From Robertkochia marina (GTDB lineage Bacteria; Bacteroidota; Bacteroidia; Flavobacteriales; Flavobacteriaceae), in the NCBI RefSeq assembly GCF_004799345.1, contig NZ_SSMC01000003.1, positions 372,001 to 436,000 on the forward strand: a DNA stretch of 64,000 nucleotides, given 5' to 3'. Below the pieces are notes generated by a model that was given only the letters and a program-made list of their open reading frames with translations, had not been told where the DNA came from and ran no database searches. The position numbers were made by a program, and so were the translations under genes. The first letter of the stretch is position 1. Every line of letters begins with the position of its first letter. Below, piece after piece: positions 1-64,000 of this stretch.

Positions 1-1167
1 TTTTGTATTCGATACCAACAGAATACTGTCTCCGGTCATTTGAGAGTTGGCACTCCAGATAATGGGTCTGTAACGGCCCAATTGATTATCGGGTATTCCC
101 GGAGGAATATAGGTGTAAAACCGTGTGATCCCGGTTCGTTGGTCTGAATGAATGGAATCACATTTACCGCTCATATCACTCTTATAGAACCTGGCGTCTT
201 TAAAGGCCCGGATAATACGCCCGTCTTCCGGTCCGGTTACCATCAGGGTATCACCGTGTATATAGAGTGAATCCTTTTCAAAAACAGAGATGGCCAGGGC
301 TTTTTTGGTTACAAAAACAGAATCCTCATTCTTGAAAACCTCGGCATAATGCCCTTTGATCACCCCATTATTGATGGTGTCAATGACCTGTATGTTGTTG
401 GTGGCTGAAGCGAACGACCGGGTTTTATCAAAGAAAAGGCTATCGCCAAAAATGATACGGTCATTGTAGTCAATACGGGTGTTCTTGACCCCATAACCCT
501 TTTCAAATACTGTATTGTAGTACCCTCTTTCACAATAAATACGGTAGTCGTTACCGGTAATGGTAGAAGGTCCGTACATATAGGCTGTTCTCGACTTGGT
601 GTAGTAATCAAGCCGGTCACTTTCAATATTATAATCGGGGTTGGTGATCTCTACCTCACTGCTGAATTCATATTTGTCGGTCTCCAGGTAATACCGGCCC
701 CGATTAGAGGTTAGGGTGTTGGCAGTATCTCTTACGGTTCCCGGGGTGTTGTAATAGGCCAGCTGTGCGTTCCGGTCAAATCTCACCTCTTCGGTTGTCA
801 GACTCATTGAGTTGTTTTGGAGTCTTACCCCTTCACGCGCCAGGGCAATTTTGGTGTTCGCATCGTATTCTGCATAATTACTGGTCATTCTCAGGGTATC
901 ACCCTGTTTGAAGAATACATTTCCGAAGGCCTGGATCCGGTTGTCTTTTCGCCAAAATACGGCAACATCACACCAAAGGTCAATACCATCATGCTCGAAT
1001 TGCACCTGCTGATTGTCTTTACTCATGATATCTGCTCCGGGGTATTTCTTATCATCTTTGGTAAAATCACCGGGATGGTTAATGATGATCTTTTTAGGCT
1101 CCTGGGCATGGAGTTTAGCTGTGAAAGCAAAAAGAAAAACCAGTGCTATTTGAATTGTTAACTTCAA
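1..1167 (-). CDS. OstA/LptA-like LPS-transport protein, 3' end cut by window
   Basis: The frame is open without a stop from 1167 to the window edge (389 codons). It starts at TTG because no in-frame ATG lies nearby; a good -7 box (TATTTTTG, 1188-1195) sits 20 nt upstream and the first residues form a signal peptide ending around AKLHAQ. The body is a run of beta-strand repeats with D-x-L/A-x-Y patterns such as SNYAEYD, SNRGRYY, SDRLDYY and CERGYY, typical of the OstA (LptA/LptD N-terminal) fold that bridges lipopolysaccharide across the periplasm. Flavobacterial versions are longer than proteobacterial LptA, which fits. A terminator separates it from purA upstream, so it is its own unit. The family call is firm; the exact Lpt role is inferred. 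Confidence 0.82.
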   Translation of the reverse strand, partial: MKLTIQIALVFLFAFTAKLHAQEPKKIIINHPGDFTKDDKKYPGADIMSKDNQQVQFEHDGIDLWCDVAVFWRKDNRIQAFGNVFFKQGDTLRMTSNYAEYDANTKIALAREGVRLQNNSMSLTTEEVRFDRNAQLAYYNTPGTVRDTANTLTSNRGRYYLETDKYEFSSEVEITNPDYNIESDRLDYYTKSRTAYMYGPSTITGNDYRIYCERGYYNTVFEKGYGVKNTRIDYNDRIIFGDSLFFDKTRSFASATNNIQVIDTINNGVIKGHYAEVFKNEDSVFVTKKALAISVFEKDSLYIHGDTLMVTGPEDGRIIRAFKDARFYKSDMSGKCDSIHSDQRTGITRFYTYIPPGIPDNQLGRYRPIIWSANSQMTGDSILLVSNTK

Positions 1168-1187
1168 AGTAATGCTGTTTTGGAATT

Positions 1188-1195
1188 CAAAAATA
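1188..1195 (-). promoter_or_regulatory. -7 box of the OstA-like gene
   Basis: Minus strand reads TATTTTTG, an exact match to the Bacteroidota consensus TAnnTTTG, 20 nt ahead of the TTG start. No clear -33 TTTG was seen. It supports the unusual start codon. Confidence 0.55.
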
Positions 1196-1240
1196 ACGCT
1201 TTTTGGGTTAGGGGGCTGTAGTGATTTACAGGGTGCTATA

Positions 1241-1272
1241 AAAAACGCATCGGAATAAGCCGATGCGTTTTT
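1241..1272 (-). terminator. Terminator of the purA operon
   Basis: Thirteen-base perfect inverted repeat, AAAAACGCATCGG and its complement around a 6-base loop, lying just after the purA stop. The A/T flanks give a U-run in both directions. It separates purA from the OstA-like gene. Confidence 0.85.
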
Positions 1273-1295
1273 CAACCAATAGAAGTTTGTTGAGC

Positions 1296-2567
1296 TTACC
1301 TGTGAATGGTTTGTGTACGGTCAGGACCCACAGAAACGATCTTAACCGGCACCTCAAGTTCTTTTTCAAGAAAGCTGATATAATCGTTTAGCTCCTTCGG
1401 GAACTCCTCTTCAGAGTTTATCGTTGTCAGGTCTTTATCCCATCCTTTGAGTTCGCTGTATACCGGCTCAATGTTCTCACTTTCGATATTGTACGGTAGG
1501 TGGCTTATCTGCTCTCCACGGTATTTATAGGCGGTACATACTTTAAGGCTCTTGAATCCGCTTAAAACGTCGGCTTTCATCATCATAAGTTGGGTAACTC
1601 CATTGATCTGTACCGCATATTTCAGGGCAACAAGATCTAACCATCCGCAACGACGCTTTCTTCCGGTGGTGGCGCCAAATTCATTACCAACACGGCCCAT
1701 GGTCTCTCCAACCTCATCAAATAATTCGGTAGGGAAGGGACCGCTACCTACTCTTGTGGTGTAGGCTTTAAATATCCCCAATACCTCGCCTATCTTGCCC
1801 GGAGCGACTCCTAAACCGGTACAGGCTCCTGCGGCAGTGGTGTTAGAAGAGGTTACAAACGGATAGGTTCCGAAATCGATGTCAAGCAAAGATCCCTGTG
1901 CACCTTCAGCTAAAATAGACTTATTGGCTTTAATGGCCTGGTGTATATATTCTTCACTGTCAATAAAGGTGAGCTGCTTAAGTCTGTCAACAGCCTCAAA
2001 GAATTCATTTTCCATTTCTTCCAGATCGTATTCCACATCTACATTGTAGAATTTGATCATTGCCTCATGCTTGTCGGCCAGGGCTCTGTATTTTTCCTTC
2101 CAATCATCCAATTCAAGATCTCCTACACGAATCCCGTTTCTTCCGGTCTTGTCCATATAAGTCGGCCCAATTCCTTTTAAGGTAGAACCGATCTTAGCTT
2201 TTCCTTTTGCTGCCTCAGAAGCGGCATCCAGTAAACGGTGTGTAGGCAGGATAAGGTGTGCCTTTCTGGAGATAAGGAGTCTTGATTTGATGTCAAGATT
2301 GAATTGGTCAAGATTCTCCAGTTCTTTTTTGAAGATCACAGGATCAATAACCACTCCGTTCCCCACTACATTGATGGCGTTTTCGTGAAATATACCTGAG
2401 GGAATGGTGTGCAGTACGTGTTTGATGCCATCAAACTCAAGGGTGTGTCCTGCATTGGGGCCTCCCTGGAATCGAGCAATTATATCGTAGTCTCTGGTGA
2501 GAACATCAACGATCTTTCCTTTTCCTTCGTCGCCCCATTGGAGCCCTAGTAGTAAATCTACTGCCAT
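1296..2567 (-). CDS. purA: Adenylosuccinate synthetase
   Basis: GTP-dependent ligation of aspartate to IMP, the first committed step from IMP to AMP, in the cytoplasm. The 423 residues are full length for the family. The N-terminal P-loop GDEGKGK is at residues 12-18 and GGPNAGHT at 35-42; the C-terminal half carries TTGRKRRCGWLD, which binds substrate. The gene follows fur after a 15-bp gap and shares its transcript, ending in the strong terminator at 1241-1272. The coupling of purine synthesis to a Fur-type regulator and to the (p)ppGpp enzyme upstream is seen in the gene order; functional meaning is inferred, though (p)ppGpp is known to inhibit PurA in other bacteria. Confidence 0.98.
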   Translation of the reverse strand: MAVDLLLGLQWGDEGKGKIVDVLTRDYDIIARFQGGPNAGHTLEFDGIKHVLHTIPSGIFHENAINVVGNGVVIDPVIFKKELENLDQFNLDIKSRLLISRKAHLILPTHRLLDAASEAAKGKAKIGSTLKGIGPTYMDKTGRNGIRVGDLELDDWKEKYRALADKHEAMIKFYNVDVEYDLEEMENEFFEAVDRLKQLTFIDSEEYIHQAIKANKSILAEGAQGSLLDIDFGTYPFVTSSNTTAAGACTGLGVAPGKIGEVLGIFKAYTTRVGSGPFPTELFDEVGETMGRVGNEFGATTGRKRRCGWLDLVALKYAVQINGVTQLMMMKADVLSGFKSLKVCTAYKYRGEQISHLPYNIESENIEPVYSELKGWDKDLTTINSEEEFPKELNDYISFLEKELEVPVKIVSVGPDRTQTIHR

Positions 2568-2582
2568 TTTTATGTACTGTAA

Positions 2583-3038
2583 TTAATTATTTTCTTTGTT
2601 TTTAGTACCATAGAAGTAAAGAGAGTGGTTCTGGATCTTAATATCAAAAACCTCTTCAATGGTCTTTTTAATACTTTCGATCCTCGGGTCACAGAATTCC
2701 ATCACTTCTCCTGTATCGGTAAGAATCACATGATCGTGCTGCTTATCGAAATACGATTTTTCATAGTGGGCCTGGTTCTGTCCGAACTGGTGCTTTCTTA
2801 CCAGGCTGCAATCCAGCAAAAGTTCTATGGTATTGTAAAGGGTGGCACGACTAACGCGATAATTCTTGTTTTTCATTTTGATGTAGAGTGATTCTATATC
2901 AAAATGATCGTCGCTGTCATAAATTTCCTGAAGTATGGCGTAGCGTTCCGGGGTTTTGCGATGCCCGTGTTCTTCTAAAAACTTAGTAAAAACGTTCTTA
3001 ACGATTTCCTGGTTCTTTTCTTCCGCCATGTGCGTCAT
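2583..3038 (-). CDS. Fur-family transcriptional regulator
   Basis: Metal- or peroxide-responsive repressor family. The 151 residues hold a winged helix ([11 protein letters not shown] near residue 25, then the recognition stretch [14 protein letters not shown]) and a C-terminal dimerisation/metal domain with [10 protein letters not shown] and EFCDPRIE. The CxxC pairs of structural zinc sites in many Fur and PerR proteins are absent; one Cys remains in EFCDP. Whether it senses iron, zinc or peroxide cannot be told. Two in-frame ATGs compete for the start (3038 and 3029, the latter beginning MAEEK); a -7 box at 3052-3059 suits either. It begins 31 bp after relA/spoT and runs into purA. Confidence 0.9.
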
Positions 3039-3051
3039 ACGATTTAGGGTA

Positions 3052-3059
3052 CAAATGTA
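3052..3059 (-). promoter_or_regulatory. -7 box for fur-purA
   Basis: Minus strand TACATTTG matches TAnnTTTG exactly and lies 13 nt before the 3038 ATG, in the short gap after relA/spoT. It suggests that fur-purA can be transcribed independently of the upstream gene. Confidence 0.55.
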
Positions 3060-3069
3060 GTATTAATTA

Positions 3070-5274
3070 TTAAATTCGAACCACTTTATTCATCCCATTG
3101 ATCTTGCTGAGATTGGTCATTAGTTTCTTAAGAATATTCTTGTTTTTTACCTCTACCGTGATCTTACCGGAGAAAATACCTCCTTCGGTATCAAAACTTA
3201 TGTTTTTCATGTTCACATGCATATTGGTAGAGATAACCTTGGTTACATCACTAACCAGTCCCAGGTTATCAATACCCTCCAGTCTGATCAGGGCAGTGAA
3301 TTCCTGCTGAGACGAATCGATCCATTTTGCAGGAATGATACGGTAGGCATAATTAGACTGCAGGGTAATGGCATTCGGACAATCTTTTTTGTGCACTTTG
3401 ATCCCTTCGTTGATGGTAATAAAACCGAACACGTCATCTCCGGGAATGGGACTGCAGCAGGGAGAAAATTTATAATCAAGTTTTTCTTCTTCCTTGCCAA
3501 AAACAAGGAGGTCGTATTTGTTGGTGATCTCTTCCTTGTTAATGTCTTCAACCTTGCCGGGTTTGCGCATTTTCGTCTTAAAGAAATTCAACAGCTTATT
3601 GTTACGTGCTGCTGCAAAATCTTTAAGCATCTGGTTGTCGATAGTCCCTATACCCACTCGGTAAAACAGGTCAAGACTGGTTTTCAGTTTAAAGAAAACC
3701 ACGAGATCATTCACTACTTTTTCGTTCAGACTTACCTTAAGCTGTCGTAGTTTTCTTCGAAGAATCTCTTTTCCTTCTTCGCCAATTTTCTTCCGCTCTT
3801 CTTTTAAAGAAGATTTGATCTTTGCCCTGGCCCTTGCAGTAGTGGCATAATCAAGCCAGTTGGCATTGGGTTTGGTGCTTTCTGAAGTTATGATCTCTAC
3901 CTGGTCTCCACTGCTGAGCTCCCTGTTCAGGGGAACCAGTTTCCCATTGATCTTTGCGCCTCTGGTCTTTAATCCTATCTCGGTATGAATGCTAAAAGCA
4001 AAATCAAGAGGGGTGGCACCCTTCGGTAAGGATTTCAATTCTCCTTTCGGGGTAAATACAAAGATCTCCTGGCTGTAGAGGTTGAGTTTAAATTCTTCCA
4101 CGAAATCAACTGCATTCCCGTCTGCGTTTTCCAGGGCCTCCTGTAAACGGTTCAGCCAGATATCTATACCCTGTTCTTTTTGTTCGCCGTGTTTGTATTT
4201 AAAGTGTGCGGCATATCCCTTTTCTGCGATCTCGTGCATCCGTTCTGAACGGATCTGAACCTCTACCCAGCGGCCTTTAGGGCCCATGACGGTAATATGA
4301 AGGGCTTCATATCCTGTGGTCTTTGGTGATGATATCCAGTCACGAAGGCGAACAGGGTTGGGGCGGAAGTGATCGGTTACGATCGAATAGATCTTCCAGG
4401 CCAGGAATTTCTCGTTGGCAGGGTCGCTCTTGTATACGATACGTATGGCAAATTTGTCATAGACCTCGTCAAAACTCACGTTCTGGGCCTTCATTTTACG
4501 TCGGATGGAAAAAATACTTTTCGGACGGCCTTTAATAATGTAATTCAAGCCTTCTTTATCCAGGCTTTCCTCGATCACATTTGAGAAAGCTTCTATATAG
4601 GCTTTCTGTTCTTCCTGGCTGTCTCGTATCTTTTCCTTGATATCGTAGTATACATCGGGTTCGGTATATTTTAACCCGAGGTCTTCCAGTTCTGTTTTAA
4701 TATTGTACAGACCGATCCTGTGGGCCAGGGGGGCATAGATGTACAGGGTTTCAGAGGCGATCTTCACTTGCTTATAGTCAACCATAGAATCCATGGTTTG
4801 CATATTGTGAAGACGGTCAGCGATCTTAATTAGGATCACCCTGACATCGTCATTCAGGGTGAGCAACATTTTCCTGAAGTTCTCTGCCTGAAGTGAAATG
4901 TCCTGCTCTGAACTTAACTGTGAGATCTTGGTTAGGCCGTCAACAATACGGGCCACGGTTTCTCCGAACAGCTGCTCTATATCTTCCAGGGTATAGGAGG
5001 TGTCTTCCACCACATCATGAAGCAAGGCCGCAGCAATGGCTGTTGCATCCGGTCCGATCTGGTCGGCTACGATCTTCGCCACTGCGATAGGATGAAAAAT
5101 ATAAGCTTCCCCGCTCTTGCGCCGCTGATCCTTATGGGCATCAACGGCAATATCAAAGGCTTTTCGGATGAGTTTTTTATCCTCATCAGAAAGCGCCTGA
5201 TAACTGATGCGAAGCAACTCCTTGTACTGTTTCGCTATCTCCTTGTTTTCTTTTTCCAGATCTAATACCGCCAT
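3070..5274 (-). CDS. Bifunctional (p)ppGpp synthetase/hydrolase
   Basis: RelA/SpoT (Rsh) enzyme that makes and degrades the alarmone (p)ppGpp. The 734 residues show the full long-Rsh order: an HD hydrolase with HDVVEDT at 86-92 and DRLHN at 153-157; a synthetase domain with RLRDWISSPKTTGYEALH near 309-326 and EVQIRSERMHEIAEKGYAAH near 338-357; a TGS domain around 400-460; and a C-terminal ACT domain (about 655-734). The RLRD motif is the basic type known from bifunctional Rsh enzymes, and the hydrolase residues are intact, so both activities are expected. It lies between an M48 protease and fur on the same strand. Usually the only long Rsh in flavobacteria. Confidence 0.96.
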   Translation of the reverse strand: MAVLDLEKENKEIAKQYKELLRISYQALSDEDKKLIRKAFDIAVDAHKDQRRKSGEAYIFHPIAVAKIVADQIGPDATAIAAALLHDVVEDTSYTLEDIEQLFGETVARIVDGLTKISQLSSEQDISLQAENFRKMLLTLNDDVRVILIKIADRLHNMQTMDSMVDYKQVKIASETLYIYAPLAHRIGLYNIKTELEDLGLKYTEPDVYYDIKEKIRDSQEEQKAYIEAFSNVIEESLDKEGLNYIIKGRPKSIFSIRRKMKAQNVSFDEVYDKFAIRIVYKSDPANEKFLAWKIYSIVTDHFRPNPVRLRDWISSPKTTGYEALHITVMGPKGRWVEVQIRSERMHEIAEKGYAAHFKYKHGEQKEQGIDIWLNRLQEALENADGNAVDFVEEFKLNLYSQEIFVFTPKGELKSLPKGATPLDFAFSIHTEIGLKTRGAKINGKLVPLNRELSSGDQVEIITSESTKPNANWLDYATTARARAKIKSSLKEERKKIGEEGKEILRRKLRQLKVSLNEKVVNDLVVFFKLKTSLDLFYRVGIGTIDNQMLKDFAAARNNKLLNFFKTKMRKPGKVEDINKEEITNKYDLLVFGKEEEKLDYKFSPCCSPIPGDDVFGFITINEGIKVHKKDCPNAITLQSNYAYRIIPAKWIDSSQQEFTALIRLEGIDNLGLVSDVTKVISTNMHVNMKNISFDTEGGIFSGKITVEVKNKNILKKLMTNLSKINGMNKVVRI

Positions 5275-5315
5275 ACTCTAAAAATAAGATAATCTCTTTG
5301 AACTATCAACAAATT

Positions 5316-6548
5316 CTATGCCTGAAGTGCCTTGATACGATCGTATAATCGCGGGTGGGAATAGTGAGCGAAAACATAGGCCGGGTGAGGGGTAAGGTTA
5401 CTCAAACTATTTTTCGATAATTTTTTCAGGGCATTCACAAGAGGAGCTGCCCGGTAGGTGATCCTTGCAAAAGCATCTGCCTGGTATTCGAATTTTCTTG
5501 AGAGAAGGTTCATGGCCAGTCCGGTTACTGCTGAGATCGGACTGTATAACATTCCAAAAGCCAGTAATCCGGCATGAAAACTGGGCTCACTGACACCGAT
5601 CCCCAGGGAGAGCTCCGGAACCCTCAGAAAAAGTGACAGCAGGAATAGGGTCAGACCGGTTAAAACAACTGAGGCGAACAGGTTAAAAAGAATATGATTC
5701 TTTTTGTAATGGCCTACCTCATGGGCCAGGACAGCCACCACTTCTTCTTCCTCCAGGTCATTAATCAAGGTGTCATAAAGGGTAACTCTTTTTTCTTTGC
5801 CAAAACCTGAGAAATAGGCATTGGCCTTGGTAGACCGCTTAGAGCCGTCGATCACAAATATCTTTTGAAGTTCAAAGCCTTCTTTTTGAGCGTAGGCTTC
5901 GATTTTTTCGCGAAGGCTGCCTTGTTCCAGGGGTGTCTGTTTATTGAAAAGCGGTACGATGAGCCGACTGTAAAACATATTGGTAAGTACCGAAACCAGG
6001 GTGATAAGAATCCAGGCATAGATCCAGAAGTTAGTTCCGGTATACTGGTAGAAAAGCATGAATAGTGCCAGAATGCCCCCTCCAAAAACAACCGCGAGCA
6101 GTGCCCCTTTGATCTTGTCGGTCACAAAGGTTTTCGGGGTGGTTTTGTTAAATCCGAACCTTTCTTCGATCACAAAGGTGTGGTAAAGGGAGAAGGGTAA
6201 ACTAAGCAGCCCGCTCAACACTGAAAGGATGCCGAAGAACAGCAATGCCCGGAGTATGGGTTGAGAAGAGATGTTTAAAGCCAGGCGGTCTGCCCATTCA
6301 AAACCACCGAGGGTAAAAAACAGCAGTGTGATCACGATAGATACCCAGGATTTTATTACAGAGAACCGGTAGTTGGTTTTTTTGTATTGCTGAGATCGAT
6401 GGTATTCATCTGTTGGGTACACATCTGATAACTCCTTCGGTACCGGGGCATCAAAGCGGGTGTAATTCAGATAATCCAATACCTGGTCAATAAAGAAGTC
6501 GGCCAGCAGGATCGCAATGATAATGTAGAAAACTGTTTGGGGTTCCAT
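5316..6548 (-). CDS. M48 family metallopeptidase (Ste24/CAAX protease-like)
   Basis: Membrane zinc protease of 410 residues. The N-terminal half has several hydrophobic segments (about 5-22, 68-82, 100-120, 148-168 and 175-195). The zinc motif HEVGH is at 276-280 and the likely third ligand, Glu, lies in FEYQADAFA near 353, both inside the Ste24-type region. Ste24 cleaves prenylated proteins in eukaryotes; bacterial members probably act in membrane protein quality control, and the substrate here is unknown. It starts 8 bp after the upstream methyltransferase and precedes relA/spoT by 41 bp, so co-transcription is likely. Confidence 0.92.
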   Translation of the reverse strand: MEPQTVFYIIIAILLADFFIDQVLDYLNYTRFDAPVPKELSDVYPTDEYHRSQQYKKTNYRFSVIKSWVSIVITLLFFTLGGFEWADRLALNISSQPILRALLFFGILSVLSGLLSLPFSLYHTFVIEERFGFNKTTPKTFVTDKIKGALLAVVFGGGILALFMLFYQYTGTNFWIYAWILITLVSVLTNMFYSRLIVPLFNKQTPLEQGSLREKIEAYAQKEGFELQKIFVIDGSKRSTKANAYFSGFGKEKRVTLYDTLINDLEEEEVVAVLAHEVGHYKKNHILFNLFASVVLTGLTLFLLSLFLRVPELSLGIGVSEPSFHAGLLAFGMLYSPISAVTGLAMNLLSRKFEYQADAFARITYRAAPLVNALKKLSKNSLSNLTPHPAYVFAHYSHPRLYDRIKALQA

Positions 6549-6556
6549 CGTTGGGT

Positions 6557-7360
6557 TTATTCGAAATTTCGTTGTCGCTTCGCCTCAAAAATAATGATTG
6601 CGGCCGACACAGATACGTTCATAGAGTCGATCTCACCCTGCATGGGGATGATGATGTTTTGGGTAGAGGCCTGCAGCCACTCATCGGTTAATCCGGTGGC
6701 TTCAGTTCCTACTACAATGGCCGATGGTGCACAATAGTCTACGGTGTGATAATTTACAGAAGCTGTAAGTGCCGCACAATAGACATTAATACCATGTTGT
6801 TCCAGCCATTCAAGGATCTCAGTGGTGGAAGCCGTGGCTACCTGGGTGGTAAACAGGCAGCCCACTCCTGATCGGATAATATTTGGGTTATAAAGGTCGG
6901 TTTTTGGGTTAGCAATAATGACCGCATCGAGGTTGGCGGCATCGGCAGTGCGCAATAAGGCGCCAATATTACCCGGTTTTTCGGGGGCTTCTGCGATCAG
7001 GATCAACGGGTTTTTATCAGAAAACCGAATGCTGTCAAGATCGTGAGTCTTGCTGTGTACCATTGCTATGATACCTTCAGTAGTTTCTCTGTAGGCCATC
7101 TTTTTATAAACCTCCTCACTTACTTCGATGATCTCAGGTTTCTGTTCGGAGCGGGAAATAAGGTCTTCCATAGCCTCTATATTGGCAATGCCCTTGGCTG
7201 CAAACAGGGTATGAACCTTGTAGCCGCCTTTTAACAGGAGTTCAAGTTCGCGATGGCCTTCGCTCACAAACAATCCCGTTTTACGGCGTTGGCGGGATTT
7301 ATCTCTTAGAAGCAGGACCTCTTTAATGAGTTTGTTTTGAGTGCTGGAGATATATTTCAA
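6557..7360 (-). CDS. TrmH/SpoU-family RNA 2'-O-methyltransferase
   Basis: SPOUT-class methyltransferase that uses S-adenosylmethionine to methylate ribose in rRNA or tRNA. The 267 residues have an N-terminal substrate-binding part (about 1-100) and the three SpoU motifs: EKPGNIGALLRTADA near 127-141, VGTEATGLTDEW near 217-228 and IPMQGEIDSMNVSVSAAI near 238-255. The start is TTG at 7360: it is the first possible start after an in-frame TGA six codons upstream, and no ATG is available. A -7 box lies 16 nt upstream. It heads the run towards relA/spoT. The target nucleotide cannot be assigned. Confidence 0.92.
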   Translation of the reverse strand: MKYISSTQNKLIKEVLLLRDKSRQRRKTGLFVSEGHRELELLLKGGYKVHTLFAAKGIANIEAMEDLISRSEQKPEIIEVSEEVYKKMAYRETTEGIIAMVHSKTHDLDSIRFSDKNPLILIAEAPEKPGNIGALLRTADAANLDAVIIANPKTDLYNPNIIRSGVGCLFTTQVATASTTEILEWLEQHGINVYCAALTASVNYHTVDYCAPSAIVVGTEATGLTDEWLQASTQNIIIPMQGEIDSMNVSVSAAIIIFEAKRQRNFE

Positions 7361-7376
7361 GAGCTTGAATTTTATT

Positions 7377-7384
7377 CAAAAATA
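7377..7384 (-). promoter_or_regulatory. -7 box for the trmH-type methyltransferase
   Basis: Minus strand TATTTTTG, exact TAnnTTTG match, 16 nt before the TTG start. It probably drives the methyltransferase, M48 protease and relA/spoT genes. Confidence 0.5.
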
Positions 7385-7405
7385 CCACAAAGAGGTGGTA
7401 AAAAA

Positions 7406-7435
7406 GAAAGCATTCCCTAAATAAGGAATGCTTTC
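7406..7435 (-). terminator. Terminator after the amidohydrolase pair
   Basis: Eleven-base perfect stem GAAAGCATTCC (7406-7416 with 7425-7435) and an 8-base loop, followed on the minus strand by a T-run. It lies 25 bp after the end of the 433-residue amidohydrolase. Confidence 0.85.
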
Positions 7436-7460
7436 ATGAAAACTACTATAGTTCTATGCT

Positions 7461-8762
7461 TTAATCGCGGGCGTATTTTTCAGAATATCGCTTCCAAAGT
7501 TCAGTTTGATGGGTTTCAAGGCTGATATCTCTTCCTTGTATAAAGGCTTTGCTAACCTGGTTGGTACGCATATCCAGGGCATCACCCTCTGATATGAACA
7601 AGGTAGCATCCTTGCCTTCTTCAAGGGTTCCGATAAAGGAGTCGATCCCGAGAATTTTGGCAGCATCACCGGTGATCATCTGCACCGCTTTTTCTTTGTC
7701 TACGCCGTAGGCAGCCACCGTACCTGCGTAGAAAGGCAGGTTACGGGTGTTCATTCGCTCCATACGTCCACTAACATCGATACCTGTTAGTACACCTTTA
7801 CTAACAAGTTGAGAGGCGAGCATAAATGGTTTTTTAACATGGGTGTCTTCTGTAGAGGGCAGACTGTGAGGCCTGGTAACAATTACAGGGATATTTTTCT
7901 CTGCGAGTACATCTGCTACCGCATCGGCCTGATTTCCACCAACGATCACAGGAGAAGCAACTCCGTGGTTTTCCATGAAGTGGATCATGTCAAGGATCTC
8001 TTTTTGACCGTTTACATTAACATAGAGCTTTTTACTGCCGTCAAAAACACCTAGAATGGCTTCCATGGCAAGGTTTCTTGGCTCCTGGTCTCCGGCCTGG
8101 TAAGCCTTAGCTTCTTTCAGGAAAGAAGAAACCTCTTCCAGTTGTTCCTGGTACTTGTCGTTGGGCTTCAATCCGGTTTCACCAAGCCACCATCGGCCTC
8201 GGGTAAAGCTGTTGGGCCAGTTCATATGAATGGCGTCATCAGTTTTTATGGCAGCATCCTCCCAATTCCATGCGTCGAGTTGTACTACCGACGAAGTACC
8301 CGAAATACGTCCTTCACGTGGGGTGATCTGAGCAGTCAGAATTCCATTGGGACGCATGCTTTCTACGATCTTTGATTCGGCATTGTAAGCGATGATCGCA
8401 CGAATATGTGGCAGGATGTTCCCGATCTCCTCAATGTCATTAGTTGCTCTCACAGCATCGATCTCTACAAGTCCGAGGGTAGAGTTCAACGTAATGAACC
8501 CGGGGTAAACGTGTTTACCATCAGCCTGAATCACCTGGTCAAAAGAAGCTGAATCGGCTGACGATGCCTCCCCGATAAAAGTGATCTTTCCATTTTCAAA
8601 TCCTACGGCACCGTTCTCGATCACCTGCCCGTTTCCGATATGGGTCGTTGCCCCGGTGATCAGGATAGACCCGTCTTGAGACGGGGCCGGAGTTTGTTGC
8701 GCTTGCACCATCCATGCTCCGGCAAACAGGAGGGAAGCTATGATATATTTAAATTTTAACAT
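7461..8762 (-). CDS. Secreted amidohydrolase-like protein lacking the HxH metal motif
   Basis: A signal peptide (about 1-21, cleavage near VQAQ) precedes an amidohydrolase-fold domain of 433 residues, with the typical N-terminal opening ILITGATTHIGNGQVIENG and the C-terminal closing GTLEEGKDATLFI. Where active family members read PGFIDxHxH, this one reads GKHVYPGFITLNSTLGL (82-98), so both His ligands are missing. The sequence is clearly related to the N-terminal half of the next gene upstream, which has the same loss. It is 6 bp from that gene and surely co-transcribed. It may be a catalytically silent partner or may use another chemistry. Substrate unknown. Confidence 0.85.
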   Translation of the reverse strand: MLKFKYIIASLLFAGAWMVQAQQTPAPSQDGSILITGATTHIGNGQVIENGAVGFENGKITFIGEASSADSASFDQVIQADGKHVYPGFITLNSTLGLVEIDAVRATNDIEEIGNILPHIRAIIAYNAESKIVESMRPNGILTAQITPREGRISGTSSVVQLDAWNWEDAAIKTDDAIHMNWPNSFTRGRWWLGETGLKPNDKYQEQLEEVSSFLKEAKAYQAGDQEPRNLAMEAILGVFDGSKKLYVNVNGQKEILDMIHFMENHGVASPVIVGGNQADAVADVLAEKNIPVIVTRPHSLPSTEDTHVKKPFMLASQLVSKGVLTGIDVSGRMERMNTRNLPFYAGTVAAYGVDKEKAVQMITGDAAKILGIDSFIGTLEEGKDATLFISEGDALDMRTNQVSKAFIQGRDISLETHQTELWKRYSEKYARD

Positions 8763-8768
8763 GGTATC

Positions 8769-11762
8769 TTATTTTTGATAGATTTCTGAATCGCAGTGAA
8801 GATGAATCTTTTCTTTCATTTCAGGCGCTTTGGTTTTCATGCCATTATTCTTGGCAGAAAGCATCATGTTAATGAGCTTGTTGCGCTCCTGTTGATTTAC
8901 TTCGTGCATTTCCTGCATTTGCTCATAATCGTAGTAGGTTACCCCTTCGATCATGGTCTTCTCTGCTACAGCATAAACAGACATCGGGTGATCGCTCCAT
9001 AGTACCAGGTCGGCATCTTTACCTTCTTTGATACTTCCGGTACGGTCGTCTATATGCAGAAGTTTTGCCGGGTTGATGGTTACGAACTTCCAGGCCTCTT
9101 CTTCACTCATGCCACCATATTTAACTGTTTTGGCAGCTTCCTGATTCAGACGTCTTGACATTTCAGCATCGTCAGAGTTGATGGCTACGGTAACCCCCTG
9201 GTTGTGCATAATAGCTGCGTTGTAAGGAATGGCATCATTTACCTCAAACTTGTACGCCCACCAGTCAGAGAAAGTGGAGCCACCCACTCCGTGCTCTGCC
9301 ATTTTATCAGCTACCTTATATCCTTCCAAAATGTGTGTAAAGGTGTTAATGCGGAAATCAAATTTTTCGGCAACCTTCATCAACATATTGATCTCACTCT
9401 GTACATAAGAGTGACAGGAAATAAAACGTTCTCCGTTTAAGATCTCAGCAATGGTCTCCATTTCCTGGTCATATCTTGGTGCTGTGGTACGCTCTTTTTG
9501 TCTTTTAGAAAGTGCATTGTATGCTTTCCACTGCTCATCATATTCCTTGGCTCTCTGGAAATAGTCGGTAAAAACCTGTTCTACTCCCATACGGGTTTGC
9601 GGGAATCGAACGGTACTGCCCCAGTTGGATTGCTTTACATTCTCACCCAAGGCAAACTTGATGAATTTCGGGCTGTTATCCAGGATCATCTCATTGGCAT
9701 CTTCACCCCACTTGAGCTTGATCAGGGCAGAACGACCTCCAATAGGGTTGGCAGAACCGTGCAGGATCTGTATGGTTGTTACTCCTCCTGACAGGTTGCG
9801 GTAAATGTCGATATCTTCCGGGTCTACCACGTCTTCGATCTGTACCTCTGCAGAACTGTTGTGTCCGCCTTCATTAATAGAGGCAGCAGCAATATGAGAA
9901 TGTTCGTCAATGATACCGGCGGTAAGGTGTTTACCTGTGGCATCGATCACGGTAGCATTACCTGCACTCAGGTCTTTTCCTATGGCAGCGATCTTACCGT
10001 TTCTAACCAGTACATCGGTGTTTTCAAGGATTCCTGCCTCTTCACTGGTCCAGACGGTTGCATTTTTGAATAGCACTTCTTCCTGCTTTGGTTTCTGGGC
10101 AAATCCATAAGCCATGTTAGGGTATGAAACCGGAAGCACCTCAGGTGTTTTACTGTCTTCCTTTTTGTCTTTGGGTTCAAAGGCTTTTTCTAAGGTAGCC
10201 GTCCAGTTTACAGCGCTTCCATCAGTAAGCACTCCTGAACCTTTCAGGGTATTGTCTTTTCCGGTCTGTGCATTCAGGCGCACGAATTCAGTGTCGCCTT
10301 CTCCGCCAGGGGTGTAGAACAAGTTTACCCAGTTATTCTTGTAATCGATCTTAGAAGCGATCTTAGCGCTGTCTTTGGTGATCTCTGATTTTAATTTGGA
10401 AAGCTCACCACTGATCTTAAGGTCGTAGCTGTTACCTGCTACATTGAGTTTGTAGTCGCCACGGATGTCTTTTATGTTCATGTCGGTAATAGTATACCTT
10501 TCTCCCTGCACCCAGTTTTCAAATATGGTGCTGCCTTCTTCAAAAAGATCTCCTGAAGTGACCAGGAAATTCGCATGGTATCCTGATTTAAGCATCCCCA
10601 AAGAGGAGCCCATACCTATTTGTTGGGCAGGAATAGAGGTTAAGGCGGCCAGGGCTTGTTCTTTATCAAGTCCGTAGGTAACGGCCTTTCTCAGGTTGGG
10701 AAGAAATTCGTTTTTCTTCTTCAGGTCTGCAGCAGTAAAGCTGAATTCTACACCTTTAGAGGCAAGTACTGCCGGGTTTTGAGGGGCCTGGTTCCACATA
10801 CGCATATCAGCAAGGCTGATCCTGCTGGTTTGGTAAGGGTCAGACACGTCATAAGCTGCAGGAAAATCCAGAGGAATGATAAAAGAAGCATTGGTAGCTG
10901 CAATAGCATCTGCATTCTCAAACTCATCGCCTCCGCCTTTCAAAATGTATTTTACGCCGAATTCATCAGCGATCTTATCGGCTCTTAAGGCGTTTTGCTT
11001 GTTTCCGGCTTCAAAGATTACCGGAAGATTTCGGTTAGCATTAAAAGCTTCCAAAGCAAGGTCAGTTTGCTCGGCACCTTCATTTTTGTACCATTTAGCA
11101 TCGTGATACACCTGTCTGATGAGGGCCATGGTTCCCATCAGAGATGACGGATAACTTTGGGCCGAAGCGATACTCCGTGAAAAAGACATATGCTGAGCTG
11201 CATCCTGGCGTATAATTCGGTCATTATTGTCGCCTTGGTTGTTTAAGGCTACTAATAAACTCGTACCTCTCATTACCCCATCAGCCTTGTGAGTGTTCAG
11301 TACTCCAAATCCGGCTTTGAGGTAGTCTGCTGCCGCTTTGCTGTCGTAGGCAAAATCTTTTAATGCTTTCTGGTCGGGCATGATGTGGTCGTTCCAGTAG
11401 TAACCTTCACGGCTTGCGTCATACTGCGGGTTGTTACCCCTGCCTACTCGTTTGGGTTCAGCCACTCCAAAATCGCTGTAGAGGTCTATAAAGGAAGGGT
11501 AGATATGTTTTCCTTCCAGGTTGATCTGTACAGAGTTCTCCGGAATCGCGATATTGGATCCAACAGCTACTACCTTACCATTTTTGATCAGCAAGGTGGC
11601 ATTTTCTAATACTTCATTCGGGGAAACATGGATGGTTGCTCCGGTGAAAGCGGTATGGCTGTTTCTCTCGTTGCTTATCCCGTCATTCTTTGGAAAGTAT
11701 TCCTGGGAATGAAGCGATAACCCGAAGCATAGCCATGCCAGCAGGAAAAATTTTAACTTCAT
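8769..11762 (-). CDS. Secreted two-domain amidohydrolase
   Basis: An exported protein of 997 residues (signal peptide about 1-19) with two amidohydrolase units in tandem. The N-terminal unit (about 40-440) has EGKHIYPSFIDLYSDFGV at 83-100 and lacks the HxH ligands. A linker of roughly 150 residues rich in beta strand follows. The C-terminal unit (about 560-997) has GIIDEHSHI near residue 620, HSYVQSEINM and THILEGYKVAD for further His ligands, and NSDDAEMSRR with the catalytic Asp, so it looks active. It is followed 6 bp later by a single-domain paralogue of its own N-terminal half. The family includes imidazolonepropionase-, prolidase- and dipeptidase-like enzymes; the substrate is unknown. 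Confidence 0.88.
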   Translation of the reverse strand: MKLKFFLLAWLCFGLSLHSQEYFPKNDGISNERNSHTAFTGATIHVSPNEVLENATLLIKNGKVVAVGSNIAIPENSVQINLEGKHIYPSFIDLYSDFGVAEPKRVGRGNNPQYDASREGYYWNDHIMPDQKALKDFAYDSKAAADYLKAGFGVLNTHKADGVMRGTSLLVALNNQGDNNDRIIRQDAAQHMSFSRSIASAQSYPSSLMGTMALIRQVYHDAKWYKNEGAEQTDLALEAFNANRNLPVIFEAGNKQNALRADKIADEFGVKYILKGGGDEFENADAIAATNASFIIPLDFPAAYDVSDPYQTSRISLADMRMWNQAPQNPAVLASKGVEFSFTAADLKKKNEFLPNLRKAVTYGLDKEQALAALTSIPAQQIGMGSSLGMLKSGYHANFLVTSGDLFEEGSTIFENWVQGERYTITDMNIKDIRGDYKLNVAGNSYDLKISGELSKLKSEITKDSAKIASKIDYKNNWVNLFYTPGGEGDTEFVRLNAQTGKDNTLKGSGVLTDGSAVNWTATLEKAFEPKDKKEDSKTPEVLPVSYPNMAYGFAQKPKQEEVLFKNATVWTSEEAGILENTDVLVRNGKIAAIGKDLSAGNATVIDATGKHLTAGIIDEHSHIAAASINEGGHNSSAEVQIEDVVDPEDIDIYRNLSGGVTTIQILHGSANPIGGRSALIKLKWGEDANEMILDNSPKFIKFALGENVKQSNWGSTVRFPQTRMGVEQVFTDYFQRAKEYDEQWKAYNALSKRQKERTTAPRYDQEMETIAEILNGERFISCHSYVQSEINMLMKVAEKFDFRINTFTHILEGYKVADKMAEHGVGGSTFSDWWAYKFEVNDAIPYNAAIMHNQGVTVAINSDDAEMSRRLNQEAAKTVKYGGMSEEEAWKFVTINPAKLLHIDDRTGSIKEGKDADLVLWSDHPMSVYAVAEKTMIEGVTYYDYEQMQEMHEVNQQERNKLINMMLSAKNNGMKTKAPEMKEKIHLHCDSEIYQK

Positions 11763-11852
11763 AGAAATAGATAATTAGTTAATGGTTTTTAAAGAGGCCT
11801 AAAAATAGCAGAAGCTGTAGGAAATTATGGCCGTTTTAGTTTTTTTTAACGT

Positions 11853-12920
11853 TTACAGCGATCTGTTTTTATAGTAGTTTACCAGCAAGGCCACTACATA
11901 GCTGTAGCTCCTGATACCTGCTTTTTGATTGTTGGCTTTCAGGTAGGAGTTGAAGGTACTTTTAAAGACCGGTTCAGCAGGATTTTGGTAGCGTCTCCAG
12001 AACATGCTTACTTCCATGAAGTTCTTCAGAATGCCGGGGTTGATAGTGGTGTTCATTTCGTTAAATAATTCGATATCCCGCCTTTTGATCTCCCCAAGGC
12101 AGTAACGAAGTACATATATGTATCCGGAGTATTGAAAATAGGGGTCGCTGTTATGAATGGCAGCCATAAACCCTATAAAATTAGCTTCATTCTCTGCAGA
12201 ATATCCTAATTGGTGAGCGGCTTCGTGGCAGGCTACCACCGGATATTTAAAGTCGATCTGCATTCCGTTTACCTGGGCTTCCAGGGTAAATGGATTCAGG
12301 TATCCACTGTACCCCATATAGGTTAAGGGGAGGCTGTAAATGCTTGTCTTGATACTGCTGGGAGTATAGGCCAGAGAAGGGAACTCTTCTTTCAATTTAT
12401 CATACCCGGCTGTACTCATGTTATAGATCTGAGCATGGCTGTAAGGAATTTTGATCATGATGGAATCATGGGGAGCGAGCCTGGCATGGGCCTCATTGCT
12501 TTTTGTAATGAGTCTTTGGGTAAAATCTTTTAACTCTTCTGTGGTGTATTCATCAGAAAGTGCCAGCTTTTCGTGCAGGGGCAGCCGGTGATAATTGAGG
12601 CCCCAGAAAAGATGAAATACAAAATACAACATGGATATACCCATGAAAAGCTGTCTGAAAAACTCTCTTGTGCTTCTGATGAAAAGAGGGCCTTTTACAA
12701 TAAAGAACCTGATGATGAGCAGGCTCAGGATGGTATAGAAAATATCGCCGACCGAGAAAGGGATCCACCCGAAGATGAACCTGAACACTTTTGAGAACCA
12801 GGCATAAAACCCCTGGCTGTACCATTCTTCTATCCATTCCGGATGTCTTGATAACCAATTTACCAGGATGACCTGGGGAATGATCGAAAGGGCAAAAAGG
12901 GTTCTTAGGGTTTTAGACAT
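11853..12920 (-). CDS. DUF3810 family membrane protein with HExxH-like motif
   Basis: Bacteroidota-specific family. Of 355 residues, the first 125 hold about three membrane segments (about 5-20, 52-70 and 90-110). The remainder holds HEAAHQLGY near 231-239 followed by ENEANFIGF, which looks like a zincin motif (HExxH plus a downstream Glu), so a zinc-peptidase role is plausible but unproven. The C-terminus ends in an aromatic, basic stretch. A -7 box ends only 5 nt before the ATG, so the transcript may be leaderless. It is divergent from pepD, with back-to-back -7 boxes in the gap. Confidence 0.82.
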   Translation of the reverse strand: MSKTLRTLFALSIIPQVILVNWLSRHPEWIEEWYSQGFYAWFSKVFRFIFGWIPFSVGDIFYTILSLLIIRFFIVKGPLFIRSTREFFRQLFMGISMLYFVFHLFWGLNYHRLPLHEKLALSDEYTTEELKDFTQRLITKSNEAHARLAPHDSIMIKIPYSHAQIYNMSTAGYDKLKEEFPSLAYTPSSIKTSIYSLPLTYMGYSGYLNPFTLEAQVNGMQIDFKYPVVACHEAAHQLGYSAENEANFIGFMAAIHNSDPYFQYSGYIYVLRYCLGEIKRRDIELFNEMNTTINPGILKNFMEVSMFWRRYQNPAEPVFKSTFNSYLKANNQKAGIRSYSYVVALLVNYYKNRSL

Positions 12921-12925
12921 GCATC

Positions 12926-12933
12926 CAAAAATA
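12926..12933 (-). promoter_or_regulatory. -7 box of the DUF3810 gene
   Basis: Minus strand TATTTTTG, exact TAnnTTTG, with only 5 nt between box and ATG. The predicted start of transcription falls at or next to the start codon. Confidence 0.5.
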
Positions 12934-12959
12934 GTAAAGCGATTCTTAATTTCATGTAT

Positions 12960-12967
12960 TACTTTTG
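12960..12967 (+). promoter_or_regulatory. -7 box of pepD
   Basis: TACTTTTG, exact TAnnTTTG match, 25 nt before the ATG at 12993. It lies downstream of the in-frame ATG at 12954, which argues against that earlier start. Confidence 0.55.
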
Positions 12968-12992
12968 TCTAGGATCAAAAAAAACAACATAC

Positions 12993-14456
12993 ATGAGTGC
13001 AGAAATACGGGCCCTTGAGCCTAAAGCCGTCTGGAAGAATTTCGCCGATCTCAATGCGGTGCCAAGACCGTCTAAGAAAGAAGAAAGGGTTATCGAGTTT
13101 ATGGTGGCCTTTGGAAATAAGCTTGGACTTGAGACGCTTACCGATGAGGTTGGGAATGTGATCATCAAAAAGCCGGCTACTCCCGGAATGGAGAACAGAA
13201 AGCCGGTAGTAATGCAATCGCACCTCGATATGGTGCATCAAAAAAATAATGATACCGAATTCGATTTTGATACCCAGGGTATCGAAATGTTCGTGAAGGA
13301 CGGATGGGTACGTGCAAAAGGAACCACCCTGGGAGCTGATAACGGACTGGGGGTTGCGGCTATTATGGCAGTATTGGAAAGCAACGATATACCGCATCCG
13401 GCGATCGAGGCCTTATTTACCATTGATGAAGAGACCGGAATGACGGGAGCCAAGGGTTTGAAAGGAGGCCTGTTAAAGGGAGAAATTCTGCTGAATCTCG
13501 ATACAGAAGAAGATGATGAGATCGATATAGGTTGCGCCGGAGGGGTGGATATTACCGCCGTTCGCTCGTACCGGGAGGAAGATACCCCGGAAAAGGTAAC
13601 CGCCTATACGATTACAGTAAAAGGGCTTCAGGGCGGACATAGCGGGATGGATATTCACCGCGGACTGGCCAATGCCAATAAGATCATGAATAGGTTGTTA
13701 ATGGACGGCTTTGAAAATTTCGGGCTGAGAATTGCCGAAATAGATGGGGGTGGATTACGAAATGCTATTCCGCGGGAAAGTCGTGCCACTGTGGTGGTTG
13801 ATGAAATTCATCACGATGCTTTTGCCTTTGAGTTTAATCAATTGGCAGCGGCCATTAAAAAGGAGTATAAAAACGCAGAGCCTAATATGGTGATCACTGC
13901 CAGGGTCACTGAAGCGCCGGCCAAGGTGATGGAACTGGGAGTGCAGGAGGGTATCACACGGGCTGTGTATGCCGCATTGAACGGGGTGTATTGCATGAGC
14001 CCTGATATGGAAGATCTGGTGCAAACCTCGAATAATATCGCAAGGGTTAAAATAGGGGGCGGACATGTTAAAATTCAATGCCTGACCCGTTCATCGGTTG
14101 AAAGCTCCAAGATCGATCTGGCAAACAGCCTGAGAGCCGCTTTTGAACTGAGTGGCTGTGAGGTTAGCCTGAGTGGGAGTTACCCGGGGTGGACGCCAAA
14201 TCCAAAAAGCGCTATTTTAAAGGTGTTGAAGAAAAAATACGAAGAACTGTTTAACGAGACTCCCGAGGTGGTAGCTTGTCACGCCGGCCTGGAGTGCGGT
14301 ATCCTGGGGCAGAATTATCCGGATATGGATATGATCAGTTACGGGCCTACCATTAAAGGTGCCCATTCGCCTGATGAGCGTGCTAATATTGCTTCAGTTG
14401 AGAAGTTCTGGAAATACACCAAAGAGATTCTGGGGAATATACCGGAGAAAGAATAA
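12993..14456 (+). CDS. pepD: Aminoacyl-histidine dipeptidase (M20 family)
   Basis: Cytosolic di-zinc dipeptidase that cleaves Xaa-His dipeptides such as carnosine and others. I start it at ATG 12993 (487 residues, MSAEIRALEP), not at the in-frame ATG 13 codons earlier, because the promoter -7 box falls between them. M20 metal and catalytic positions are visible: HLDMV at 77-81, TTLGADNGLG at 111-120 and DEETG at 145-149. A lid/dimer domain (about 200-380) contains KGLQGGHSGMDIHRG, and HAGLECG lies near residue 430. The length matches the family. It is monocistronic, with a strong terminator directly after the stop. Confidence 0.96.
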   Translation: MSAEIRALEPKAVWKNFADLNAVPRPSKKEERVIEFMVAFGNKLGLETLTDEVGNVIIKKPATPGMENRKPVVMQSHLDMVHQKNNDTEFDFDTQGIEMFVKDGWVRAKGTTLGADNGLGVAAIMAVLESNDIPHPAIEALFTIDEETGMTGAKGLKGGLLKGEILLNLDTEEDDEIDIGCAGGVDITAVRSYREEDTPEKVTAYTITVKGLQGGHSGMDIHRGLANANKIMNRLLMDGFENFGLRIAEIDGGGLRNAIPRESRATVVVDEIHHDAFAFEFNQLAAAIKKEYKNAEPNMVITARVTEAPAKVMELGVQEGITRAVYAALNGVYCMSPDMEDLVQTSNNIARVKIGGGHVKIQCLTRSSVESSKIDLANSLRAAFELSGCEVSLSGSYPGWTPNPKSAILKVLKKKYEELFNETPEVVACHAGLECGILGQNYPDMDMISYGPTIKGAHSPDERANIASVEKFWKYTKEILGNIPEKE

Positions 14457-14483
14457 AAAAAAGCGGCGGGAGCCGCTTTTTTT
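14456..14483 (+). terminator. Terminator of pepD
   Basis: GCGGC/GCCGC stem with GGGA loop flanked by A-run and T-run, extending to about 12 paired bases, starting at the last base of the pepD stop codon. Confidence 0.88.
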
Positions 14484-14488
14484 AGTTT

Positions 14489-14523
14489 GCAGTTTACGGT
14501 TAGCAGATAGCAGTTAACAGACT
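14489..14523. repeat. Degenerate 7-bp tandem repeat (GCAGTTA type)
   Basis: Five near-copies of a heptamer: GCAGTTT, ACGGTTA, GCAGATA, GCAGTTA, ACAGACT, starting 6 bp after the pepD terminator. The same unit recurs at 50692-50726. Confidence 0.6.
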
Positions 14524-14580
14524 GAGCATGCCTGAATAGGCCTGCCCATATTAGGGGTCGTAAATCAGATATCATGTAAC

Positions 14581-14685
14581 TGAATAACCACCCCGCCCTT
14601 TCCCCAGCGCGCCAGCTGGCCCTTTCGCTAAAAAGGTCTACTAGACCGTTTATTAACGCTCAGTCCTCCTTAAAAAGTAGGGGTT
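14581..14685. repeat. Dispersed intergenic element, copy 1
   Basis: About 105 bp, alignable along its length with 58709-58816: it opens with AATAACCACCCCGCCCT, continues with TCGCTAAAAAGGTC, contains the hairpin GGTCTACTAGACC, and ends with ACGCTCAGTCC and CTTAAAAAG. It has no open frame of note and lies in a 329-bp gap between convergent genes. The hairpin differs from copy 2 by a compensated base pair. Confidence 0.8.
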
Positions 14686-14710
14686 AATTATCCTCTTCGT
14701 TTTCACTTTG

Positions 14711-14748
14711 CGTAACCGTATAACGGCATAACTGCATAACCGCATGAC
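14711..14748. repeat. Degenerate 8-bp tandem repeat (CATAACCG type)
   Basis: Units CGTAACCG, TATAACGG, CATAACTG, CATAACCG and CATGAC follow one another directly before the terminator of the peptidyl-prolyl isomerase gene. Confidence 0.6.
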
Positions 14749-14750
14749 AA

Positions 14751-14783
14751 AAAAAAGCCTTCTGATTTTCAGAAGGCTTTTTT
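14751..14783 (-). terminator. Terminator after the peptidyl-prolyl isomerase gene
   Basis: AAAAAAGCCTTCTG pairs with CAGAAGGCTTTTTT around a 5-base loop, 2 bp beyond the stop codon. Confidence 0.88.
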
Positions 14784-14785
14784 TA

Positions 14786-15898
14786 TTATTCTTCAACGAT
14801 CTCCAGATCGAAGATCAGTTCTGAATTCGGTGGTATTACCGGGGGAGCACCTGCTTCTCCGTAACCGAGATGAGGTGGAATAAACACCCTGATCTTTTCT
14901 CCGGTCTTAAGCATACTCAGGGCTTCTTTAAACCCGGGGATCATTTGCGCTTCCGGACCTACCATCATAGGGAAGGGCTGGTAGCCACCCATATCGCGTT
15001 TTCTTGGGTTTAAATTGCCGTAGGTCGCAGCAACCTCTTCTACACTGGTGTCAAAAAGGTTACCATCGCTTAAGAATCCTGCATAATTGACCAATACGGT
15101 CTCTCCGTCTGCTGGTTTTTTACCATCTGTTTCCTTGAGGTATATATATTTCAGGCCTGAAGCGGTGGTCTGTGCTTCTTCTCTTTGCTGGTCAAACTCT
15201 GCTGCAGTCTCGTCTTTCATCTGCTGCATGGCCGCAGCTTTTTCTTCAGCCTCTCTGAAAAAGCCTCCGATCACCTCAGGAGCGTCAAATCGTTTGGCGT
15301 CTTTTCCTTTTCTGATGATCTCTACCTTTTCTATCAGGATGTCTTCTTCGGGACGGTTGGGGGTAGCAGGGTTTTGAGATACCGGGGTGTTGGCGATGGA
15401 GTCAATTACCTCCAGTCCTTTCAGTACCTTACCAAAAACGGTGTGTTTTCCGTTCAGCCATGGAGTGGTATCATGGGTAATAAAGAACTGACTTCCATTG
15501 GTTCCGGGTCCGGCATTGGCCATAGATAAGATACCCTTGGCGTCGTGCTTTAAAGAGTCAACGATCTCATCTTTAAATTTGTATCCCGGGCCTCCGCGAC
15601 CGGTTCCTGTTGGGTCTCCTCCCTGGATCATAAATCCTTTGATCACCCTGTGAAAAACAATGCTGTCGTAGTAGGGCTTTCCTTTGTATTGCTCATTAAC
15701 ATACTCGTTGGTGCCTTCTGCAAGACTCACGAAATTGGCAACGGTAACCGGTGTTTGTTCGTAGTACAATTCTACCACCATATTGCCTTTGGTGGTTTGA
15801 ATATCGGCATAGAGCCCATCGTCAAGATCTGAAAACTTAGAACTTGAGCAGGCCGTTACGATAAGGCCTAAGAGAATGATTAAACTAAAATTCTTCAT
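14786..15898 (-). CDS. Lipoprotein with fused cyclophilin and FKBP isomerase domains
   Basis: A periplasmic folding catalyst of 370 residues. A lipoprotein signal with lipobox VTAC (Cys17) is followed by a cyclophilin-type domain (about 28-195; VFHRVIKGFMIQGGDPTGTG at 81-100, later NGSQFFITH) and, after a charged helical linker (about 205-245), an FKBP-type domain (about 250-370; VLVNYAGFLSDGNLFDTS and the C-terminal PPNSELIFDLEI). The two domains are unrelated isomerase folds joined in one chain, a combination known in Bacteroidota. It follows the FKBP-type lipoprotein gldI, so two envelope isomerases sit together downstream of a DHH phosphoesterase. Confidence 0.93.
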   Translation of the reverse strand: MKNFSLIILLGLIVTACSSSKFSDLDDGLYADIQTTKGNMVVELYYEQTPVTVANFVSLAEGTNEYVNEQYKGKPYYDSIVFHRVIKGFMIQGGDPTGTGRGGPGYKFKDEIVDSLKHDAKGILSMANAGPGTNGSQFFITHDTTPWLNGKHTVFGKVLKGLEVIDSIANTPVSQNPATPNRPEEDILIEKVEIIRKGKDAKRFDAPEVIGGFFREAEEKAAAMQQMKDETAAEFDQQREEAQTTASGLKYIYLKETDGKKPADGETVLVNYAGFLSDGNLFDTSVEEVAATYGNLNPRKRDMGGYQPFPMMVGPEAQMIPGFKEALSMLKTGEKIRVFIPPHLGYGEAGAPPVIPPNSELIFDLEIVEE

Positions 15899-15927
15899 GT
15901 TGATTTTAAGCGTTTTTATTTAGGGTT

Positions 15928-16491
15928 TTATTCTTGAATAATGCTGTCTGAGGCCTTTTCCGTTACCTCTAAAAGAGTCACCCAGGTCATTAATGGGGTG
16001 TTGGTCTGTATCTTGTCTTCGTCTCCGTGATAACCGTAGGCCATGGCTGAAGGGAAATAGAACAGGGCGGTTTCTCCTTCTCGTAGCAGTTTCACCCCGG
16101 TTCTGAGCCCGGGAAATAGGGCTTCCTTGTCTACCTTAAATTCGATCTCCCCGATAGACTCTTTACTGTAGATCAAGGTGCTGTCAAGGTTTCGGATCTC
16201 GTATGCGATCTTGACCAGGTCGTTTTCTTTAGGGTAGTAATTTGTTGTGCTGTCGGGTTGCTCAAGGGTATACCAGTATCCGTTGGCAGAGCGTTGATAA
16301 TGATGAAGAGAATCGGCAGCGATCAGGGTTTTGATCCGGGCTTCCTCAGCTTCAAGTAATTTCTTGTTGCGGTCAATAGATTCCTTTATAAAGCTTCCCG
16401 TTCTTGCGCTGACAGGCCGTCGGGGTTCAGGGTCCTGGCAGGATATTACCATAAGGAAAACCGGGATCAGTAGTAAAAGATACTGTTTCAT
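15928..16491 (-). CDS. gldI: Gliding-motility FKBP-type lipoprotein GldI
   Basis: Lipoprotein of 187 residues with lipobox VISC (Cys18), then the conserved flavobacterial stretch RRPVSARTGSFIKESIDRNK and a divergent FKBP peptidyl-prolyl isomerase domain (about 90-180, with EALFPGLRTGVKLLREGE and FYFPSAMAYGYHGD). GldI is needed for gliding and type IX secretion in Flavobacterium johnsoniae, probably by folding other Gld proteins; the role here is inferred from that. Its ATG overlaps the stop of the DHH gene (TCATGA), so translation is probably coupled. The organism may glide or at least use T9SS; no other gld gene is in view. Confidence 0.9.
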   Translation of the reverse strand: MKQYLLLLIPVFLMVISCQDPEPRRPVSARTGSFIKESIDRNKKLLEAEEARIKTLIAADSLHHYQRSANGYWYTLEQPDSTTNYYPKENDLVKIAYEIRNLDSTLIYSKESIGEIEFKVDKEALFPGLRTGVKLLREGETALFYFPSAMAYGYHGDEDKIQTNTPLMTWVTLLEVTEKASDSIIQE

Positions 16492-17504
16492 GAGGTAAGT
16501 TGGTCTTTATATTGTGGCAGTAAACTTAAGAACTTTTTTATAGTGTCTTCCATGTTTTCATCACTACGGCCACCGGCTGCATTGATATGGCCACCTCCGT
16601 TAAAATGATTCCTGGCAAATTCATTTACCGAAAAGTTGCCCTTAGAGCGCAGGGAGATCTTAACGATGCCTTCCTGGGCATTTTCGATAAAGATCACGGC
16701 AAAACGAATTCCTTTCAGGCTGAGGCCGTAGTTTACAAAACCTTCGGTGTCGCCTTTTTTAAAGTGATTCTTTTCCAGTTCTTTAGCCGAAAGCGTTATA
16801 TAAGCCGTATTGAACTCTTCCAGGGCCACCAGGTTGCTTAAGGCGCAGCCCAGTAATTGCAAACGCTCAGGAGAGTTGGCGTCATAAACCCGGTTATGTA
16901 TGGCTGAATTTTCTGCTCCCTTTTCTATAAGGTCGGCGATCACCCGGTGGGTGGTGGGGGTGGTGGCCGGAAACCTGAAGGAGCCTGTATCGGTCATTAT
17001 TCCAGTATAAAGGCAGGTGGCCGACTCAGCCCGGATCTCGTCCAGACCACCCAGGGCCGCAATGAAATGAAAGACCATTTCGCAGGTGCTGCTCATGGTT
17101 ACATCAGAATAGGTAACAACAGCATAATCATCCGGTTGCTGATGGTGGTCTATCATGATGTAATCTCCCTGAAAATCATTCAAGGCATGTTCCAGGTTCC
17201 CGATGCGGTTTAAGGCATTAAAATCAAGGGTGAAACAAAGGTCAGCCCCGGCAATCTTTTCCTTGCATACTTCCTCCTGGCTTTCATAGATGAGTACCTG
17301 GTCATTTCCCGGAAGCCATTTCAAGAAGTCGGGGTAATCATTAGGGGCGATAACATCGGCCTGATGCCCCATTTGCTCCAGGTAATGATAGAGTCCGAGA
17401 CAAGAGCCCATGGCATCACCATCCGGATTTTTATGAGGTATAATAAGTATTTTTTTTGGGGTGTCCAGTAGCTTCTTTACTACTGTTGCAGCTTCATTTT
17501 TCAT
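16488..17504 (-). CDS. DHH-family phosphoesterase (NrnA/bifunctional oligoribonuclease-like)
   Basis: Cytoplasmic phosphoesterase of about 338 residues from the ATG at 17504; a TTG three codons earlier is possible but less likely. It has the DHH domain with KNPDGDAMGS near 25-34 and DHHQQPDD near 119-126, and a C-terminal DHHA1 domain with NHFNGGGHINAAGG. NrnA-type enzymes degrade nano-RNA and dephosphorylate pAp, a by-product of sulfate assimilation; which activity applies here is not visible. It is the first gene of a unit with gldI and the cyclophilin-FKBP gene, and is divergent from the phoD-like gene. Confidence 0.92.
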   Translation of the reverse strand: MKNEAATVVKKLLDTPKKILIIPHKNPDGDAMGSCLGLYHYLEQMGHQADVIAPNDYPDFLKWLPGNDQVLIYESQEEVCKEKIAGADLCFTLDFNALNRIGNLEHALNDFQGDYIMIDHHQQPDDYAVVTYSDVTMSSTCEMVFHFIAALGGLDEIRAESATCLYTGIMTDTGSFRFPATTPTTHRVIADLIEKGAENSAIHNRVYDANSPERLQLLGCALSNLVALEEFNTAYITLSAKELEKNHFKKGDTEGFVNYGLSLKGIRFAVIFIENAQEGIVKISLRSKGNFSVNEFARNHFNGGGHINAAGGRSDENMEDTIKKFLSLLPQYKDQLTS

Positions 17505-17549
17505 TGCGTGCAATATACATTTTTAATGCAAGAGTTAATAAAGAAGTAG

Positions 17550-17557
17550 TACATTTG
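17550..17557 (+). promoter_or_regulatory. -7 box of the phoD-like gene
   Basis: TACATTTG, exact TAnnTTTG match, 18 nt before the ATG at 17576, in the 71-bp divergent gap. Confidence 0.5.
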
Positions 17558-17575
17558 TAGGAGACCTCTAAACTA

Positions 17576-18607
17576 ATGCGGAATATACTTTTTTTGATGA
17601 TGGCCGGGGCCATCATGACGGGTTGTAAGTCGGCTTCGTCGGGTGCTGCCTATGACCTTCAGAATGGAGATTTTGTTATGGCCTTTGGGTCGTGTAACAA
17701 ACAAGATGAAGAAAACCTTCTCTGGGATGATGTTATTGCTCAAAACCCATCGGTATGGGTGTGGTTGGGAGATAATGTTTATGCCGACACCAATGATAAA
17801 CGTGAAAAGAGAAGGGCTTATGAAGAACAGCGGTACCAGGAGGGTTACCGGGAGGTCAAAAAGAAAATGCATGTTACCGGAACCTGGGATGACCACGATT
17901 ACGGGCAGAACGACGCCGGTGCCAATTACCCTTACAAAGAAGATGCCCAGGAATTATTTCTAGATTTTATGGACGTGCCCAGAAATCATCCCCGGCGGAT
18001 GCAGGAGGGGGTGTATCATGTGGAGGAATATGCAACACCCAAAGGAAAGGTGAAGCTGATCATTCTTGATACCCGTTACTTTCGCAGCCCTTTGACCAAG
18101 AATTTTGGGGAGGGTAAAAAGAAGTATCTTCCAAACCGTGCACCGGGAAGTACGATGCTTGGAGAGGAGCAGTGGAAATGGCTGGAAACTCAATTGTTTA
18201 AATCAGATGCCGATTTCAATATCATTGTCAGTAGTGTTCAAGTTCTGTCTAATAAGCATGGATTTGAAACCTGGGGGAATTTCCCGTTGGAATCAGAGCG
18301 GTTGTTCAAACTCATTAGAGACAGTAAGGCCAAGGCCGTAATGTTTTTGTCAGGTGACCGGCACTTTTCAGAATTCTCCCGTTTTAATGCTGAGGGAATG
18401 CGTTATCCGCTGGTGGATTTTACTTCCAGCGGACTCACTCATACCTGGGAAGATCTCCAAAAGGAAGAGAACCCGTTTCGCGTTGGTAATTTCGTTACCA
18501 AAAAGAGTTTTGGAGTATTGCGATTGAACTTTGCGGAAAATAAGGCTACCATGCTGATGATAGGAGATAACGGGGAGGTGCTGCATGAATTAGAGCAGGG
18601 GTATTAA
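17576..18607 (+). CDS. PhoD-like alkaline phosphatase, lipoprotein
   Basis: Surface or periplasmic metallophosphoesterase of 343 residues. A lipobox MTGC at about residue 15 follows a short hydrophobic segment. The catalytic core resembles PhoD: FGSCNKQDEEN, VWVWLGDNVYAD, GTWDDHDYGQND, ILDTRYFRSPL and FLSGDRHFSEFS, which supply metal ligands and the active-site region. PhoD enzymes hydrolyse phosphodiesters and monoesters and use Fe/Ca. The protein lacks the long N-terminal domain of Bacillus PhoD, as in the compact PhoD-like family. It ends 56 bp before ndk, which has its own promoter. Confidence 0.92.
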   Translation: MRNILFLMMAGAIMTGCKSASSGAAYDLQNGDFVMAFGSCNKQDEENLLWDDVIAQNPSVWVWLGDNVYADTNDKREKRRAYEEQRYQEGYREVKKKMHVTGTWDDHDYGQNDAGANYPYKEDAQELFLDFMDVPRNHPRRMQEGVYHVEEYATPKGKVKLIILDTRYFRSPLTKNFGEGKKKYLPNRAPGSTMLGEEQWKWLETQLFKSDADFNIIVSSVQVLSNKHGFETWGNFPLESERLFKLIRDSKAKAVMFLSGDRHFSEFSRFNAEGMRYPLVDFTSSGLTHTWEDLQKEENPFRVGNFVTKKSFGVLRLNFAENKATMLMIGDNGEVLHELEQGY

Positions 18608-18612
18608 TCTTC

Positions 18613-18642
18613 TTGTATTTACAATTAAAAGCCTTACTTTTG
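18613..18642 (+). promoter_or_regulatory. Promoter of ndk (-33 and -7)
   Basis: TTG at 18613-18615, 19-bp spacer, then TACTTTTG at 18635-18642 (exact TAnnTTTG). It lies 21 nt before the ATG and is the best complete Bacteroidota promoter seen in the window. Confidence 0.7.
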
Positions 18643-18663
18643 CCCCGAATTTAATCAAGCACA

Positions 18664-19083
18664 ATGGCTACAAACAGAACATTTACAATGATCAAGCCCG
18701 ATGCCGTTGAAAACGGTCATATCGGAGCAATACTTGAGAAGATCACTGCAGCAGGATTTAAGATTGTTGCGATGAAATTTACGCAGTTGAGCACCCGCGA
18801 TGCGGAAGAATTCTACGCGATCCACAAAGAACGTCCTTTCTTTGGAGAGCTTGTTGAATTTATGACCAGAGGTCCTATCGTTGCTGCTATCCTTGAAAAG
18901 GAAAATGCAGTTGAGGATTTCAGAACGCTTATCGGAGCGACCAACCCGGCTGAAGCTGCTGAAGGTACGATCAGAAAATTATATGCTACCTCTATCGGAG
19001 AGAACGCAGTACACGGTTCAGATAGTGATGAGAATGCTGCTATTGAAGGAGCGTTTCATTTCTCAGGAAGAGAGATCTTCTAA
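18664..19083 (+). CDS. ndk: Nucleoside diphosphate kinase
   Basis: Transfers the terminal phosphate from ATP to nucleoside diphosphates to balance NTP and dNTP pools. The 139 residues match the family length. The opening [18 protein letters not shown] is the family hallmark, and the catalytic His lies in [14 protein letters not shown] near the C-terminus. It is monocistronic with its own promoter, and a bidirectional terminator follows. Codon use looks optimised, as expected for a highly expressed gene. Confidence 0.98.
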
Positions 19084-19112
19084 TTGGAGTTTATACAGCA
19101 CTGAATATTTTA

Positions 19113-19146
19113 AAAATGCCCGGAAGAAGAGTCTTCCGGGCATTTT
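19113..19146. terminator. Bidirectional terminator between ndk and the DUF721 gene
   Basis: AAAATGCCCGGAAG (19113-19126) pairs with CTTCCGGGCATTTT (19133-19146), with A and T runs on the flanks. It serves ndk on the plus strand and the recF unit on the minus strand. Confidence 0.9.
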
Positions 19147-19147
19147 T

Positions 19148-19444
19148 TTATCGTAAAATGATCTTTTGTATGATCTCCCTGCCCAATTCTTCGTTGAGCA
19201 TGGTTTTGATCTTTTCCTTGCCGTAGCTCAATTCTTCACGTAATACCGAAGAACTTAAAGAAACATAAAGTGTGTCTCCTTTTAATTGAACATCCGTGGT
19301 GTAATTGTTAACGCCATTTCCCATTAATTTGATCCATGCATCCCTGGCGTCAATTTTTTCAAGGCCTTTCTCGAGTCTGTTCTCACCAATAAATTCTTTT
19401 AAAGCATCACTTAAAGAATGGTATTCATTTCTGCGTTTTGCCAT
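19148..19444 (-). CDS. DUF721 family protein (DciA-like)
   Basis: Small basic protein of 98 residues: NEYHSLSDALKEFI at the start, then WIKLMGNGVNNYT and a C-terminal segment with LREELSYGKEKIKTMLNEEL. DUF721 proteins include DciA, the ancestral loader of the replicative helicase DnaB; the domain here is the minimal core. It shares 1 bp with the upstream lipocalin-like gene and belongs to the recF unit, a replication and repair context that fits a DciA-like role. The function is inferred from family and context. Confidence 0.85.
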   Translation of the reverse strand: MAKRRNEYHSLSDALKEFIGENRLEKGLEKIDARDAWIKLMGNGVNNYTTDVQLKGDTLYVSLSSSVLREELSYGKEKIKTMLNEELGREIIQKIILR

Positions 19445-19866
19445 TATTCCAATTCAATTTTTTTAAAGCGTTTATAGGTGTATTTCATATTCCTGTCATT
19501 CAAAAGAATGAGACTTTCCGGTTTCAGTTGCACCACTTTTTCGCTATAGCTGGTCAAGGGGGTGTTGTAATGAAGGAGAATAACATCGCCTTTGATCTCT
19601 ATGCTGAAATTCTCCTGGTGTCCGGAGGTTATAAAGGTGCCATCCAATTGTGGGTTTACCTTGGTTTTTGCTCCGGTACTGTCTGAATGGAGCTGGTAGT
19701 GGTCCAGGGTGGTGCTGATGGAATATTCCTTGGTGCCTTGTTCAGGAATATCAACTTTCTCGATCTCCCAGTACCCTTCAAGATGTTGCAGTTGCGGTGG
19801 TTCACTGCACCCGATAAGGGTGGTTAACAGTGTCAGCAGTAAAAAAAATATAGAGATACGTTTCAT
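19444..19866 (-). CDS. Lipocalin-like lipoprotein
   Basis: Lipoprotein of 140 residues: hydrophobic signal, lipobox LIGC (Cys20), then a small beta-barrel pattern beginning LEGYWEIEKVDIP and ending in alternating strands (ESLILLNDRNMKYTYKRF). The G-x-W near the first strand is the usual lipocalin signature. It sits between recF and the DUF721 gene, overlapping the latter by 1 bp and separated from recF by 7 bp, an order common in flavobacteria. Ligand and role are unknown. Confidence 0.8.
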   Translation of the reverse strand: MKRISIFFLLLTLLTTLIGCSEPPQLQHLEGYWEIEKVDIPEQGTKEYSISTTLDHYQLHSDSTGAKTKVNPQLDGTFITSGHQENFSIEIKGDVILLHYNTPLTSYSEKVVQLKPESLILLNDRNMKYTYKRFKKIELE

Positions 19867-19873
19867 AAAGGGT

Positions 19874-20962
19874 CTATACTTCAGACAATTTAATCATCTT
19901 ATAGGTTTGATGGGTGGCTTTTACCACCTCTTCAGTTCTTTCAGGATGGGTATCACTGATAAAGATCTGTCCAAATTCTTCCTTATTTACCAGGGCAATG
20001 ATCTGTCCTACCCGGTTTTCATCTAATTTATCAAAGATGTCATCAAGTAGTAATAAGGGGGTTACTCCGGCGCGTTCTTTCAGGAAGTCGAACTGGGCCA
20101 GTTTCAGCGCGATAAGAAACGACTTCTGCTGCCCCTGGCTTCCAAACTTTTTAACAGGGTGCCCCATGATCTCGAATTTAAGATCATCCTTATGTACCCC
20201 TTTGGAGGTGTACTGCAATGCCTTGTCTTTGTTGATCGACTCTCTGAACAGGGTTTTTAGATCATTTTCAAAGAGCTGACTCTCATAGTTGAGGGAAATG
20301 CCCTCGTCTTTTCCGGCAATGGCCAGGTATCTTTCCTTAAAGATAGGGATAAAGGTGTCAAGAAAGTATTTGCGTTGTTCAAATATTTCCGCCCCCAGGG
20401 TGTCCATCTGAAGATCGTAGATCTCCAGGGTGTCCCGGTCGAAAGTGTTATTCAGGGCAAAATACTTGAGCAGGGAGTTTCTTTGTGAAAGCAGCTTGTT
20501 GTACGATAAAAGCTGATGTAAATAGGCGGGGTTGCTCTGGGAAATAACTCCGTCTATGAATTTTCTTCGGGTGTCACTCCCTTCAATGATAAGATCACGA
20601 TCGGCAGGAGAGATGATGACCAGCGGGATAAAGCCTATATGATCGGAAATCTTGTCGTAGATCTTCCCGTTTCGCTTGATCACTTTTTTCTGCCCTTTTT
20701 TCAGGCTGAGTACTACACGTTCGTCTTTGCCTTCCTTGCTGAAAAGTCCTTCTATGACCATAAAATCCTCGCCGTGACGAATATTTTGAGAGGCTACGGG
20801 ATTAAAATAGCTTTTGCCAAAGGCAAGGTGGTACACGGCATCAAGGACGTTGGTCTTTCCGATCCCGTTATTACCCACAAAACAATTGATCTTCTCGTCC
20901 AGTTCAAAGTTACGGGAGTCAAAATTCTTGTAGTTGATAAGAGATAACTGTTTCAGGATCAT
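19874..20962 (-). CDS. recF: DNA replication/repair protein RecF
   Basis: SMC-like ATPase that loads RecA at single-strand gaps. The 362 residues have the Walker A segment [20 protein letters not shown] near 28-47, the RecF signature region ([32 protein letters not shown]), and the C-terminal [17 protein letters not shown] followed by the Walker [13 protein letters not shown]. The length matches the family. It heads a three-gene unit with the lipocalin-like and DUF721 genes, divergent from the TPR gene across a 136-bp gap. Confidence 0.97.
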
Positions 20963-21064
20963 AGGTCCGGCCCCTTTATTTTTGCAGGTTTTACAGGCTA
21001 AATAGGTAGCGCAAAATATCGAAAATAAACAAATATAAAGGCTTTCCTATTTCAATATAAATTT

Positions 21065-21072
21065 TATTTTTG
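21065..21072 (+). promoter_or_regulatory. -7 box of the TPR-ribH unit
   Basis: TATTTTTG, exact TAnnTTTG match, 26 nt before the ATG at 21099. A weak TTT (21043-21045) lies at roughly the right distance for the -33 element. Confidence 0.55.
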
Positions 21073-21098
21073 CGGGGCATATAATTAAAATTGATCTA

Positions 21099-21863
21099 AT
21101 GGCAACGTATAAGAAAAGAGGCTATAAGCCGGCGAAACAAAACGAGGAGACTATGGTTCAGGAAGAGCACAGTGCAACAGCAGAGGTGTTTAATACCCTG
21201 GATGAAGGTGCCGGTAAGACTGAAGAATGGGTTATTCAGAACCAAAAGTATATCCTTACGGGAATCGGTGTAATTGTAGTTGCAGTGCTGGCCTTTCTCG
21301 GATATCAGCAATTTATACAAAAGCCTAAGGAGGTGGAAGCCTCTAATGAGATATTCTTTGCACAGCAGTATTTTGACCAGGCTGTAAACAGTACAGAAAA
21401 AGACTCTCTTTATAACCTGGCCCTAAATGGTGCTGCAGGAAAGTACGGCCTTCTTGATATTATTGATAACTACGGAGGGACCAAGGCTGCGAACCTTGCG
21501 CATTACAGTGCTGGAATGGCGTATTTGAATATTCAACAGTACCAGGAGGCTATTAACTACCTGGAAGGTTTTAAGTCTGACGATCCTATTTTGGGAGCAT
21601 TGGCCAAGGGAAATATCGGAGATGCCTTTGTACAGTTAGATCAGCCTGAAGAAGCCATGGAATATTACGAAAAAGCCATAGCTCACAATAATAATAGCTT
21701 TACCACTCCTAAGTTTCTTTACAAAGCCGGTACGCTGGCCATGCAACTTGGAGAAAATGAGCGTGCTGTGACTTACTTTGAAAGGATAAAAAATGAGTTT
21801 CCGAATTCTGAAGAAGCCAGAACAATTGATATCTTTATAGGGAAAGCCAAAACCCTTCAATAA
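21099..21863 (+). CDS. Membrane-anchored TPR protein (YfgM-like)
   Basis: Protein of 254 residues with a charged cytoplasmic N-terminus of about 48 residues, one membrane helix (about 51-70, YILTGIGVIVVAVLAFLGYQ), and tetratricopeptide repeats outside it (AHYSAGMAYLNIQQYQEAINYLE, LAKGNIGDAF..EEAMEYYEKAI, YKAGTLAMQLGENERAVTYFE). The architecture resembles YfgM, an ancillary SecYEG/periplasmic chaperone partner. Its stop overlaps the ribH start (TAATG), so the two are translationally coupled, although no functional link is obvious. Confidence 0.88.
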   Translation: MATYKKRGYKPAKQNEETMVQEEHSATAEVFNTLDEGAGKTEEWVIQNQKYILTGIGVIVVAVLAFLGYQQFIQKPKEVEASNEIFFAQQYFDQAVNSTEKDSLYNLALNGAAGKYGLLDIIDNYGGTKAANLAHYSAGMAYLNIQQYQEAINYLEGFKSDDPILGALAKGNIGDAFVQLDQPEEAMEYYEKAIAHNNNSFTTPKFLYKAGTLAMQLGENERAVTYFERIKNEFPNSEEARTIDIFIGKAKTLQ

Positions 21864-22345
21864 TGGCCACAGCGAATAAGAATTTATCACATTACGATAA
21901 GGAACAGATCCCAAGCGCGAAGAACTTTCGGTTTGGGATCGTTGTTTCTGAATGGAACGAGGAGATCACCGAAGCGCTCTATAAGGGTGCTGAAGAAACA
22001 TTGTTGGATTGTGGTGCCCTTCTGGAGAATATTACCCGATACAATGTTCCGGGAAGCTTTGAGCTGACTTTCGGAGCAAAGGCTCTGATTGAAAAGACAA
22101 AACCGGACGCAGTGATCGCGATAGGCAGTGTGATCCAGGGAGAAACCAAGCATTTTGACTTTGTATGCCAGGCAACCGCCCAGGGTATCATGGATCTCAA
22201 TGTGCAAACCGATACCCCTGTTATCTTTTGTGTGCTAACCGATAACAATATGCAGCAGGCGAAAGACCGCAGTGGTGGCAAACACGGTAATAAAGGATCA
22301 GAAGCTGCTGTTGCAGCCATTAAAATGGCGGTTTTAGCGCAATAG
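21863..22345 (+). CDS. ribH: 6,7-dimethyl-8-ribityllumazine synthase
   Basis: Penultimate enzyme of riboflavin synthesis, joining 5-amino-6-ribitylaminouracil with dihydroxybutanone phosphate; it forms pentamers or icosahedral shells. The 160 residues show the substrate loops: GIVVSEWNEEIT near 29-40, NVPGSFELTF near 61-70 and GSVIQGETKHFDFVC near 92-106; the catalytic His lies in ETKHFDF. The C-terminus reads QAKDRSGGKHGNKGSEAA. It overlaps the TPR gene by 1 bp and is followed by a terminator. Confidence 0.97.
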   Translation: MATANKNLSHYDKEQIPSAKNFRFGIVVSEWNEEITEALYKGAEETLLDCGALLENITRYNVPGSFELTFGAKALIEKTKPDAVIAIGSVIQGETKHFDFVCQATAQGIMDLNVQTDTPVIFCVLTDNNMQQAKDRSGGKHGNKGSEAAVAAIKMAVLAQ

Positions 22346-22369
22346 GGTTCATAGCCATAGTAAGATCTT

Positions 22370-22394
22370 AAAAGACAGGTTCTTCCTGTCTTTT
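22370..22394 (+). terminator. Terminator of the TPR-ribH unit
   Basis: AAAAGACAGG pairs with CCTGTCTTTT around TTCTT, followed by more T residues, 25 bp after the ribH stop. Confidence 0.87.
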
Positions 22395-22499
22395 TTTATG
22401 GCTTATCGTTAGCTGTATCTTATTACAGCTCCTCGTGTATCCCTTGTGTTACTTAACAATTTTTAGGAGTTACCCGATGGCATTGTATTGCATTTTAAG

Positions 22500-22507
22500 T
22501 AAATTTG
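22500..22507 (+). promoter_or_regulatory. -7 box of the mutL unit
   Basis: TAAATTTG, exact TAnnTTTG match, with 4 nt between the box and the ATG at 22512. The transcript would begin at or next to the start codon. Confidence 0.5.
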
Positions 22508-22511
22508 AGAC

Positions 22512-22805
22512 ATGAAGCTCCCATCCCTTTTTAAACAACGAGGTAATAAGACGTATAGTTATACGCCCCGGTATTACGATGAACGCAAAGAGCGTTTGGA
22601 AGAACTTAAAAGAAGTAAGGAGGCCCGGTCTGATGAGGATTATTTCAAAGGGTATCGCAGAAAGAGCTTCAGAGATGACTGGAAATCACAGCGTAAGGCA
22701 TCTGCCTCTATCAATACAAGAGTACGGTTCTTTGTGATCCTTGTCTTCCTTTTTATGTTCGCCTATGTGGCGCTCAGATCTATTAACCTAGACAAACTAT
22801 TTTAA
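22512..22805 (+). CDS. Small basic protein with one C-terminal membrane helix
   Basis: A 97-residue protein: a highly charged N-terminal 70 residues (ERKERLEELKRSKEARSDED, then KGYRRKSFRDDWKSQRK) and one membrane helix near the C-terminus (about 73-88, FFVILVFLFMFAYVAL). Homologues precede mutL in many flavobacteria and are often labelled riboflavin synthase beta subunit in databases, which nothing in the sequence supports; the label probably came from the nearby ribH. The TAATG overlap with mutL indicates coupling. Function unknown. Confidence 0.82.
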   Translation: MKLPSLFKQRGNKTYSYTPRYYDERKERLEELKRSKEARSDEDYFKGYRRKSFRDDWKSQRKASASINTRVRFFVILVFLFMFAYVALRSINLDKLF

Positions 22806-24673
22806 TGGCAGACATCATTCAGCTTTTACCGGACCATGTTGCAAATCAGATCGCAGCGGGTGAGGTGGTACAGCGACCTGCTTCTGTGGTGAAAGAACTT
22901 CTGGAAAATGCCATAGATGCCGGCTCCACACATATACAGCTTATCGTTAAAGAGGCCGGTAAAACACTAGTCCAGGTTGTTGATGACGGGAAGGGTATGA
23001 GCGAGACCGATGCCCGTTTATCATTTTCAAGACATGCCACCTCCAAGATACGATCGGCAGAAGATCTCTTTCGGCTCGATACCAAAGGGTTTCGGGGAGA
23101 GGCCCTGGCCTCTATAGCGGCTATTGCTCACGTGGAGATGAACACGAGCGATAATGATGATATGATCGGGACCAGTATCCGCATAGAAGGAGGTAAGTTG
23201 ATCTCACAAGAGGCAACGGCATGTGCCCGTGGTACCTCGATGCTGGTAAAGAACCTTTTCTTTAATATTCCCGCAAGACGTAATTTTCTGAAGTCTAATG
23301 CGGTGGAATTGCGTCATATTATTGATGAGTTTCAGCGAGTAGCCCTCGCTCACCCTGATATTGCCTTCGATCTTTTTAACAACGGGAATGAACTCTTCAA
23401 GCTTCCTGCTGCAAATATCAGGCAGCGTATTGTTCATATTTTCGGGAATAAGACCAATGAGCGTCTTGTACCCGTACAGGAAGAGACCGAAGTGGTAGCT
23501 ATCAGTGGTTTTGTGCTCAAGCCGGAATATGCCAAGAAAACCCGTGGTGAGCAGTTCTTTTTTGTAAACAATCGTTTTATAAAAAGCCCATATTTACATC
23601 ACGCGATCGGGGCTGCCTTTGAAGGATTGATCAAAGAGCAAAACCATCCGGGCTATTTTATTTTCCTCGACGTAGACCCGGGTAGTATAGATATCAATAT
23701 TCATCCAACTAAGACAGAGATCAAGTTCGATGACGAACATACTATATATGCCATTATCAGATCTGCCGTAAAGCATAGTCTCGGGCAGTTCAATGTGGCA
23801 CCTATTCTGGACTTTGACAGGGATGCCAACTTAGATACGCCTTATGATTACAACAAGGCGGTCTCTGCCAAGATGCCTACCATTGAAGTTGACAGCTCCT
23901 TTAATCCATTCAGAGAAGAAACACCGGTCTCCGGTGGTCAGACATCAGAAAGAAAGACAACGCATTTCGGAGGGTCTTTCCAAAGCAAGTCGAATAACGC
24001 TTCCTGGGAGAATCTTTATGTAGGCCTGGAAGAGAAAGAAGAGTTTAGCTCTATAGAACTTGAATCGGAAGAGGTTACGGGTTCGCTTTTCGATGATGAA
24101 TCAACAGCAACAGAATCCCCTACCTATCAACTGCATAAAAAGTATATTGTAACCACCATAAAGTCAGGTTTGGTGATTATAGATCAGCGCAGGGCACATC
24201 AACGAGTACTCTATGAGGAATTTCTCAAGAATATCACCGTTCAAAGAGGTCTCAGCCAACAGTTATTGTTTCCATTGAAAATGAACCTGAGTCCAACAGA
24301 AATGAGTCTGCTCATGGAGTTGAAGCAAAGCCTGGAGAGTACCGGGTTTGTATTTTCTTCCACCGAGGGAGAGGCAGTAGAGATCACGGGTATTCCGGTA
24401 AATGTATCTGAAAGTGAAACCACCATCGTTCTCGATCAGTTATTATCAGATCTTCAGAACGATCTGCCGGAAAGAGGTTTTTCACAAGCCGATATGGTTG
24501 CGCGCATGCTATGCAAGAGTCTGGCGGTTCGATCGGGAGAACACCTTAATCAAACCTCCCAACAGGCACTGGTGAATAATCTCTTTGCCACCAAACAACC
24601 CGACATATCACCTTTTAATAAACCTACATTTATCACCCTGACGGTAGATGAGATCGATAAACGCTTTTTGTAA
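22805..24673 (+). CDS. mutL: DNA mismatch repair protein MutL
   Basis: The mismatch-repair matchmaker, 622 residues. The N-terminal GHKL ATPase is complete: KELLENAIDAGSTHI near 29-43, DDGKGM, FSRHATSKI and TKGFRGEALASI. A transducer domain follows (to about 330), then an acidic linker and the C-terminal dimerisation domain (about 435-622). The expected endonuclease motif DQHAxxE is present only as DQRRAHQRVLYE, with His replaced by Arg and the first Glu by Gln, so strand-nicking may be weakened or absent. It is followed without a gap by two rhomboid genes. Confidence 0.96.
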   Translation: MADIIQLLPDHVANQIAAGEVVQRPASVVKELLENAIDAGSTHIQLIVKEAGKTLVQVVDDGKGMSETDARLSFSRHATSKIRSAEDLFRLDTKGFRGEALASIAAIAHVEMNTSDNDDMIGTSIRIEGGKLISQEATACARGTSMLVKNLFFNIPARRNFLKSNAVELRHIIDEFQRVALAHPDIAFDLFNNGNELFKLPAANIRQRIVHIFGNKTNERLVPVQEETEVVAISGFVLKPEYAKKTRGEQFFFVNNRFIKSPYLHHAIGAAFEGLIKEQNHPGYFIFLDVDPGSIDINIHPTKTEIKFDDEHTIYAIIRSAVKHSLGQFNVAPILDFDRDANLDTPYDYNKAVSAKMPTIEVDSSFNPFREETPVSGGQTSERKTTHFGGSFQSKSNNASWENLYVGLEEKEEFSSIELESEEVTGSLFDDESTATESPTYQLHKKYIVTTIKSGLVIIDQRRAHQRVLYEEFLKNITVQRGLSQQLLFPLKMNLSPTEMSLLMELKQSLESTGFVFSSTEGEAVEITGIPVNVSESETTIVLDQLLSDLQNDLPERGFSQADMVARMLCKSLAVRSGEHLNQTSQQALVNNLFATKQPDISPFNKPTFITLTVDEIDKRFL

Positions 24674-25426
24674 ATGAGAAGAGTAACAGATGCGATCAAG
24701 CACTTGCTGATCATTAATATTTTGTTCTTTGTGGCTGCTCAGCTATTGAACGATGAGTTTTATTATGCCATGGCGCTCTGGTTTCCTGAAAATGACAATT
24801 TCGGAATCTGGCAATTCGTGACCCATATGTTCATGCATGATAAGAGCTCGATCTTTCATATTCTTTTCAATATGTATGCCCTGTGGGCCTTTGGTTCTCC
24901 CCTGGAACAAATGTGGGGCCGTAATAAGTTTCTGTTCTTCTATTTCTCGGCAGGTATAGGAGCCGCCCTGATCCATACGCTGGTTAATTATTACCAGTTC
25001 AGAGAAGGCTACCAGGCCATGATAGGGGCGGGGTATACGCCGGATCGTATCGCAGAACTGTTACCTACCATTCCGCCGGGGCAGTATCTCCAGGTAGAAG
25101 GTATATCGAATAAGGTGATGCAGAATTTCGCCATGTCGTATAATATACCTGCGGTAGGAGCTTCGGGTGCTGTATATGGAATATTGGTTGCTTTCGGAAT
25201 GATGTTTCCGAATGCCGAACTTATGTTGATCTTCCTCCCGGTTCCTATAAAAGCAAAATATTTTATTCCTATATTAATAGCTCTGGACCTTTTTTCGGGT
25301 GTTACGGGAATGTCTATCTTCGGTTCCGGTATAGCGCATTTTGCCCACGTGGGCGGTGCCTTGTTCGGATTTATTATGATGTGGTACTGGAAACGAAATC
25401 AGTTTAAAAATAATCGTTGGGATTAA
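24674..25426 (+). CDS. Rhomboid intramembrane serine protease
   Basis: Membrane protease of 250 residues with six predicted helices. Catalytic Ser sits in VGASGAVYG and catalytic His in AHFAHVGGALFG; the oxyanion-supporting HxxxN is in FHILFNMYALW, and a WGR motif follows. Compared with GlpG there is an insertion of about 40 residues between helices (RIAELLPTIPPG region). It begins immediately after the mutL stop and overlaps the next rhomboid by 1 bp. Substrates are unknown. Confidence 0.94.
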   Translation: MRRVTDAIKHLLIINILFFVAAQLLNDEFYYAMALWFPENDNFGIWQFVTHMFMHDKSSIFHILFNMYALWAFGSPLEQMWGRNKFLFFYFSAGIGAALIHTLVNYYQFREGYQAMIGAGYTPDRIAELLPTIPPGQYLQVEGISNKVMQNFAMSYNIPAVGASGAVYGILVAFGMMFPNAELMLIFLPVPIKAKYFIPILIALDLFSGVTGMSIFGSGIAHFAHVGGALFGFIMMWYWKRNQFKNNRWD

Positions 25427-26292
25427 TGAGCGTAACTAAAGATCTGCAATACAAATTTTCACGACTCAACATTGCTGAGAAGTTAATTGTGATCAATGTG
25501 GTCATCTATATTGTGAACACATTGCTGGCATTCTTATTTGGACTGGATTACGGTTTTCTGATGCGTTGGTTTGAACTGCCTAAGGCATTCGGCGATTTTA
25601 TTGTGCAGCCCTGGTCTGTTGTTACCTACTCCTTTTTTCACGGCGGGATCTGGCATGTTTTCTGGAATATGCTGTTGCTTTATTTTTCAGGACGTATTTT
25701 TCTGAACCTGTTCAGTGCTAAAACCTTTATCAATGTTTATTTCCTGGGAGCCATAGCCGGAGGTCTGGTGTTCTTGCTCAGTTATAATGTTTTTCCTGTT
25801 TTCTCAGGCATCAACACTTCCCTGATAGGTGCCTCGGCAGCGGTTATGGCGGTTTTACTCTTTGTGTGTACCTATCTGCCCAACCAGGAGGTACGTGTCA
25901 TATTTTTTAATGTGAAGCTTTGGTATATCGGTGTTTTTGTGGTACTGTTAGACCTCATACAGCTGCCCATGGGCAATAGCGGAGGGCACCTGGCCCACCT
26001 TGGCGGTGAACTTTTAGGCTTTCTCTATGCGAAGAAATTAATGGACGGGAAAGACATAGGAGAGGGCTTTGGTAACCTCATAGACCGGTTGGGAAGCTCT
26101 TTTTCAAGGCGAAAAAGGAGTAACCTGAAAACGGTTCACAGAAGCAAGAGAATGAACCGCGATGATAAGCCAAGTAAACAAGAGTACCAAAAACATATTG
26201 ACGCCATACTTGATAAGATCAGCAAAAGCGGCTATGAAAGTCTTACCAAAGAAGAGAAGGATTTTCTCTTTAAAGCAGGTAAGGAAGATTAA
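25426..26292 (+). CDS. Rhomboid intramembrane protease with cytoplasmic tail
   Basis: A second rhomboid, 288 residues, starting at the ATG that overlaps the previous stop (TAATG); an upstream TTG at 25417 is in frame but less likely. Catalytic Ser lies in LIGASAAVMAV and His in GHLAHLGGELLGF; HxxxN appears as WHVFWNMLLLY. After the last helix comes a basic tail of about 85 residues (NRDDKPSKQEYQKHIDAI, then a helical KISKSGYESLTKEEKDFLF) that resembles the C-terminal DUF6576-like segment of Bacteroidota rhomboids. Tandem rhomboids after mutL are typical for the family. Confidence 0.93.
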   Translation: MSVTKDLQYKFSRLNIAEKLIVINVVIYIVNTLLAFLFGLDYGFLMRWFELPKAFGDFIVQPWSVVTYSFFHGGIWHVFWNMLLLYFSGRIFLNLFSAKTFINVYFLGAIAGGLVFLLSYNVFPVFSGINTSLIGASAAVMAVLLFVCTYLPNQEVRVIFFNVKLWYIGVFVVLLDLIQLPMGNSGGHLAHLGGELLGFLYAKKLMDGKDIGEGFGNLIDRLGSSFSRRKRSNLKTVHRSKRMNRDDKPSKQEYQKHIDAILDKISKSGYESLTKEEKDFLFKAGKED

Positions 26293-26301
26293 TCCTACTT
26301 C

Positions 26302-27318
26302 ATGAAAAAACTCAGCTGGTTACAAAAGGGAGTTTACCTTTTAAACATAGTGTTCGCCCTGGCCCTTGCCTTCGGTATGCTTATTCCCTATATCCCAATG
26401 GAGATATCTCCCAGGCTATCTATTTTCAGTCTCGGCGTTCCGGCCCTGGTGGTGGTTAACCTGCTGTTTGTGCTCTATTGGCTGATACGGTTTAAACGAC
26501 AATGGTGGTTGTCTTTTTTAGTCATGCTTATCGGATACTCCAGTGTTTTATCCCTGTATAAATTTGGCGGAACCACTACGGTGATCACCTCATCTGCTGT
26601 AAAGGTGATGACCTATAATGTGAGGATCTTCAATAAATACGGCTGGATACCTCAAGACGGTATCAAAGAGGGGATTCTTGAGATGGTGCGTGATGAAGAT
26701 CCGGATGTATTGTGTTTCCAGGAATTTCACCGGGATGAGGAAGGAAGTTTTTCGCAGTATCCTTACCGGTATGCTGAATATAAAGGAGGACAAACAGGTC
26801 AGGTGATCTTTTCGAGGTACCCCATCGTAGAGAAGGGTTCGCTTGATTTTCCGGATTCAGGAAATAATGCCATTTATGCCGATATTCAATTGAGAGATGA
26901 GGTGGTGAGGGTGTATAATCTCCATCTGCAATCATTTATGATCAACCCTGAAAAGGAAGAGATCTCTCAGGAAAACTCAAACCGGATCGCAAAGCGCATG
27001 GGAGCGGCATTCGCCAAACAAAAAGTACAGGCAGATATATTTGAAGCCCACCGTGATGGCAGTGAACATCCTGCAATTATATGTGGTGACCTGAACAATA
27101 CCCAGTTCTCTGCTATTTATAAGCAGATCCGAGGTGAGGCTACAGACACCTTTGAAGAAAAAGGTCAGGGAACCGGTAAAACCTATTATTTTAAATACTA
27201 TCCCCTTCGTATCGATTTTATTTTTGCCGATGCTTCTATGGAAGTGATTTCCCATAAAAATCGTTACGAACTTTTCTCTGATCATTTTCCGATCATATCT
27301 CAATTAAAAGTCCATTAA
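26302..27318 (+). CDS. Membrane-anchored endonuclease/exonuclease/phosphatase protein
   Basis: 338 residues with three N-terminal membrane helices (about 12-30, 40-58 and 66-83) and an EEP-fold domain facing the periplasm or outside (about 98-338). The family motifs are MTYNVRIF, DPDVLCFQEFH (catalytic Glu), CGDLNNTQFS, RIDFIF and SDHFPI (Asp-His pair). The fold serves DNases, phosphodiesterases and lipid phosphatases, so the substrate cannot be given. It follows the second rhomboid by 9 bp and overlaps the convergent DUF6122 gene by 15 bp. Confidence 0.9.
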   Translation: MKKLSWLQKGVYLLNIVFALALAFGMLIPYIPMEISPRLSIFSLGVPALVVVNLLFVLYWLIRFKRQWWLSFLVMLIGYSSVLSLYKFGGTTTVITSSAVKVMTYNVRIFNKYGWIPQDGIKEGILEMVRDEDPDVLCFQEFHRDEEGSFSQYPYRYAEYKGGQTGQVIFSRYPIVEKGSLDFPDSGNNAIYADIQLRDEVVRVYNLHLQSFMINPEKEEISQENSNRIAKRMGAAFAKQKVQADIFEAHRDGSEHPAIICGDLNNTQFSAIYKQIRGEATDTFEEKGQGTGKTYYFKYYPLRIDFIFADASMEVISHKNRYELFSDHFPIISQLKVH

Positions 27319-27627
27319 CAGGCAGTCTGCAGTGTCTGCCAGGATGTGGATAAGTAAGGCAAGGCCGGCTATTCTGGTTTGTTTTATTCCAAAAAGCAGG
27401 ATGTAGAGCGCGATAAAGGGCCATTGGTGCAGGGTGTGAAAACCTATAGAGCAGCGCCCGGTGTCAAATACAGGGTTGGCCCAAAGGTGGTCAATATCCA
27501 GTATAATACCGGACAGGAGTATCAGGGCAGCTGTTTTAAATGATCTGCGATACCATATCCATGCGATAAGAGGCGGTAGAGCAAAATGGATACCGTAATG
27601 AATAAAATGACGTATCAGGTCGTTCAT
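27304..27627 (-). CDS. DUF6122 family small membrane protein
   Basis: 107 residues with about three or four hydrophobic helices and conserved polar residues inside or near the membrane: RHFIHYGIHFALPP, ILDIDHLWANP, DTGRCSIGFHTLHQW and HILADTADCLLMDF. The repeated His/Asp pattern (DIDHLWA, FHTLH, HILAD) resembles metal-dependent membrane hydrolases of the YdjM/LexA-binding type, but this is only a resemblance. It starts at the last base of the WbqC-like gene and ends overlapping the EEP gene. Function unknown. Confidence 0.83.
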   Translation of the reverse strand: MNDLIRHFIHYGIHFALPPLIAWIWYRRSFKTAALILLSGIILDIDHLWANPVFDTGRCSIGFHTLHQWPFIALYILLFGIKQTRIAGLALLIHILADTADCLLMDF

Positions 27628-28244
27628 CAGATCTGCTGGCGTTCCAGGTAATTCAGAGTGTTTGGTCCTTCATTGAAAAGAAGGTCCAGAATGCTCAGGT
27701 TCGGAATATAACCGTGCTTTTCGCTGAATACCTGGGTGTATTCTTCAGGGATCAAATGGGCTTGTTTTTTGGCATTTGCCAGAGGGCGAAGGTCGTTATA
27801 TGCTTCGGGATTTTTTTCGTATTCAGAGGTAAATTCAAAAGCTATGTCCAGCTGTAAAATATCCGATATCAGAGCTGCTGACTCCAGGTTCATGTCATAA
27901 AGAGACTCATGCTTTTTGTGAAAAAAGGGGGCAATCTCATCCTCATAGAACTCGAAAAAGGGAGAGGTGCGATAGGAGGTTTGAATACTTTTCCAGTGCT
28001 GTTTCTTCCAGTCAAAATTATCTTCTATGATAACCGCCTTGTATTTTTGATGTCCTTCTGCGCCCCCCAGGTGTTTTACAGGAACTGACAGCATTTGTAT
28101 ACCGTTGGCACTGTAGATGTACATCCTGTTCCTGTAGGTTTGCTTTTGATAATTGTCTTCTTTTTCAAAAATAAAAGCGCCCTGTGCCATTATTGCAAAA
28201 TGGCTAATGTTAGGAAAGTATGTTGGATGCAGCAACGACTTCAT
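27627..28244 (-). CDS. WbqC-like family protein
   Basis: 205-residue cytosolic protein of the WbqC family. The start LLHPTYFPNISHFAIM followed by KQTYRNRMYIYSANGIQMLSVPVKH matches the family core, in which an N-terminal region binds a probable nucleotide or amino-sugar substrate; some members sit in O-antigen clusters and are proposed to be transferases. Here it sits between lepB and the DUF6122 gene in a conserved flavobacterial run rather than in a glycan cluster. It starts 10 bp after the lepB stop. Reaction not known. Confidence 0.88.
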   Translation of the reverse strand: MKSLLHPTYFPNISHFAIMAQGAFIFEKEDNYQKQTYRNRMYIYSANGIQMLSVPVKHLGGAEGHQKYKAVIIEDNFDWKKQHWKSIQTSYRTSPFFEFYEDEIAPFFHKKHESLYDMNLESAALISDILQLDIAFEFTSEYEKNPEAYNDLRPLANAKKQAHLIPEEYTQVFSEKHGYIPNLSILDLLFNEGPNTLNYLERQQI

Positions 28245-28254
28245 TGATCAGGCC

Positions 28255-29964
28255 TTATGTAGTTTTCTGTTTCTTTCTCTTGTTAAACTGCGACCAGCCA
28301 AAGTAAATGGCCAGTGCACCCAAAAAGTAGATCAGGTAGGATTGGGGTTTGCCTTCTCCACCAACAGTGGTGAACACGCGATCCCAGCGAACTTCCCAGT
28401 TCTTGAATCCCTGGGTAAAGTTCTCTATACTGAACCAGATAAAGACCGGTTTCCCAACAATGTGGTCGTAAGGTACAAAGCCCCAGTAACGACTGTCTTC
28501 AGAGCGATGCCTGTTGTCTCCCATCATCCAGTAATAGTCCTGGTTGAATGTGTAGGAGTCGGTAACCTCGCCATTGATGATCACCTGGCTTCCCTGTACA
28601 TCCAGGGTATTGCCTTCGTATTCTCGAATGATCTTTTTGTACAAAGGCAGGTTTTGGGTGGTAAGCTTGATGGTTTTACCTTTCTCAGGCATATAAATTG
28701 GCCCCATATTGTCGAGATTCCAGGTATATGCGGCATCGTTTGGGAAGAAGGATTCACTTACTACTTCCTTAGGCATTACATACCGAATAACACTGTCAAT
28801 GCCCGGTGTAGCTCTCAACTTTTCAGCACCTTCCAGGGTCAATGTAGCTTCCCTTTGGAAATTGGCGATCTCTTTAAGGCCCAGGCGGAAATTGCGAACC
28901 ACATCAATAGGGATGCCGTTCTTACCTGTCTGTAAATACCATCCGCCTTGTTGATCTCTTTCCGGTTGGGTAACCAGGTAAGGGTAAACGGCATTCAGCT
29001 GTTGCTGATTCAGGTTTTCGGCTATATAGATACGATTGAGTTCTCTTGCTCCTGCATCCATAAGGGCTTTTGAGGTTACGCCCTTAGAAGAGGTAACCCT
29101 GTAGGAGTACTGGGTCTTAGCACGGTCAGGAAGATTGGTCTTTTCTCCGTTTATATAAACGAACCCATCTCTGATCTCCAGGGTGTCTCCCGCAATGGCA
29201 ACACACCTTTTAACGTAATTGGATTTTTTGTCGATGGGCTTTCGGATGCGCTTATTGGTCTTTACAAAAAATTGCTCTACGGTATCTGCCGGCCAGCTGA
29301 AAACAACAATATCGTTGCGTTTTACGTCCTGGAAACCGGGAAGTCTGAAATAGGGGAGTTGTGGCTTTTTAAGGTACGACTTGGTTTTGGCTACGGGCAG
29401 GGTGTCATGCACCATAGGAAAGGCAACCGTTGTCATAGGTGTACGAGCGCCGTAGTGAAATTTTGATACAAAAAGAAAGTCACCCACCAGGAGGGTTTGC
29501 TCCAGAGATGAGGTAGGTATTACATAGGGTTGAATAAAATAGGTATGCACCAGGGTTGCTGCAACCACAGCGAACAATATAGAGCTCACCCACTCACCCA
29601 AGGCAGTTCTCGGCTGTAAAGAACGGTCTTCGATGTAATTTACATCCAGGGAGTAATTTACATAGTAAATATAAAACCCGAGGGTGGCCAGAACTAATAG
29701 CGTGTCTGCGGAGCTGTTACGGCCAAAGCTTCTAATGGTTTCTACCCAAACAACGGGGATCATAATGAGGTTGATGATGGGTAGGAATAACAGGATGACC
29801 CACCACCACGGTCTGCGAATGATCTTCATCAGAACAACGGCATTGTAAACCGGTATGATCGCTTCCCATGCTTGTCGGCCTGCTTTCTTGTACAATTTCC
29901 AGGTACCCAGGAAATGGATCACCTGAATAAGGAAGAAAACTATAAGCCACTGTATTGCTGTCAT
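28255..29964 (-). CDS. lepB: Signal peptidase I, large Bacteroidota type
   Basis: Removes Sec signal peptides at the outer face of the inner membrane. At 569 residues it is about twice the usual size: an N-terminal multi-helix region (about 5-22, 52-75, 87-103) precedes the anchoring helix (about 125-142), and the periplasmic domain contains a large insert (about 285-475). The catalytic Ser is S153 in IPTSSLEQTL and the Lys is K252 in YVKRCVAIAGD; box E reads MMGDNRHRSEDSRYWG. A hairpin lies in its leader. Part of the parA-to-DUF6122 run. Confidence 0.95.
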   Translation of the reverse strand: MTAIQWLIVFFLIQVIHFLGTWKLYKKAGRQAWEAIIPVYNAVVLMKIIRRPWWWVILLFLPIINLIMIPVVWVETIRSFGRNSSADTLLVLATLGFYIYYVNYSLDVNYIEDRSLQPRTALGEWVSSILFAVVAATLVHTYFIQPYVIPTSSLEQTLLVGDFLFVSKFHYGARTPMTTVAFPMVHDTLPVAKTKSYLKKPQLPYFRLPGFQDVKRNDIVVFSWPADTVEQFFVKTNKRIRKPIDKKSNYVKRCVAIAGDTLEIRDGFVYINGEKTNLPDRAKTQYSYRVTSSKGVTSKALMDAGARELNRIYIAENLNQQQLNAVYPYLVTQPERDQQGGWYLQTGKNGIPIDVVRNFRLGLKEIANFQREATLTLEGAEKLRATPGIDSVIRYVMPKEVVSESFFPNDAAYTWNLDNMGPIYMPEKGKTIKLTTQNLPLYKKIIREYEGNTLDVQGSQVIINGEVTDSYTFNQDYYWMMGDNRHRSEDSRYWGFVPYDHIVGKPVFIWFSIENFTQGFKNWEVRWDRVFTTVGGEGKPQSYLIYFLGALAIYFGWSQFNKRKKQKTT

Positions 29965-29983
29965 CGTAAGTTGTTTAGGTATT

Positions 29984-30002
29984 ATGCCGAGCTAGCCGGC
30001 AT
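29984..30002 (-). other. Hairpin in the lepB leader
   Basis: ATGCCG pairs with CGGCAT around a 7-base loop, about 20 nt upstream of the lepB ATG. It could act on lepB translation or be a remnant; no U-run follows. Confidence 0.4.
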
Positions 30003-30040
30003 TCGGTTATGTTCGGTAAAAATAAATGTTTTCTTTTAAT

Positions 30041-30062
30041 GGGAAGCCGAAGAGGCTTTCCC
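30041..30062 (-). terminator. Possible weak terminator after dapB
   Basis: On the minus strand GGGAAAGCC and GGCTTCCC can pair with one bulge around TCTTC, 11 bp after the dapB stop. The downstream sequence is A/T-rich without a clean U-run. Confidence 0.35.
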
Positions 30063-30072
30063 TAACAGAATT

Positions 30073-30768
30073 TTATAAGTTCAGCACATCTTTCATGCTG
30101 AAGACTCCTTCTTTATCCTTCAGCCACTCTGCGGCGATAACTGCCCCCAGCCCAAATCCTTCCCGGTTGTGAGCAGTATGGGTAATATCGATACGGTCTA
30201 CCTGGCTTTCCCAGGTAATGGTATGTGTGCCCGGCACCTCGCCTGTTCGTTTAGAGGTAATGGAGACTTCATTTTCTTTAGACTCTCCGAGTTTCCAGGA
30301 GGAATAAGCACTGTTTTCAATAATACCTTCGGCCAGTGTTATGGCAGTTCCGCTGGGCGCATCTAATTTGTGAATATGGTGAATCTCTTCCATACGTGCT
30401 TCGTAGGAAGGGGTTGATGCCATCATAGCGGCCAGCTTTTTGTTCAGTTCAAAGAAGAGGTTCACCCCCAGGCTAAAGTTGGAGGCGTAAATGAATGCGC
30501 CTTTATTCTTTTTACAGGCCTCAATGGCATCCGAATATTTTTCCAGCCAGCCGGTAGTGCCTGAAACCACCGGAGTATTGTTTTCAAAGCAATGGGTAAT
30601 ATTGGAAAAGGCGGCCTCAGGAATACTGAAATCGATGGCAACATCAGCTCCGTTGAGCTCCGGGTTGTCGTCTTTGCCTATTCGGGCCACTATTTCATGT
30701 CCTCGTTTTGTAGCAATGCCCTCGATCATTTTCCCCATTTTACCGTATCCAAAAAGTGCGATCTTCAT
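30073..30768 (-). CDS. dapB: 4-hydroxy-tetrahydrodipicolinate reductase
   Basis: NAD(P)H-dependent step of the diaminopimelate/lysine pathway. I start it at ATG 30768 (231 residues, MKIALFGYGKMGK); a TTG two codons earlier is also in frame. The Rossmann glycine motif FGYGKMGK is at 6-13, DVAIDFSIPE marks the cofactor edge, and the catalytic region is HHIHKLDAPSGTA. At 231 residues it is at the short end of the family, as in other Bacteroidota. It lies between the DUF5683 gene and lepB. The diaminopimelate product feeds peptidoglycan. Confidence 0.96.
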   Translation of the reverse strand: MKIALFGYGKMGKMIEGIATKRGHEIVARIGKDDNPELNGADVAIDFSIPEAAFSNITHCFENNTPVVSGTTGWLEKYSDAIEACKKNKGAFIYASNFSLGVNLFFELNKKLAAMMASTPSYEARMEEIHHIHKLDAPSGTAITLAEGIIENSAYSSWKLGESKENEVSITSKRTGEVPGTHTITWESQVDRIDITHTAHNREGFGLGAVIAAEWLKDKEGVFSMKDVLNL

Positions 30769-30801
30769 AGTCAATTTATTTTTTGCTCATCATGGCCCTG
30801 T

Positions 30802-31473
30802 TCAGAAGGTGAAATTTAAGGTGAGTCCGAAATTGGTGTTGAAAGTGGTTTGGTCTTGCTCGATATAAGGTTTAAAGCTGAGGTCTTCGTTCACGTTGTA
30901 TTGTTTCAGGTGGGCTTCTACGTTGGCATCAATAATATTTAAAGCATACAAGCCAACCGTAATGAGCAGAGACAGGTCTCTGTTTCTCTGGTAGAACTCC
31001 TGGGCGTTTCTCAAGGCTTCATCACTCACATCAGGACTTCCGGGTATGATGCCGCTGTTATTGATGTCGTAGAACTCATCGTTTTGAAAACCTGCCAACC
31101 TGCTTTTGTAGGCATCCCGGTAACGATTGTATTCATTGGTGTTATTTATGTAAAAGTACATACCGGTTCCGATAGCTCCATAAACCAGGGGTACTTTCCA
31201 GTAACTTCTGTTGTAGATCTGTCCGAGACCCGGTAAGATGGCAGAATAGAATGCAGCCTTTGCCGGAGCCAGTGGATTGATCTCCCGGTTCAGACGAATG
31301 CTGTCTTTGCGTTGTTTGCGAACTGCTTTACGCTGCTGTCTTTTAGAAAGGGTGTCAGTAACAACTTGTTCTGAAGGCGTGACAGAAGGAGTCTCCTGTG
31401 CCGAGCATACCAATGTGCCTGTGCAATACAAGAAAAGACAGGTGAGAAAAACCGTTAAATTTTTCAAACGCAC
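30802..31473 (-). CDS. DUF5683 family exported protein
   Basis: 223-residue protein with an N-terminal signal sequence (cleavage around VCSAQE) and a DUF5683 domain: AFYSAILPGLGQIYNRSYWK, then a hydrophobic pair (LVYGAIGTGMYFYIN, LLITVGLYALNIIDA). The C-terminal end finishes in an amphipathic strand ending in F (GLTLNFTF), typical of outer-membrane-associated proteins. The start is GTG overlapping the parB stop (TAGTG); a TTG two codons later (MKNLTVFL) is an alternative. It follows parB directly in a conserved order. Function unknown. Confidence 0.85.
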   Translation of the reverse strand: MRLKNLTVFLTCLFLYCTGTLVCSAQETPSVTPSEQVVTDTLSKRQQRKAVRKQRKDSIRLNREINPLAPAKAAFYSAILPGLGQIYNRSYWKVPLVYGAIGTGMYFYINNTNEYNRYRDAYKSRLAGFQNDEFYDINNSGIIPGSPDVSDEALRNAQEFYQRNRDLSLLITVGLYALNIIDANVEAHLKQYNVNEDLSFKPYIEQDQTTFNTNFGLTLNFTF

Positions 31474-32375
31474 TACTTAAGGAGTTTGGCAAGACGTAAA
31501 AAGTCTTCCTTCGAATGAAATGGGATAATGAGTTTTCCCTTCCCGTTTTTGGCAACTTTTACGTCTACTTTAGACGATAAATATTCTGTTAGGCCTTCCA
31601 GGTTGTTTGAGACGTATTCGGGAACTTCGGGGGTGGCAGCCGGTTTTTTGCTATCCCCGGTTTCTTTCTTAAGTTGATAATCTCTTACCAGCTTTTCGGT
31701 TTCTCTAACCGATAGTGAATTCGAGATGATCTTTTCGTAGATCTGTATCTGATCTTGTTTGTCTTCGATATTGATCAATGCCCGGCCATGTCCCATACTC
31801 ACAAAACCATCTCGCATACCCGTTTGAATAATAGGGTCAAGTTTAAGTAGTCTGAGGTAATTGGTAATGGTAGAACGCTTTTTACCAACACGGTCACTCA
31901 GCTTTTCCTGGGTGATCTCGATCTCGTCGAGTAAACGTTGGTAAGAAAGAGCCACTTCAATAGGGTCCAGATCCTGACGTTGAATGTTCTCCACTAACGC
32001 CATTTCCAGCGACTCCTGGTCGTTTGCGATCCTGATATAGGCAGGAACGGTCTTTAACCCGGCGATCTTAGATGCGCGAAGTCGACGCTCCCCCGATACC
32101 AGCTGGTATTTATTAAAGTCGATCTTACGAACGGTAATAGGCTGTATAACCCCAAGTTCCTTAATAGAAACGGCAAGCTCCTGCAGGGTCTCTTCGTTGA
32201 AGTTTGTACGTGGCTGAAAAGGGTTTACCTCAATGGTGTCCAATTCCAGTTCTACGATGTTTCCAACTACCTGATCGGCATTCTTATCTTCCGCCGATTG
32301 AATATCATTTTCCGGGTCCTTTAAAAGGGCCGAAAGTCCTCTTCCTAAAGCTTGTTTCTTGGTTGCCTTTGCCAT
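31473..32375 (-). CDS. parB: Chromosome-partitioning protein ParB
   Basis: CTP-dependent DNA clamp that loads at parS and spreads to guide chromosome segregation. The 300 residues carry the N-terminal GRGLSALL, the ParB/Srx CTP-binding domain with QPRTNFNEETLQELAVSI and LVSGERRLRASKIAG, the MALVENIQRQDLDPIEVA box, a helix-turn-helix (TQEKLSDRVGKKRSTITNYL), and a C-terminal dimerisation segment. It is 3 bp after parA. No parS 16-mer was recognised in the window. Confidence 0.97.
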   Translation of the reverse strand: MAKATKKQALGRGLSALLKDPENDIQSAEDKNADQVVGNIVELELDTIEVNPFQPRTNFNEETLQELAVSIKELGVIQPITVRKIDFNKYQLVSGERRLRASKIAGLKTVPAYIRIANDQESLEMALVENIQRQDLDPIEVALSYQRLLDEIEITQEKLSDRVGKKRSTITNYLRLLKLDPIIQTGMRDGFVSMGHGRALINIEDKQDQIQIYEKIISNSLSVRETEKLVRDYQLKKETGDSKKPAATPEVPEYVSNNLEGLTEYLSSKVDVKVAKNGKGKLIIPFHSKEDFLRLAKLLK

Positions 32376-32378
32376 GAA

Positions 32379-33152
32379 TTATACCGCTTGCTTGTTCTTC
32401 TCAATTATTTCGTGGGCCAAATTTAGATAATTTGTAGCTCCTTTACTGGTCGCATCGTAATTTATTATGGTTTCCCCATAACTCGGTGCTTCACTCAAAC
32501 GAACGTTTCTCTGAATGATGGTGTTGAATACCATATCGCTGAAGTGCTTTTGAACTTCTTCGACCACCTGATTCGATAAACGCAGGCGGGAATCGTACAT
32601 GGTTAGCAGCATTCCTTCGATGTCGAGATTTGGATTGTGGATCTTTTGAACACTCTTAATAGTGTTGAGCAGTTTTCCGAGTCCTTCAAGAGCAAAGTAT
32701 TCGCACTGAATAGGAATGATAACCGAATCAGACGCCGTAAGGGCATTCAGGGTTAACAATCCTAATGATGGCGCACAGTCAATAAGAATATAGTCGTAAT
32801 TGTCTCTGACCTCAGCAATGGCTTTTCTGAGCATATACTCTCGTTCATCCTGGTCTACAAGTTCGATCTCAATAGCCACCAGGTCAATATGTGCCGGGAT
32901 CAGGTCTACATTTGGTGATTCTGTTTTAATAATGGTGTCGGCTACAGGCAAGGAGTGCTCGAGTACCTGATAAGATCCGTGTTCTACGGCCTCTACATCA
33001 ATCCCGAGTCCGGAGGTGGCATTCGCCTGAGGATCTGCATCAATAAGCAGCACCTTCTTTTCAAGAACTCCAAGCGAAGCTGCGAGGTTAACCGAGGTGG
33101 TGGTTTTACCCACGCCCCCCTTCTGATTTGCGACAGCAATAATTTTACCCAT
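32379..33152 (-). CDS. parA: Chromosome-partitioning ATPase ParA (Soj)
   Basis: Walker-type ATPase partnered with ParB; ATP-bound dimers coat the nucleoid and are released by ParB. The 257 residues begin MGKIIAVANQKGGVGKTTTS, with the deviant Walker A KGGVGKTT near 11-18, the A' motif (LLIDADPQANAT) and Walker B (YILIDCAPSLGLL). The short N-terminus without a DNA-binding domain marks a chromosomal Soj-type protein rather than a plasmid type Ia ParA. First gene of the run ending with the DUF6122 gene. Confidence 0.97.
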   Translation of the reverse strand: MGKIIAVANQKGGVGKTTTSVNLAASLGVLEKKVLLIDADPQANATSGLGIDVEAVEHGSYQVLEHSLPVADTIIKTESPNVDLIPAHIDLVAIEIELVDQDEREYMLRKAIAEVRDNYDYILIDCAPSLGLLTLNALTASDSVIIPIQCEYFALEGLGKLLNTIKSVQKIHNPNLDIEGMLLTMYDSRLRLSNQVVEEVQKHFSDMVFNTIIQRNVRLSEAPSYGETIINYDATSKGATNYLNLAHEIIEKNKQAV

Positions 33153-33259
33153 AACAATAAATAGATATTACCTCGTAAAAATACGATTATTTGTCAGTAT
33201 TAAAAATGAATTTTTTTAACAACGGGCCTCTCTTTGCCGGTAACTGAAAGGGATGTGAA

Positions 33260-33316
33260 ACCTATCCCTCTGAGCCCTATTGGGTTGCCAAACAAGGCGA
33301 TTTAAAAGGGATAGGT
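33260..33316. repeat. Inverted repeat upstream of parA
   Basis: ACCTATCCCT (33260-33269) and AGGGATAGGT (33307-33316) are perfect 10-base arms 37 bp apart, in the 207-bp gap between the SDR stop and parA. It could be a regulatory or structural element, or a long hairpin ending the SDR transcript. Confidence 0.45.
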
Positions 33317-33359
33317 GTTGTTAATAACTTAATCAGGACGGTTATACACAGAAAGGGGT

Positions 33360-34241
33360 TTATTTCCCTTTTTTAGCCCTGATCATGGCCTCCAGCATGT
33401 CCCACATTTCTTCAGGGATAGCCTCCAGCAGGTTGAATTGTCCGGCACCTTTCAGCCACTCACCGCCGTCTATGGTAATGACCTCTCCATTGAGATAGGC
33501 ACTGAAGTCTGATACCAGGTAGGCCGCCAGGTTAGCCAGCTCCTGATGATCTCCTACCCGCTTGAGGGGTACTTTTTTGGCCAGATCGAATTTTTCTTTG
33601 AGTTCGCCCGGTAAGAGTCGGTCCCAGGCTCCTTTGGTAGGGAAAGGTCCGGGGGCAATTGCATTGAATCGCATCCCGTATTTTGCCCATTCAACGGCAA
33701 GGCTCCTTGTCATGGCCAGAACACCGGCTTTGGCGGTAGCGGAAGGAACCACATAGGCTGAGCCTGTCCAGGCATAGGTGGTAACAATATTGAGTACACT
33801 TGTATTTTTCTGCCCCGTGTCTATCCAGTGTTTTCCGAAGGCCAGAGTACAGTTCTTGGTTCCTTTCAGTACAATATCAATAATGGTGTCAAAGGCATTG
33901 GCAGAAAGTCGTTCGGTGGGAGAGATGAAGTTTCCGGCAGCGTTGTTGAGCAATACGTCTACCTGTCCGAATTTCTCAATAACGCGGTCACGCATGGCTT
34001 CTACCTGGTCATAATGACGTACATCGCATTGCACGGCAAAACATTCTCCTCCGGTTTCTTCGGTAAGTTCAGCGGCGGTTTTTTCCAGCTTCTCCAAACT
34101 TCTTGAGGTGATGGCTACCCGGGCCCCCAGTTCCAGGAAATAACGGGTCATGGATTTTCCAAGTCCGCTACCACCCCCGGTAACCACTATGGTTTTGCCC
34201 TTTAAGGCGTCATCTCTTAACATTTTTTCTTTAAGGTTCAT
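33360..34241 (-). CDS. Short-chain dehydrogenase/reductase (2,4-dienoyl-CoA reductase-like)
   Basis: NAD(P)-dependent oxidoreductase of 293 residues. The cofactor motif TGGGSGLGKSM lies near 21-31 (TGxxxGxG), NNAAGN near 98-103, and the C-terminal IDGGEWLKGAGQFN is typical of the classical SDR subgroup that includes peroxisomal-type 2,4-dienoyl-CoA reductases. The usual Tyr of the YxxxK motif appears shifted, with SATAKAGVLAMTRSLAVEW in that region, as in dienoyl-CoA reductases that lack the Tyr. It follows methylmalonyl-CoA mutase by 25 bp, which suggests a role in fatty-acid or branched-chain breakdown. Substrate inferred. Confidence 0.85.
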   Translation of the reverse strand: MNLKEKMLRDDALKGKTIVVTGGGSGLGKSMTRYFLELGARVAITSRSLEKLEKTAAELTEETGGECFAVQCDVRHYDQVEAMRDRVIEKFGQVDVLLNNAAGNFISPTERLSANAFDTIIDIVLKGTKNCTLAFGKHWIDTGQKNTSVLNIVTTYAWTGSAYVVPSATAKAGVLAMTRSLAVEWAKYGMRFNAIAPGPFPTKGAWDRLLPGELKEKFDLAKKVPLKRVGDHQELANLAAYLVSDFSAYLNGEVITIDGGEWLKGAGQFNLLEAIPEEMWDMLEAMIRAKKGK

Positions 34242-34266
34242 ATCAGGTTGTTTTGTTTGTTAATGT

Positions 34267-36393
34267 TTATTCCTCTTCCAGGAGGATATCCAGAATTTTA
34301 ATGGCCGTATCGCTGATCTTTGTGCCTGGCCCGAAAACGGCGGTGGCTCCTGAATTAAAAAGATCCTCATAGTCTTGTCGGGGGATAACCCCTCCAACTA
34401 TGACCATGATATCTTCGCGCCCGTATTCTTTCAGGGCTTTGACTACCCGGGGTACCAGTGTCTTATGACCGCCGGCAAGTGATGAAACCCCCAATATGTG
34501 TACGTCGTTCTCAACGGCCTGACGCGCAGCTTCTTCAGGCGTTTGAAAAAGCGGACCTATATCTACGTCAAAACCTACATCGGCATAGCCTGTTGCTACC
34601 ACCTTGGCACCTCTGTCGTGGCCGTCCTGTCCCATTTTTGCGATCATGATCCTCGGGCGTCTGCCTTCACTTTCTTCAAATCTTGCGGCCATCTCCCGGG
34701 CCTTTTGGAAATTAGTGTCGTCTTTCACTTCTTTTGAATAAACCCCGCTAAAGGATTGAATTTTTGCTTTGTATCGTCCGTACACCTTCTCCAGGGCATA
34801 GGAGATCTCTCCCAGTGTGGCCCTGTTTCTGGCAGCTTCCACAGCCAGCGCCAGGAGGTTTTCAGTACCGTCTTTTGCTGCCTGAGTGAGTTTTTCCAGA
34901 CTTTCTTCCACCTTCCCGTTGTTTCTGGTTGCCTTGATCTGTTCGAGGCGTTCAAGCTGTTGTTTTCTTACCTGTTCGTTATCTACTTCAAGAATTTCCA
35001 GCGGATCTTCATTTTCAAGGGTGTACTTGTTTACCCCTACAATAATGTCTTTTCCGCTGTCTATTCGGGCCTGTTTTCTTGCAGCCGCTTCCTCGATCCT
35101 CATTTTTGGAATTCCGGCTTCAATGGCCTTGGTCATTCCTCCGAGCTCTTCAACCTCCTGTATCAGTTCCCAGGCTTTGTTGGCGATCTCATGGGTGAGG
35201 CGCTCTACGTAATAACTTCCGGCCCACGGGTCGGTGGTACGTGTTATCATGGTTTCTTCCTGAAGGTATAGCTGTGTGTTTCGTGCGATCCTTGCAGAAA
35301 AATCTGTGGGCAGGGCAATAGCCTCATCCAGTGCATTGGTATGCAGCGATTGTGTACCGCCGAAAGCTGCGGCGGCAGCTTCAATACAAGTCCGGGCAAC
35401 GTTGTTAAAGGGGTCTTGTTCGGTGAGACTCCAGCCACTGGTCTGACAATGGGTTCTTAGTGCAAGCGATTTCGGGTTTTTAGGCTTGAATTGCTTGACC
35501 AATTTAGCCCAAAGCATTCTTCCTGCCCGCATCTTGGCGATCTCCATAAAATGATTCATTCCTATGGCCCAAAAGAAGGACAACCGCGGAGCAAAACTGT
35601 CGATGTCCATGCCGGCTTCCAGGCCGGTCTTTATGTATTCCAGGCCATCGGCCAGGGTATAGGCCAATTCAATATCGGCAGAGGCTCCGGCTTCCTGCAT
35701 ATGGTAGCCCGATATACTGATACTGTTGAACCGGGGCATATGCTTACTGGTGTATTCAAAAATATCTGCAATGATCTTCATAGAGGGCGTAGGAGGGTAG
35801 ATGTACGTATTTCTTACCATAAACTCCTTGAGAATATCATTCTGGATGGTTCCCGACAATTGCTCCGGAGGTACTCCTTGCTCTTCTGCGGTCACTATAT
35901 AAAATGCCATGATGGGCAGCACCGCCCCGTTCATGGTCATAGATACCGACATCTTATCGAGGGGGATCTGGTCAAAAAGAATTTTCATGTCCTCCACGCT
36001 GTCAATAGCCACCCCGGCCTTTCCTACATCTCCGATCACTCTTTCGTGATCTGAATCATAGCCTCTGTGGGTGGGGAGGTCAAAGGCTACCGATAATCCT
36101 TTTTGTCCGGCAGCCAGGTTACGCCGGTAAAAGGCGTTGCTCTCTTCCGCCGTAGAAAATCCGGCATATTGCCGTATGGTCCATGGCCTTCTTACATACA
36201 TGGTGCTGTACGGACCCCTCAGGTAGGGGGGGATACCGGCAGCGAATTCCAGGTGATTTACATTACTCAGGTCTTCCGGCCCGTATGTTGGTTTTAATGC
36301 AATGCCTTCTGCAGTTTCAACCTTACCGTTACCGGTGTTTTTAGAAGGCTCTCCGGGTGTTATGGTGAGATCTTGAAGTTGTTTTCTGCTCAT
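34267..36393 (-). CDS. Methylmalonyl-CoA mutase, large (catalytic) subunit
   Basis: Adenosylcobalamin-dependent interconversion of methylmalonyl-CoA and succinyl-CoA. The 708 residues contain the TIM-barrel substrate domain (about 40-550, with [19 protein letters not shown] and the CoA channel) and the C-terminal B12-binding domain (about 570-708) with the cobalt-ligating His in [10 protein letters not shown] near 588 (DxHxxG), followed by [14 protein letters not shown]. The small subunit lies 3 bp upstream. Propionate and branched-chain carbon can thus enter the TCA cycle, provided B12 is made or imported. Confidence 0.96.
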
Positions 36394-36396
36394 GGC

Positions 36397-37800
36397 TTAT
36401 TCTTGTTTAAGACGTTTTTTTTCAGACTGCTCTGCAAGTCTTTTTTCAATAATGGGTTCCACCAGAGTTTTAACAGCCTCCTTTTTTAAGAAAGGATCCA
36501 GTTCGAGGTTGTTTTTCATGCTGTCTTCCGGATTGATGTATTTGTTGGTGCCCACCAGGGTGCGTTCTTCCTTTTCAAAAGCTTCCTGCTCTTCCCGGGC
36601 TGTTTCCTTGATCTTTTTCTGAATGGCCCCGTCCATAAGCTGTTGTAAATATCCGCCTCCCGCTTCGATCTGTTTAAAGATATCCAGCGCCTTTTCGGCC
36701 ATTTCTGCGGTAACAGACTCTATGTAGTAACTGCCGTCGGCGGCATTGTTTACGGCCTTAAAATAACTTTCATGCTTGAGAATAAGCAGTTGATTTCTGG
36801 CTATTCTCGACCCAAAGGCGTTGTCTTTGTGATAAATACTGTCATAAGGCAGTGCGCAAACTGCATCGGCCCCGCCTATAACCGCACTCATATATTCGGT
36901 GGTGGTGCGCAGCATGTTCACATTGTAATCGTAAAGGGTTTTGTTGCGTTTCCCGGGGGTGGCCAAAATATGGGCAGCATTCGGGTTATTATAGGCCGTT
37001 GCCAGGGTTTTCCATAAAATGCGCAGCGCCCTTAGTTTCGCGATCTCGAAGAAGTAATGATGTCCTGCGCCACAGTAAAACAAGGGCGAGAGAAGAGTGG
37101 CGTCAAGCTCATTTTCTTCCATGAGATTCAGATACTCGTTTACATGGGCCATCCCATAGGCCAGCTGCTGCACAGCTGATGCTCCCGAGTTTAGGTACCT
37201 GCTCATGTTGACACCCACCTGAGATCTTACAAAATCACTTCCGGGTATGTTTTCATCGGTGAGCATTTTCAGGATCTCTGCCAGAAGTTTCATATCCTTC
37301 TTCCTGTTATAATGCCAGTTGCCTGAAGCATTCAGATCGCCAATAGGGTCAAGTAAAAGGTGGACAGGTTGTTGAAGGCTCCCGGCTGCCTTTAAAAGCT
37401 CGGTGATCTTCTCTGTAGAAAGAAAATGCATTTCAAGGTACACCGGTATACCCGGGGCATCTGTCTGACTAAATACCTTATGGAGGTCTGTAGTTTTGTT
37501 ATGCAGCACAAGGTGAAGACTTTCAGCACCTTTGTCCAGTGCCAGGCGGGCCTTTTGTATAGCCTTTTCTTCGTTGGCTACATAAATGCGTTCACAAGCC
37601 GACCACGACCCGGAAGCCGTTGGTGCTGCGGTAGTTTCTGAAAGGTCATCCGGATGGTAAAAAGGTTTTATGGTAATATGTTCAGGGGTGTCGGTAAGCA
37701 GGGTTTTGTTGTAATCGGCACCCTTGAGATCAAATTGAATTTTTTGCTTCCATTCTTTGGTACTTACCCCTTCGAACATATCAAATAAATGATCAGTCAT
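36397..37800 (-). CDS. Methylmalonyl-CoA mutase, small subunit
   Basis: Non-catalytic partner of the large subunit, 467 residues from the ATG at 37800 (MTDHLFDMFEGVSTKEW). Earlier in-frame starts would run through the upstream gene and give a Ser/Lys-rich tail, so they are rejected. The mutase barrel is recognisable (EWKQKIQFDLKGADYNKTLL; MSRYLNSGASAVQQLAYGMA; a degenerate C-terminal part), but no B12 domain with DxHxxG is present, as expected for this subunit. The start codon overlaps the stop of the ftsB-like gene by 8 bp (ATGACTGA), so translation is coupled. Confidence 0.94.
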   Translation of the reverse strand: MTDHLFDMFEGVSTKEWKQKIQFDLKGADYNKTLLTDTPEHITIKPFYHPDDLSETTAAPTASGSWSACERIYVANEEKAIQKARLALDKGAESLHLVLHNKTTDLHKVFSQTDAPGIPVYLEMHFLSTEKITELLKAAGSLQQPVHLLLDPIGDLNASGNWHYNRKKDMKLLAEILKMLTDENIPGSDFVRSQVGVNMSRYLNSGASAVQQLAYGMAHVNEYLNLMEENELDATLLSPLFYCGAGHHYFFEIAKLRALRILWKTLATAYNNPNAAHILATPGKRNKTLYDYNVNMLRTTTEYMSAVIGGADAVCALPYDSIYHKDNAFGSRIARNQLLILKHESYFKAVNNAADGSYYIESVTAEMAEKALDIFKQIEAGGGYLQQLMDGAIQKKIKETAREEQEAFEKEERTLVGTNKYINPEDSMKNNLELDPFLKKEAVKTLVEPIIEKRLAEQSEKKRLKQE

Positions 37801-38128
37801 TTTGGATGGTTTTAAGGCTGTCTTCATACTCGATGATGAAGATCTCTTCATTGTCTTTTTTATAATAGTATTCCTCTCTGGCAAAACGCTCCAATTCTTT
37901 TTTGTCGCGTAAGGCTTTCAAGGCTTTTTTATCTTTCGCTATTTCCTGCTGCAGATGCTTTTTCTGGAGTTGGAGTTTCTCGATCTCATGATCCAGTTCA
38001 CGATGGGTAAACCACCATGAATTCGTATCAAAGAACAACATCCAGATCACAAAGACGAGAGAAACTAATACATAGATGTTACTCCCCCAGCGAAACCATT
38101 TTTTGTTGCGTATGGTTTTCCAGTTCAT
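37793..38128 (-). CDS. FtsB/DivIC-family septum formation initiator
   Basis: Cell-division protein of 111 residues, single-pass membrane type: a basic N-terminus, a helix (about 16-32), then a coiled coil (about 42-80, with ELDHEIEKLQLQKKHLQQEI) and a short C-terminal piece ending in KKDNEEIFIIE. This matches the FtsB/DivIC fold of the FtsQLB activation complex. It starts immediately after the udk stop and overlaps the methylmalonyl-CoA mutase small-subunit start, a coupling of division and metabolism genes that is common in flavobacteria but functionally unexplained. Confidence 0.9.
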   Translation of the reverse strand: MNWKTIRNKKWFRWGSNIYVLVSLVFVIWMLFFDTNSWWFTHRELDHEIEKLQLQKKHLQQEIAKDKKALKALRDKKELERFAREEYYYKKDNEEIFIIEYEDSLKTIQND

Positions 38129-38737
38129 TTATATGAGGCGTTCGTTAATTATGGTTCTTACAATATTTATTGCAACCGTATTGTACTTATTGTTCGGGAT
38201 GATGATATCGGCATATTCCTTGGTAGGTTCAATAAATTGCTGGTGCATGGGTTTCAGGGTAGTCTGGTACCTTGAGAGTACCTCTTCCATGTCTCTTCCT
38301 CGTTCCTCGACATCTCTTTTGATCCTTCTGATCAGGCGCTCATCAGAATCGGCATGCACATAGATCTTAATGTCAAAGAGTTTTCGCAGCTCAGGATTGG
38401 TCAGGATAAGAATGCCCTCTACGATCATTACTTTTCGCGGAATGGTGATCTCGGTTTCTCCTGTCCGGTTATGGGCTTTAAAAGAATAGACGGGTTGTTG
38501 AACAGATCTTCCTGATTTTAGTGAGATCAGGTGCTCGGAGAGTAAATTGAAATCAATGGCAGAAGGATGGTCGAAATTCACCTTGACTCTTTCCTCCATA
38601 GGCAGATGGGAAAGATCGTTGTAATAAGAGTCCTGAGATATGATCCCTACCTCATTGGGAGGTAATTCATTGATGATCTGGTTAACCACAGTGGTCTTTC
38701 CACAACCTGTTCCTCCGGCAATTCCAATGATAAGCAT
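38129..38737 (-). CDS. udk: Uridine kinase
   Basis: Phosphorylates uridine and cytidine in pyrimidine salvage. Started at ATG 38737 (202 residues, MLIIGIAGGTGCG); longer in-frame starts would place the promoter inside the gene. The P-loop GGTGCGKTT is at about 8-16, followed by QDSYYND, the nucleoside-binding FDHPSAID, and the lid segment RIKRDVEERGRDMEEVL. First gene of the udk, ftsB-like, mutase, SDR run. A -7 box lies 17 nt upstream. Confidence 0.95.
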   Translation of the reverse strand: MLIIGIAGGTGCGKTTVVNQIINELPPNEVGIISQDSYYNDLSHLPMEERVKVNFDHPSAIDFNLLSEHLISLKSGRSVQQPVYSFKAHNRTGETEITIPRKVMIVEGILILTNPELRKLFDIKIYVHADSDERLIRRIKRDVEERGRDMEEVLSRYQTTLKPMHQQFIEPTKEYADIIIPNNKYNTVAINIVRTIINERLI

Positions 38738-38754
38738 ATTCGGTTGATTTATTA

Positions 38755-38762
38755 CAAAATTA
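38755..38762 (-). promoter_or_regulatory. -7 box for udk and downstream genes
   Basis: Minus strand TAATTTTG, exact TAnnTTTG match, 17 nt before the udk ATG. No clear -33 element was identified. Confidence 0.5.
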
Positions 38763-38872
38763 GGGAAATGCTGTTTAAAAAACATAAACAGCATTTTCCG
38801 ATCATTTCTCGCTCTGACCTCACCTTTCCACCCTCTGATGCAGGTGGAGGTATGATGGTTGAGTCAGTGTAT

Positions 38873-40006
38873 TCAGGCTTTTGGAACGATCCTGAAAATA
38901 CCGCGGCCTTCTACAGCGATATAGATATACCCATCAGGCCCTTCAATTACATTTCTGAGTCTTCCTACCCCTTCAAAAAGTTTTTCCCGCTTTTCCACCT
39001 CATCGTCAGTGATCACCAGGCGTTCGAGATATAAGAATTTAAGCGATCCGACAAGAAGACTTCCCTGCCATTCCGGATACTTATCTGAAGTTACAAAGGT
39101 CATTCCGCAAGGAGCAATAGAGGGGGTCCATTGGTACAGTGGCTGTTTCATTCCCTCTTTTTCGGTCAGGTCGGTGAAGGTGGTTCCGTCATAATTGATT
39201 CCGTAACTGATCACCGGCCATCCGTAATTAGCACCCTTTTCAATGATGTTGATCTCATCACCACCCTGTGGACCGTGTTCATGTGTCCAGATAGCTCCTG
39301 TTTCCGGATGACGCACCATGCCTTGCGGATTTCGGTGCCCGTATGAATAAATGGCTGTCTTGGCGTTTTCCATATCTACGAACGGATTGTCTGCAGGAAT
39401 ACGGCCATCGTCATGAAGTCTGTACACCTTTCCACCATCACGAGTCAGGTCCTGTGGGTTAACGTCCCTTGCTCCGCGTTCTCCAATACTGAAATAAAGA
39501 AAGCCTTCCCGGTCAAAAGCAATTCTGGAACCAAAGTGGCGGTTTACCGTAGTGTTGGGGGTGGCCTTGTACAGCAGTTGCCTGTCGATCAGGCTGTTTT
39601 CTGACAGCCTGGCCCGCATCAGGGCTGTGTGGCCTCCTTCGTTTTCTCCCTCCGGGGAAGAATAAGTGAAGTAGATCCAGCCATTATTTTCGTAATCCGG
39701 GTGCAGGGTAATATCGAGTAAACCACCCTGACCGCCATAAAATACCTCAGGAACATTGGCGATCTCTGTTTTTTCACCGTCCTTGAATAAGATAAGTGTC
39801 CCGTTAAGTTCGGTAATAAGCATACTCCCGTCCGGTAAGAAGGTCATGCCCCAGGGGTTGATCAGGTTGTCTACATAGATCTCGGGCTCATAACCAACAG
39901 CTTCAGGCGTGTTGACCTCTGTATCTTTTTTTTGAGCACAGGAGGTCGAGATAAACAACCCGGAGGCTACCATGATTATTTTAAAGATGTGTAAGTATTT
40001 CTTCAT
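38873..40006 (-). CDS. PQQ-dependent sugar dehydrogenase family lipoprotein
   Basis: Lipoprotein of 377 residues (lipobox STSC near residue 23) with a six-bladed propeller typical of soluble glucose/sorbosone dehydrogenases. Recognisable segments are NPWGMTFLPDGSMLITE, HTALMRARLSEN, GSRIAFDREGFLYFSIGERG, SYGHRNPQGMVRHPETGAIW, EHGPQGGDEINIIEKGANYG (His and Gln near the PQQ pocket) and YQWTPSIAPCGMTF. It would oxidise a sugar in the periplasm with PQQ, but no PQQ synthesis genes are in view. It stands alone. Confidence 0.92.
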   Translation of the reverse strand: MKKYLHIFKIIMVASGLFISTSCAQKKDTEVNTPEAVGYEPEIYVDNLINPWGMTFLPDGSMLITELNGTLILFKDGEKTEIANVPEVFYGGQGGLLDITLHPDYENNGWIYFTYSSPEGENEGGHTALMRARLSENSLIDRQLLYKATPNTTVNRHFGSRIAFDREGFLYFSIGERGARDVNPQDLTRDGGKVYRLHDDGRIPADNPFVDMENAKTAIYSYGHRNPQGMVRHPETGAIWTHEHGPQGGDEINIIEKGANYGWPVISYGINYDGTTFTDLTEKEGMKQPLYQWTPSIAPCGMTFVTSDKYPEWQGSLLVGSLKFLYLERLVITDDEVEKREKLFEGVGRLRNVIEGPDGYIYIAVEGRGIFRIVPKA

Positions 40007-40109
40007 TTTTAACGAATTAGTCTATTGGTAATAAAGTGACATAATCAAGCCGTAAGAAGGCTTTGATCCTGCCAAAGATCGTGAACAGCGGGGAAAAATA
40101 AAATTCTTC

Positions 40110-40820
40110 TCAGTCTTCCGTATTCAGTGCTTTTTCGATCCCTTTGAGTATCAGGGGTTCCATGACCCTGTATCCTTCGGTATTAGGGTGAACTCCATCT
40201 TCTGAGTACTGGGTTTGCATGCCGTTTCGCTCGTCCTTCATCACCTTGTGAAAGTCTACAAAAACATGCCCGTGTTCGCGGGCATAGGTTTCCAGGAATT
40301 TATTGATAGAAATGATCTTTTCTGCCGGCTTCAAACCGGGGCGCCAGGCGTAATCGTAGACGGGAAGGATGGAACAGATTATTACCCTGATGTTTTGGGC
40401 TTCGGCAAGCTTTGCCATAGCTGTGATATTATCGGTGATCATTTTTTCGGTGCTGAACCCGGTATTTCCGGCAATGTCGTTGGTACCTGCCAGGATAACC
40501 ACAGCTCTTGGCTTCAGATCGATCACATCCGGGGTAAACCTGATGAGCATTTGAGGCGTGGTTTGCCCACTGATACCCCGTCCCAGAAAATGGTGTTTCT
40601 CAAAAAAAGCCGGAAACTGTCCGGCCCACATCTCGGTAATCGAATTTCCCATGAATACCACCTCCGGATAATTGGCCGATTCCAAGGTACGTTCATTATC
40701 TGCTGCGTATTTCTGCAAATTAGCCCAGTCCTGTTTCATTAGGTCCTGTGCAGGAGGTGTCTGTGCCCAAAGTCGGTTCATAGCTAGGAATAGTATTAAG
40801 AGTTTGGCGGTTAGTCTCAT
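40110..40820 (-). CDS. SGNH/GDSL-family secreted hydrolase
   Basis: Exported esterase or deacylase of 236 residues with a signal peptide (about 1-20, cleavage near LWAQ). The SGNH blocks are present in order: GNSITEMW (58-65) with the catalytic Ser60, GISGQTTPQ (82-90), AGTNDIAGN (111-119) with the Asn, and DGVHPNTEGY (about 206-215) with the Asp-His pair. The subgroup resembles platelet-activating-factor acetylhydrolase-like enzymes and sugar acetyl-esterases. It is divergent from ppsA across a 197-bp gap. Substrate unknown. Confidence 0.92.
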   Translation of the reverse strand: MRLTAKLLILFLAMNRLWAQTPPAQDLMKQDWANLQKYAADNERTLESANYPEVVFMGNSITEMWAGQFPAFFEKHHFLGRGISGQTTPQMLIRFTPDVIDLKPRAVVILAGTNDIAGNTGFSTEKMITDNITAMAKLAEAQNIRVIICSILPVYDYAWRPGLKPAEKIISINKFLETYAREHGHVFVDFHKVMKDERNGMQTQYSEDGVHPNTEGYRVMEPLILKGIEKALNTED

Positions 40821-40980
40821 TAAAATAGGGTGGTTAGTATATGTTTAGAGCTATAAATGTACAACAATGATCAAAGGGTTTAAAAAGCCCTGGTAATTTA
40901 ACTCAATTATGTAGTAGATCCCTCATTGAAAGTGCTTTTTAAAATTGATTATGAAGTCTTCAACGATTTTGAAAAGAATT

Positions 40981-40998
40981 TACGCAAACGTTTTCGTA
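40981..40998. promoter_or_regulatory. LacI-type operator upstream of ppsA
   Basis: TACGCAAACGTTTTCGTA is an 18-bp dyad with 8 of 9 pairs complementary and a central CG (AAACGTTT), the form bound by LacI/GalR-family repressors. It ends 19 nt before the ppsA ATG, where a repressor would block transcription. No LacI-family gene is in the window. Confidence 0.65.
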
Positions 40999-41017
40999 GT
41001 TTTCAAAAAAATGAATT

Positions 41018-43474
41018 ATGACTTCCAAAAACCAAACCAATAACTATGTGATCTTTCTTGAAGAAATTGGCATGGACGACCTTCTGAAGGTGGGAGGTAA
41101 GAATGCCTCTTTAGGTGAAATGATCAGTAACCTGACAGCCCAGGGAATTAAAATCCCCAATGGATTTGCGGTTACCGCCGATGCATTCGATGCTTTTATA
41201 GAAGAGAATGATCTGAGGGAAAAGATAGAGGATATCTTACAGCAGCTGAATGTTGATGATATTGTAAATCTCAGAAGAACAGGTTCTGAGATCAGAAAGC
41301 TCATCTCTAACGGAAAATTTCCGGTGGGTGTTGAAAAGGCCATTTTGAACTCCTATTACGAGCTGTCTGAATCATACGGGCAAGAGGCCACAGATATAGC
41401 AGTGCGCTCGTCGGCTACTGCCGAAGATCTGCCTGATGCCTCTTTTGCAGGGCAGCAGTCTACCTTTTTGAACATCAGGGGAGGTGAGATGCTGCTCACT
41501 GCCATCAGGAGTTGTTTTGCCTCCCTGTACACTGACCGTGCTATTTCGTACCGTTCTTCCCGCGGATTTGATCACTTCGCTGTTAAATTATCGGTATGTG
41601 TACAAAAAATGGTGCGTTCAGACCTGGGAGTTTCGGGAGTAGCGTTTTCTTTAGATACCGAATCAGGATTTAAGGATCTTGTGTTGATCAATGCAGCCTT
41701 CGGTTTGGGAGAGTTGGTGGTAGGCGGCGAAATCATGCCTGATGAATTCCTGGTCTTCAAACCTGCATTAAAGAAGGGATATCCTTCTGTTATCGAGAAA
41801 AAACTGGGAAAAAAGACCCATAAACTTATCTATGGGCACAAACCCTTTGAAACGGTTAAAAAAGTACCTGTAGAACAATCACAGCAAATGGCTTTTTGTT
41901 TGGAGGATGAGCAGATCCTGCAGTTAGCAAGATGGGTGCAGAAGATAGAAGATTATTACTCGGGAAGAAAAGGTGGGTGGTGCCCGATGGATATAGAGTG
42001 GGCGGTAGATGGTCTTTCCGGAGAATTGTTCATAGTACAGGCCCGGCCGGAGACCATTCATTCACAGCAGGAGCAGGATCGTATCAGGGAATTCCAGATC
42101 GAAGAGAACGGATTGGCTGAGAAGTTGCTTCTGGAAGGCATAGCGGTAGGCGAAAAAGTAGGGGTAGGCAAAGCCAGACGTATCTTTACCCTCGATGGAA
42201 GGGATGGGAGTGCTGATGAACTGGAGTTTCAGGAAGGAGAGATCCTGGTAACAGAGATGACCGATCCTGATTGGGAGCCCTTAATGAAGAAGGCGTCGGC
42301 CATTATCACTGAGAAAGGCGGGCGTACCTGTCATGCAGCCATAGTGGCCAGAGAGATTGGCGTTCCTGCTATTGTGGGAGCGGCAGAGGCAACATTAAAA
42401 ATAAAAGACGGACAGGAACTTACAGTTTCCTGTGCCGAAGGAACTACGGGGAAGGTCTATATGGGTCATGTGAATTACAAGCTCATTGAGACCCCTTACA
42501 CTGACTTTCCTAAAACCACAACCCCTATCATGATGAATATCGGGTCACCCGACCTGGCCTTGCAGTTTAATAAGATCCCGAATTCAGGGGTAGGACTTGC
42601 CAGGGAAGAATTTATCATCAATAATCATATCAAAGTACATCCAATGGCCCTCCTGAAACACCGTGAGATCGGGGATAAGGAGCTGAGTGCCGAGATCGCA
42701 AAGATCATAAAGGGCTATACCAATGAGGAGGAGTTTTTTATTAATAATCTCGCCCAGGGGGTGGCTAAAATTGCCGCTGCTTTCTACCCGAAAAGGGTTA
42801 TTACAAGGCTTTCGGACTTTAAATCAAATGAATATTTTAATCTGTTGGGAGGACAATTCTTTGAGCCTGAAGAAGAAAACCCCATGATCGGGTGGCGGGG
42901 TGCCTCCAGGTATTATTCCCCTGATTTTCGCGAAGCTTTCGACCTGGAATGCAAGGCCCTGAAAATGGTTCGCGATGACTTCGGGCTTGATAATATTACC
43001 ATCATGATACCGTTTTGCAGAACCCCCGGAGAGCTGGAAAAGATTTTGACGATCATGGAAGAGAGCGGCCTTAAGCGCGGCGAGCGCAATCTTGAAATAT
43101 ATCTGATGGCTGAGATCCCTTCCAATATCATCCTGGCTGAGCAATTTGCGCCCATGATAGACGGTTTTTCTATAGGCTCAAACGATCTGACCCAGCTTAC
43201 CCTGGGGCTTGATCGTGACTCCAGCCTGGTGGCCCACCTCTATGATGAGCGCAATGAGGCGGTAAAAACCATGATCAGAAGTCTGATACGTACTGCGCAT
43301 AACCACGGGGTCAAGGTGGGTATCTGCGGTCAGGGACCTTCCGATTTTCCTGATTTTTCAGAATTCCTGGTACAGGAGGGTATTGATAGTATTTCTGTAA
43401 CACCCGATTCCATGCTGAAAACACTTAAGGTGATTTCAGCAGTGGAGGCAATCGGGAAAGTAAATACAACCTGA
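41018..43474 (+). CDS. ppsA: Phosphoenolpyruvate synthase
   Basis: Converts pyruvate and ATP to PEP, AMP and phosphate, allowing gluconeogenesis. The 818 residues match the family: an N-terminal ATP-grasp pyruvate/ATP-binding domain (GKNASLGEM near 22, IAVRSSATAEDLPDASFAGQ), the swivelling phosphohistidine domain with GGRTCHAAIVARE (catalytic His about 439), and the C-terminal PEP-utilising barrel (SIGSNDLTQLTLGLDRDS; VGICGQGPSDFPDF with its Cys). It stands alone, with a LacI-type operator close to its start, so control by a sugar-responsive repressor is likely. Confidence 0.96.
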   Translation: MTSKNQTNNYVIFLEEIGMDDLLKVGGKNASLGEMISNLTAQGIKIPNGFAVTADAFDAFIEENDLREKIEDILQQLNVDDIVNLRRTGSEIRKLISNGKFPVGVEKAILNSYYELSESYGQEATDIAVRSSATAEDLPDASFAGQQSTFLNIRGGEMLLTAIRSCFASLYTDRAISYRSSRGFDHFAVKLSVCVQKMVRSDLGVSGVAFSLDTESGFKDLVLINAAFGLGELVVGGEIMPDEFLVFKPALKKGYPSVIEKKLGKKTHKLIYGHKPFETVKKVPVEQSQQMAFCLEDEQILQLARWVQKIEDYYSGRKGGWCPMDIEWAVDGLSGELFIVQARPETIHSQQEQDRIREFQIEENGLAEKLLLEGIAVGEKVGVGKARRIFTLDGRDGSADELEFQEGEILVTEMTDPDWEPLMKKASAIITEKGGRTCHAAIVAREIGVPAIVGAAEATLKIKDGQELTVSCAEGTTGKVYMGHVNYKLIETPYTDFPKTTTPIMMNIGSPDLALQFNKIPNSGVGLAREEFIINNHIKVHPMALLKHREIGDKELSAEIAKIIKGYTNEEEFFINNLAQGVAKIAAAFYPKRVITRLSDFKSNEYFNLLGGQFFEPEEENPMIGWRGASRYYSPDFREAFDLECKALKMVRDDFGLDNITIMIPFCRTPGELEKILTIMEESGLKRGERNLEIYLMAEIPSNIILAEQFAPMIDGFSIGSNDLTQLTLGLDRDSSLVAHLYDERNEAVKTMIRSLIRTAHNHGVKVGICGQGPSDFPDFSEFLVQEGIDSISVTPDSMLKTLKVISAVEAIGKVNTT

Positions 43475-43868
43475 AAAGGAAAACTCTATAAAGTCTTAGT
43501 GAGACCGCTGTAATTAGATTTCTTGTGTAGTGGTATGACGAGCGTCACCTCTAGTGATCACGCAGAGCGGGATCGTATCGAGAGGCTTTTAAGCCCGAAT
43601 TGTTCTCGATACACCACGCTTTCAGCGTGGCACCTGCCTACCGCAGGCAGGCTCGAACTCACAGCAGGGGCTATTTGGAACCGGAAAGAATAAGATTCAC
43701 TGGAATAGCTTTAAGATACTTCAATTAAAATACTGTAATTTTAATGAAAGGCTTGTTTACAGCAGTATACGGCCGTTTTTTCTCTGGTAAGGATCTTTCA
43801 TCGAGAGCCTTACCCTCCCCTGATCGATATGGGACTTACCTGAGCGCTAATCAATAAAATCTGTAGTT
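43475..43868. repeat. Intergenic region with palindrome cluster
   Basis: 394 bp without a gene. Three hairpins follow each other at 43575-43651: GTATCGAGA/TCTCGATAC (20-bp spacer), CCACGCT-TTC-AGCGTGG, and CCTGCCT-ACCGC-AGGCAGG. A fourth dyad, GGTAAGG (43786-43792) and CCTTACC (43808-43814), lies closer to the next gene. The first three look like a mobile palindromic repeat; the fourth may be a regulatory site or hairpin. Confidence 0.65.
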
Positions 43869-44366
43869 ATGACCATAGATCATTTAGAGGAAAGAGTTAA
43901 GGACTATTCGCTTTCGATCAATAAAGTTCTCGAAAAGAAGCAGAGATGGAGAAGTACTACCAAAGATCTTTTAGTAAATACTTTAAAGGCTATCGAAGAA
44001 AAATATAAGATAGGCTGGGTAGTGCAGGAGTTAAATTGGATGTTTTATAACGAATCTGTCAATCTCACTTTTAAAGAACTACCCGGGAGTATTCTAAATA
44101 GCAGTGGTCAGATCAAGGAGGGCGATTTTATAACCGGTGGGTCTTTAGTGTTTTCACAGGCACAGAATGGAGATGTGGTGGTGTTTATCCTGTTTCCGCA
44201 AGTTGAAAACCTGGTTGTGGACAAAAACAGCATGGACCTGGGGACCTACAGACCGGAAACGGTTACAGAGAGGCTGATCATTGAAAAAGTAGATGAGTTT
44301 TTAAAGGAGATGATTCGTTGGGAAGTACCTGCCCAGGATCACAAAATAGGATTTATGAGCGGCTGA
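43869..44366 (+). CDS. Hypothetical cytosolic protein
   Basis: 165 residues, no signal peptide or membrane helix. A charged N-terminal helical part (about 1-45) is followed by an alpha/beta region: WVVQELNWMFYNESVNLTF, GDFITGGSLVFSQAQNGDVV, VFILFPQVENLVV, and a helical C-terminus (ERLIIEKVDEFLKEMIRWEV). I do not recognise a family. It follows the palindrome-rich gap after ppsA and is convergent with the phosphoribosyltransferase gene. It is placed among stress-type genes, which is the only hint of its role. Confidence 0.72.
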   Translation: MTIDHLEERVKDYSLSINKVLEKKQRWRSTTKDLLVNTLKAIEEKYKIGWVVQELNWMFYNESVNLTFKELPGSILNSSGQIKEGDFITGGSLVFSQAQNGDVVVFILFPQVENLVVDKNSMDLGTYRPETVTERLIIEKVDEFLKEMIRWEVPAQDHKIGFMSG

Positions 44367-44393
44367 TCACTGTAAGTTGAAGGGAGTTTGCTT

Positions 44394-45023
44394 TTAACGA
44401 TTTCTGTGGGCCTCAAGGATCTCTATGGCCTGCCGGTCACTAACCTGATCAAAATGATGGTAATAAGCCCCAACCGCATTAAAGAGTCCCGGAATTTTCA
44501 GGCATACGATCTGGTGGATATACGGAGATTTTTTCAGTTTCTTTATGGCTGATTCCGGGGCAACGGGAATGGCCAGAACGACTTTTTTGGGAGACTCCCT
44601 GCTAATCAGTTCCAAGGTAGAGAGCATGGTGTTGCCTGTAGCAATACCATCATCTGCAACGATCACGGTTTTGTTCGTTAAAGGTTTTGGGGTCTGGTTG
44701 TGATAATACATCTCCTGTCGATCTTGTAGAACCTTTCGTATTCTTTTAGTTTCTTCCTCAATATAACTTTTAGGAATCTCCGCTGCCTGAAGTTCCAACA
44801 CAAGACCACTCAGGCTGACAGCTCCAATAGCATATTCTTTGTTGGCCGGATGCCCGATTTTCTTGGAAAGGATAATTTCAAGCGGGGCTTTGAGCGCTGT
44901 CGCGATCTCAGCACCCACAGGCAAGCCTCCCCTGGGGATAGCCACTACTATGGTGTCCGGACCCTGAAGGAGTTTTAGTTCTTCGGCAAGTAATTTTCCG
45001 GCATGAGAACGATCTAAAAACAT
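44394..45023 (-). CDS. Phosphoribosyltransferase-domain protein
   Basis: 209-residue protein with a type I phosphoribosyltransferase fold: VAIPRGGLPVGAEIATAL (28-45) is an oxyanion-side loop and IVADDGIATGNTML (121-134) is the PRPP-binding loop with two Asp residues. The hood domain is short, so substrate cannot be told from sequence. Related proteins are found beside dienelactone-hydrolase-like genes and universal-stress or hypoxia clusters in many bacteria, matching the neighbour 3 bp upstream. Some fused relatives carry both domains in one chain. Probably translationally coupled. Confidence 0.88.
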   Translation of the reverse strand: MFLDRSHAGKLLAEELKLLQGPDTIVVAIPRGGLPVGAEIATALKAPLEIILSKKIGHPANKEYAIGAVSLSGLVLELQAAEIPKSYIEEETKRIRKVLQDRQEMYYHNQTPKPLTNKTVIVADDGIATGNTMLSTLELISRESPKKVVLAIPVAPESAIKKLKKSPYIHQIVCLKIPGLFNAVGAYYHHFDQVSDRQAIEILEAHRNR

Positions 45024-45026
45024 GAT

Positions 45027-45677
45027 TTACAATTTTAAATATTGATCAAACCAATTAATAGATAAATCAGTAACCTCCTGTAATTTGCCGGGTTCCTCGA
45101 ATAAATGGGAAGCATTTGCAACGATCTCCAAATGCTTAGTTGATCGTATCATCATGAATGCTTCGCGGTTTAGGGAAATAACCTCGGTGTCAAAGCCTCC
45201 CACGATCAATAAAACAGGGGTGGTTAGGGCCTTAAGTTCATCATCGCTGGCCAGGTCCGGACGGCCACCTCTTGAGACCACCGCTTTGATATGATCCTTT
45301 AAAACTGCAGCTGCCTTTAAGGCTGAGGCTGCACCGGTGCTGGCACCGAAATAGCCTACTGCTAAATGACTTAATTCGGGCTGTTTCTTCAGCCAGGCGG
45401 TTACCTCCAATAGCCGACCGGTAAGCAGGTCGATATCAAACCGATTGCTGTATACCCGGTCCTCTTTCTCTGTTAACAGATCAAACAGCAAAGTGGCAAA
45501 ACCATGGGAAGAAAGGGCAGAGGCTACATAATTATTACGTGAACTGAGACGACTGCTGCCGCTACCGTGAGAAAAAACCACTAACCCCCTGGCATTTTCA
45601 GGTTTTTGTAATCTGCCTTTTAGAGACACCTGTTCCAGATTTATAGGTATATCTGTTTTCCATTCAATGCTTTTCAT
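45027..45677 (-). CDS. Dienelactone hydrolase-like alpha/beta hydrolase
   Basis: 216-residue serine hydrolase. The nucleophile elbow is GYFGASTGAASAL (Ser113), an oxyanion region lies at VFSHGSGSSR (34-43), and candidate acid and His are in LIVGGFDTEVI and ASHLFEEPG. The size and order fit the DLH subgroup. It forms a two-gene unit with the phosphoribosyltransferase and is divergent from the class II ribonucleotide reductase across a 271-bp gap with a strong dyad, so the two could share control. Substrate unknown. Confidence 0.88.
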   Translation of the reverse strand: MKSIEWKTDIPINLEQVSLKGRLQKPENARGLVVFSHGSGSSRLSSRNNYVASALSSHGFATLLFDLLTEKEDRVYSNRFDIDLLTGRLLEVTAWLKKQPELSHLAVGYFGASTGAASALKAAAVLKDHIKAVVSRGGRPDLASDDELKALTTPVLLIVGGFDTEVISLNREAFMMIRSTKHLEIVANASHLFEEPGKLQEVTDLSINWFDQYLKL

Positions 45678-45754
45678 GATTTCCCCGGTTTTGGTCCTTA
45701 TAGAGGTGGTAAATCAGGCAGGCTTTTATCCTGTAAAGTGGTCTGCAGAGTGCT

Positions 45755-45770
45755 CCTCAATAAATTGAGG
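45755..45770. promoter_or_regulatory. Operator-like dyad between hydrolase and ribonucleotide reductase genes
   Basis: CCTCAATAAATTGAGG: perfect 7-bp arms separated by 2 bp, 77 bp before the hydrolase ATG and 178 bp before the reductase ATG. A likely binding site for a dimeric regulator, though it matches no consensus I can name. Confidence 0.5.
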
Positions 45771-45948
45771 ATACCGGGTGTAATTTAAAGAGAAATAAAT
45801 ACATTTATAATGATGATTATCAGTGTGTTGGGTGCATTTGTTAATGTGCGATTTTCAGAAAAACACCCCGGTTGAGGAACTATAATGGCTAGAACCACCC
45901 TCTTTGTGAGTTTACAGTTACCGGAACCTGGTATAAAACAGAATTCTT

Positions 45949-47661
45949 ATGGACGCGCTTTCACCAAATGCCATGCAATTGTTAGAGCAGAGATACCTTC
46001 TTAAGAAGAATGGCGATCTTATGGAGAGTCCTGAAGCCATGTTTCAAAGAGTTGCTGAATATATAGCCACAGCTGAAAAGGACAATCAGGCTTATTGGGC
46101 GGAAAGATTCTTTGAAATGATGAGCCGTCTGGAGTTTTTACCAAACTCTCCCACCCTGATGAATGCGGGTTTGACCGGGGGGCAGCTCAGTGCATGTTTT
46201 GTATTGCCAATAGAGGATAACCTGGAAGCTATTTTCTCATCCCTCACCAAGGCTTCCCTTATTCATAAAAGTGGGGGCGGTACAGGTTATAATTTCTCGC
46301 AATTGAGACCCAGGGGAAGTGATGCAGGCAGATCCGTGGGGCCGGCTTCGGGTCCTGTTGGTTTTCTGCGGGTATTTGATGAAGCCACCCGTCAGGTAAA
46401 ACAGGGAGGTAAACGTCGCGGGGCTAATATGGGTATACTGAACGTGGATCATCCGGATATCCTGGAATTTATAAATGCAAAAGGCGACGGCGTGAGCCTT
46501 CAAAATTTTAACCTTTCTGTAGGTATATCCGATCGTTTTATGAAAGCTGTGGAGGGGGGCTTGCCCTGGGAACTTAAGAATCCGTTTACCAAAAAAGTTA
46601 TGCAAAGAGTGCCTGCCCGATCGATCTGGGATGCTATTGTGCGTAATGCATGGGAAAGCGGTGATCCGGGTCTGATTTTTCTGGATGCCATTAACCGCCG
46701 GAACCCGATCAAAAACGGTGTGATAACCAGTACGAATCCATGTGGAGAAGTGCCCTTAGAGGATTTTGAAAGTTGTAATCTTGGTTCGGTAAATCTGTCA
46801 CGAATGCTTCAGCAGGAGAAAGGAGAAGTTCAGGTTGATTGGGATAAATTGCGCTCTGTTATTCATACTGCAGTAAGATTTCTGGATAATGTAATTACCG
46901 TGAATCACTATGTATTACCGGAAGTGAAAAAGATGACCCTGGCAAACCGGAAAATCGGGTTGGGTGTCATGGGGTGGGCAGAGATGCTGATCAGGATGGA
47001 TATTCCATACGCTTCGGAGGCAGCAGTACAGCTTGGTTCCGATCTGATGAAGTTTATTCAGCAGGAGAGTTACCTGGCCTCCGGTATCCTTGCTGATGAA
47101 AAGGGAGTGTTTCCAAATTATTACAAAAGCCGGTTCTTCGAGAAAAAAAAGATGCGAAATGCAACCTGCAACAGTATTGCCCCGACAGGATCACTCGCTA
47201 TTATTGCCGGCACCTCTTATGGCATTGAACCATTATACGCTCTCTCCTATACCCGGGAAGGGATTTTGGGAAATAGGACGCAGTATGTACTGGAACCTGT
47301 GCTTTTGGAAAAGCTGAAATCATCAGGGCTATGGGGTTCACGTACAAGAAAATTGGTACATGATACCGGCAGCCTTGCGCAAGCCGGCTGGATCCCGGTG
47401 GAGATCAGGAAGTGTTTTGCAACCAGCCAGGAGATTAGCTGGGAATTTCACCTGCGGCATCAAAAGGCATTTCAAAACTATACCGATAATGCGGTAAGCA
47501 AAACCATAAATCTTCCTGAAAAGGTGAGCCCTGAACAGGTAGAAAAGATCTTCCGAAATTCCTGGGAATATGGCCTGAAAGGAATCACCGTTTATCGGGA
47601 TAAAAGCAAAAAAGAACAGGTGCTCAATAAAAGCTGTGGCCTGGTAAGATCAACCTGTTAG
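45949..47661 (+). CDS. Class II (adenosylcobalamin-dependent) ribonucleotide reductase
   Basis: Reduces ribonucleotides to deoxyribonucleotides using a B12-generated thiyl radical, needing no oxygen. The 570 residues begin directly in the catalytic barrel, with no ATP-cone. Key residues: Cys83 in GGQLSACFVLP (redox pair), STNPCGEVPLEDFESCNLGS near 261-280 (radical Cys and partners), NATCNSIAPTGSLAIIAGTS near 400-420. The C-terminus ends in SCGLVRSTC, a CX6C pair, instead of the zinc-ribbon tail of longer NrdJ proteins. It is divergent from the hydrolase pair and convergent, with 4 bp overlap, with the DUF2267 gene. Flavobacteria usually also have aerobic class I enzymes. Confidence 0.92.
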   Translation: MDALSPNAMQLLEQRYLLKKNGDLMESPEAMFQRVAEYIATAEKDNQAYWAERFFEMMSRLEFLPNSPTLMNAGLTGGQLSACFVLPIEDNLEAIFSSLTKASLIHKSGGGTGYNFSQLRPRGSDAGRSVGPASGPVGFLRVFDEATRQVKQGGKRRGANMGILNVDHPDILEFINAKGDGVSLQNFNLSVGISDRFMKAVEGGLPWELKNPFTKKVMQRVPARSIWDAIVRNAWESGDPGLIFLDAINRRNPIKNGVITSTNPCGEVPLEDFESCNLGSVNLSRMLQQEKGEVQVDWDKLRSVIHTAVRFLDNVITVNHYVLPEVKKMTLANRKIGLGVMGWAEMLIRMDIPYASEAAVQLGSDLMKFIQQESYLASGILADEKGVFPNYYKSRFFEKKKMRNATCNSIAPTGSLAIIAGTSYGIEPLYALSYTREGILGNRTQYVLEPVLLEKLKSSGLWGSRTRKLVHDTGSLAQAGWIPVEIRKCFATSQEISWEFHLRHQKAFQNYTDNAVSKTINLPEKVSPEQVEKIFRNSWEYGLKGITVYRDKSKKEQVLNKSCGLVRSTC

Positions 47662-48107
47662 AACATGATCTGATGGTAAACAATATGTTTCAGCTCCTTA
47701 GGTAAACCGGAACGTATGTCTTCCATCTCCCCTAAAGAAGTATACCTTCGAAGGGCAATAAAAGTTGTCAGTATGTAATTTTCTGCCATTTCATCCGAGC
47801 CAAAATCATGTAAGGAAGTGTTTCCATCCATTTTTCTGACCAGGTCTATAAAATCACCCAAATTCCTCACCTTTTCTCTTTTTTTACCCGGAGACCATCC
47901 ATTGACGTACACTCCTTTAAGAAACATCGGAAACTGGGCGATCAATTGAAAGGATTCTTCAACAGGAATTACCTCCCTTAAGGCATGAAGAATACTGATC
48001 AGAATTCTTCCGGCCTTGTCCCTGTCTTCAATCATATCCAGATCTTTCGCGTAGGCTTTGATAAATGTGTTGCCTTCTGTCGCATAATTATTAAAATTGA
48101 GTGCCAT
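47658..48107 (-). CDS. DUF2267 family protein
   Basis: 149 residues from ATG 48107 (MALNFNNYATEGN); a longer in-frame start exists but the added 26 residues look non-coding. All-helical pattern with repeated segments: FIKAYAKDLDMIEDRDKAGR, ILHALREVIPVEESFQLIAQ, FIDLVRKMDG and ALRRYTSLGEMEDIRSGLP. DUF2267 proteins recur beside stress genes and cyclic-nucleotide-responsive clusters; function unknown. It overlaps the end of the ribonucleotide reductase gene by 4 bp on the opposite strand. Confidence 0.85.
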   Translation of the reverse strand: MALNFNNYATEGNTFIKAYAKDLDMIEDRDKAGRILISILHALREVIPVEESFQLIAQFPMFLKGVYVNGWSPGKKREKVRNLGDFIDLVRKMDGNTSLHDFGSDEMAENYILTTFIALRRYTSLGEMEDIRSGLPKELKHIVYHQIMF

Positions 48108-48587
48108 GACATCTTGTTTTAAAGGGTTGATAAAAAGCTTGTTATGCAATTTATAGGGAATGCTGCCTGCAGACAATGACGGCAATCAATTTCATTTGTA
48201 ATGTGTTCATTTAATGAATAATAAAAGGTTTTCAGGCGATGGACATTTAATAATACAGTGTGCATTGATCCTTTAGGCCAATGGATATTATGAAGGTCTA
48301 TGACGAAGGTTACAGGCTTTAATTATGCCTAAATTGAAAACGATCATTTTATCGCCAAAAAAACATGGCCTGCCTCGGGCATGATTTCCCTTGCAAAACG
48401 CTTGAGAACAGTTTGTTGCAGGGGGTATTACTTGACAGGAGACTTTCTTCAGTAACAATTGTTACACTTAAAACTCAACGAAAACAATACTTTAGTAGTT
48501 GTACCTTTTGAGATCGGAGGCCCGATCTTTAGGTGGGAAGTTGTATTTTGACTTAATACACCAACGAACTGTTTGAAATTTTAAACC
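48108..48587. promoter_or_regulatory. 480-bp intergenic region with two dyads
   Basis: No gene. It holds the perfect 14-bp palindrome GTAACAATTGTTAC (48452-48465), sized like a CRP/FNR-family site, and a hairpin AGATCGG-AGGC-CCGATCT (48511-48528). Both are upstream of the DsrE-like gene (ATG 48588). It probably carries the divergent promoters of that gene and the DUF2267 gene; no exact TAnnTTTG box was found. Confidence 0.5.
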
Positions 48588-49004
48588 ATGAAAACGATTC
48601 TTCTATCAACCTTTGTTTTGGCTCTCACCGTTTTTACCACCGCAGGGGTCAGCGCACAGGAAGGCGAAAAACACAATTACGTGGTGCTTACTAAAAAGGT
48701 ACCCCAATTGCAGCCCATTCTTATAACCGCAGAAAAGCTAAAAGAAGAGGATGGAGAAAATTTCGGAGCCTTCGAAGTGATCATTTGCGGACAGGAGATC
48801 GGAGATATCACTGACCCCGCCAAGATCGACGCCTTTATCGAAAAAGCAGAGGCATTGGGAGTCAGGCTTATCGCCTGTGGATTTTCTCTCAATAAATTCA
48901 AGGTAGACAGAAACGCAGTTCCTGAAAAGATGGAAATCGTTGAAAACGGTATTCTGTACAACTTTCAATTACAGAAAAAGGGATATCACAGCCTGGGTCT
49001 GTAA
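48588..49004 (+). CDS. Exported DsrE/DsrF-like protein
   Basis: 138 residues: a Sec signal peptide (about 1-23, ending VSAQ) and a DsrE-type alpha/beta domain with the two Cys-containing segments FEVIICGQEIGD and VRLIACGFSLNKF. DsrE/DsrF proteins carry sulfur as a persulfide on such a Cys; the pair here suggests sulfane-sulfur handling, in the periplasm. It stands 31 bp before the SoxB/5'-nucleotidase-like lipoprotein in the same unit. The family match is good; the sulfur role is inferred. Confidence 0.82.
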   Translation: MKTILLSTFVLALTVFTTAGVSAQEGEKHNYVVLTKKVPQLQPILITAEKLKEEDGENFGAFEVIICGQEIGDITDPAKIDAFIEKAEALGVRLIACGFSLNKFKVDRNAVPEKMEIVENGILYNFQLQKKGYHSLGL

Positions 49005-49035
49005 TTTTAAAATTCATTAACCAAATAGACTATTT

Positions 49036-50691
49036 ATGAGAACAACCAAAAGATATGCTGTGATCGCTATGGGAATACTGGGCATAAGCCTGATGGCTGT
49101 CTCCTGTAAAAAGGGTAAGGGAGATCTTGCCAAAATGGAATCGCAATCTGATACCTTAAGTGTTACCATTCTTCAAACCGCGGATATTCACGGGCAGTTG
49201 GATGCGCACCCGGAACTATTTTGGGAAGACAGCACCATAGTTTTTAAAGAAAGAGGTGGGCTGGCCCATATAAAGACCATTTTTGACCGGGAAAGAAAGA
49301 ATAATCCCGGACAGACCATTGTGGTAGATGGGGGCGATCTTATACAGGGGAGTGGTTATGCAGCCCTCTCAGAAGGAAAGGTAATGACCGACATCATTAG
49401 AGCGATGAATTATGATGTGATCATTCCGGGAAACTGGGAGGTGGTATACGGTAAAGAGAATATGCTTGAAATTATGAGAGGATATGACACCGAGGTGATC
49501 GCTCAGAATATGTATCACGAGCAAAATGAAGAACCCCTGTTTCCTCCTTATTGGATCAAAGAAATACAAGGGATCAAGATCGGATTCGTAGGGCTTAATG
49601 ATCCGGCGGTACCTATCCGTCAGAACCCTATATTCAGCAAAGGGATTGCCTTTTCCGGGATGAATGAAAAATTCAAGGAAACCCTTGATGAATTAAAGAA
49701 AACCAAGGGGGTGGATGTCCTGTTTCTGGTGACCCATATCGGGGTGTTTAAGCAATTGGCCCTGGGGAATGACCCTATGGCAGAAAGTGTTGACTATATT
49801 CTGGGGAACGATACCCATGAAAGGGTACGCGAACCCCTTGATGGTAAATACGCCAAAGTAACCGAGCCCGGAGCCTTTGGGTCTTTTGTGGGTAAACTGA
49901 CCCTGAAATTCAAAGACGGGAAGTTGGTGGGCGATCACTATGAATTGATCGAGGTAGATCCGGAAATATATCCTGCGGATGCTGAAATTCAGGCCTTGGT
50001 CGATAAGGCCAAAGCACCCTATAAAGAAGATCTTGAGACGGTGATCGGTTATACCAATACTCCTTTATTCAGGTACCTGACGGTGGAAAATCCCATGGAT
50101 AATATGATCACCGATGCGGCCCGATGGAAAACAGGGGTAGATATCTCTATTTCCAATGGTTTCCGTTTCGGAAACCCCATCGTACCACAAAACGGGGAGC
50201 CTGCGCCCATTACCAGGGCGAATTTATGGAACCTGCTACCAGTAAATGAAAAACTGAAAACAGGAAAGGCCAGCGGACAACAGATCAAAGACTGGCTGGA
50301 ACAGGAGATGCACAATGCCTTTGCCCAGGATGCCTCTGACCGCTTCGGGGGGTGGCTGGTGCGTTTCTCCGGGATGAAGGTCAAATTCAATAGTCAGAAT
50401 CCGAAGGGAGAACGTATCCAGGAGATCCTGGTGGGAGGTGAACCTATTCAGGATGATAAGTACTATAGCATCTCTGCCTGCGTGAGGCCCGGAGACCCAA
50501 TCGATAACCTGTGCCGGATGCCTAATGTGAAAGATGTTGAGGTGAAGGACTACACCATACACGATGTGGTAGAGGAATACCTGAAAGAAAATTCGCCTGT
50601 TTCCCCCGTACTGGAAGGACGGGCGTATTGTGAGTACCTCGGAACCTATTCTTTTTCTACCGTACCCGGAACGGAATATGTTTTTCAGTAG
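49036..50691 (+). CDS. SoxB/5'-nucleotidase-like metallophosphoesterase lipoprotein
   Basis: Lipoprotein of 551 residues (lipobox VSC near 24). The N-terminal domain is of the di-metal 5'-nucleotidase/SoxB type: LQTADIHGQL, VDGGDLIQGSGY, IIPGNWEVVYG, LVTHIGVF and ILGNDTHERV; the C-terminal 5'-nucleotidase domain follows (TDAARWKTGVDISISNGFRF; DRFGGWLVRFSGM). Two positions deviate from nucleotidases: GNHE is GNWE and the GHxQ/GHTH site is NDTH. Trp at the first position is, to my knowledge, a SoxB trait. With a DsrE-like gene upstream, a thiosulfate- or sulfane-related substrate is possible. It could still be a nucleotidase. Confidence 0.85.
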   Translation: MRTTKRYAVIAMGILGISLMAVSCKKGKGDLAKMESQSDTLSVTILQTADIHGQLDAHPELFWEDSTIVFKERGGLAHIKTIFDRERKNNPGQTIVVDGGDLIQGSGYAALSEGKVMTDIIRAMNYDVIIPGNWEVVYGKENMLEIMRGYDTEVIAQNMYHEQNEEPLFPPYWIKEIQGIKIGFVGLNDPAVPIRQNPIFSKGIAFSGMNEKFKETLDELKKTKGVDVLFLVTHIGVFKQLALGNDPMAESVDYILGNDTHERVREPLDGKYAKVTEPGAFGSFVGKLTLKFKDGKLVGDHYELIEVDPEIYPADAEIQALVDKAKAPYKEDLETVIGYTNTPLFRYLTVENPMDNMITDAARWKTGVDISISNGFRFGNPIVPQNGEPAPITRANLWNLLPVNEKLKTGKASGQQIKDWLEQEMHNAFAQDASDRFGGWLVRFSGMKVKFNSQNPKGERIQEILVGGEPIQDDKYYSISACVRPGDPIDNLCRMPNVKDVEVKDYTIHDVVEEYLKENSPVSPVLEGRAYCEYLGTYSFSTVPGTEYVFQ

Positions 50692-50726
50692 GCAGTAAGC
50701 AGTAAGCAGTTTGCAGTATACAATAT
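50692..50726. repeat. Degenerate 7-bp tandem repeat (GCAGTAA type)
   Basis: GCAGTAA, GCAGTAA, GCAGTTT, GCAGTAT, ACAATAT starting right after the stop codon of the SoxB-like gene; same unit as at 14489-14523. Confidence 0.6.
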
Positions 50727-50750
50727 AAATGTTATCTCAGAGTAATAAAG

Positions 50751-50775
50751 ATCCCCTCTTGTTTAAGGAGGGGAT
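50751..50775 (+). terminator. Terminator of the DsrE/SoxB-like unit
   Basis: ATCCCCTC pairs with GAGGGGAT around a 9-base loop and is followed by a T-run, 60 bp after the stop. The arms resemble the CCCCCTT/AGGGGG part of the dispersed element at 58.7 kb. Confidence 0.8.
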
Positions 50776-50833
50776 TTTTTTCGTATTGAGGAGTGTTGGA
50801 CAAACCGGAAATCTCAAATTCCAAATCCCGGAA

Positions 50834-50916
50834 CTCACCACTCACCACTCACCACTCACCACTCACCACTCACCACTCACCATTCACCACTCACCATTCA
50901 CCATTCACCATTCATC
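50834..50916. repeat. Tandem heptamer repeat (CTCACCA/TTCACCA)
   Basis: About eleven to twelve head-to-tail copies of a 7-bp unit, CTCACCA in the first part and TTCACCA variants towards the end, in the 336-bp gap between the SoxB-like gene and the zinc protease gene. The same unit appears, more decayed, at 58860-58912. Confidence 0.85.
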
Positions 50917-51027
50917 ACCTGTACCTCGTACCCCGTTACCCGTCCCCTTAAAAACAACCTTAAGAAGCTTTTAACAACTTCTTTGAAGAATATTCAGGTA
51001 ATTTGATGAAAAATTAAACTAACTACT

Positions 51028-53496
51028 ATGAATTTAAGATTGGGCATGACCCTTGTTATGTCTGCCTGTTTTCTTTTGTCCTCTTGTTCGGCTGAAGCAC
51101 AGCTTTTTAAGAAGAAGAAAAAGGAACAGCCGACAGCCCCTGCTAAGGAAAAGAAAAACGGCATCAAACCTTTTAGTAAGGTGATCACTTCAGATGCCAC
51201 AAAAGATGAAGGTTTATTCAATGTCTACACCGTAGATGACAAGATGTACTATGAGATTCCCGACAGTTTATTCGGAAGGGAGATGCTCATGGTTACGAGA
51301 ATTGCAAAAACCGCTACCAATATCGGATTTGGTGGAGGGAAGGCCAATACCCAGGTGCTTCGTTGGGAGAAGAAACCTAAAAAGGTATTGTTAAGAGTGG
51401 TTTCGCATGAGATCTACGCCGCAGATTCCCTGCCAATTCATGAAGCAGTGGTAAATTCAAACCTGGAGCCTATTCTACACAGTTTTGATATTGAGGCCTT
51501 CGGAAAAGATTCTACTTCTGTGGTCGTTCAGGTTAATGACCTGTTCGAGAAGGATGTAAAAGCCCTTGGATTGCCCGAGTTTTACAGAGAGCGGTATAAG
51601 GTTACCACCACCGATAGAGATCGTACCTATATTGAAAGCCTGAAAAGTTTCCCGCTGAATATCGAAGCCCGTCATGTCAAAACCTATTCTTCCAGAAATC
51701 CTCCTTCTAATGAGAGTTTAGGGTCTATCACTGTAGAGATGAATAACTCTATGGTGTTGCTGCCTAAAGAGCCTATGAAAAGAAGGTATTTTGATCAGCG
51801 TGTAGGTTGGTTTGCCAGGGGGCAAACAGATTACGGTCTGGATGCACAGGAAAGTAAAACCGTACGTTACCTCGACCGCTGGAGACTTGAGGTGAAAGAT
51901 GAAGACCTTGAGAAGTTTAACCGCGGAGAGCTTGTAGAACCTAAAAAACCCATTGTTTATTACATTGACAGAGCGACTCCGGTAAAGTGGAGAAAGTATA
52001 TCAAACAAGGTATTGAAGACTGGCAGGTTGCTTTTGAGGCTGCAGGTTTTAAGAATGCCATCATTGCTAAAGATCCTCCATCGAAGGAAGAAGATCCGGA
52101 GTGGTCTCCTGAAGATGTGCGTTACTCTGTAGTACGCTACCTGGCTTCTCCGATCCCGAACGCTAACGGCCCTCACGTGAGTGACCCTCGAAGCGGGGAG
52201 ATCCTTGAATCTGATATCAATTGGTATCACAATGTAATGACCCTGTTAAAGAACTGGTTCTTTGTGCAGACCGCAGCCATTAATCCCGATGCTCAGAAGG
52301 TAGAGTTCGAAGATGAGGTAATGGGTCGACTCATTCGTTTTGTGTCATCACACGAAGTAGGCCATACCCTCGGGTTGCCGCACAATATGGGAAGTAGTGT
52401 TGCCTACCCGGTAGATTCACTGCGTTCTGCAGCGTTTACTCAAAAGTATGGTACAGCACCTTCTATTATGGATTATGCCCGTTTTAATTATGTGGCCCAG
52501 CCTGAAGATAAAGGGGTGGCTTTAATGCCGGAGATCGGAGTGTACGATAAGTACGCCATTAAATGGGGGTATATGCCCATCCCGGAAAAATCAGCCGAAG
52601 ATGAGAAGGAAGTACTTGACAGCTGGATCATGGAGCATGCCGGAGACCCGATGTATAGATTTGGAAGACAGCAGTGGACTGTGGTGGATCCGAGTTCACA
52701 GACCGAAGATCTCGGTGATGATGCTGTAAAAGCGAGTGATTACGGTATCGAAAACCTGAAGCGCATTGTTCCGAATCTTACAAAATGGACCTACGAGAAA
52801 GGGGAGGACTATGAAAAACTGGAGCAGATGTACGGCCAGGTATTTTCACAGTATAACCGATACATGGGGCATGTAAGCAACAATATCGGAGGGGTTTACG
52901 AACATTATAAGTCTTTTGACCAGGAGGGCCCTGTATACACCCATGTGCCAAAAGCGCACCAGGAGAAAGCCATGGACTTTCTGCATAGACAATTGTTTGA
53001 AACACCGGAGTGGATGCTTGATAAAGAGATCGTGAGTAAGATCGAGGCCGATGGTACTGTGGAGCGTATCAGAAGAGTGCAGACACGTACCCTTGACAAC
53101 CTGCTGGATTTCGGCAGATTGGCCAGAATGATCGAAAACGAAGCCCTTAATGGCAGTAGTGTATATACCCTTGAAGATATGATGAAAGATCTGAGAAACG
53201 GATTGTTCAGCGAGTTAAGACGTGGGGCAACCATAGATACTTATCGCAGAAACCTTCAAAGAGCCTATGTCGAGCGCCTTGGCTATTTGCTTCATGAAGA
53301 GCAGGAGCAGAGCAGAAGAACGGCTACCCCGGTAGATGTAAGCCAGTCTGATATCAGAGCTATTTCAAGAGCAGAACTCAACGCCCTGAGATCGCAGGTA
53401 AGCAGCGCCATTAATCGCACCGGTGACAGTATGAGTAAATACCACCTGAGAGACCTGAGAGAGCGTATTGACGAAACGCTTAACCCGAACAGATAA
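51028..53496 (+). CDS. Secreted zinc-dependent metalloprotease (DUF5117/DUF5118 type)
   Basis: 822 residues, with an N-terminal secretion signal containing a lipobox-like CSAEAQ. A long domain (about 45-430) matches the DUF5118/DUF5117 region: FLMVTRIAKTATNIGFG-like GREMLMVTRIAKTATN, then RWRLEVKDEDLE and YYIDRATPVKWRKYIKQGI. The protease core follows with HEVGHTLGLPHN (about 443-454, HExxHxxGxxH) and the later SIMDYARFNYVAQP Met-turn. The C-terminal 250 residues are helical and basic (LRRGATIDTYRRNLQ). Family members are secreted peptidases of Bacteroidota, exact substrate unknown. It precedes a SusC/SusD pair, which suggests peptide use. Confidence 0.9.
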   Translation: MNLRLGMTLVMSACFLLSSCSAEAQLFKKKKKEQPTAPAKEKKNGIKPFSKVITSDATKDEGLFNVYTVDDKMYYEIPDSLFGREMLMVTRIAKTATNIGFGGGKANTQVLRWEKKPKKVLLRVVSHEIYAADSLPIHEAVVNSNLEPILHSFDIEAFGKDSTSVVVQVNDLFEKDVKALGLPEFYRERYKVTTTDRDRTYIESLKSFPLNIEARHVKTYSSRNPPSNESLGSITVEMNNSMVLLPKEPMKRRYFDQRVGWFARGQTDYGLDAQESKTVRYLDRWRLEVKDEDLEKFNRGELVEPKKPIVYYIDRATPVKWRKYIKQGIEDWQVAFEAAGFKNAIIAKDPPSKEEDPEWSPEDVRYSVVRYLASPIPNANGPHVSDPRSGEILESDINWYHNVMTLLKNWFFVQTAAINPDAQKVEFEDEVMGRLIRFVSSHEVGHTLGLPHNMGSSVAYPVDSLRSAAFTQKYGTAPSIMDYARFNYVAQPEDKGVALMPEIGVYDKYAIKWGYMPIPEKSAEDEKEVLDSWIMEHAGDPMYRFGRQQWTVVDPSSQTEDLGDDAVKASDYGIENLKRIVPNLTKWTYEKGEDYEKLEQMYGQVFSQYNRYMGHVSNNIGGVYEHYKSFDQEGPVYTHVPKAHQEKAMDFLHRQLFETPEWMLDKEIVSKIEADGTVERIRRVQTRTLDNLLDFGRLARMIENEALNGSSVYTLEDMMKDLRNGLFSELRRGATIDTYRRNLQRAYVERLGYLLHEEQEQSRRTATPVDVSQSDIRAISRAELNALRSQVSSAINRTGDSMSKYHLRDLRERIDETLNPNR

Positions 53497-53524
53497 GCTA
53501 TTTTAGTTCTTATAGAATAGGAAG

Positions 53525-53545
53525 CCCGGTTGATGATCAACCGGG
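53525..53545 (+). terminator. Terminator of the zinc protease gene
   Basis: CCCGGTTGA pairs with TCAACCGGG around a 3-base loop, followed by TTTTTTT, 29 bp after the stop. Confidence 0.87.
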
Positions 53546-53588
53546 TTTTTTTATGCGTTCATATGATCGATTTTGCTTTGTGATTTCC

Positions 53589-53608
53589 TTAACATAAATA
53601 TATGTTAA
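53589..53608. promoter_or_regulatory. Operator-like palindrome upstream of susC
   Basis: TTAACATA-AATA-TATGTTAA has perfect 8-bp arms. It lies about 200 bp before the susC ATG in the 309-bp gap, which otherwise is A/T-rich without other features seen. Confidence 0.45.
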
Positions 53609-53805
53609 CGCAAGATTTTGAGATGTAGATATTTGGTAATCAATTATTTAACCCTGTACTTGTCTTGCAGTCTTTTCCTGTTTATATACATAAGAAAATT
53701 ACGAATGTTAAAATGTGGATTTCTTTCAATAAATACGTAGGTAAAACCTTTGATATATTGTGATAATGTATGATTTTCGCGAGAAGCTAACTTAAATTCA
53801 ATCGA

Positions 53806-56800
53806 ATGAAGACAAATTTTAGAGCAGTGTTCATGCTGCTGTTCATGATGTTTGTGCAGTTCACCTTTGCACAAAGTAAAACGGTCACCGGTACGGTGAC
53901 GACAGCGTCTGATGGTCTTCCTCTGCCCGGAGCAAGTGTTCTGGTGAAGGGAACCACCAACGGTGTGCAGACAGATTTTGATGGAAACTATTCCATCTCA
54001 ACCAGTGAAGGAGCTACCTTAGTATTTTCTTACCTGGGCTTAAAGTCGCAGGAAGTTGTAGTAGGGGGGCAATCCGTTATCAATGTGAGCCTGCAGGAAG
54101 ATGCAGAAACACTTGAAGAGGTTATTGTAACTGCCTACGGTACCACTACAAAAGAGGCCTTTACAGGTTCGGCGAGTGTGATTGGAGCCGGAGACCTTGC
54201 CACCAGGAACGTAACTTCTCCTGTAGCGGCTATTGAAGGTAGAGCCACAGGGGTACAGTTTGTTGCTGCCTCAGGACAGCCGGGTTCATCTCCCGGAATT
54301 GTTATTCGTGGTGTGGGTACCCTGAACGGTTCCTCTGATCCATTAATTATTGTAGATGGTATTCAATATGAAGGAGATCTTAACACGATCAACCAGGAAG
54401 ATATTGAATCTTTTACCATCCTTAAAGATGCTGCTTCTACATCGCTCTACGGTTCGCGTGCTGCGAACGGGGTAGTGATGATCACGACAAAAAGTGGTAA
54501 AAAAGGAGATATCAAAGTAACGGCTTCTACCCAATTCGGTTTGGTATCCAGAGCTATTCCTGCTTATGACCAGGTGTCTCCCGGAGAGTATTACGAAGTA
54601 ATGTGGGAAGCCCTTAAGAATTCCAGTGCCGGAGGAGGAGATCCTGCCTATGCATCTGCGAATATCTACAACAGTTTAGGGTATAACCCGTTTGACGTTC
54701 CTAACGATCAGATCGTTGGATTAGACGGGCAGCTGAATCCTAATGCAAACGTAGTATACCAAAGCCTTGACTGGGATGATTTCCTGGAGCAGACAGGGAT
54801 ACGTCAGAACTATAACGTAAACGTTGCCGGGGGTGGTGAAAATCATAAGGTATTCTTCTCTGCATCCTATCTTGATGAGGAAGGATATGTGATCACTTCT
54901 GCCTTTGATCGTATCACCTCTCGTCTAAATGCTGAGTTTGATGTGAATGAGGTTATTACCCTGGGAGGTAGTGCCAACATTACTATTTCTGAAGCAGTAG
55001 GACCAAGTTCTGCAGGTACCGGAAGTATCGTAAACCCATTTGGGTTTGCCAAGAACATCGGGTCTATCTATCCGATCTTTGTAAATGACCAACAAGGTAA
55101 CCTTGTACTGGATGCGGCCGGAAACCCTGTATTTGATAGTGGGGAAGGATTCCCTGAATACAACATCGGTTCAAGACCGATCAGCCAGGGGCGTCACGCC
55201 ATCCAGGAATTACTTTTAAACGATGAACGCAACAGAGATAATGCTTACGGATTGCGTTTCTTCGCAGATTTTCAGATCATCGACGGTCTTAACTTCAGAC
55301 TGAACTACGGTCGTGATACCTTTGAAGGTCTTGCAAAAGAATACGAGAACAACATCATCGGTGATGCGCAGCCTACCGGAAGATACAGTGAAGACAGATT
55401 CAGAAGAGAAGTAGAAAACTTCAACCAGATCCTTACCTACAATAAAAGCTTTAACGGGGTTCATAATGTAGATATTACTGCCGGTCATGAGAGTTTTAAT
55501 ACAAAAATCTCTCAAATGGATGCTTTAGCAATTGAGCAAACTGCAACCGGGATCTATGAATTTGATAATTTCTCTACTCCAGTAGGCTTAGGAGGGAACA
55601 GTGTCAGGAAAGCTATTGAAGGTTATTTCATCAGAGGTAACTATAACTTCGATAACAAGTATTACATCAGTGCTTCTGCAAGACGTGATGGTTCTTCTGT
55701 ATTCAGTGAAGAATCAAGATGGGGTAACTTCTACTCTGTAGGTGGTTCCTGGAGAATTGACCAGGAGAGCTTTATGGATAATGTATCTTTTGTTGATGCC
55801 TTGAAAGTGAGAGCTTCTTACGGGGAAGTGGGTAACGATGATCTTTTGGATGAGTTCATTTCTCAGCCAAGATACTCCCTGACTTCAAATGCAGGTAACC
55901 CTGCCATTATCTCAACAGACCTGGGTAACCCTAACCTGCAGTGGGAAACCATTGAAAGTTTTGATGTTGCCTTAGAGTTCACATTGTTCGATTACTTCCT
56001 TGAAGGATCACTTGAATACTATAAGAGAAACTCTTCAGACCTGTTAAACAACCTTCCTATCGCCTTGAGTAACGGTTTGAATACCGTACCTCAGAACATC
56101 GGTGATATGTACAACTCAGGTTGGGAACTTGCTTTGAATGCCAATCTTATCAATACACCTGATTTCAGATGGAACGTAGGGTTACAAGCTTCTACCTTTA
56201 AGAACGAGATCACCAGTCTTCCGGATCCATTTATCAACGGATCAAAGCGTTGGGATGTAGGTCGTTCAAGATTTGATTTCTACCTGCTTCGTACTGCCGG
56301 TGTAGATCCGGATAACGGAGACCAGTTATTCTATGTTTATGAATTAGATGCTGAAGGTAACAGTGTACCTGTAATCGGAGCTGACGGTAACCAGGAAGTA
56401 ACTAACGACTGGCAGGCTACAGAGAGAGCTTATACAGGAGACAGTTCAATTCCTGATCTGTTAGGTTCTGTTTCTAACAGCCTTTCATGGAAAGGGTTTA
56501 ACTTCGACTTCCTGATCACTTACGGTATCGGAGGAAGCTTCCTTGATAACGGATACTCTGCCATGATGCACAGTGGTACCTTTGGTAGATCTTACCACCC
56601 GGATATTCTTGACGCCTGGAGACAGCCCGGAGACATTACTGATGTTCCTCGTTTAGAGAGCGGAAACAACGGATTGGTTAGAACACAATCAGACAGATTT
56701 TTAACTGATGCTTCTTTCTGGTCGTTGAAAAACGTAAATTTAGGATATACCTTTGATTCAGCTTTGGTGAATTCTTTGGGTATGGACGCTTTAACCGTTT

Positions 56801-56937
56801 CGGTAACGGGTGAGAATTTATTCCTGAAGTCTAAGAGAACAGGATTAAATCCACAGTACAACCTGGCGGGTACTCCTGCAGGGAATGACTTTAATCCTGC
56901 AAGGATTATTTCTTTAGGTTTAAACGTTGCTTTTTAA
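53806..56937 (+). CDS. SusC/RagA-family TonB-linked outer-membrane transporter
   Basis: 1043 residues: a signal peptide (about 1-22, ending FTFAQ), an N-terminal carboxypeptidase-regulatory-like domain (about 25-100), a TonB plug with ASGQPGSSPGIVIRGVG and SLYGSRAANGVVMITTKSGK, and a long beta-barrel ending in phenylalanine (SLGLNVAF), the usual outer-membrane signature. It forms a barrel with the downstream SusD lid to take up oligomers, powered by TonB. The gene shows a more optimised codon pattern than its neighbours, suggesting strong expression. No glycosidase is adjacent; the adjacent protease favours peptides as cargo. Confidence 0.96.
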   Translation: MKTNFRAVFMLLFMMFVQFTFAQSKTVTGTVTTASDGLPLPGASVLVKGTTNGVQTDFDGNYSISTSEGATLVFSYLGLKSQEVVVGGQSVINVSLQEDAETLEEVIVTAYGTTTKEAFTGSASVIGAGDLATRNVTSPVAAIEGRATGVQFVAASGQPGSSPGIVIRGVGTLNGSSDPLIIVDGIQYEGDLNTINQEDIESFTILKDAASTSLYGSRAANGVVMITTKSGKKGDIKVTASTQFGLVSRAIPAYDQVSPGEYYEVMWEALKNSSAGGGDPAYASANIYNSLGYNPFDVPNDQIVGLDGQLNPNANVVYQSLDWDDFLEQTGIRQNYNVNVAGGGENHKVFFSASYLDEEGYVITSAFDRITSRLNAEFDVNEVITLGGSANITISEAVGPSSAGTGSIVNPFGFAKNIGSIYPIFVNDQQGNLVLDAAGNPVFDSGEGFPEYNIGSRPISQGRHAIQELLLNDERNRDNAYGLRFFADFQIIDGLNFRLNYGRDTFEGLAKEYENNIIGDAQPTGRYSEDRFRREVENFNQILTYNKSFNGVHNVDITAGHESFNTKISQMDALAIEQTATGIYEFDNFSTPVGLGGNSVRKAIEGYFIRGNYNFDNKYYISASARRDGSSVFSEESRWGNFYSVGGSWRIDQESFMDNVSFVDALKVRASYGEVGNDDLLDEFISQPRYSLTSNAGNPAIISTDLGNPNLQWETIESFDVALEFTLFDYFLEGSLEYYKRNSSDLLNNLPIALSNGLNTVPQNIGDMYNSGWELALNANLINTPDFRWNVGLQASTFKNEITSLPDPFINGSKRWDVGRSRFDFYLLRTAGVDPDNGDQLFYVYELDAEGNSVPVIGADGNQEVTNDWQATERAYTGDSSIPDLLGSVSNSLSWKGFNFDFLITYGIGGSFLDNGYSAMMHSGTFGRSYHPDILDAWRQPGDITDVPRLESGNNGLVRTQSDRFLTDASFWSLKNVNLGYTFDSALVNSLGMDALTVSVTGENLFLKSKRTGLNPQYNLAGTPAGNDFNPARIISLGLNVAF

Positions 56938-56959
56938 TTAAAAAAACACATATATAGTT

Positions 56960-58603
56960 ATGTTTAATAGAATAAAACAAGCGTTATTGTTGGTATTAAC
57001 CATCGCAATAACCTCATGCGAAAAGGACTTTTTGGAGACCACTCCAACTGATGCCATTTCTGCTACAGACGCTCTTTCCAGTGCAGAGAATATGCAGCTG
57101 ATCCTGAATGGTCTGCACAGAGGACTGTTCTCCCAATCACAGACCATTTTCCCGGGTGGTAATACAGCCCGTGCCGGTAACCATTACTGGATCCCGCTAG
57201 GGGATAACCTGGCAGGAGGCGTTATCCACTCTGCAAGAGCAAATAACTTAAGTTGGCAAGATGAAACCCAGTGGATCTCACATACTGATCAGACAGCCTT
57301 AACTCCTGAGATCCTTTGGTATCACCGCTATAATACCATTGCCAGTGCCAATGCCATCATTAACAAAGCAACTGATGGTAGTCTGGTTATGGATGAGAAC
57401 CTGAATGCTATTGTTGGCCAGGCTTATACGTACAGAGCGTATTCTTACCTTTCTTTGGTTCAGCATTTTGCTAAAGGATACCTGATCGGAAGCCCATCTA
57501 CTGATCCCGGAGTGCCATTACTTTTTGGTACAGAAGAAGGATTCAACAGTGCGCCAAGATCTACGGTAGAAGAGGTATATGCGCAGATGGAATCTGACAT
57601 CAATACGGCTATTGAGTACTTTGAAAATGGAACGCCAAGACCATCAGGAGGTCCTGAGACAAAGTCACAATTGAATATTGATGTAGCCAACGGTCTTAAA
57701 GCCAGAATAGCCTTATCAAAAGGTGATTGGCAAACTGCTGCTGATGCTGCTGTTGCAGCCAGACAGGATTACCCAATTATGAGCGAGGCTGATTGGAAGT
57801 CCGGGTTTAACACCACTTCGCTGCCTGAGGTTATCTGGGGTAGTAACGTGATCGATACGGAAACTACTTTCTTCCGTTCGTACTTCTACCTGATCTGTAA
57901 TACCTTTAATGGTAGCCAGAACAGAAACAACCCTAAGCTGGTTGACAGAAGACTGTATAACCAAATTCCTGATACTGACTACAGAAAAGACGTATTCTTA
58001 GCAGATGCTCCTAATACCAACACTTCTGCAGCTAATGGAGAAGGTGGTTTTGGAAATGATCCGAACTATACTGACGAGGCGCTTTTTGATGCTAAAGAAG
58101 CTGAATATCGTTCTCAGTACGGGTGGACTACCCGTCATAACTCTCACCCATACATGCAGGTGAAATTCTTACAGAAGAACCCGGGTACCATCGATCCTGA
58201 TGATATCATTTACATGCGTTCTTCAGAGATGTACCTGATCGAGGCCGAGGCTAAGTTAATGATGGGAGATATTGCAGGTGCTCAGACGGCTCTTGAGCCA
58301 CTTGGAACTGCCAGAGACAGTGCTTATGATGTATCTGTTTACAATACTGCTGAATCATTGATGGATCACATCAAGTTCCAGAGAGGTGTTGAATTATACG
58401 GTGAAGGATTCCTTTACACTGATAAGATCCGTTGGGATGATGGTATTGACCACGCAGCTGACGGAGGTTCAGGAGCTTCAGAGGTACTTTACCAGGCAGG
58501 TTTCCGTCAGGATCCTCCTTCTGTAAATGACGCCTGGATCTTTAAGATCCCTCAAAGAGAGATCGATGCGAATCCAAACATCGGTCCAGGTGACCAGAAC
58601 TAA
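56960..58603 (+). CDS. SusD/RagB-family nutrient-binding lipoprotein
   Basis: 547-residue surface lipoprotein with lipobox AITSC (Cys20). Helical TPR-like N-terminal half with GQAYTYRAYSYLSLVQHF and RIALSKGDWQTAADAAVAAR, and the C-terminal SusD features LIEAEAKLMMGD and HIKFQRGVELYGEGF with DKIRWDDG. It begins 22 bp after the SusC stop and is the lid of the SusC barrel. The pair is followed by a strong terminator, so the operon has two genes. Ligand not evident. Confidence 0.95.
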   Translation: MFNRIKQALLLVLTIAITSCEKDFLETTPTDAISATDALSSAENMQLILNGLHRGLFSQSQTIFPGGNTARAGNHYWIPLGDNLAGGVIHSARANNLSWQDETQWISHTDQTALTPEILWYHRYNTIASANAIINKATDGSLVMDENLNAIVGQAYTYRAYSYLSLVQHFAKGYLIGSPSTDPGVPLLFGTEEGFNSAPRSTVEEVYAQMESDINTAIEYFENGTPRPSGGPETKSQLNIDVANGLKARIALSKGDWQTAADAAVAARQDYPIMSEADWKSGFNTTSLPEVIWGSNVIDTETTFFRSYFYLICNTFNGSQNRNNPKLVDRRLYNQIPDTDYRKDVFLADAPNTNTSAANGEGGFGNDPNYTDEALFDAKEAEYRSQYGWTTRHNSHPYMQVKFLQKNPGTIDPDDIIYMRSSEMYLIEAEAKLMMGDIAGAQTALEPLGTARDSAYDVSVYNTAESLMDHIKFQRGVELYGEGFLYTDKIRWDDGIDHAADGGSGASEVLYQAGFRQDPPSVNDAWIFKIPQREIDANPNIGPGDQN

Positions 58604-58662
58604 GAGAAAATGATCCTAAAGCACTCTTTAATAAGGTGCTGAAAAGGAACATTCTTTATAGC

Positions 58663-58694
58663 AAAAGCCCTTCATTGAAAAATGAAGGGCTTTT
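58663..58694 (+). terminator. Terminator of the susCD operon
   Basis: AAAAGCCCTTCATT pairs with AATGAAGGGCTTTT around GAAA, followed by a long T-run. Confidence 0.92.
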
Positions 58695-58708
58695 TTTTTG
58701 TAATCTGC

Positions 58709-58816
58709 TGAAATAACCACCCCACCCTGCCTTTGCCATCGCGCTACCTGGCTCTATCGCTAAAAAGGTCCACTGGACCTTTTCTTTACGCTCAGCCCCC
58801 TTAAAAAGGAGGGGGA
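58709..58816. repeat. Dispersed intergenic element, copy 2
   Basis: Aligns with 14581-14685. It contains AATAACCACCCCACCCT, TCGCTAAAAAGGTC, the hairpin GGTCCACTGGACC extended by AAAA/TTTT, ACGCTCAGCCC and a CCCCCTTAAAAAGGAGGGGG palindrome at its end. Orientation is the same as copy 1. It is non-coding and lies after the susCD terminator. Confidence 0.8.
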
Positions 58817-58859
58817 TATCCCGTTTCTATGGATGAAGTTCGGTTCCCCGTAACTCCCC

Positions 58860-58912
58860 ACTTACCATTCACCATTCACAATTCACCATTCACAATTCAT
58901 AATCCATCATCT
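58860..58912. repeat. Decayed heptamer repeat (ATTCACC/ATTCACA)
   Basis: Seven or so copies of a 7-bp unit (CTTACCATTCACC, CATTCAC, AATTCACC...) with increasing divergence, following the dispersed element. Related to 50834-50916. Confidence 0.65.
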
Positions 58913-59023
58913 AAAACTCAAGACCTGATATAAGTCATGAAATATTGACCACCCCTTCCTTAATTTTAGTGTAATCCCTAACCAAATGTACAGCTGTCAG
59001 CTACTTCATTTAAACCAATTTGT

Positions 59024-59383
59024 ATGGAAACTACACTGATCAGATCCAATTTCGAGCAAGCCCTTCAATGCCTGGAAGCGGCAAAGAACGAGTTAAACCG
59101 CCCTGCCGAAGATGTGGTGCCCTTTATGGTGTGCAGAAGCGCCCGCAATTCAATTTCCCATTCCTTAATGGGATTTTTATTGAAGAATGATACCGTGTTG
59201 AATGAGGGGGAATCTCTCGATGTACTCCTTGAAAAATGCAGGACTCTTGATAAAAGATTCCTGGAATTCGACCTGAGTCCATTAGAATTTGACAAGGATG
59301 AAGAATACAGCGCTGAACCCGATAAGATGGAAAGTTGTATTGACCTGGCCTTGTTTGCAAGACAACTGGCAGGAGCTTCTTAA
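59024..59383 (+). CDS. Hypothetical HEPN-like helical protein
   Basis: 119 residues, all-helical by pattern: FEQALQCLEAAKNELNRP, a second helix with MVCRSARNSISHSLMGFLL, a third segment ESLDVLLEKCRTLDKRF, and a last helix ESCIDLALFARQLAG. Order and spacing resemble HEPN domains, and RNSISH fits the R-x4-H ribonuclease motif with a polar residue after Arg, although it lies in the second helix rather than the usual position near the last, so it may be coincidental. It is 53 bp before the pyruvate:ferredoxin oxidoreductase and probably co-transcribed. Function unknown. Confidence 0.7.
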   Translation: METTLIRSNFEQALQCLEAAKNELNRPAEDVVPFMVCRSARNSISHSLMGFLLKNDTVLNEGESLDVLLEKCRTLDKRFLEFDLSPLEFDKDEEYSAEPDKMESCIDLALFARQLAGAS

Positions 59384-59436
59384 CCTGACCATGACCAACA
59401 TATATCTCCTTCAAAGTATCTCAAAAATTTTCAGTT

Positions 59437-62400
59437 ATGACCAAGGCCTTATTAGAGAAAATCGGAATAAGTAAAAAATCGGAAGCCTCCGCTGCTAAGG
59501 GCGCTTCCAAATACAAATATCCGGGAAAACCGGTGGCAATGGACGGTAATACGGCTGCCATTATGTGTGAGCGCGAGTCTACCGATGCCGCAGGGGCATT
59601 TCCCATTACCCCCTCTACCCAGATGGGGGAATATTGGGCAGATGCTGCCGCCAAGGGGCATTTAAACATCTCAGACAAACCCCTGATCTTTATCGAGCCC
59701 GAAGGGGAGCATGCAGCCGCAGCGGTTACCGCCGGACTTTCCATGACAGGGTTGCGAGCGGCAAACTTTTCCTCAGGACAGGGAATAGCCTATATGCATG
59801 AGTCGCTCTATGCGGCGGTAGGAAAACGTCTGACCTATGTACTTAATATAGGTGCGCGTGCCATGACCAAATCAACCCTGAACGTGCACGCCGGTCACGA
59901 CGACTACCACGCTGTTGATGACACCGGGTTTTTCCAGATGTTCGCTAAAAAAGCACAGCATGTAGCCGATCTTAACATCATAGCCCACCGCATAGCAGAG
60001 TTGGCATTGACTCCCGGGATCATTGCCCAGGACGGGTTTTTAACCACCCACCTGATAGAATCATTTATGCTGCCGGAAAGGGAATTGATCAAAGAGTACC
60101 TGGGGCGTCCTGATGATATCATCAAAACCCCCACTCCGGCCCAACGTATTATCTATGGCGAAACACGACGCCGTATTCCGGAGCTTTGGGATGTTGATAA
60201 CCCGGTTATGGCCGGGATCGTACAAAACCAGGACTCCTATATGCAGAGCGTTGCCGCCCAGCGTCCCTTCTTCTTTGATCATATACAGGAGCTGACCGAC
60301 CGGGCCTTTGAAGAATATGCCCAGCTTACCGGAAGGCGCTATAAAAGGGTGATGACCTATAAAACCGAAGATGCTGATTACCTGATCCTGGGGCAGGGAA
60401 GCCTGGTGCCCAGTGCAGAGGTAGTAGCCGATTACCTGCGCGAAACCCGGGGCATTAAAGTAGGGGTGGTTGACCTGGTGATGTTCCGGCCTTTCCCGGC
60501 AGATTTGCTGGCTAAGGTTTTAAAAGGCAAAAAAGCGGTGACCATCCTGGAGCGTCTCGATCAGCCCCTGGCTGTTGATTCTCCGATCACCAGGGAGGTG
60601 AGAAGTGTCTTGAACAAATGTGTCGAGAACGGTGCCCATAAAAAACAACACCCTTATCGCGAACTTATCTCCTATGCGGTAACAGATATGCCCGCCATTT
60701 ATTCCGGTTCTTTTGGTATGGGTAGCCGTGACCTGCAGCCCGAAGGTATTATCGGCGCTGTTGAGAACATGCTTCCCGACGGGAAACACAAAAAGAATTT
60801 TTATCTCTCCATAGATTTTATCAGGGAGGTGGCCAATTCACCAAAACAGAAGGCCTACCAGGAATCTATTGCAGCCTCTTACCCGCATGTAAAGGACCTG
60901 TCGGTACGCGGCTCAGAAAATCCTAACCTGATGCCTAAAGACGCCATTACGGTGCGTTTTCACTCCATTGGTGGCTGGGGTGCCATTACCACAGGAAAGA
61001 ACCTGGCCATGACCTTATATGAATTATTAGGGTATAACATTAAAGCCAATCCGAAGTATGGTTCAGAGAAAAAGGGACAACCCACCACCTATTACCTGGC
61101 AGCGGCTTCAGAACCTATCCGCATTAACTGCGAATATTATTTCGTAGATGTGGTGCTCTCTCCCGATCCCAATGTATTTAAACATACCAATGCCCTTGCA
61201 GGGCTGAAACAGGGTGGAAGCTTTATTATACAAAGTGACCGTAAAACCCCTGAAGAGGTATGGGCCGATATACCGGAGTTCTATCAGAAGATCATCATTG
61301 ATAAAGAGATCAAACTCTTCTATATTGACGGATTCAAGATCGCCCGCGAAGAGGCCACCGACCCCGAATTACAGTTGCGTATGCAGGGTATTGCCTTCCA
61401 GGGAGCATTTTTTGCCGCCTCGCCCTTAATGGAGAAATCCGGACTTTCCGAAGAAAAACTATTAAAAGCCATCGAAGACCAGTTGCAGCATAAGTTCGGT
61501 ACCAAAGGGCAACGGGTGGTCGAGGATAATATGCGGGTGGTAAAACGCGGATTCGATGAGGTCGTTGAGATCACTGAAAAGGAAGTAGGAGCGGGTAATC
61601 AGACCAATGGCAGTGTTCAGGAAATGCCCCCTGTACCTCAAATGCTGAAGGAAATTCCCCAAAGTGAATCCAAATTGAGTGATATTCACCGTTTCTGGGA
61701 GCAAACCGGGAATTTCTATCTGCGAGGCATGGGGAATGATAACCTCACCGATCCATTCATCGGGCTGAGTGTGATGCCGGCGGTAACATCGGTATTCCGC
61801 AATATGACAGGCATCCGCTTTGAACACCCTAAATGGATCCCGAATAACTGTACCGCCTGCGGTGATTGTTATACCGTATGTCCTGATACCGCCATTCCGG
61901 GTCTTGTGAGTGAGGTGTCTGATGTTTTCGATACTATCGTAACACGGGTTAAAAAGAACCACGGTAAGCTGGAACACTTGCCCAGAGCCGTGCGTAAACT
62001 CGAGAGTAACGTAAGAACCCTGTTCAAAACATCCAATAACGGGGCTACCGTCAATGAAAATATCAAGAATGCCATAGAAATGACCATCGCCGATCTTAAA
62101 GGCAATTCCGAAATGGTTAAGGAGTTTGATTGGTTCAAAGAGGAGTTGGGGGAATTCAATTTCGCCTTAACCCGGCCTTATTTTGACCTTCATGAGAAAA
62201 AAGAAGAAGGCAGCGGAGGTTTGTTCAGTATCACCATCAACCCCAACACCTGTAAAGGATGTATGGAATGTGTGGCCGTGTGTAACGACAATGCCCTGAT
62301 CAAAATTCCGCAAACAGAAGGTTCTGTGGTAGAATTGAACAAGCAATGGGATCTCTGGAATGCCCTGCCCAATACACCTCAGAAATTTAATCGCATTGAT

Positions 62401-64000
62401 GATCTGGAAGAAAAGATAGGTCCGCTGGAAACACTCCTGCTCAATAAAGATGCTTACCTGAATTTTGCCAGTGGAGACGGAGCGTGTTTGGGATGTTCTG
62501 AAAAATCGGTGGTGCACATCTTTACCGCCACGGTAGAGTCGCTGATGCAGCCGCGTATAGAGAAACATATGGCCTACCTTGAAGAGCTTACCGATAAACT
62601 GGAGAAGCATGTCCAGGGGAAACTGATGGGTGGGGTAGATCTCACAGATTCTGCCACCATGGCCAAGATCGTTAGCGAGATGCAAAATGCTGATCTCACC
62701 ATGGCAGAGATCACCCGCAGGTTCGAATCTGAGAAAGGTGGAGAACCGATTGACCAGGAATGGCTGCGAAATATTACCCAGCTGCTGGCACAGCTGAAAA
62801 AGCTCAAATGGAAATATACCAATGGTACCTCCGGAAAAGGGCGTTCTAATATGGGAATGCTCAATGCCACAGGTTGTACCTCGGTTTGGGGCAGTACCTG
62901 GCCTTTTAACCCGTATCCTTTCCCTTGGGCCAATCACCTGTTCCAGGATTCTACCTCTATGGCCATGGGTGTCTTTGAGGGACATATGGCTAAAATGGCA
63001 GAAGGCTTTAAAGCCATTAGAAAAGCAGAGCTTATTCTTGATGGAAAGTACGACCCAACAGAACACGATGAGTTCTTTACCTATTTTACCTGGCAGCAAT
63101 TCACTGATGAAGAGTGGCTGTTGTGTCCGCCGGTGGTCACCCTCGGAGGTGATGGCGCCATGTACGACATAGGTTTCCAGAACCTCTCCCGTATGATGGC
63201 CTCCGGTAAACCGATCAAAGTGATCGTGGTTGATACCCAGGTATACTCTAATACCGGTGGGCAGGCCTGTACCTCCGGCTTTATCGGCCAGGTGTCTGAC
63301 ATGGCTCAATACGGTAAGGTTTGGAAAGGGAAGGAAGAACCCCGAAAAGAGATCGGCCTGATCGCCATGGCCCATAGAAATACCTACGTGTTACAAGGGT
63401 CTCTGGCCAATACGAGCCAGATGATAGAAGGATTTATCGATGGCTTAATGACCAAGCGTCCGGCTATATTTAACCTTTATACCACCTGCCAGCCTGAACA
63501 TGGGGTCGGTGATGATATGGGGGTAAACCAGGCGAAACTTGCTGTGGAATCAAGAGCCTATCCGGTCTTTAAATACAACCCGGATCACGGTATTAAAACC
63601 ACCGAGGCCTTTGACCTGTCAGGGAATCCGGATCTTAATAAAGACTGGCCGACCTATCGTTTAAAATACCTCGAATACGGACAGGAACGCACCATGGAGC
63701 TGCCTATGACCTTTGCCGATTTTGCCCTTACAGAAGCGCGGTTCAGGAAACATTTCCGCAAAGTACCCAGAGATGCCTGGAATGATAACATGGTATTGTT
63801 AGCTGAATTCCTTGACATGGAAGAAAGCGACCGAGAAGGTAAATTCCCCTTTATCTGGGCAGTAGACAGAGATCAAAAACTCAACAGAGTTTTGGTGGCT
63901 AAACCCATCGTGGAGTCCTGTGAGGAACGACGCGATTTCTGGTTGCTTCTGAAAGACCTTGCAGGCGTAGATGCTGAGCAGTCCATTGAGGAAAATTTGG
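59437..64000 (+). CDS. Oversized pyruvate:ferredoxin (flavodoxin) oxidoreductase, 3' end cut by window
   Basis: Oxidises pyruvate (or another 2-oxoacid) to acetyl-CoA with ferredoxin. Open from ATG 59437 to the window edge, over 1520 residues, already longer than usual NifJ (about 1170-1200). Order: pyrimidine-binding domain (MDGNTAAIMCERESTDAAGAFPITPS near 35), the gamma domain (RFHSIGGWGAITTGKN near 507), a ferredoxin-type cluster (NCTACGDCYTVCP near 806), a second (TCKGCMECVAVC near 939), the proximal cluster (GACLGCSEKS near 1014), and the thiamine diphosphate domain (GGDGAMYDIG near 1237; VYSNTGGQACTSG near 1270). Extra helical stretches separate the clusters. Pyruvate as substrate is inferred. 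Confidence 0.92.
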   Translation, partial: MTKALLEKIGISKKSEASAAKGASKYKYPGKPVAMDGNTAAIMCERESTDAAGAFPITPSTQMGEYWADAAAKGHLNISDKPLIFIEPEGEHAAAAVTAGLSMTGLRAANFSSGQGIAYMHESLYAAVGKRLTYVLNIGARAMTKSTLNVHAGHDDYHAVDDTGFFQMFAKKAQHVADLNIIAHRIAELALTPGIIAQDGFLTTHLIESFMLPERELIKEYLGRPDDIIKTPTPAQRIIYGETRRRIPELWDVDNPVMAGIVQNQDSYMQSVAAQRPFFFDHIQELTDRAFEEYAQLTGRRYKRVMTYKTEDADYLILGQGSLVPSAEVVADYLRETRGIKVGVVDLVMFRPFPADLLAKVLKGKKAVTILERLDQPLAVDSPITREVRSVLNKCVENGAHKKQHPYRELISYAVTDMPAIYSGSFGMGSRDLQPEGIIGAVENMLPDGKHKKNFYLSIDFIREVANSPKQKAYQESIAASYPHVKDLSVRGSENPNLMPKDAITVRFHSIGGWGAITTGKNLAMTLYELLGYNIKANPKYGSEKKGQPTTYYLAAASEPIRINCEYYFVDVVLSPDPNVFKHTNALAGLKQGGSFIIQSDRKTPEEVWADIPEFYQKIIIDKEIKLFYIDGFKIAREEATDPELQLRMQGIAFQGAFFAASPLMEKSGLSEEKLLKAIEDQLQHKFGTKGQRVVEDNMRVVKRGFDEVVEITEKEVGAGNQTNGSVQEMPPVPQMLKEIPQSESKLSDIHRFWEQTGNFYLRGMGNDNLTDPFIGLSVMPAVTSVFRNMTGIRFEHPKWIPNNCTACGDCYTVCPDTAIPGLVSEVSDVFDTIVTRVKKNHGKLEHLPRAVRKLESNVRTLFKTSNNGATVNENIKNAIEMTIADLKGNSEMVKEFDWFKEELGEFNFALTRPYFDLHEKKEEGSGGLFSITINPNTCKGCMECVAVCNDNALIKIPQTEGSVVELNKQWDLWNALPNTPQKFNRIDDLEEKIGPLETLLLNKDAYLNFASGDGACLGCSEKSVVHIFTATVESLMQPRIEKHMAYLEELTDKLEKHVQGKLMGGVDLTDSATMAKIVSEMQNADLTMAEITRRFESEKGGEPIDQEWLRNITQLLAQLKKLKWKYTNGTSGKGRSNMGMLNATGCTSVWGSTWPFNPYPFPWANHLFQDSTSMAMGVFEGHMAKMAEGFKAIRKAELILDGKYDPTEHDEFFTYFTWQQFTDEEWLLCPPVVTLGGDGAMYDIGFQNLSRMMASGKPIKVIVVDTQVYSNTGGQACTSGFIGQVSDMAQYGKVWKGKEEPRKEIGLIAMAHRNTYVLQGSLANTSQMIEGFIDGLMTKRPAIFNLYTTCQPEHGVGDDMGVNQAKLAVESRAYPVFKYNPDHGIKTTEAFDLSGNPDLNKDWPTYRLKYLEYGQERTMELPMTFADFALTEARFRKHFRKVPRDAWNDNMVLLAEFLDMEESDREGKFPFIWAVDRDQKLNRVLVAKPIVESCEERRDFWLLLKDLAGVDAEQSIEENL

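Follow-up and report, generated by a model that had tools for sequence, protein, structure and literature searches.

The 64,000-nucleotide stretch of Robertkochia marina DNA analysed here, which we call the window (contig NZ_SSMC01000003.1, positions 372,001 to 436,000), ends inside a gene for a pyruvate:ferredoxin oxidoreductase (PFOR) that looked much longer than classical NifJ enzymes. The locus raises the question of what the additional length is for, and of where such an enzyme would deliver its electrons in a lineage normally thought of as aerobic. Insertions along the electron-transfer wire had been taken in the initial annotation as a hint of added partners or an altered acceptor. Here we describe the protein, the family to which it belongs and the operon that follows it, and weigh the readings that they allow.

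Anatomy of the long PFOR

The reading frame stays open through the window end (1521 codons) and stops 398 bases further on, at contig position 436398 (window position 64398). The early estimate of more than 1520 residues is borne out by the retrieved gene, which encodes 1653. A domain search found POR_N, PFOR_II, POR gamma, two Fer4 motifs and a TPP-binding domain in the NifJ order, and the protein matched the solved PFORs of Moorella (1e-84) and Desulfovibrio africanus (3e-73). All 12 cluster cysteines are present in 76 of 76 long-family rows, and the equivalents of Thr31, Glu64 and Arg114 (R141 for the last) are invariant; together with YSNTGGQ, we take these to be the catalytic and thiamine-diphosphate residues of PFOR. 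By homology, C1017, C1020, C1147 and C1351 are presumably the ligands of the proximal cluster. Judged by its sequence, the protein is a member of the 2-oxoacid:ferredoxin oxidoreductase superfamily, of PFOR type, and is predicted to oxidise pyruvate with CoA.

Table 1. Features of the long PFOR locus, in window coordinates
Feature	Position	Strand	Remarks
Small conserved ORF (119 aa) immediately preceding the PFOR gene	59024..59383	+	
Long pyruvate:ferredoxin oxidoreductase gene	59437..64000 within window	+	ATG at 59437; 1653 aa in full
First ferredoxin-like motif, C805-C808-C811-C815	61849..61881	+	Invariant in 76/76 long-family rows and shared by the NifJ and split sequences compared
Enlarged helical inter-cluster segment, ~residues 821-922 (limits approximate)	61897..62202	+	Alignment and model
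Second ferredoxin-like motif, C939-C942-C945-C949	62251..62283	+	Invariant in 76/76 long-family rows
Proximal-cluster cysteine pair C1017/C1020	62485..62496	+	76/76 long-family rows
102-residue helical insert, ~residues 1036-1139, between the proximal pair and C1147	62542..62853	+	Alignment and model
Thiamine-diphosphate motif, GGDGAMYD to YSNTGGQ, residues 1237-1276	63145..63264	+	YSNTGGQ invariant in 76/76 rows
Start of the C-terminal extension, from ~residue 1415	63679..64000	+	Runs on past the window to the fused ferredoxin

Two segments set the protein apart from classical NifJ. Measured from first cysteine to first cysteine, its two ferredoxin-like motifs lie 134 residues apart, and 131-140 residues apart in the long family (66 of 76 rows matched by the pattern), against 54-56 in NifJ (31/31), so that the inter-cluster segment is enlarged by ~80 residues. 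Further on, C1020 and C1147 are separated by 127 residues (73 of 76 rows matched by the pattern), against 25 in 31/31 NifJ, which gives an insert of 102 residues; it is missing from all NifJ and split (two-gene) rows compared. Both figures agree with the initial annotation, which had put the first two clusters about 130 residues apart, where 50-60 is usual, and had noted an insert of roughly 100 residues at 1035-1135. This insert had also been described as coiled-coil-like, and structure modelling at moderate confidence (two models; pLDDT 64 and 71, pTM 0.50 and 0.63) predicts both inserts to be helical: four helices in the inter-cluster insert, and a 46-residue helix (22-67 of the second model) with shorter helices in the 102-residue insert. 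No docking position for a ferredoxin is visible in either model. As fold searches mainly cover the PFOR core, we did not take parts that lacked a match as new folds.

The C-terminal extension ends in a ferredoxin domain (~residues 1576-1653, outside the window) with cysteines C1582, C1585, C1588 and C1624. The domain resembles D. africanus ferredoxin I (1fxr) in sequence (1.5e-4) and in its model (0.8 Å over 57 columns, E 6e-3), and a second structural comparison aligned 62 residues at 1.7 Å (Z 9.4). Both share a single-cluster fold and CxxCxxC...C ligands, but the window version is a domain of a PFOR and carries an extra C-terminal helix. Fer4_13 scores 25.1 bits (cut-off 24.5), and the four cysteine ligands are kept in 76/76 rows. 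The domain is found in 77 of the 78 rows with a visible 3′ end, L071 and L058 counted. The exception is L058, whose frame is open for 1530 codons with rnfC starting immediately after it; since this protein does without the domain, the tether is dispensable.

Directly upstream of the long PFOR, a homologue of the 119-aa ORF occurs in 40 of 80 loci, or 43 with a looser search. Pfam and NCBIfam returned no match for this ORF, and its assignment as a HEPN protein was rejected, as R-x4-H is not conserved and no family matched. Promoter-like sites numbered 10, against an expectation of 16.9, and terminator-like sites 25, against 15.2; neither count entered our reasoning. The plasmid records compared held no near match.

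The long family and its relatives

Far from being an outlier, as it had first appeared, the gene belongs to a whole class of ~1650-residue enzymes in which the extra segments are standard. Our collection comprised 81 rows, namely the window and 80 fetched loci, of which 76, the window included, were kept for alignment. The five omitted rows fall below 1600 aa, four at contig ends (L050, L054, L055, L071) and one, the ferredoxin-less L058, complete. The 76 proteins range from 1617 to 1720 aa and, judged by their record titles, derive from Bacteroidota (Flavobacteriaceae, Cyclobacteriaceae and Saprospiraceae among them), Gammaproteobacteria including methanotrophs, Calditrichota, KSB1 and Myxococcota. 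A long class thus exists, as the initial annotation had allowed; the literature that we searched yielded no description of its function or of a PFOR-ferredoxin-Rnf system.

In a quick-method tree with only three NifJ rows, these on long branches, the long PFORs form a clade of their own outside the NifJ clade, and the long PFOR scores 424.4 bits against the NifJ equivalog TIGR02176, below its curated cut-off of 911.35. The homodimeric enzymes (D. africanus 1b0p, Moorella 6cin, E. coli YdbK) have the same domain order, thiamine-diphosphate motif, three [4Fe-4S] clusters and catalytic residues. In the matched part, identity to them is mostly 26-30%, and the long PFOR adds the +80 and +102 residue inserts, the long C-terminus and the fused ferredoxin. 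A classical NifJ with an open frame of 1730 (G135) was rejected as a fusion; by eye, its extra length looks like a GC-rich open frame. The nearest kin that we found is a two-gene PFOR-like enzyme of Bacteroidota (G001, G006, G016), which forms the sister clade and is 38-53% identical in matched segments. Unlike the single-gene long PFOR, it is divided into ~650 and 525 aa (two genomes read), has a shorter inter-cluster segment and lacks the 102-residue insert and the ferredoxin. No Rnf genes were found near it in the 17-18 kb stretches fetched.

The ferredoxin-bearing module recurs elsewhere. The window's genome encodes it in a protein that follows KorAB, the 2-oxoglutarate oxidoreductase (27%, 7.5e-55; 100% probability), and another genome has it in a KorAB-Rnf operon. 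These carriers are degenerate PFOR paralogues, which we term KorX. By hhalign, the alignment of KorX with the long family begins just behind the 102-residue insert; that KorX has this insert too is suggested only by isolated tblastn hits at loci L046 and L071. A separate KorX is present in only one of three long-PFOR genomes of the family sample and in four of 20 others, so KorX is not a general part of the picture.

The helical inserts, together with the C-terminal extension, probably serve as a scaffold on which the tethered ferredoxin, Rnf or both can dock. They might instead be purely structural, serving oligomer contacts or the protection of clusters from oxygen and having nothing to do with the acceptor. 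The position of the inserts next to the clusters and the haem-copper oxidases of the hosts tested agree with this alternative, which is also compatible with transfer from PFOR through ferredoxin to Rnf. Against it, the long clade combines the 102-residue insert with the ferredoxin and the Rnf operon, all of which were missing from the two-gene sister, and both insert regions are covered by the alignment of a degenerate paralogue from an Rnf operon. We regard a structural role alone as possible, if somewhat doubtful.

The Rnf operon and the FNR-like flavoprotein

Wherever at least 7.5 kb of downstream sequence was available (55 loci), the long PFOR is followed by rnfC, D, G, E and A and then by a gene for an FNR-like flavoprotein, always in this order; rnfB comes after this block in 47 loci and before it in eight. 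At one locus (L035), Rnf is absent within 4.9 kb downstream. In the window operon, RnfC, D, G, E, A and B each exceed their NCBIfam subfamily cut-offs, and RnfC_N exceeds its cut-off only once in the genome, in this operon, with one weaker match below it. The six core subunits of known Rnf complexes (Clostridium tetanomorphum 7zc6, A. woodii 9eri) are all present, RnfB matching both structures. The operon is one that encodes an Rnf complex, with ion pumping coupled to ferredoxin and NAD predicted. Beyond the known complexes, it also encodes the PFOR, the FNR-like flavoprotein and a membrane-type protein of 77 aa that has conserved cysteines.

Unlike its known counterparts, RnfB here lacks the residues that would ligate one of the [4Fe-4S] clusters; this is so in all 58 aligned rows (the window and 57 of the 59 loci with RnfB found). 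Among 19 other RnfB proteins of Bacteroidota, 13 show this loss too (12 if that of G135 is set aside); nine further sequences, missed by the extraction pattern, are not in this count. Because the loss is this common, we rejected a specific exchange of one cluster for the tether and do not read it as an adaptation to a tethered ferredoxin.

The nearest solved relatives of the FNR-like flavoprotein are plant-type ferredoxin-NADP reductases, and it falls below every listed curated cut-off, those of FNR and BoxA included. In plant-type FNR, an Arg and an Arg-x-Tyr hold the 2′-phosphate of NADP. The window protein, though of the same family as FNR, PetH and BoxA, is only partly alike here: the alignment places a Pro (with a conserved Arg one residue later) and Asp-Pro-Ile at these positions, and the Tyr is absent. 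Use of NADP is therefore doubtful, though the protein may use NAD(H). This bears on a second alternative, in which the flavoprotein is the main acceptor, carrying pyruvate electrons to cytoplasmic NAD(P)H, and Rnf just balances the pools. Its plant-type kinship and unfailing presence in the 55 loci speak for such a role; the partial match at the phosphate site and the whole Rnf operon always joined to its gene speak against it, and we consider it unlikely.

Proposed electron route and its alternatives

From the anatomy, conserved residues, operon and distribution laid out above, we infer a substrate, an electron route and a direction. We propose, with a probability of about 0.6, that in aerobic or facultative bacteria the long PFOR hands electrons via its tethered ferredoxin to the co-encoded Rnf pump. 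Pyruvate would be decarboxylated with thiamine diphosphate and CoA, and the two electrons would pass through the three internal [4Fe-4S] clusters to the ferredoxin domain on its C-terminal linker. From there they would enter the Rnf complex encoded alongside, moving from RnfB to RnfC and on to NAD+ while Na+ or H+ is pumped; the FNR-like flavoprotein would offer another way out to pyridine nucleotide, one without pumping. The long PFOR and Rnf would together give these cells an alternative path from pyruvate to NADH that conserves energy, possibly beside pyruvate dehydrogenase (PDH). The fused ferredoxin, Rnf and the flavoprotein fit the expectation of added partners or an altered acceptor, and the haem-copper oxidases found in 21 of 21 long-PFOR genomes tested fit that of an aerobic lineage. 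The window's genome also has E1-type (PF00676) genes that may be PDH, so the long PFOR need not be essential.

The same components could run in reverse: Rnf would draw on NADH and the ion gradient for reduction of the tethered ferredoxin, and PFOR would act as a pyruvate synthase that adds CO2 onto acetyl-CoA. According to PMC12174285, Rnf is bidirectional and operates in reverse in aerobic Azotobacter. A low-potential reaction would presumably gain from a tethered ferredoxin. The one genome tested, that of the window, has isocitrate lyase, so pyruvate synthase may not be required for growth on acetyl units, and we think reverse operation improbable. Supply of nitrogenase, as by NifJ and Rnf in some diazotrophs, is very improbable: por, nif, rnf and rsx genes of M. 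buryatense 5GB1, possibly including this operon, are reported in PMC7154130 as up in one CH4/O2 condition, but among 21 long-PFOR genomes examined just two, both from methanotrophs, have a nifH above its curated cut-off, and its absence above cut-off from the window's genome led us to reject this role there.

More tentatively, we speculate that PFOR, and KorAB via KorX as a catalytically dead, PFOR-derived adaptor, might plug tethered ferredoxins into one Rnf/FNR complex. Both oxoacid decarboxylations, into and round the TCA cycle, would then be ion-pumping in aerobes, in a membrane-bound 'oxoacid respirasome' for which inserts and dead subunits would provide the scaffold.

In the textbook view, aerobes oxidise pyruvate through PDH and gain nothing from the energy available on the way to NADH, and PFOR and Rnf are mainly regarded as tools of anaerobes. 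The long PFOR and Rnf, encoded in one block in many oxygen-respiring bacteria, suggest that energy is saved at a step usually regarded as wasteful in aerobes. A cyanobacterial PFOR is described in the abstract of PMC8887894 as working in oxygen beside PDH, a trait that we propose the long PFOR shares; unlike the long PFOR, it is described with separate ferredoxins, and the abstract leaves Rnf unmentioned. If our reading is true, the conserved PFOR-ferredoxin fusion and the Rnf complex tied to it would add an ion-pumping step before electrons reach the respiratory chain, and the fused electron carrier might reveal a way of shielding low-potential electrons from oxygen.

Architecture of the long PFOR

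The long PFOR gene was completed from the flank of the window (C3:372001-436000 of a 3.58-Mb genome) with the stretch L003 (C3:424001-444000), and its 1653 codons bear out the initial annotation, which had called it unusually long for a NifJ. By Pfam it comprises POR_N, PFOR_II and POR, a pair of Fer4 motifs, a domain for TPP binding and Fer4_13. The top NCBIfam model, TIGR02176, scores 424 bits, far under its cut-off of 911, and the top PDB matches are the solved PFORs from Moorella and Desulfovibrio africanus.

Compared with 31 classical NifJ proteins (30 from Bacteroidota and E. coli YdbK), the window protein has an N-terminal extension of ~30 residues, an inter-motif insert of ~80 residues, a second insert of 102 residues between C1020 and C1147, segments beyond residue 1390, and the C-terminal ferredoxin. 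The first cysteines of the two ferredoxin-like motifs are 131–140 residues apart versus 54–56 in NifJ, and the second insert gives a spacing of 127 versus 25; the wide first-to-second cluster spacing and the ~100-residue insert before the thiamine domain, both noticed initially from the window, are confirmed. In alignment, the equivalents of the catalytic Thr, Glu and Arg and the TPP motif show no variation in 76 of 76 long-family sequences; the same holds for the 12 residues that ligate the three internal clusters and for the four ferredoxin ligands of the C-terminal domain. L058, a complete relative beyond these 76, is without the ferredoxin domain and provides a naturally occurring test of the tether.

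AlphaFold models, the structural check proposed at the outset, were built on L006, a closely related sequence from Muriicola, and are of moderate confidence (pLDDT 64 and 71). Both inserts come out helical, the inter-cluster insert as four helices and the second as a 46-residue helix plus shorter helices. The modelled C-terminal ferredoxin matches D. africanus ferredoxin I to 0.8 Å over 57 columns, and in a separate structural comparison with Z 9.4.

Coordinates of the long PFOR, its neighbours and related loci
Feature	Location	Strand	Remarks
119-aa ORF upstream of long PFOR	window 59024-59383	+	conserved R..EDVV...VC
Long PFOR, 1653 codons	L003:7437-12398; window start 59437, runs beyond window end	+	completed from flanking stretch
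Single-cluster ferredoxin domain Fer4_13	residues 1581-1630 of long PFOR		25.1 bits vs cut-off 24.5 (Pfam)
rnfC through rnfB	L003:12414-18743	+	
77-aa ORF between rnfA and FNR-like gene, beyond window	L003:16703-16936	+	
RnfB	L003:17877-18743	+	missing precisely one [4Fe-4S] cluster's ligands (last motif)
KorX, 814 aa, third gene of KorA-KorB operon	L004:1820-4264 (contig C1, window's genome)	-	
Long PFOR without ferredoxin	L058:10001-14624		rnfC begins immediately after
Long PFOR without Rnf downstream	L035:9995-14908		gammaproteobacterial MAG
KorA-KorB-(794-aa frame, same ferredoxin at end)-rnfB-(1372-aa degenerate long-PFOR homologue)-rnfC	L162:3397-14986 (genome G135, contig C71)		

The downstream Rnf operon

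Immediately 3′ of the long PFOR lie rnfC, rnfD, rnfG, rnfE and rnfA, overlapping or at most 16 bases apart, then the 77-aa membrane-type ORF, the gene for an FNR-like flavoprotein, and rnfB. Each of the six Rnf proteins exceeds its NCBIfam subfamily cut-off, and no second RnfC_N match above cut-off was found elsewhere in the genome. Relatives were taken as the best 80 of 455 confirmed candidates from one scan of bacterial genomes. RnfC stands behind the long PFOR in 73 of these 80 loci, and six of the remaining seven end within 401 bases past the gene; L035, with 4.9 kb visible downstream, is the only true exception. Where at least 7.5 kb follows, the order rnfC-D-G-E-A-FNR is kept in 55 of 55 loci, with the 77-aa ORF recognisable in 51 and rnfB either behind the set (47) or ahead of PFOR (8). 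This order, kept across phyla and including two rnfB positions, argues for PFOR and the Rnf operon as a functional unit. The ligand loss in RnfB recurs in 13 of 19 other Bacteroidota RnfB proteins, and comparison with these revealed no feature unique to the RnfB of the PFOR-Rnf operon.

The 77-aa protein has a single hydrophobic stretch and a CxxCxC...C motif that hardly varies; it is reminiscent of NqrM but has no match in Pfam or NCBIfam. The flavoprotein belongs to the plant-type FNR fold. Plant-type FNR holds the NADP phosphate by Arg and Arg-x-Tyr; in the alignment the first site has Pro, with a conserved Arg displaced from it by one residue towards the C-terminus, and the second has Asp-Pro-Ile, so NAD(H) may, on this weak indication, be the flavoprotein's partner. 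A homologue of the 119-aa ORF directly precedes the long PFOR in 40 of the best 80 of 455 loci, and another adjoins classical NifJ in a second genome of the window's family (L121:8797-9123). A family search returned no match for this ORF, whose product is perhaps a PFOR-associated helper.

Distribution and degenerate relatives

The long PFOR is a class, not an oddity. By record title (several are MAGs), hosts among the best 80 of 455 include Flavobacteriaceae, Cyclobacteriaceae, Saprospiraceae and relatives, Flammeovirga, Persicobacter and Marivirga on the Bacteroidota side, and Calditrichota, KSB1, Myxococcota, Halieaceae and methanotrophs besides. At 1e-50 or better, the long form occurs in 3 of 199 genomes of the window's family and 2 of 296 of the phylum sample, its own included in each; with so many host groups, the distribution is therefore wide but patchy. 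A tree built by a quick method gathers the long forms into a single well-supported group, separate from the three NifJ sequences used. Methanotroph sequences nest within Cyclobacteriaceae, which suggests transfer. L035 nests among Saprospiraceae, and its surroundings contain ORFs resembling, by eye, mobile-element genes. L037, a MAG labelled Rickettsiales, lies very near the Marinoscillum sequence; the bin is probably mislabelled.

Among the proteins found, those that come closest to the long PFOR are encoded by two genes each, in three further Bacteroidota genomes (38–53% identity in matched segments); two of these enzymes we read gene by gene. Unlike the long PFOR, the two-gene enzyme has a shorter inter-cluster segment, no 102-residue insert and no ferredoxin. 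The simplest history would be fusion of such a gene pair, with insertions and ferredoxin gain in an order that we infer.

KorX, encoded behind KorAB (2-oxoglutarate oxidoreductase), is homologous to long PFOR residues 1171–1652, ferredoxin included (27%, 7.5e-55; hhalign 100% probability). The TPP motif and proximal-cluster cysteines are lost, and the two-cluster domain has no counterpart; KorX appears to be a dead PFOR-derived protein with a C-terminal ferredoxin and may serve as an electron adaptor. It is not general among long-PFOR genomes. Of 20 such genomes tested by name, 4 carry KorX as a separate gene, with ferredoxin in Allomuricauda and Flagellimonas and without it in two ~600-aa Marivirga proteins; in the remaining 16 the query matched just the long PFOR. 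Among the three long-PFOR genomes of the family sample, only the window's has KorX. KorA adjoins the PFOR-Rnf operon in seven loci (L046, L049, L057, L058, L071, L083 and L119); in five of them the sequence extends past KorA, and there KorB comes next every time. The 1372-aa homologue in G135, another genome, aligns across both insert regions and keeps eight ferredoxin-type cysteines, with proximal-cluster cysteines and TPP motif lost; this block appears to place a catalytically dead PFOR within an Rnf operon. Several 2-oxoacid oxidoreductases therefore have in common a ferredoxin-bearing C-terminal module and, in part, a link to Rnf.

PFOR, Rnf and ferredoxin are each already known. Searches of an open-licence library gave no description of the PFOR-ferredoxin fusion, inserts, fixed operon or degenerate ferredoxin-bearing partners, and the available text of a 2025 RNF/NQR review mentions neither fusion, inserts, operon nor partners (PMC12174285).

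Proposed working and implications

Pyruvate oxidation would deliver low-potential electrons, by way of the three clusters, to the ferredoxin on its tether. Compared with PDH, the cell would gain an ion gradient driven by the drop from pyruvate to NADH. L058, without ferredoxin, and L035, with no Rnf nearby, speak against this proposal, as do an RnfB with no feature found to set it apart, the limited occurrence of KorX, and structural models that are of moderate confidence and include no docking. Alternatively, electron flow through the system could be reversed.

All 21 long-PFOR genomes tested for a haem-copper oxidase have one scoring above cut-off, which indicates that the hosts respire oxygen. 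Because E1-type dehydrogenase genes and isocitrate lyase are present in the window's genome as well, the PFOR-Rnf route is probably an alternative rather than the sole route. A cyanobacterium has been shown to use PFOR aerobically alongside PDH (PMC8887894); por, nif and rnf/rsx, perhaps at other loci, are up in one CH4/O2 condition in M. buryatense 5GB1 (PMC7154130); and a CRISPRi screen in Methylococcus capsulatus found a putative Rnf complex important, possibly one unlinked to PFOR (PMC13108547).

The FNR-like protein does not have NqrF as its closest relative. The gene order rnfCDGEA-FNR corresponds to nqrABCDE-nqrF. An rnf operon that contains rnfB as well as a gene of the FNR family could shed light on the origin of NQR, whose core subunits are described as equivalent to those of Rnf (PMC12174285).
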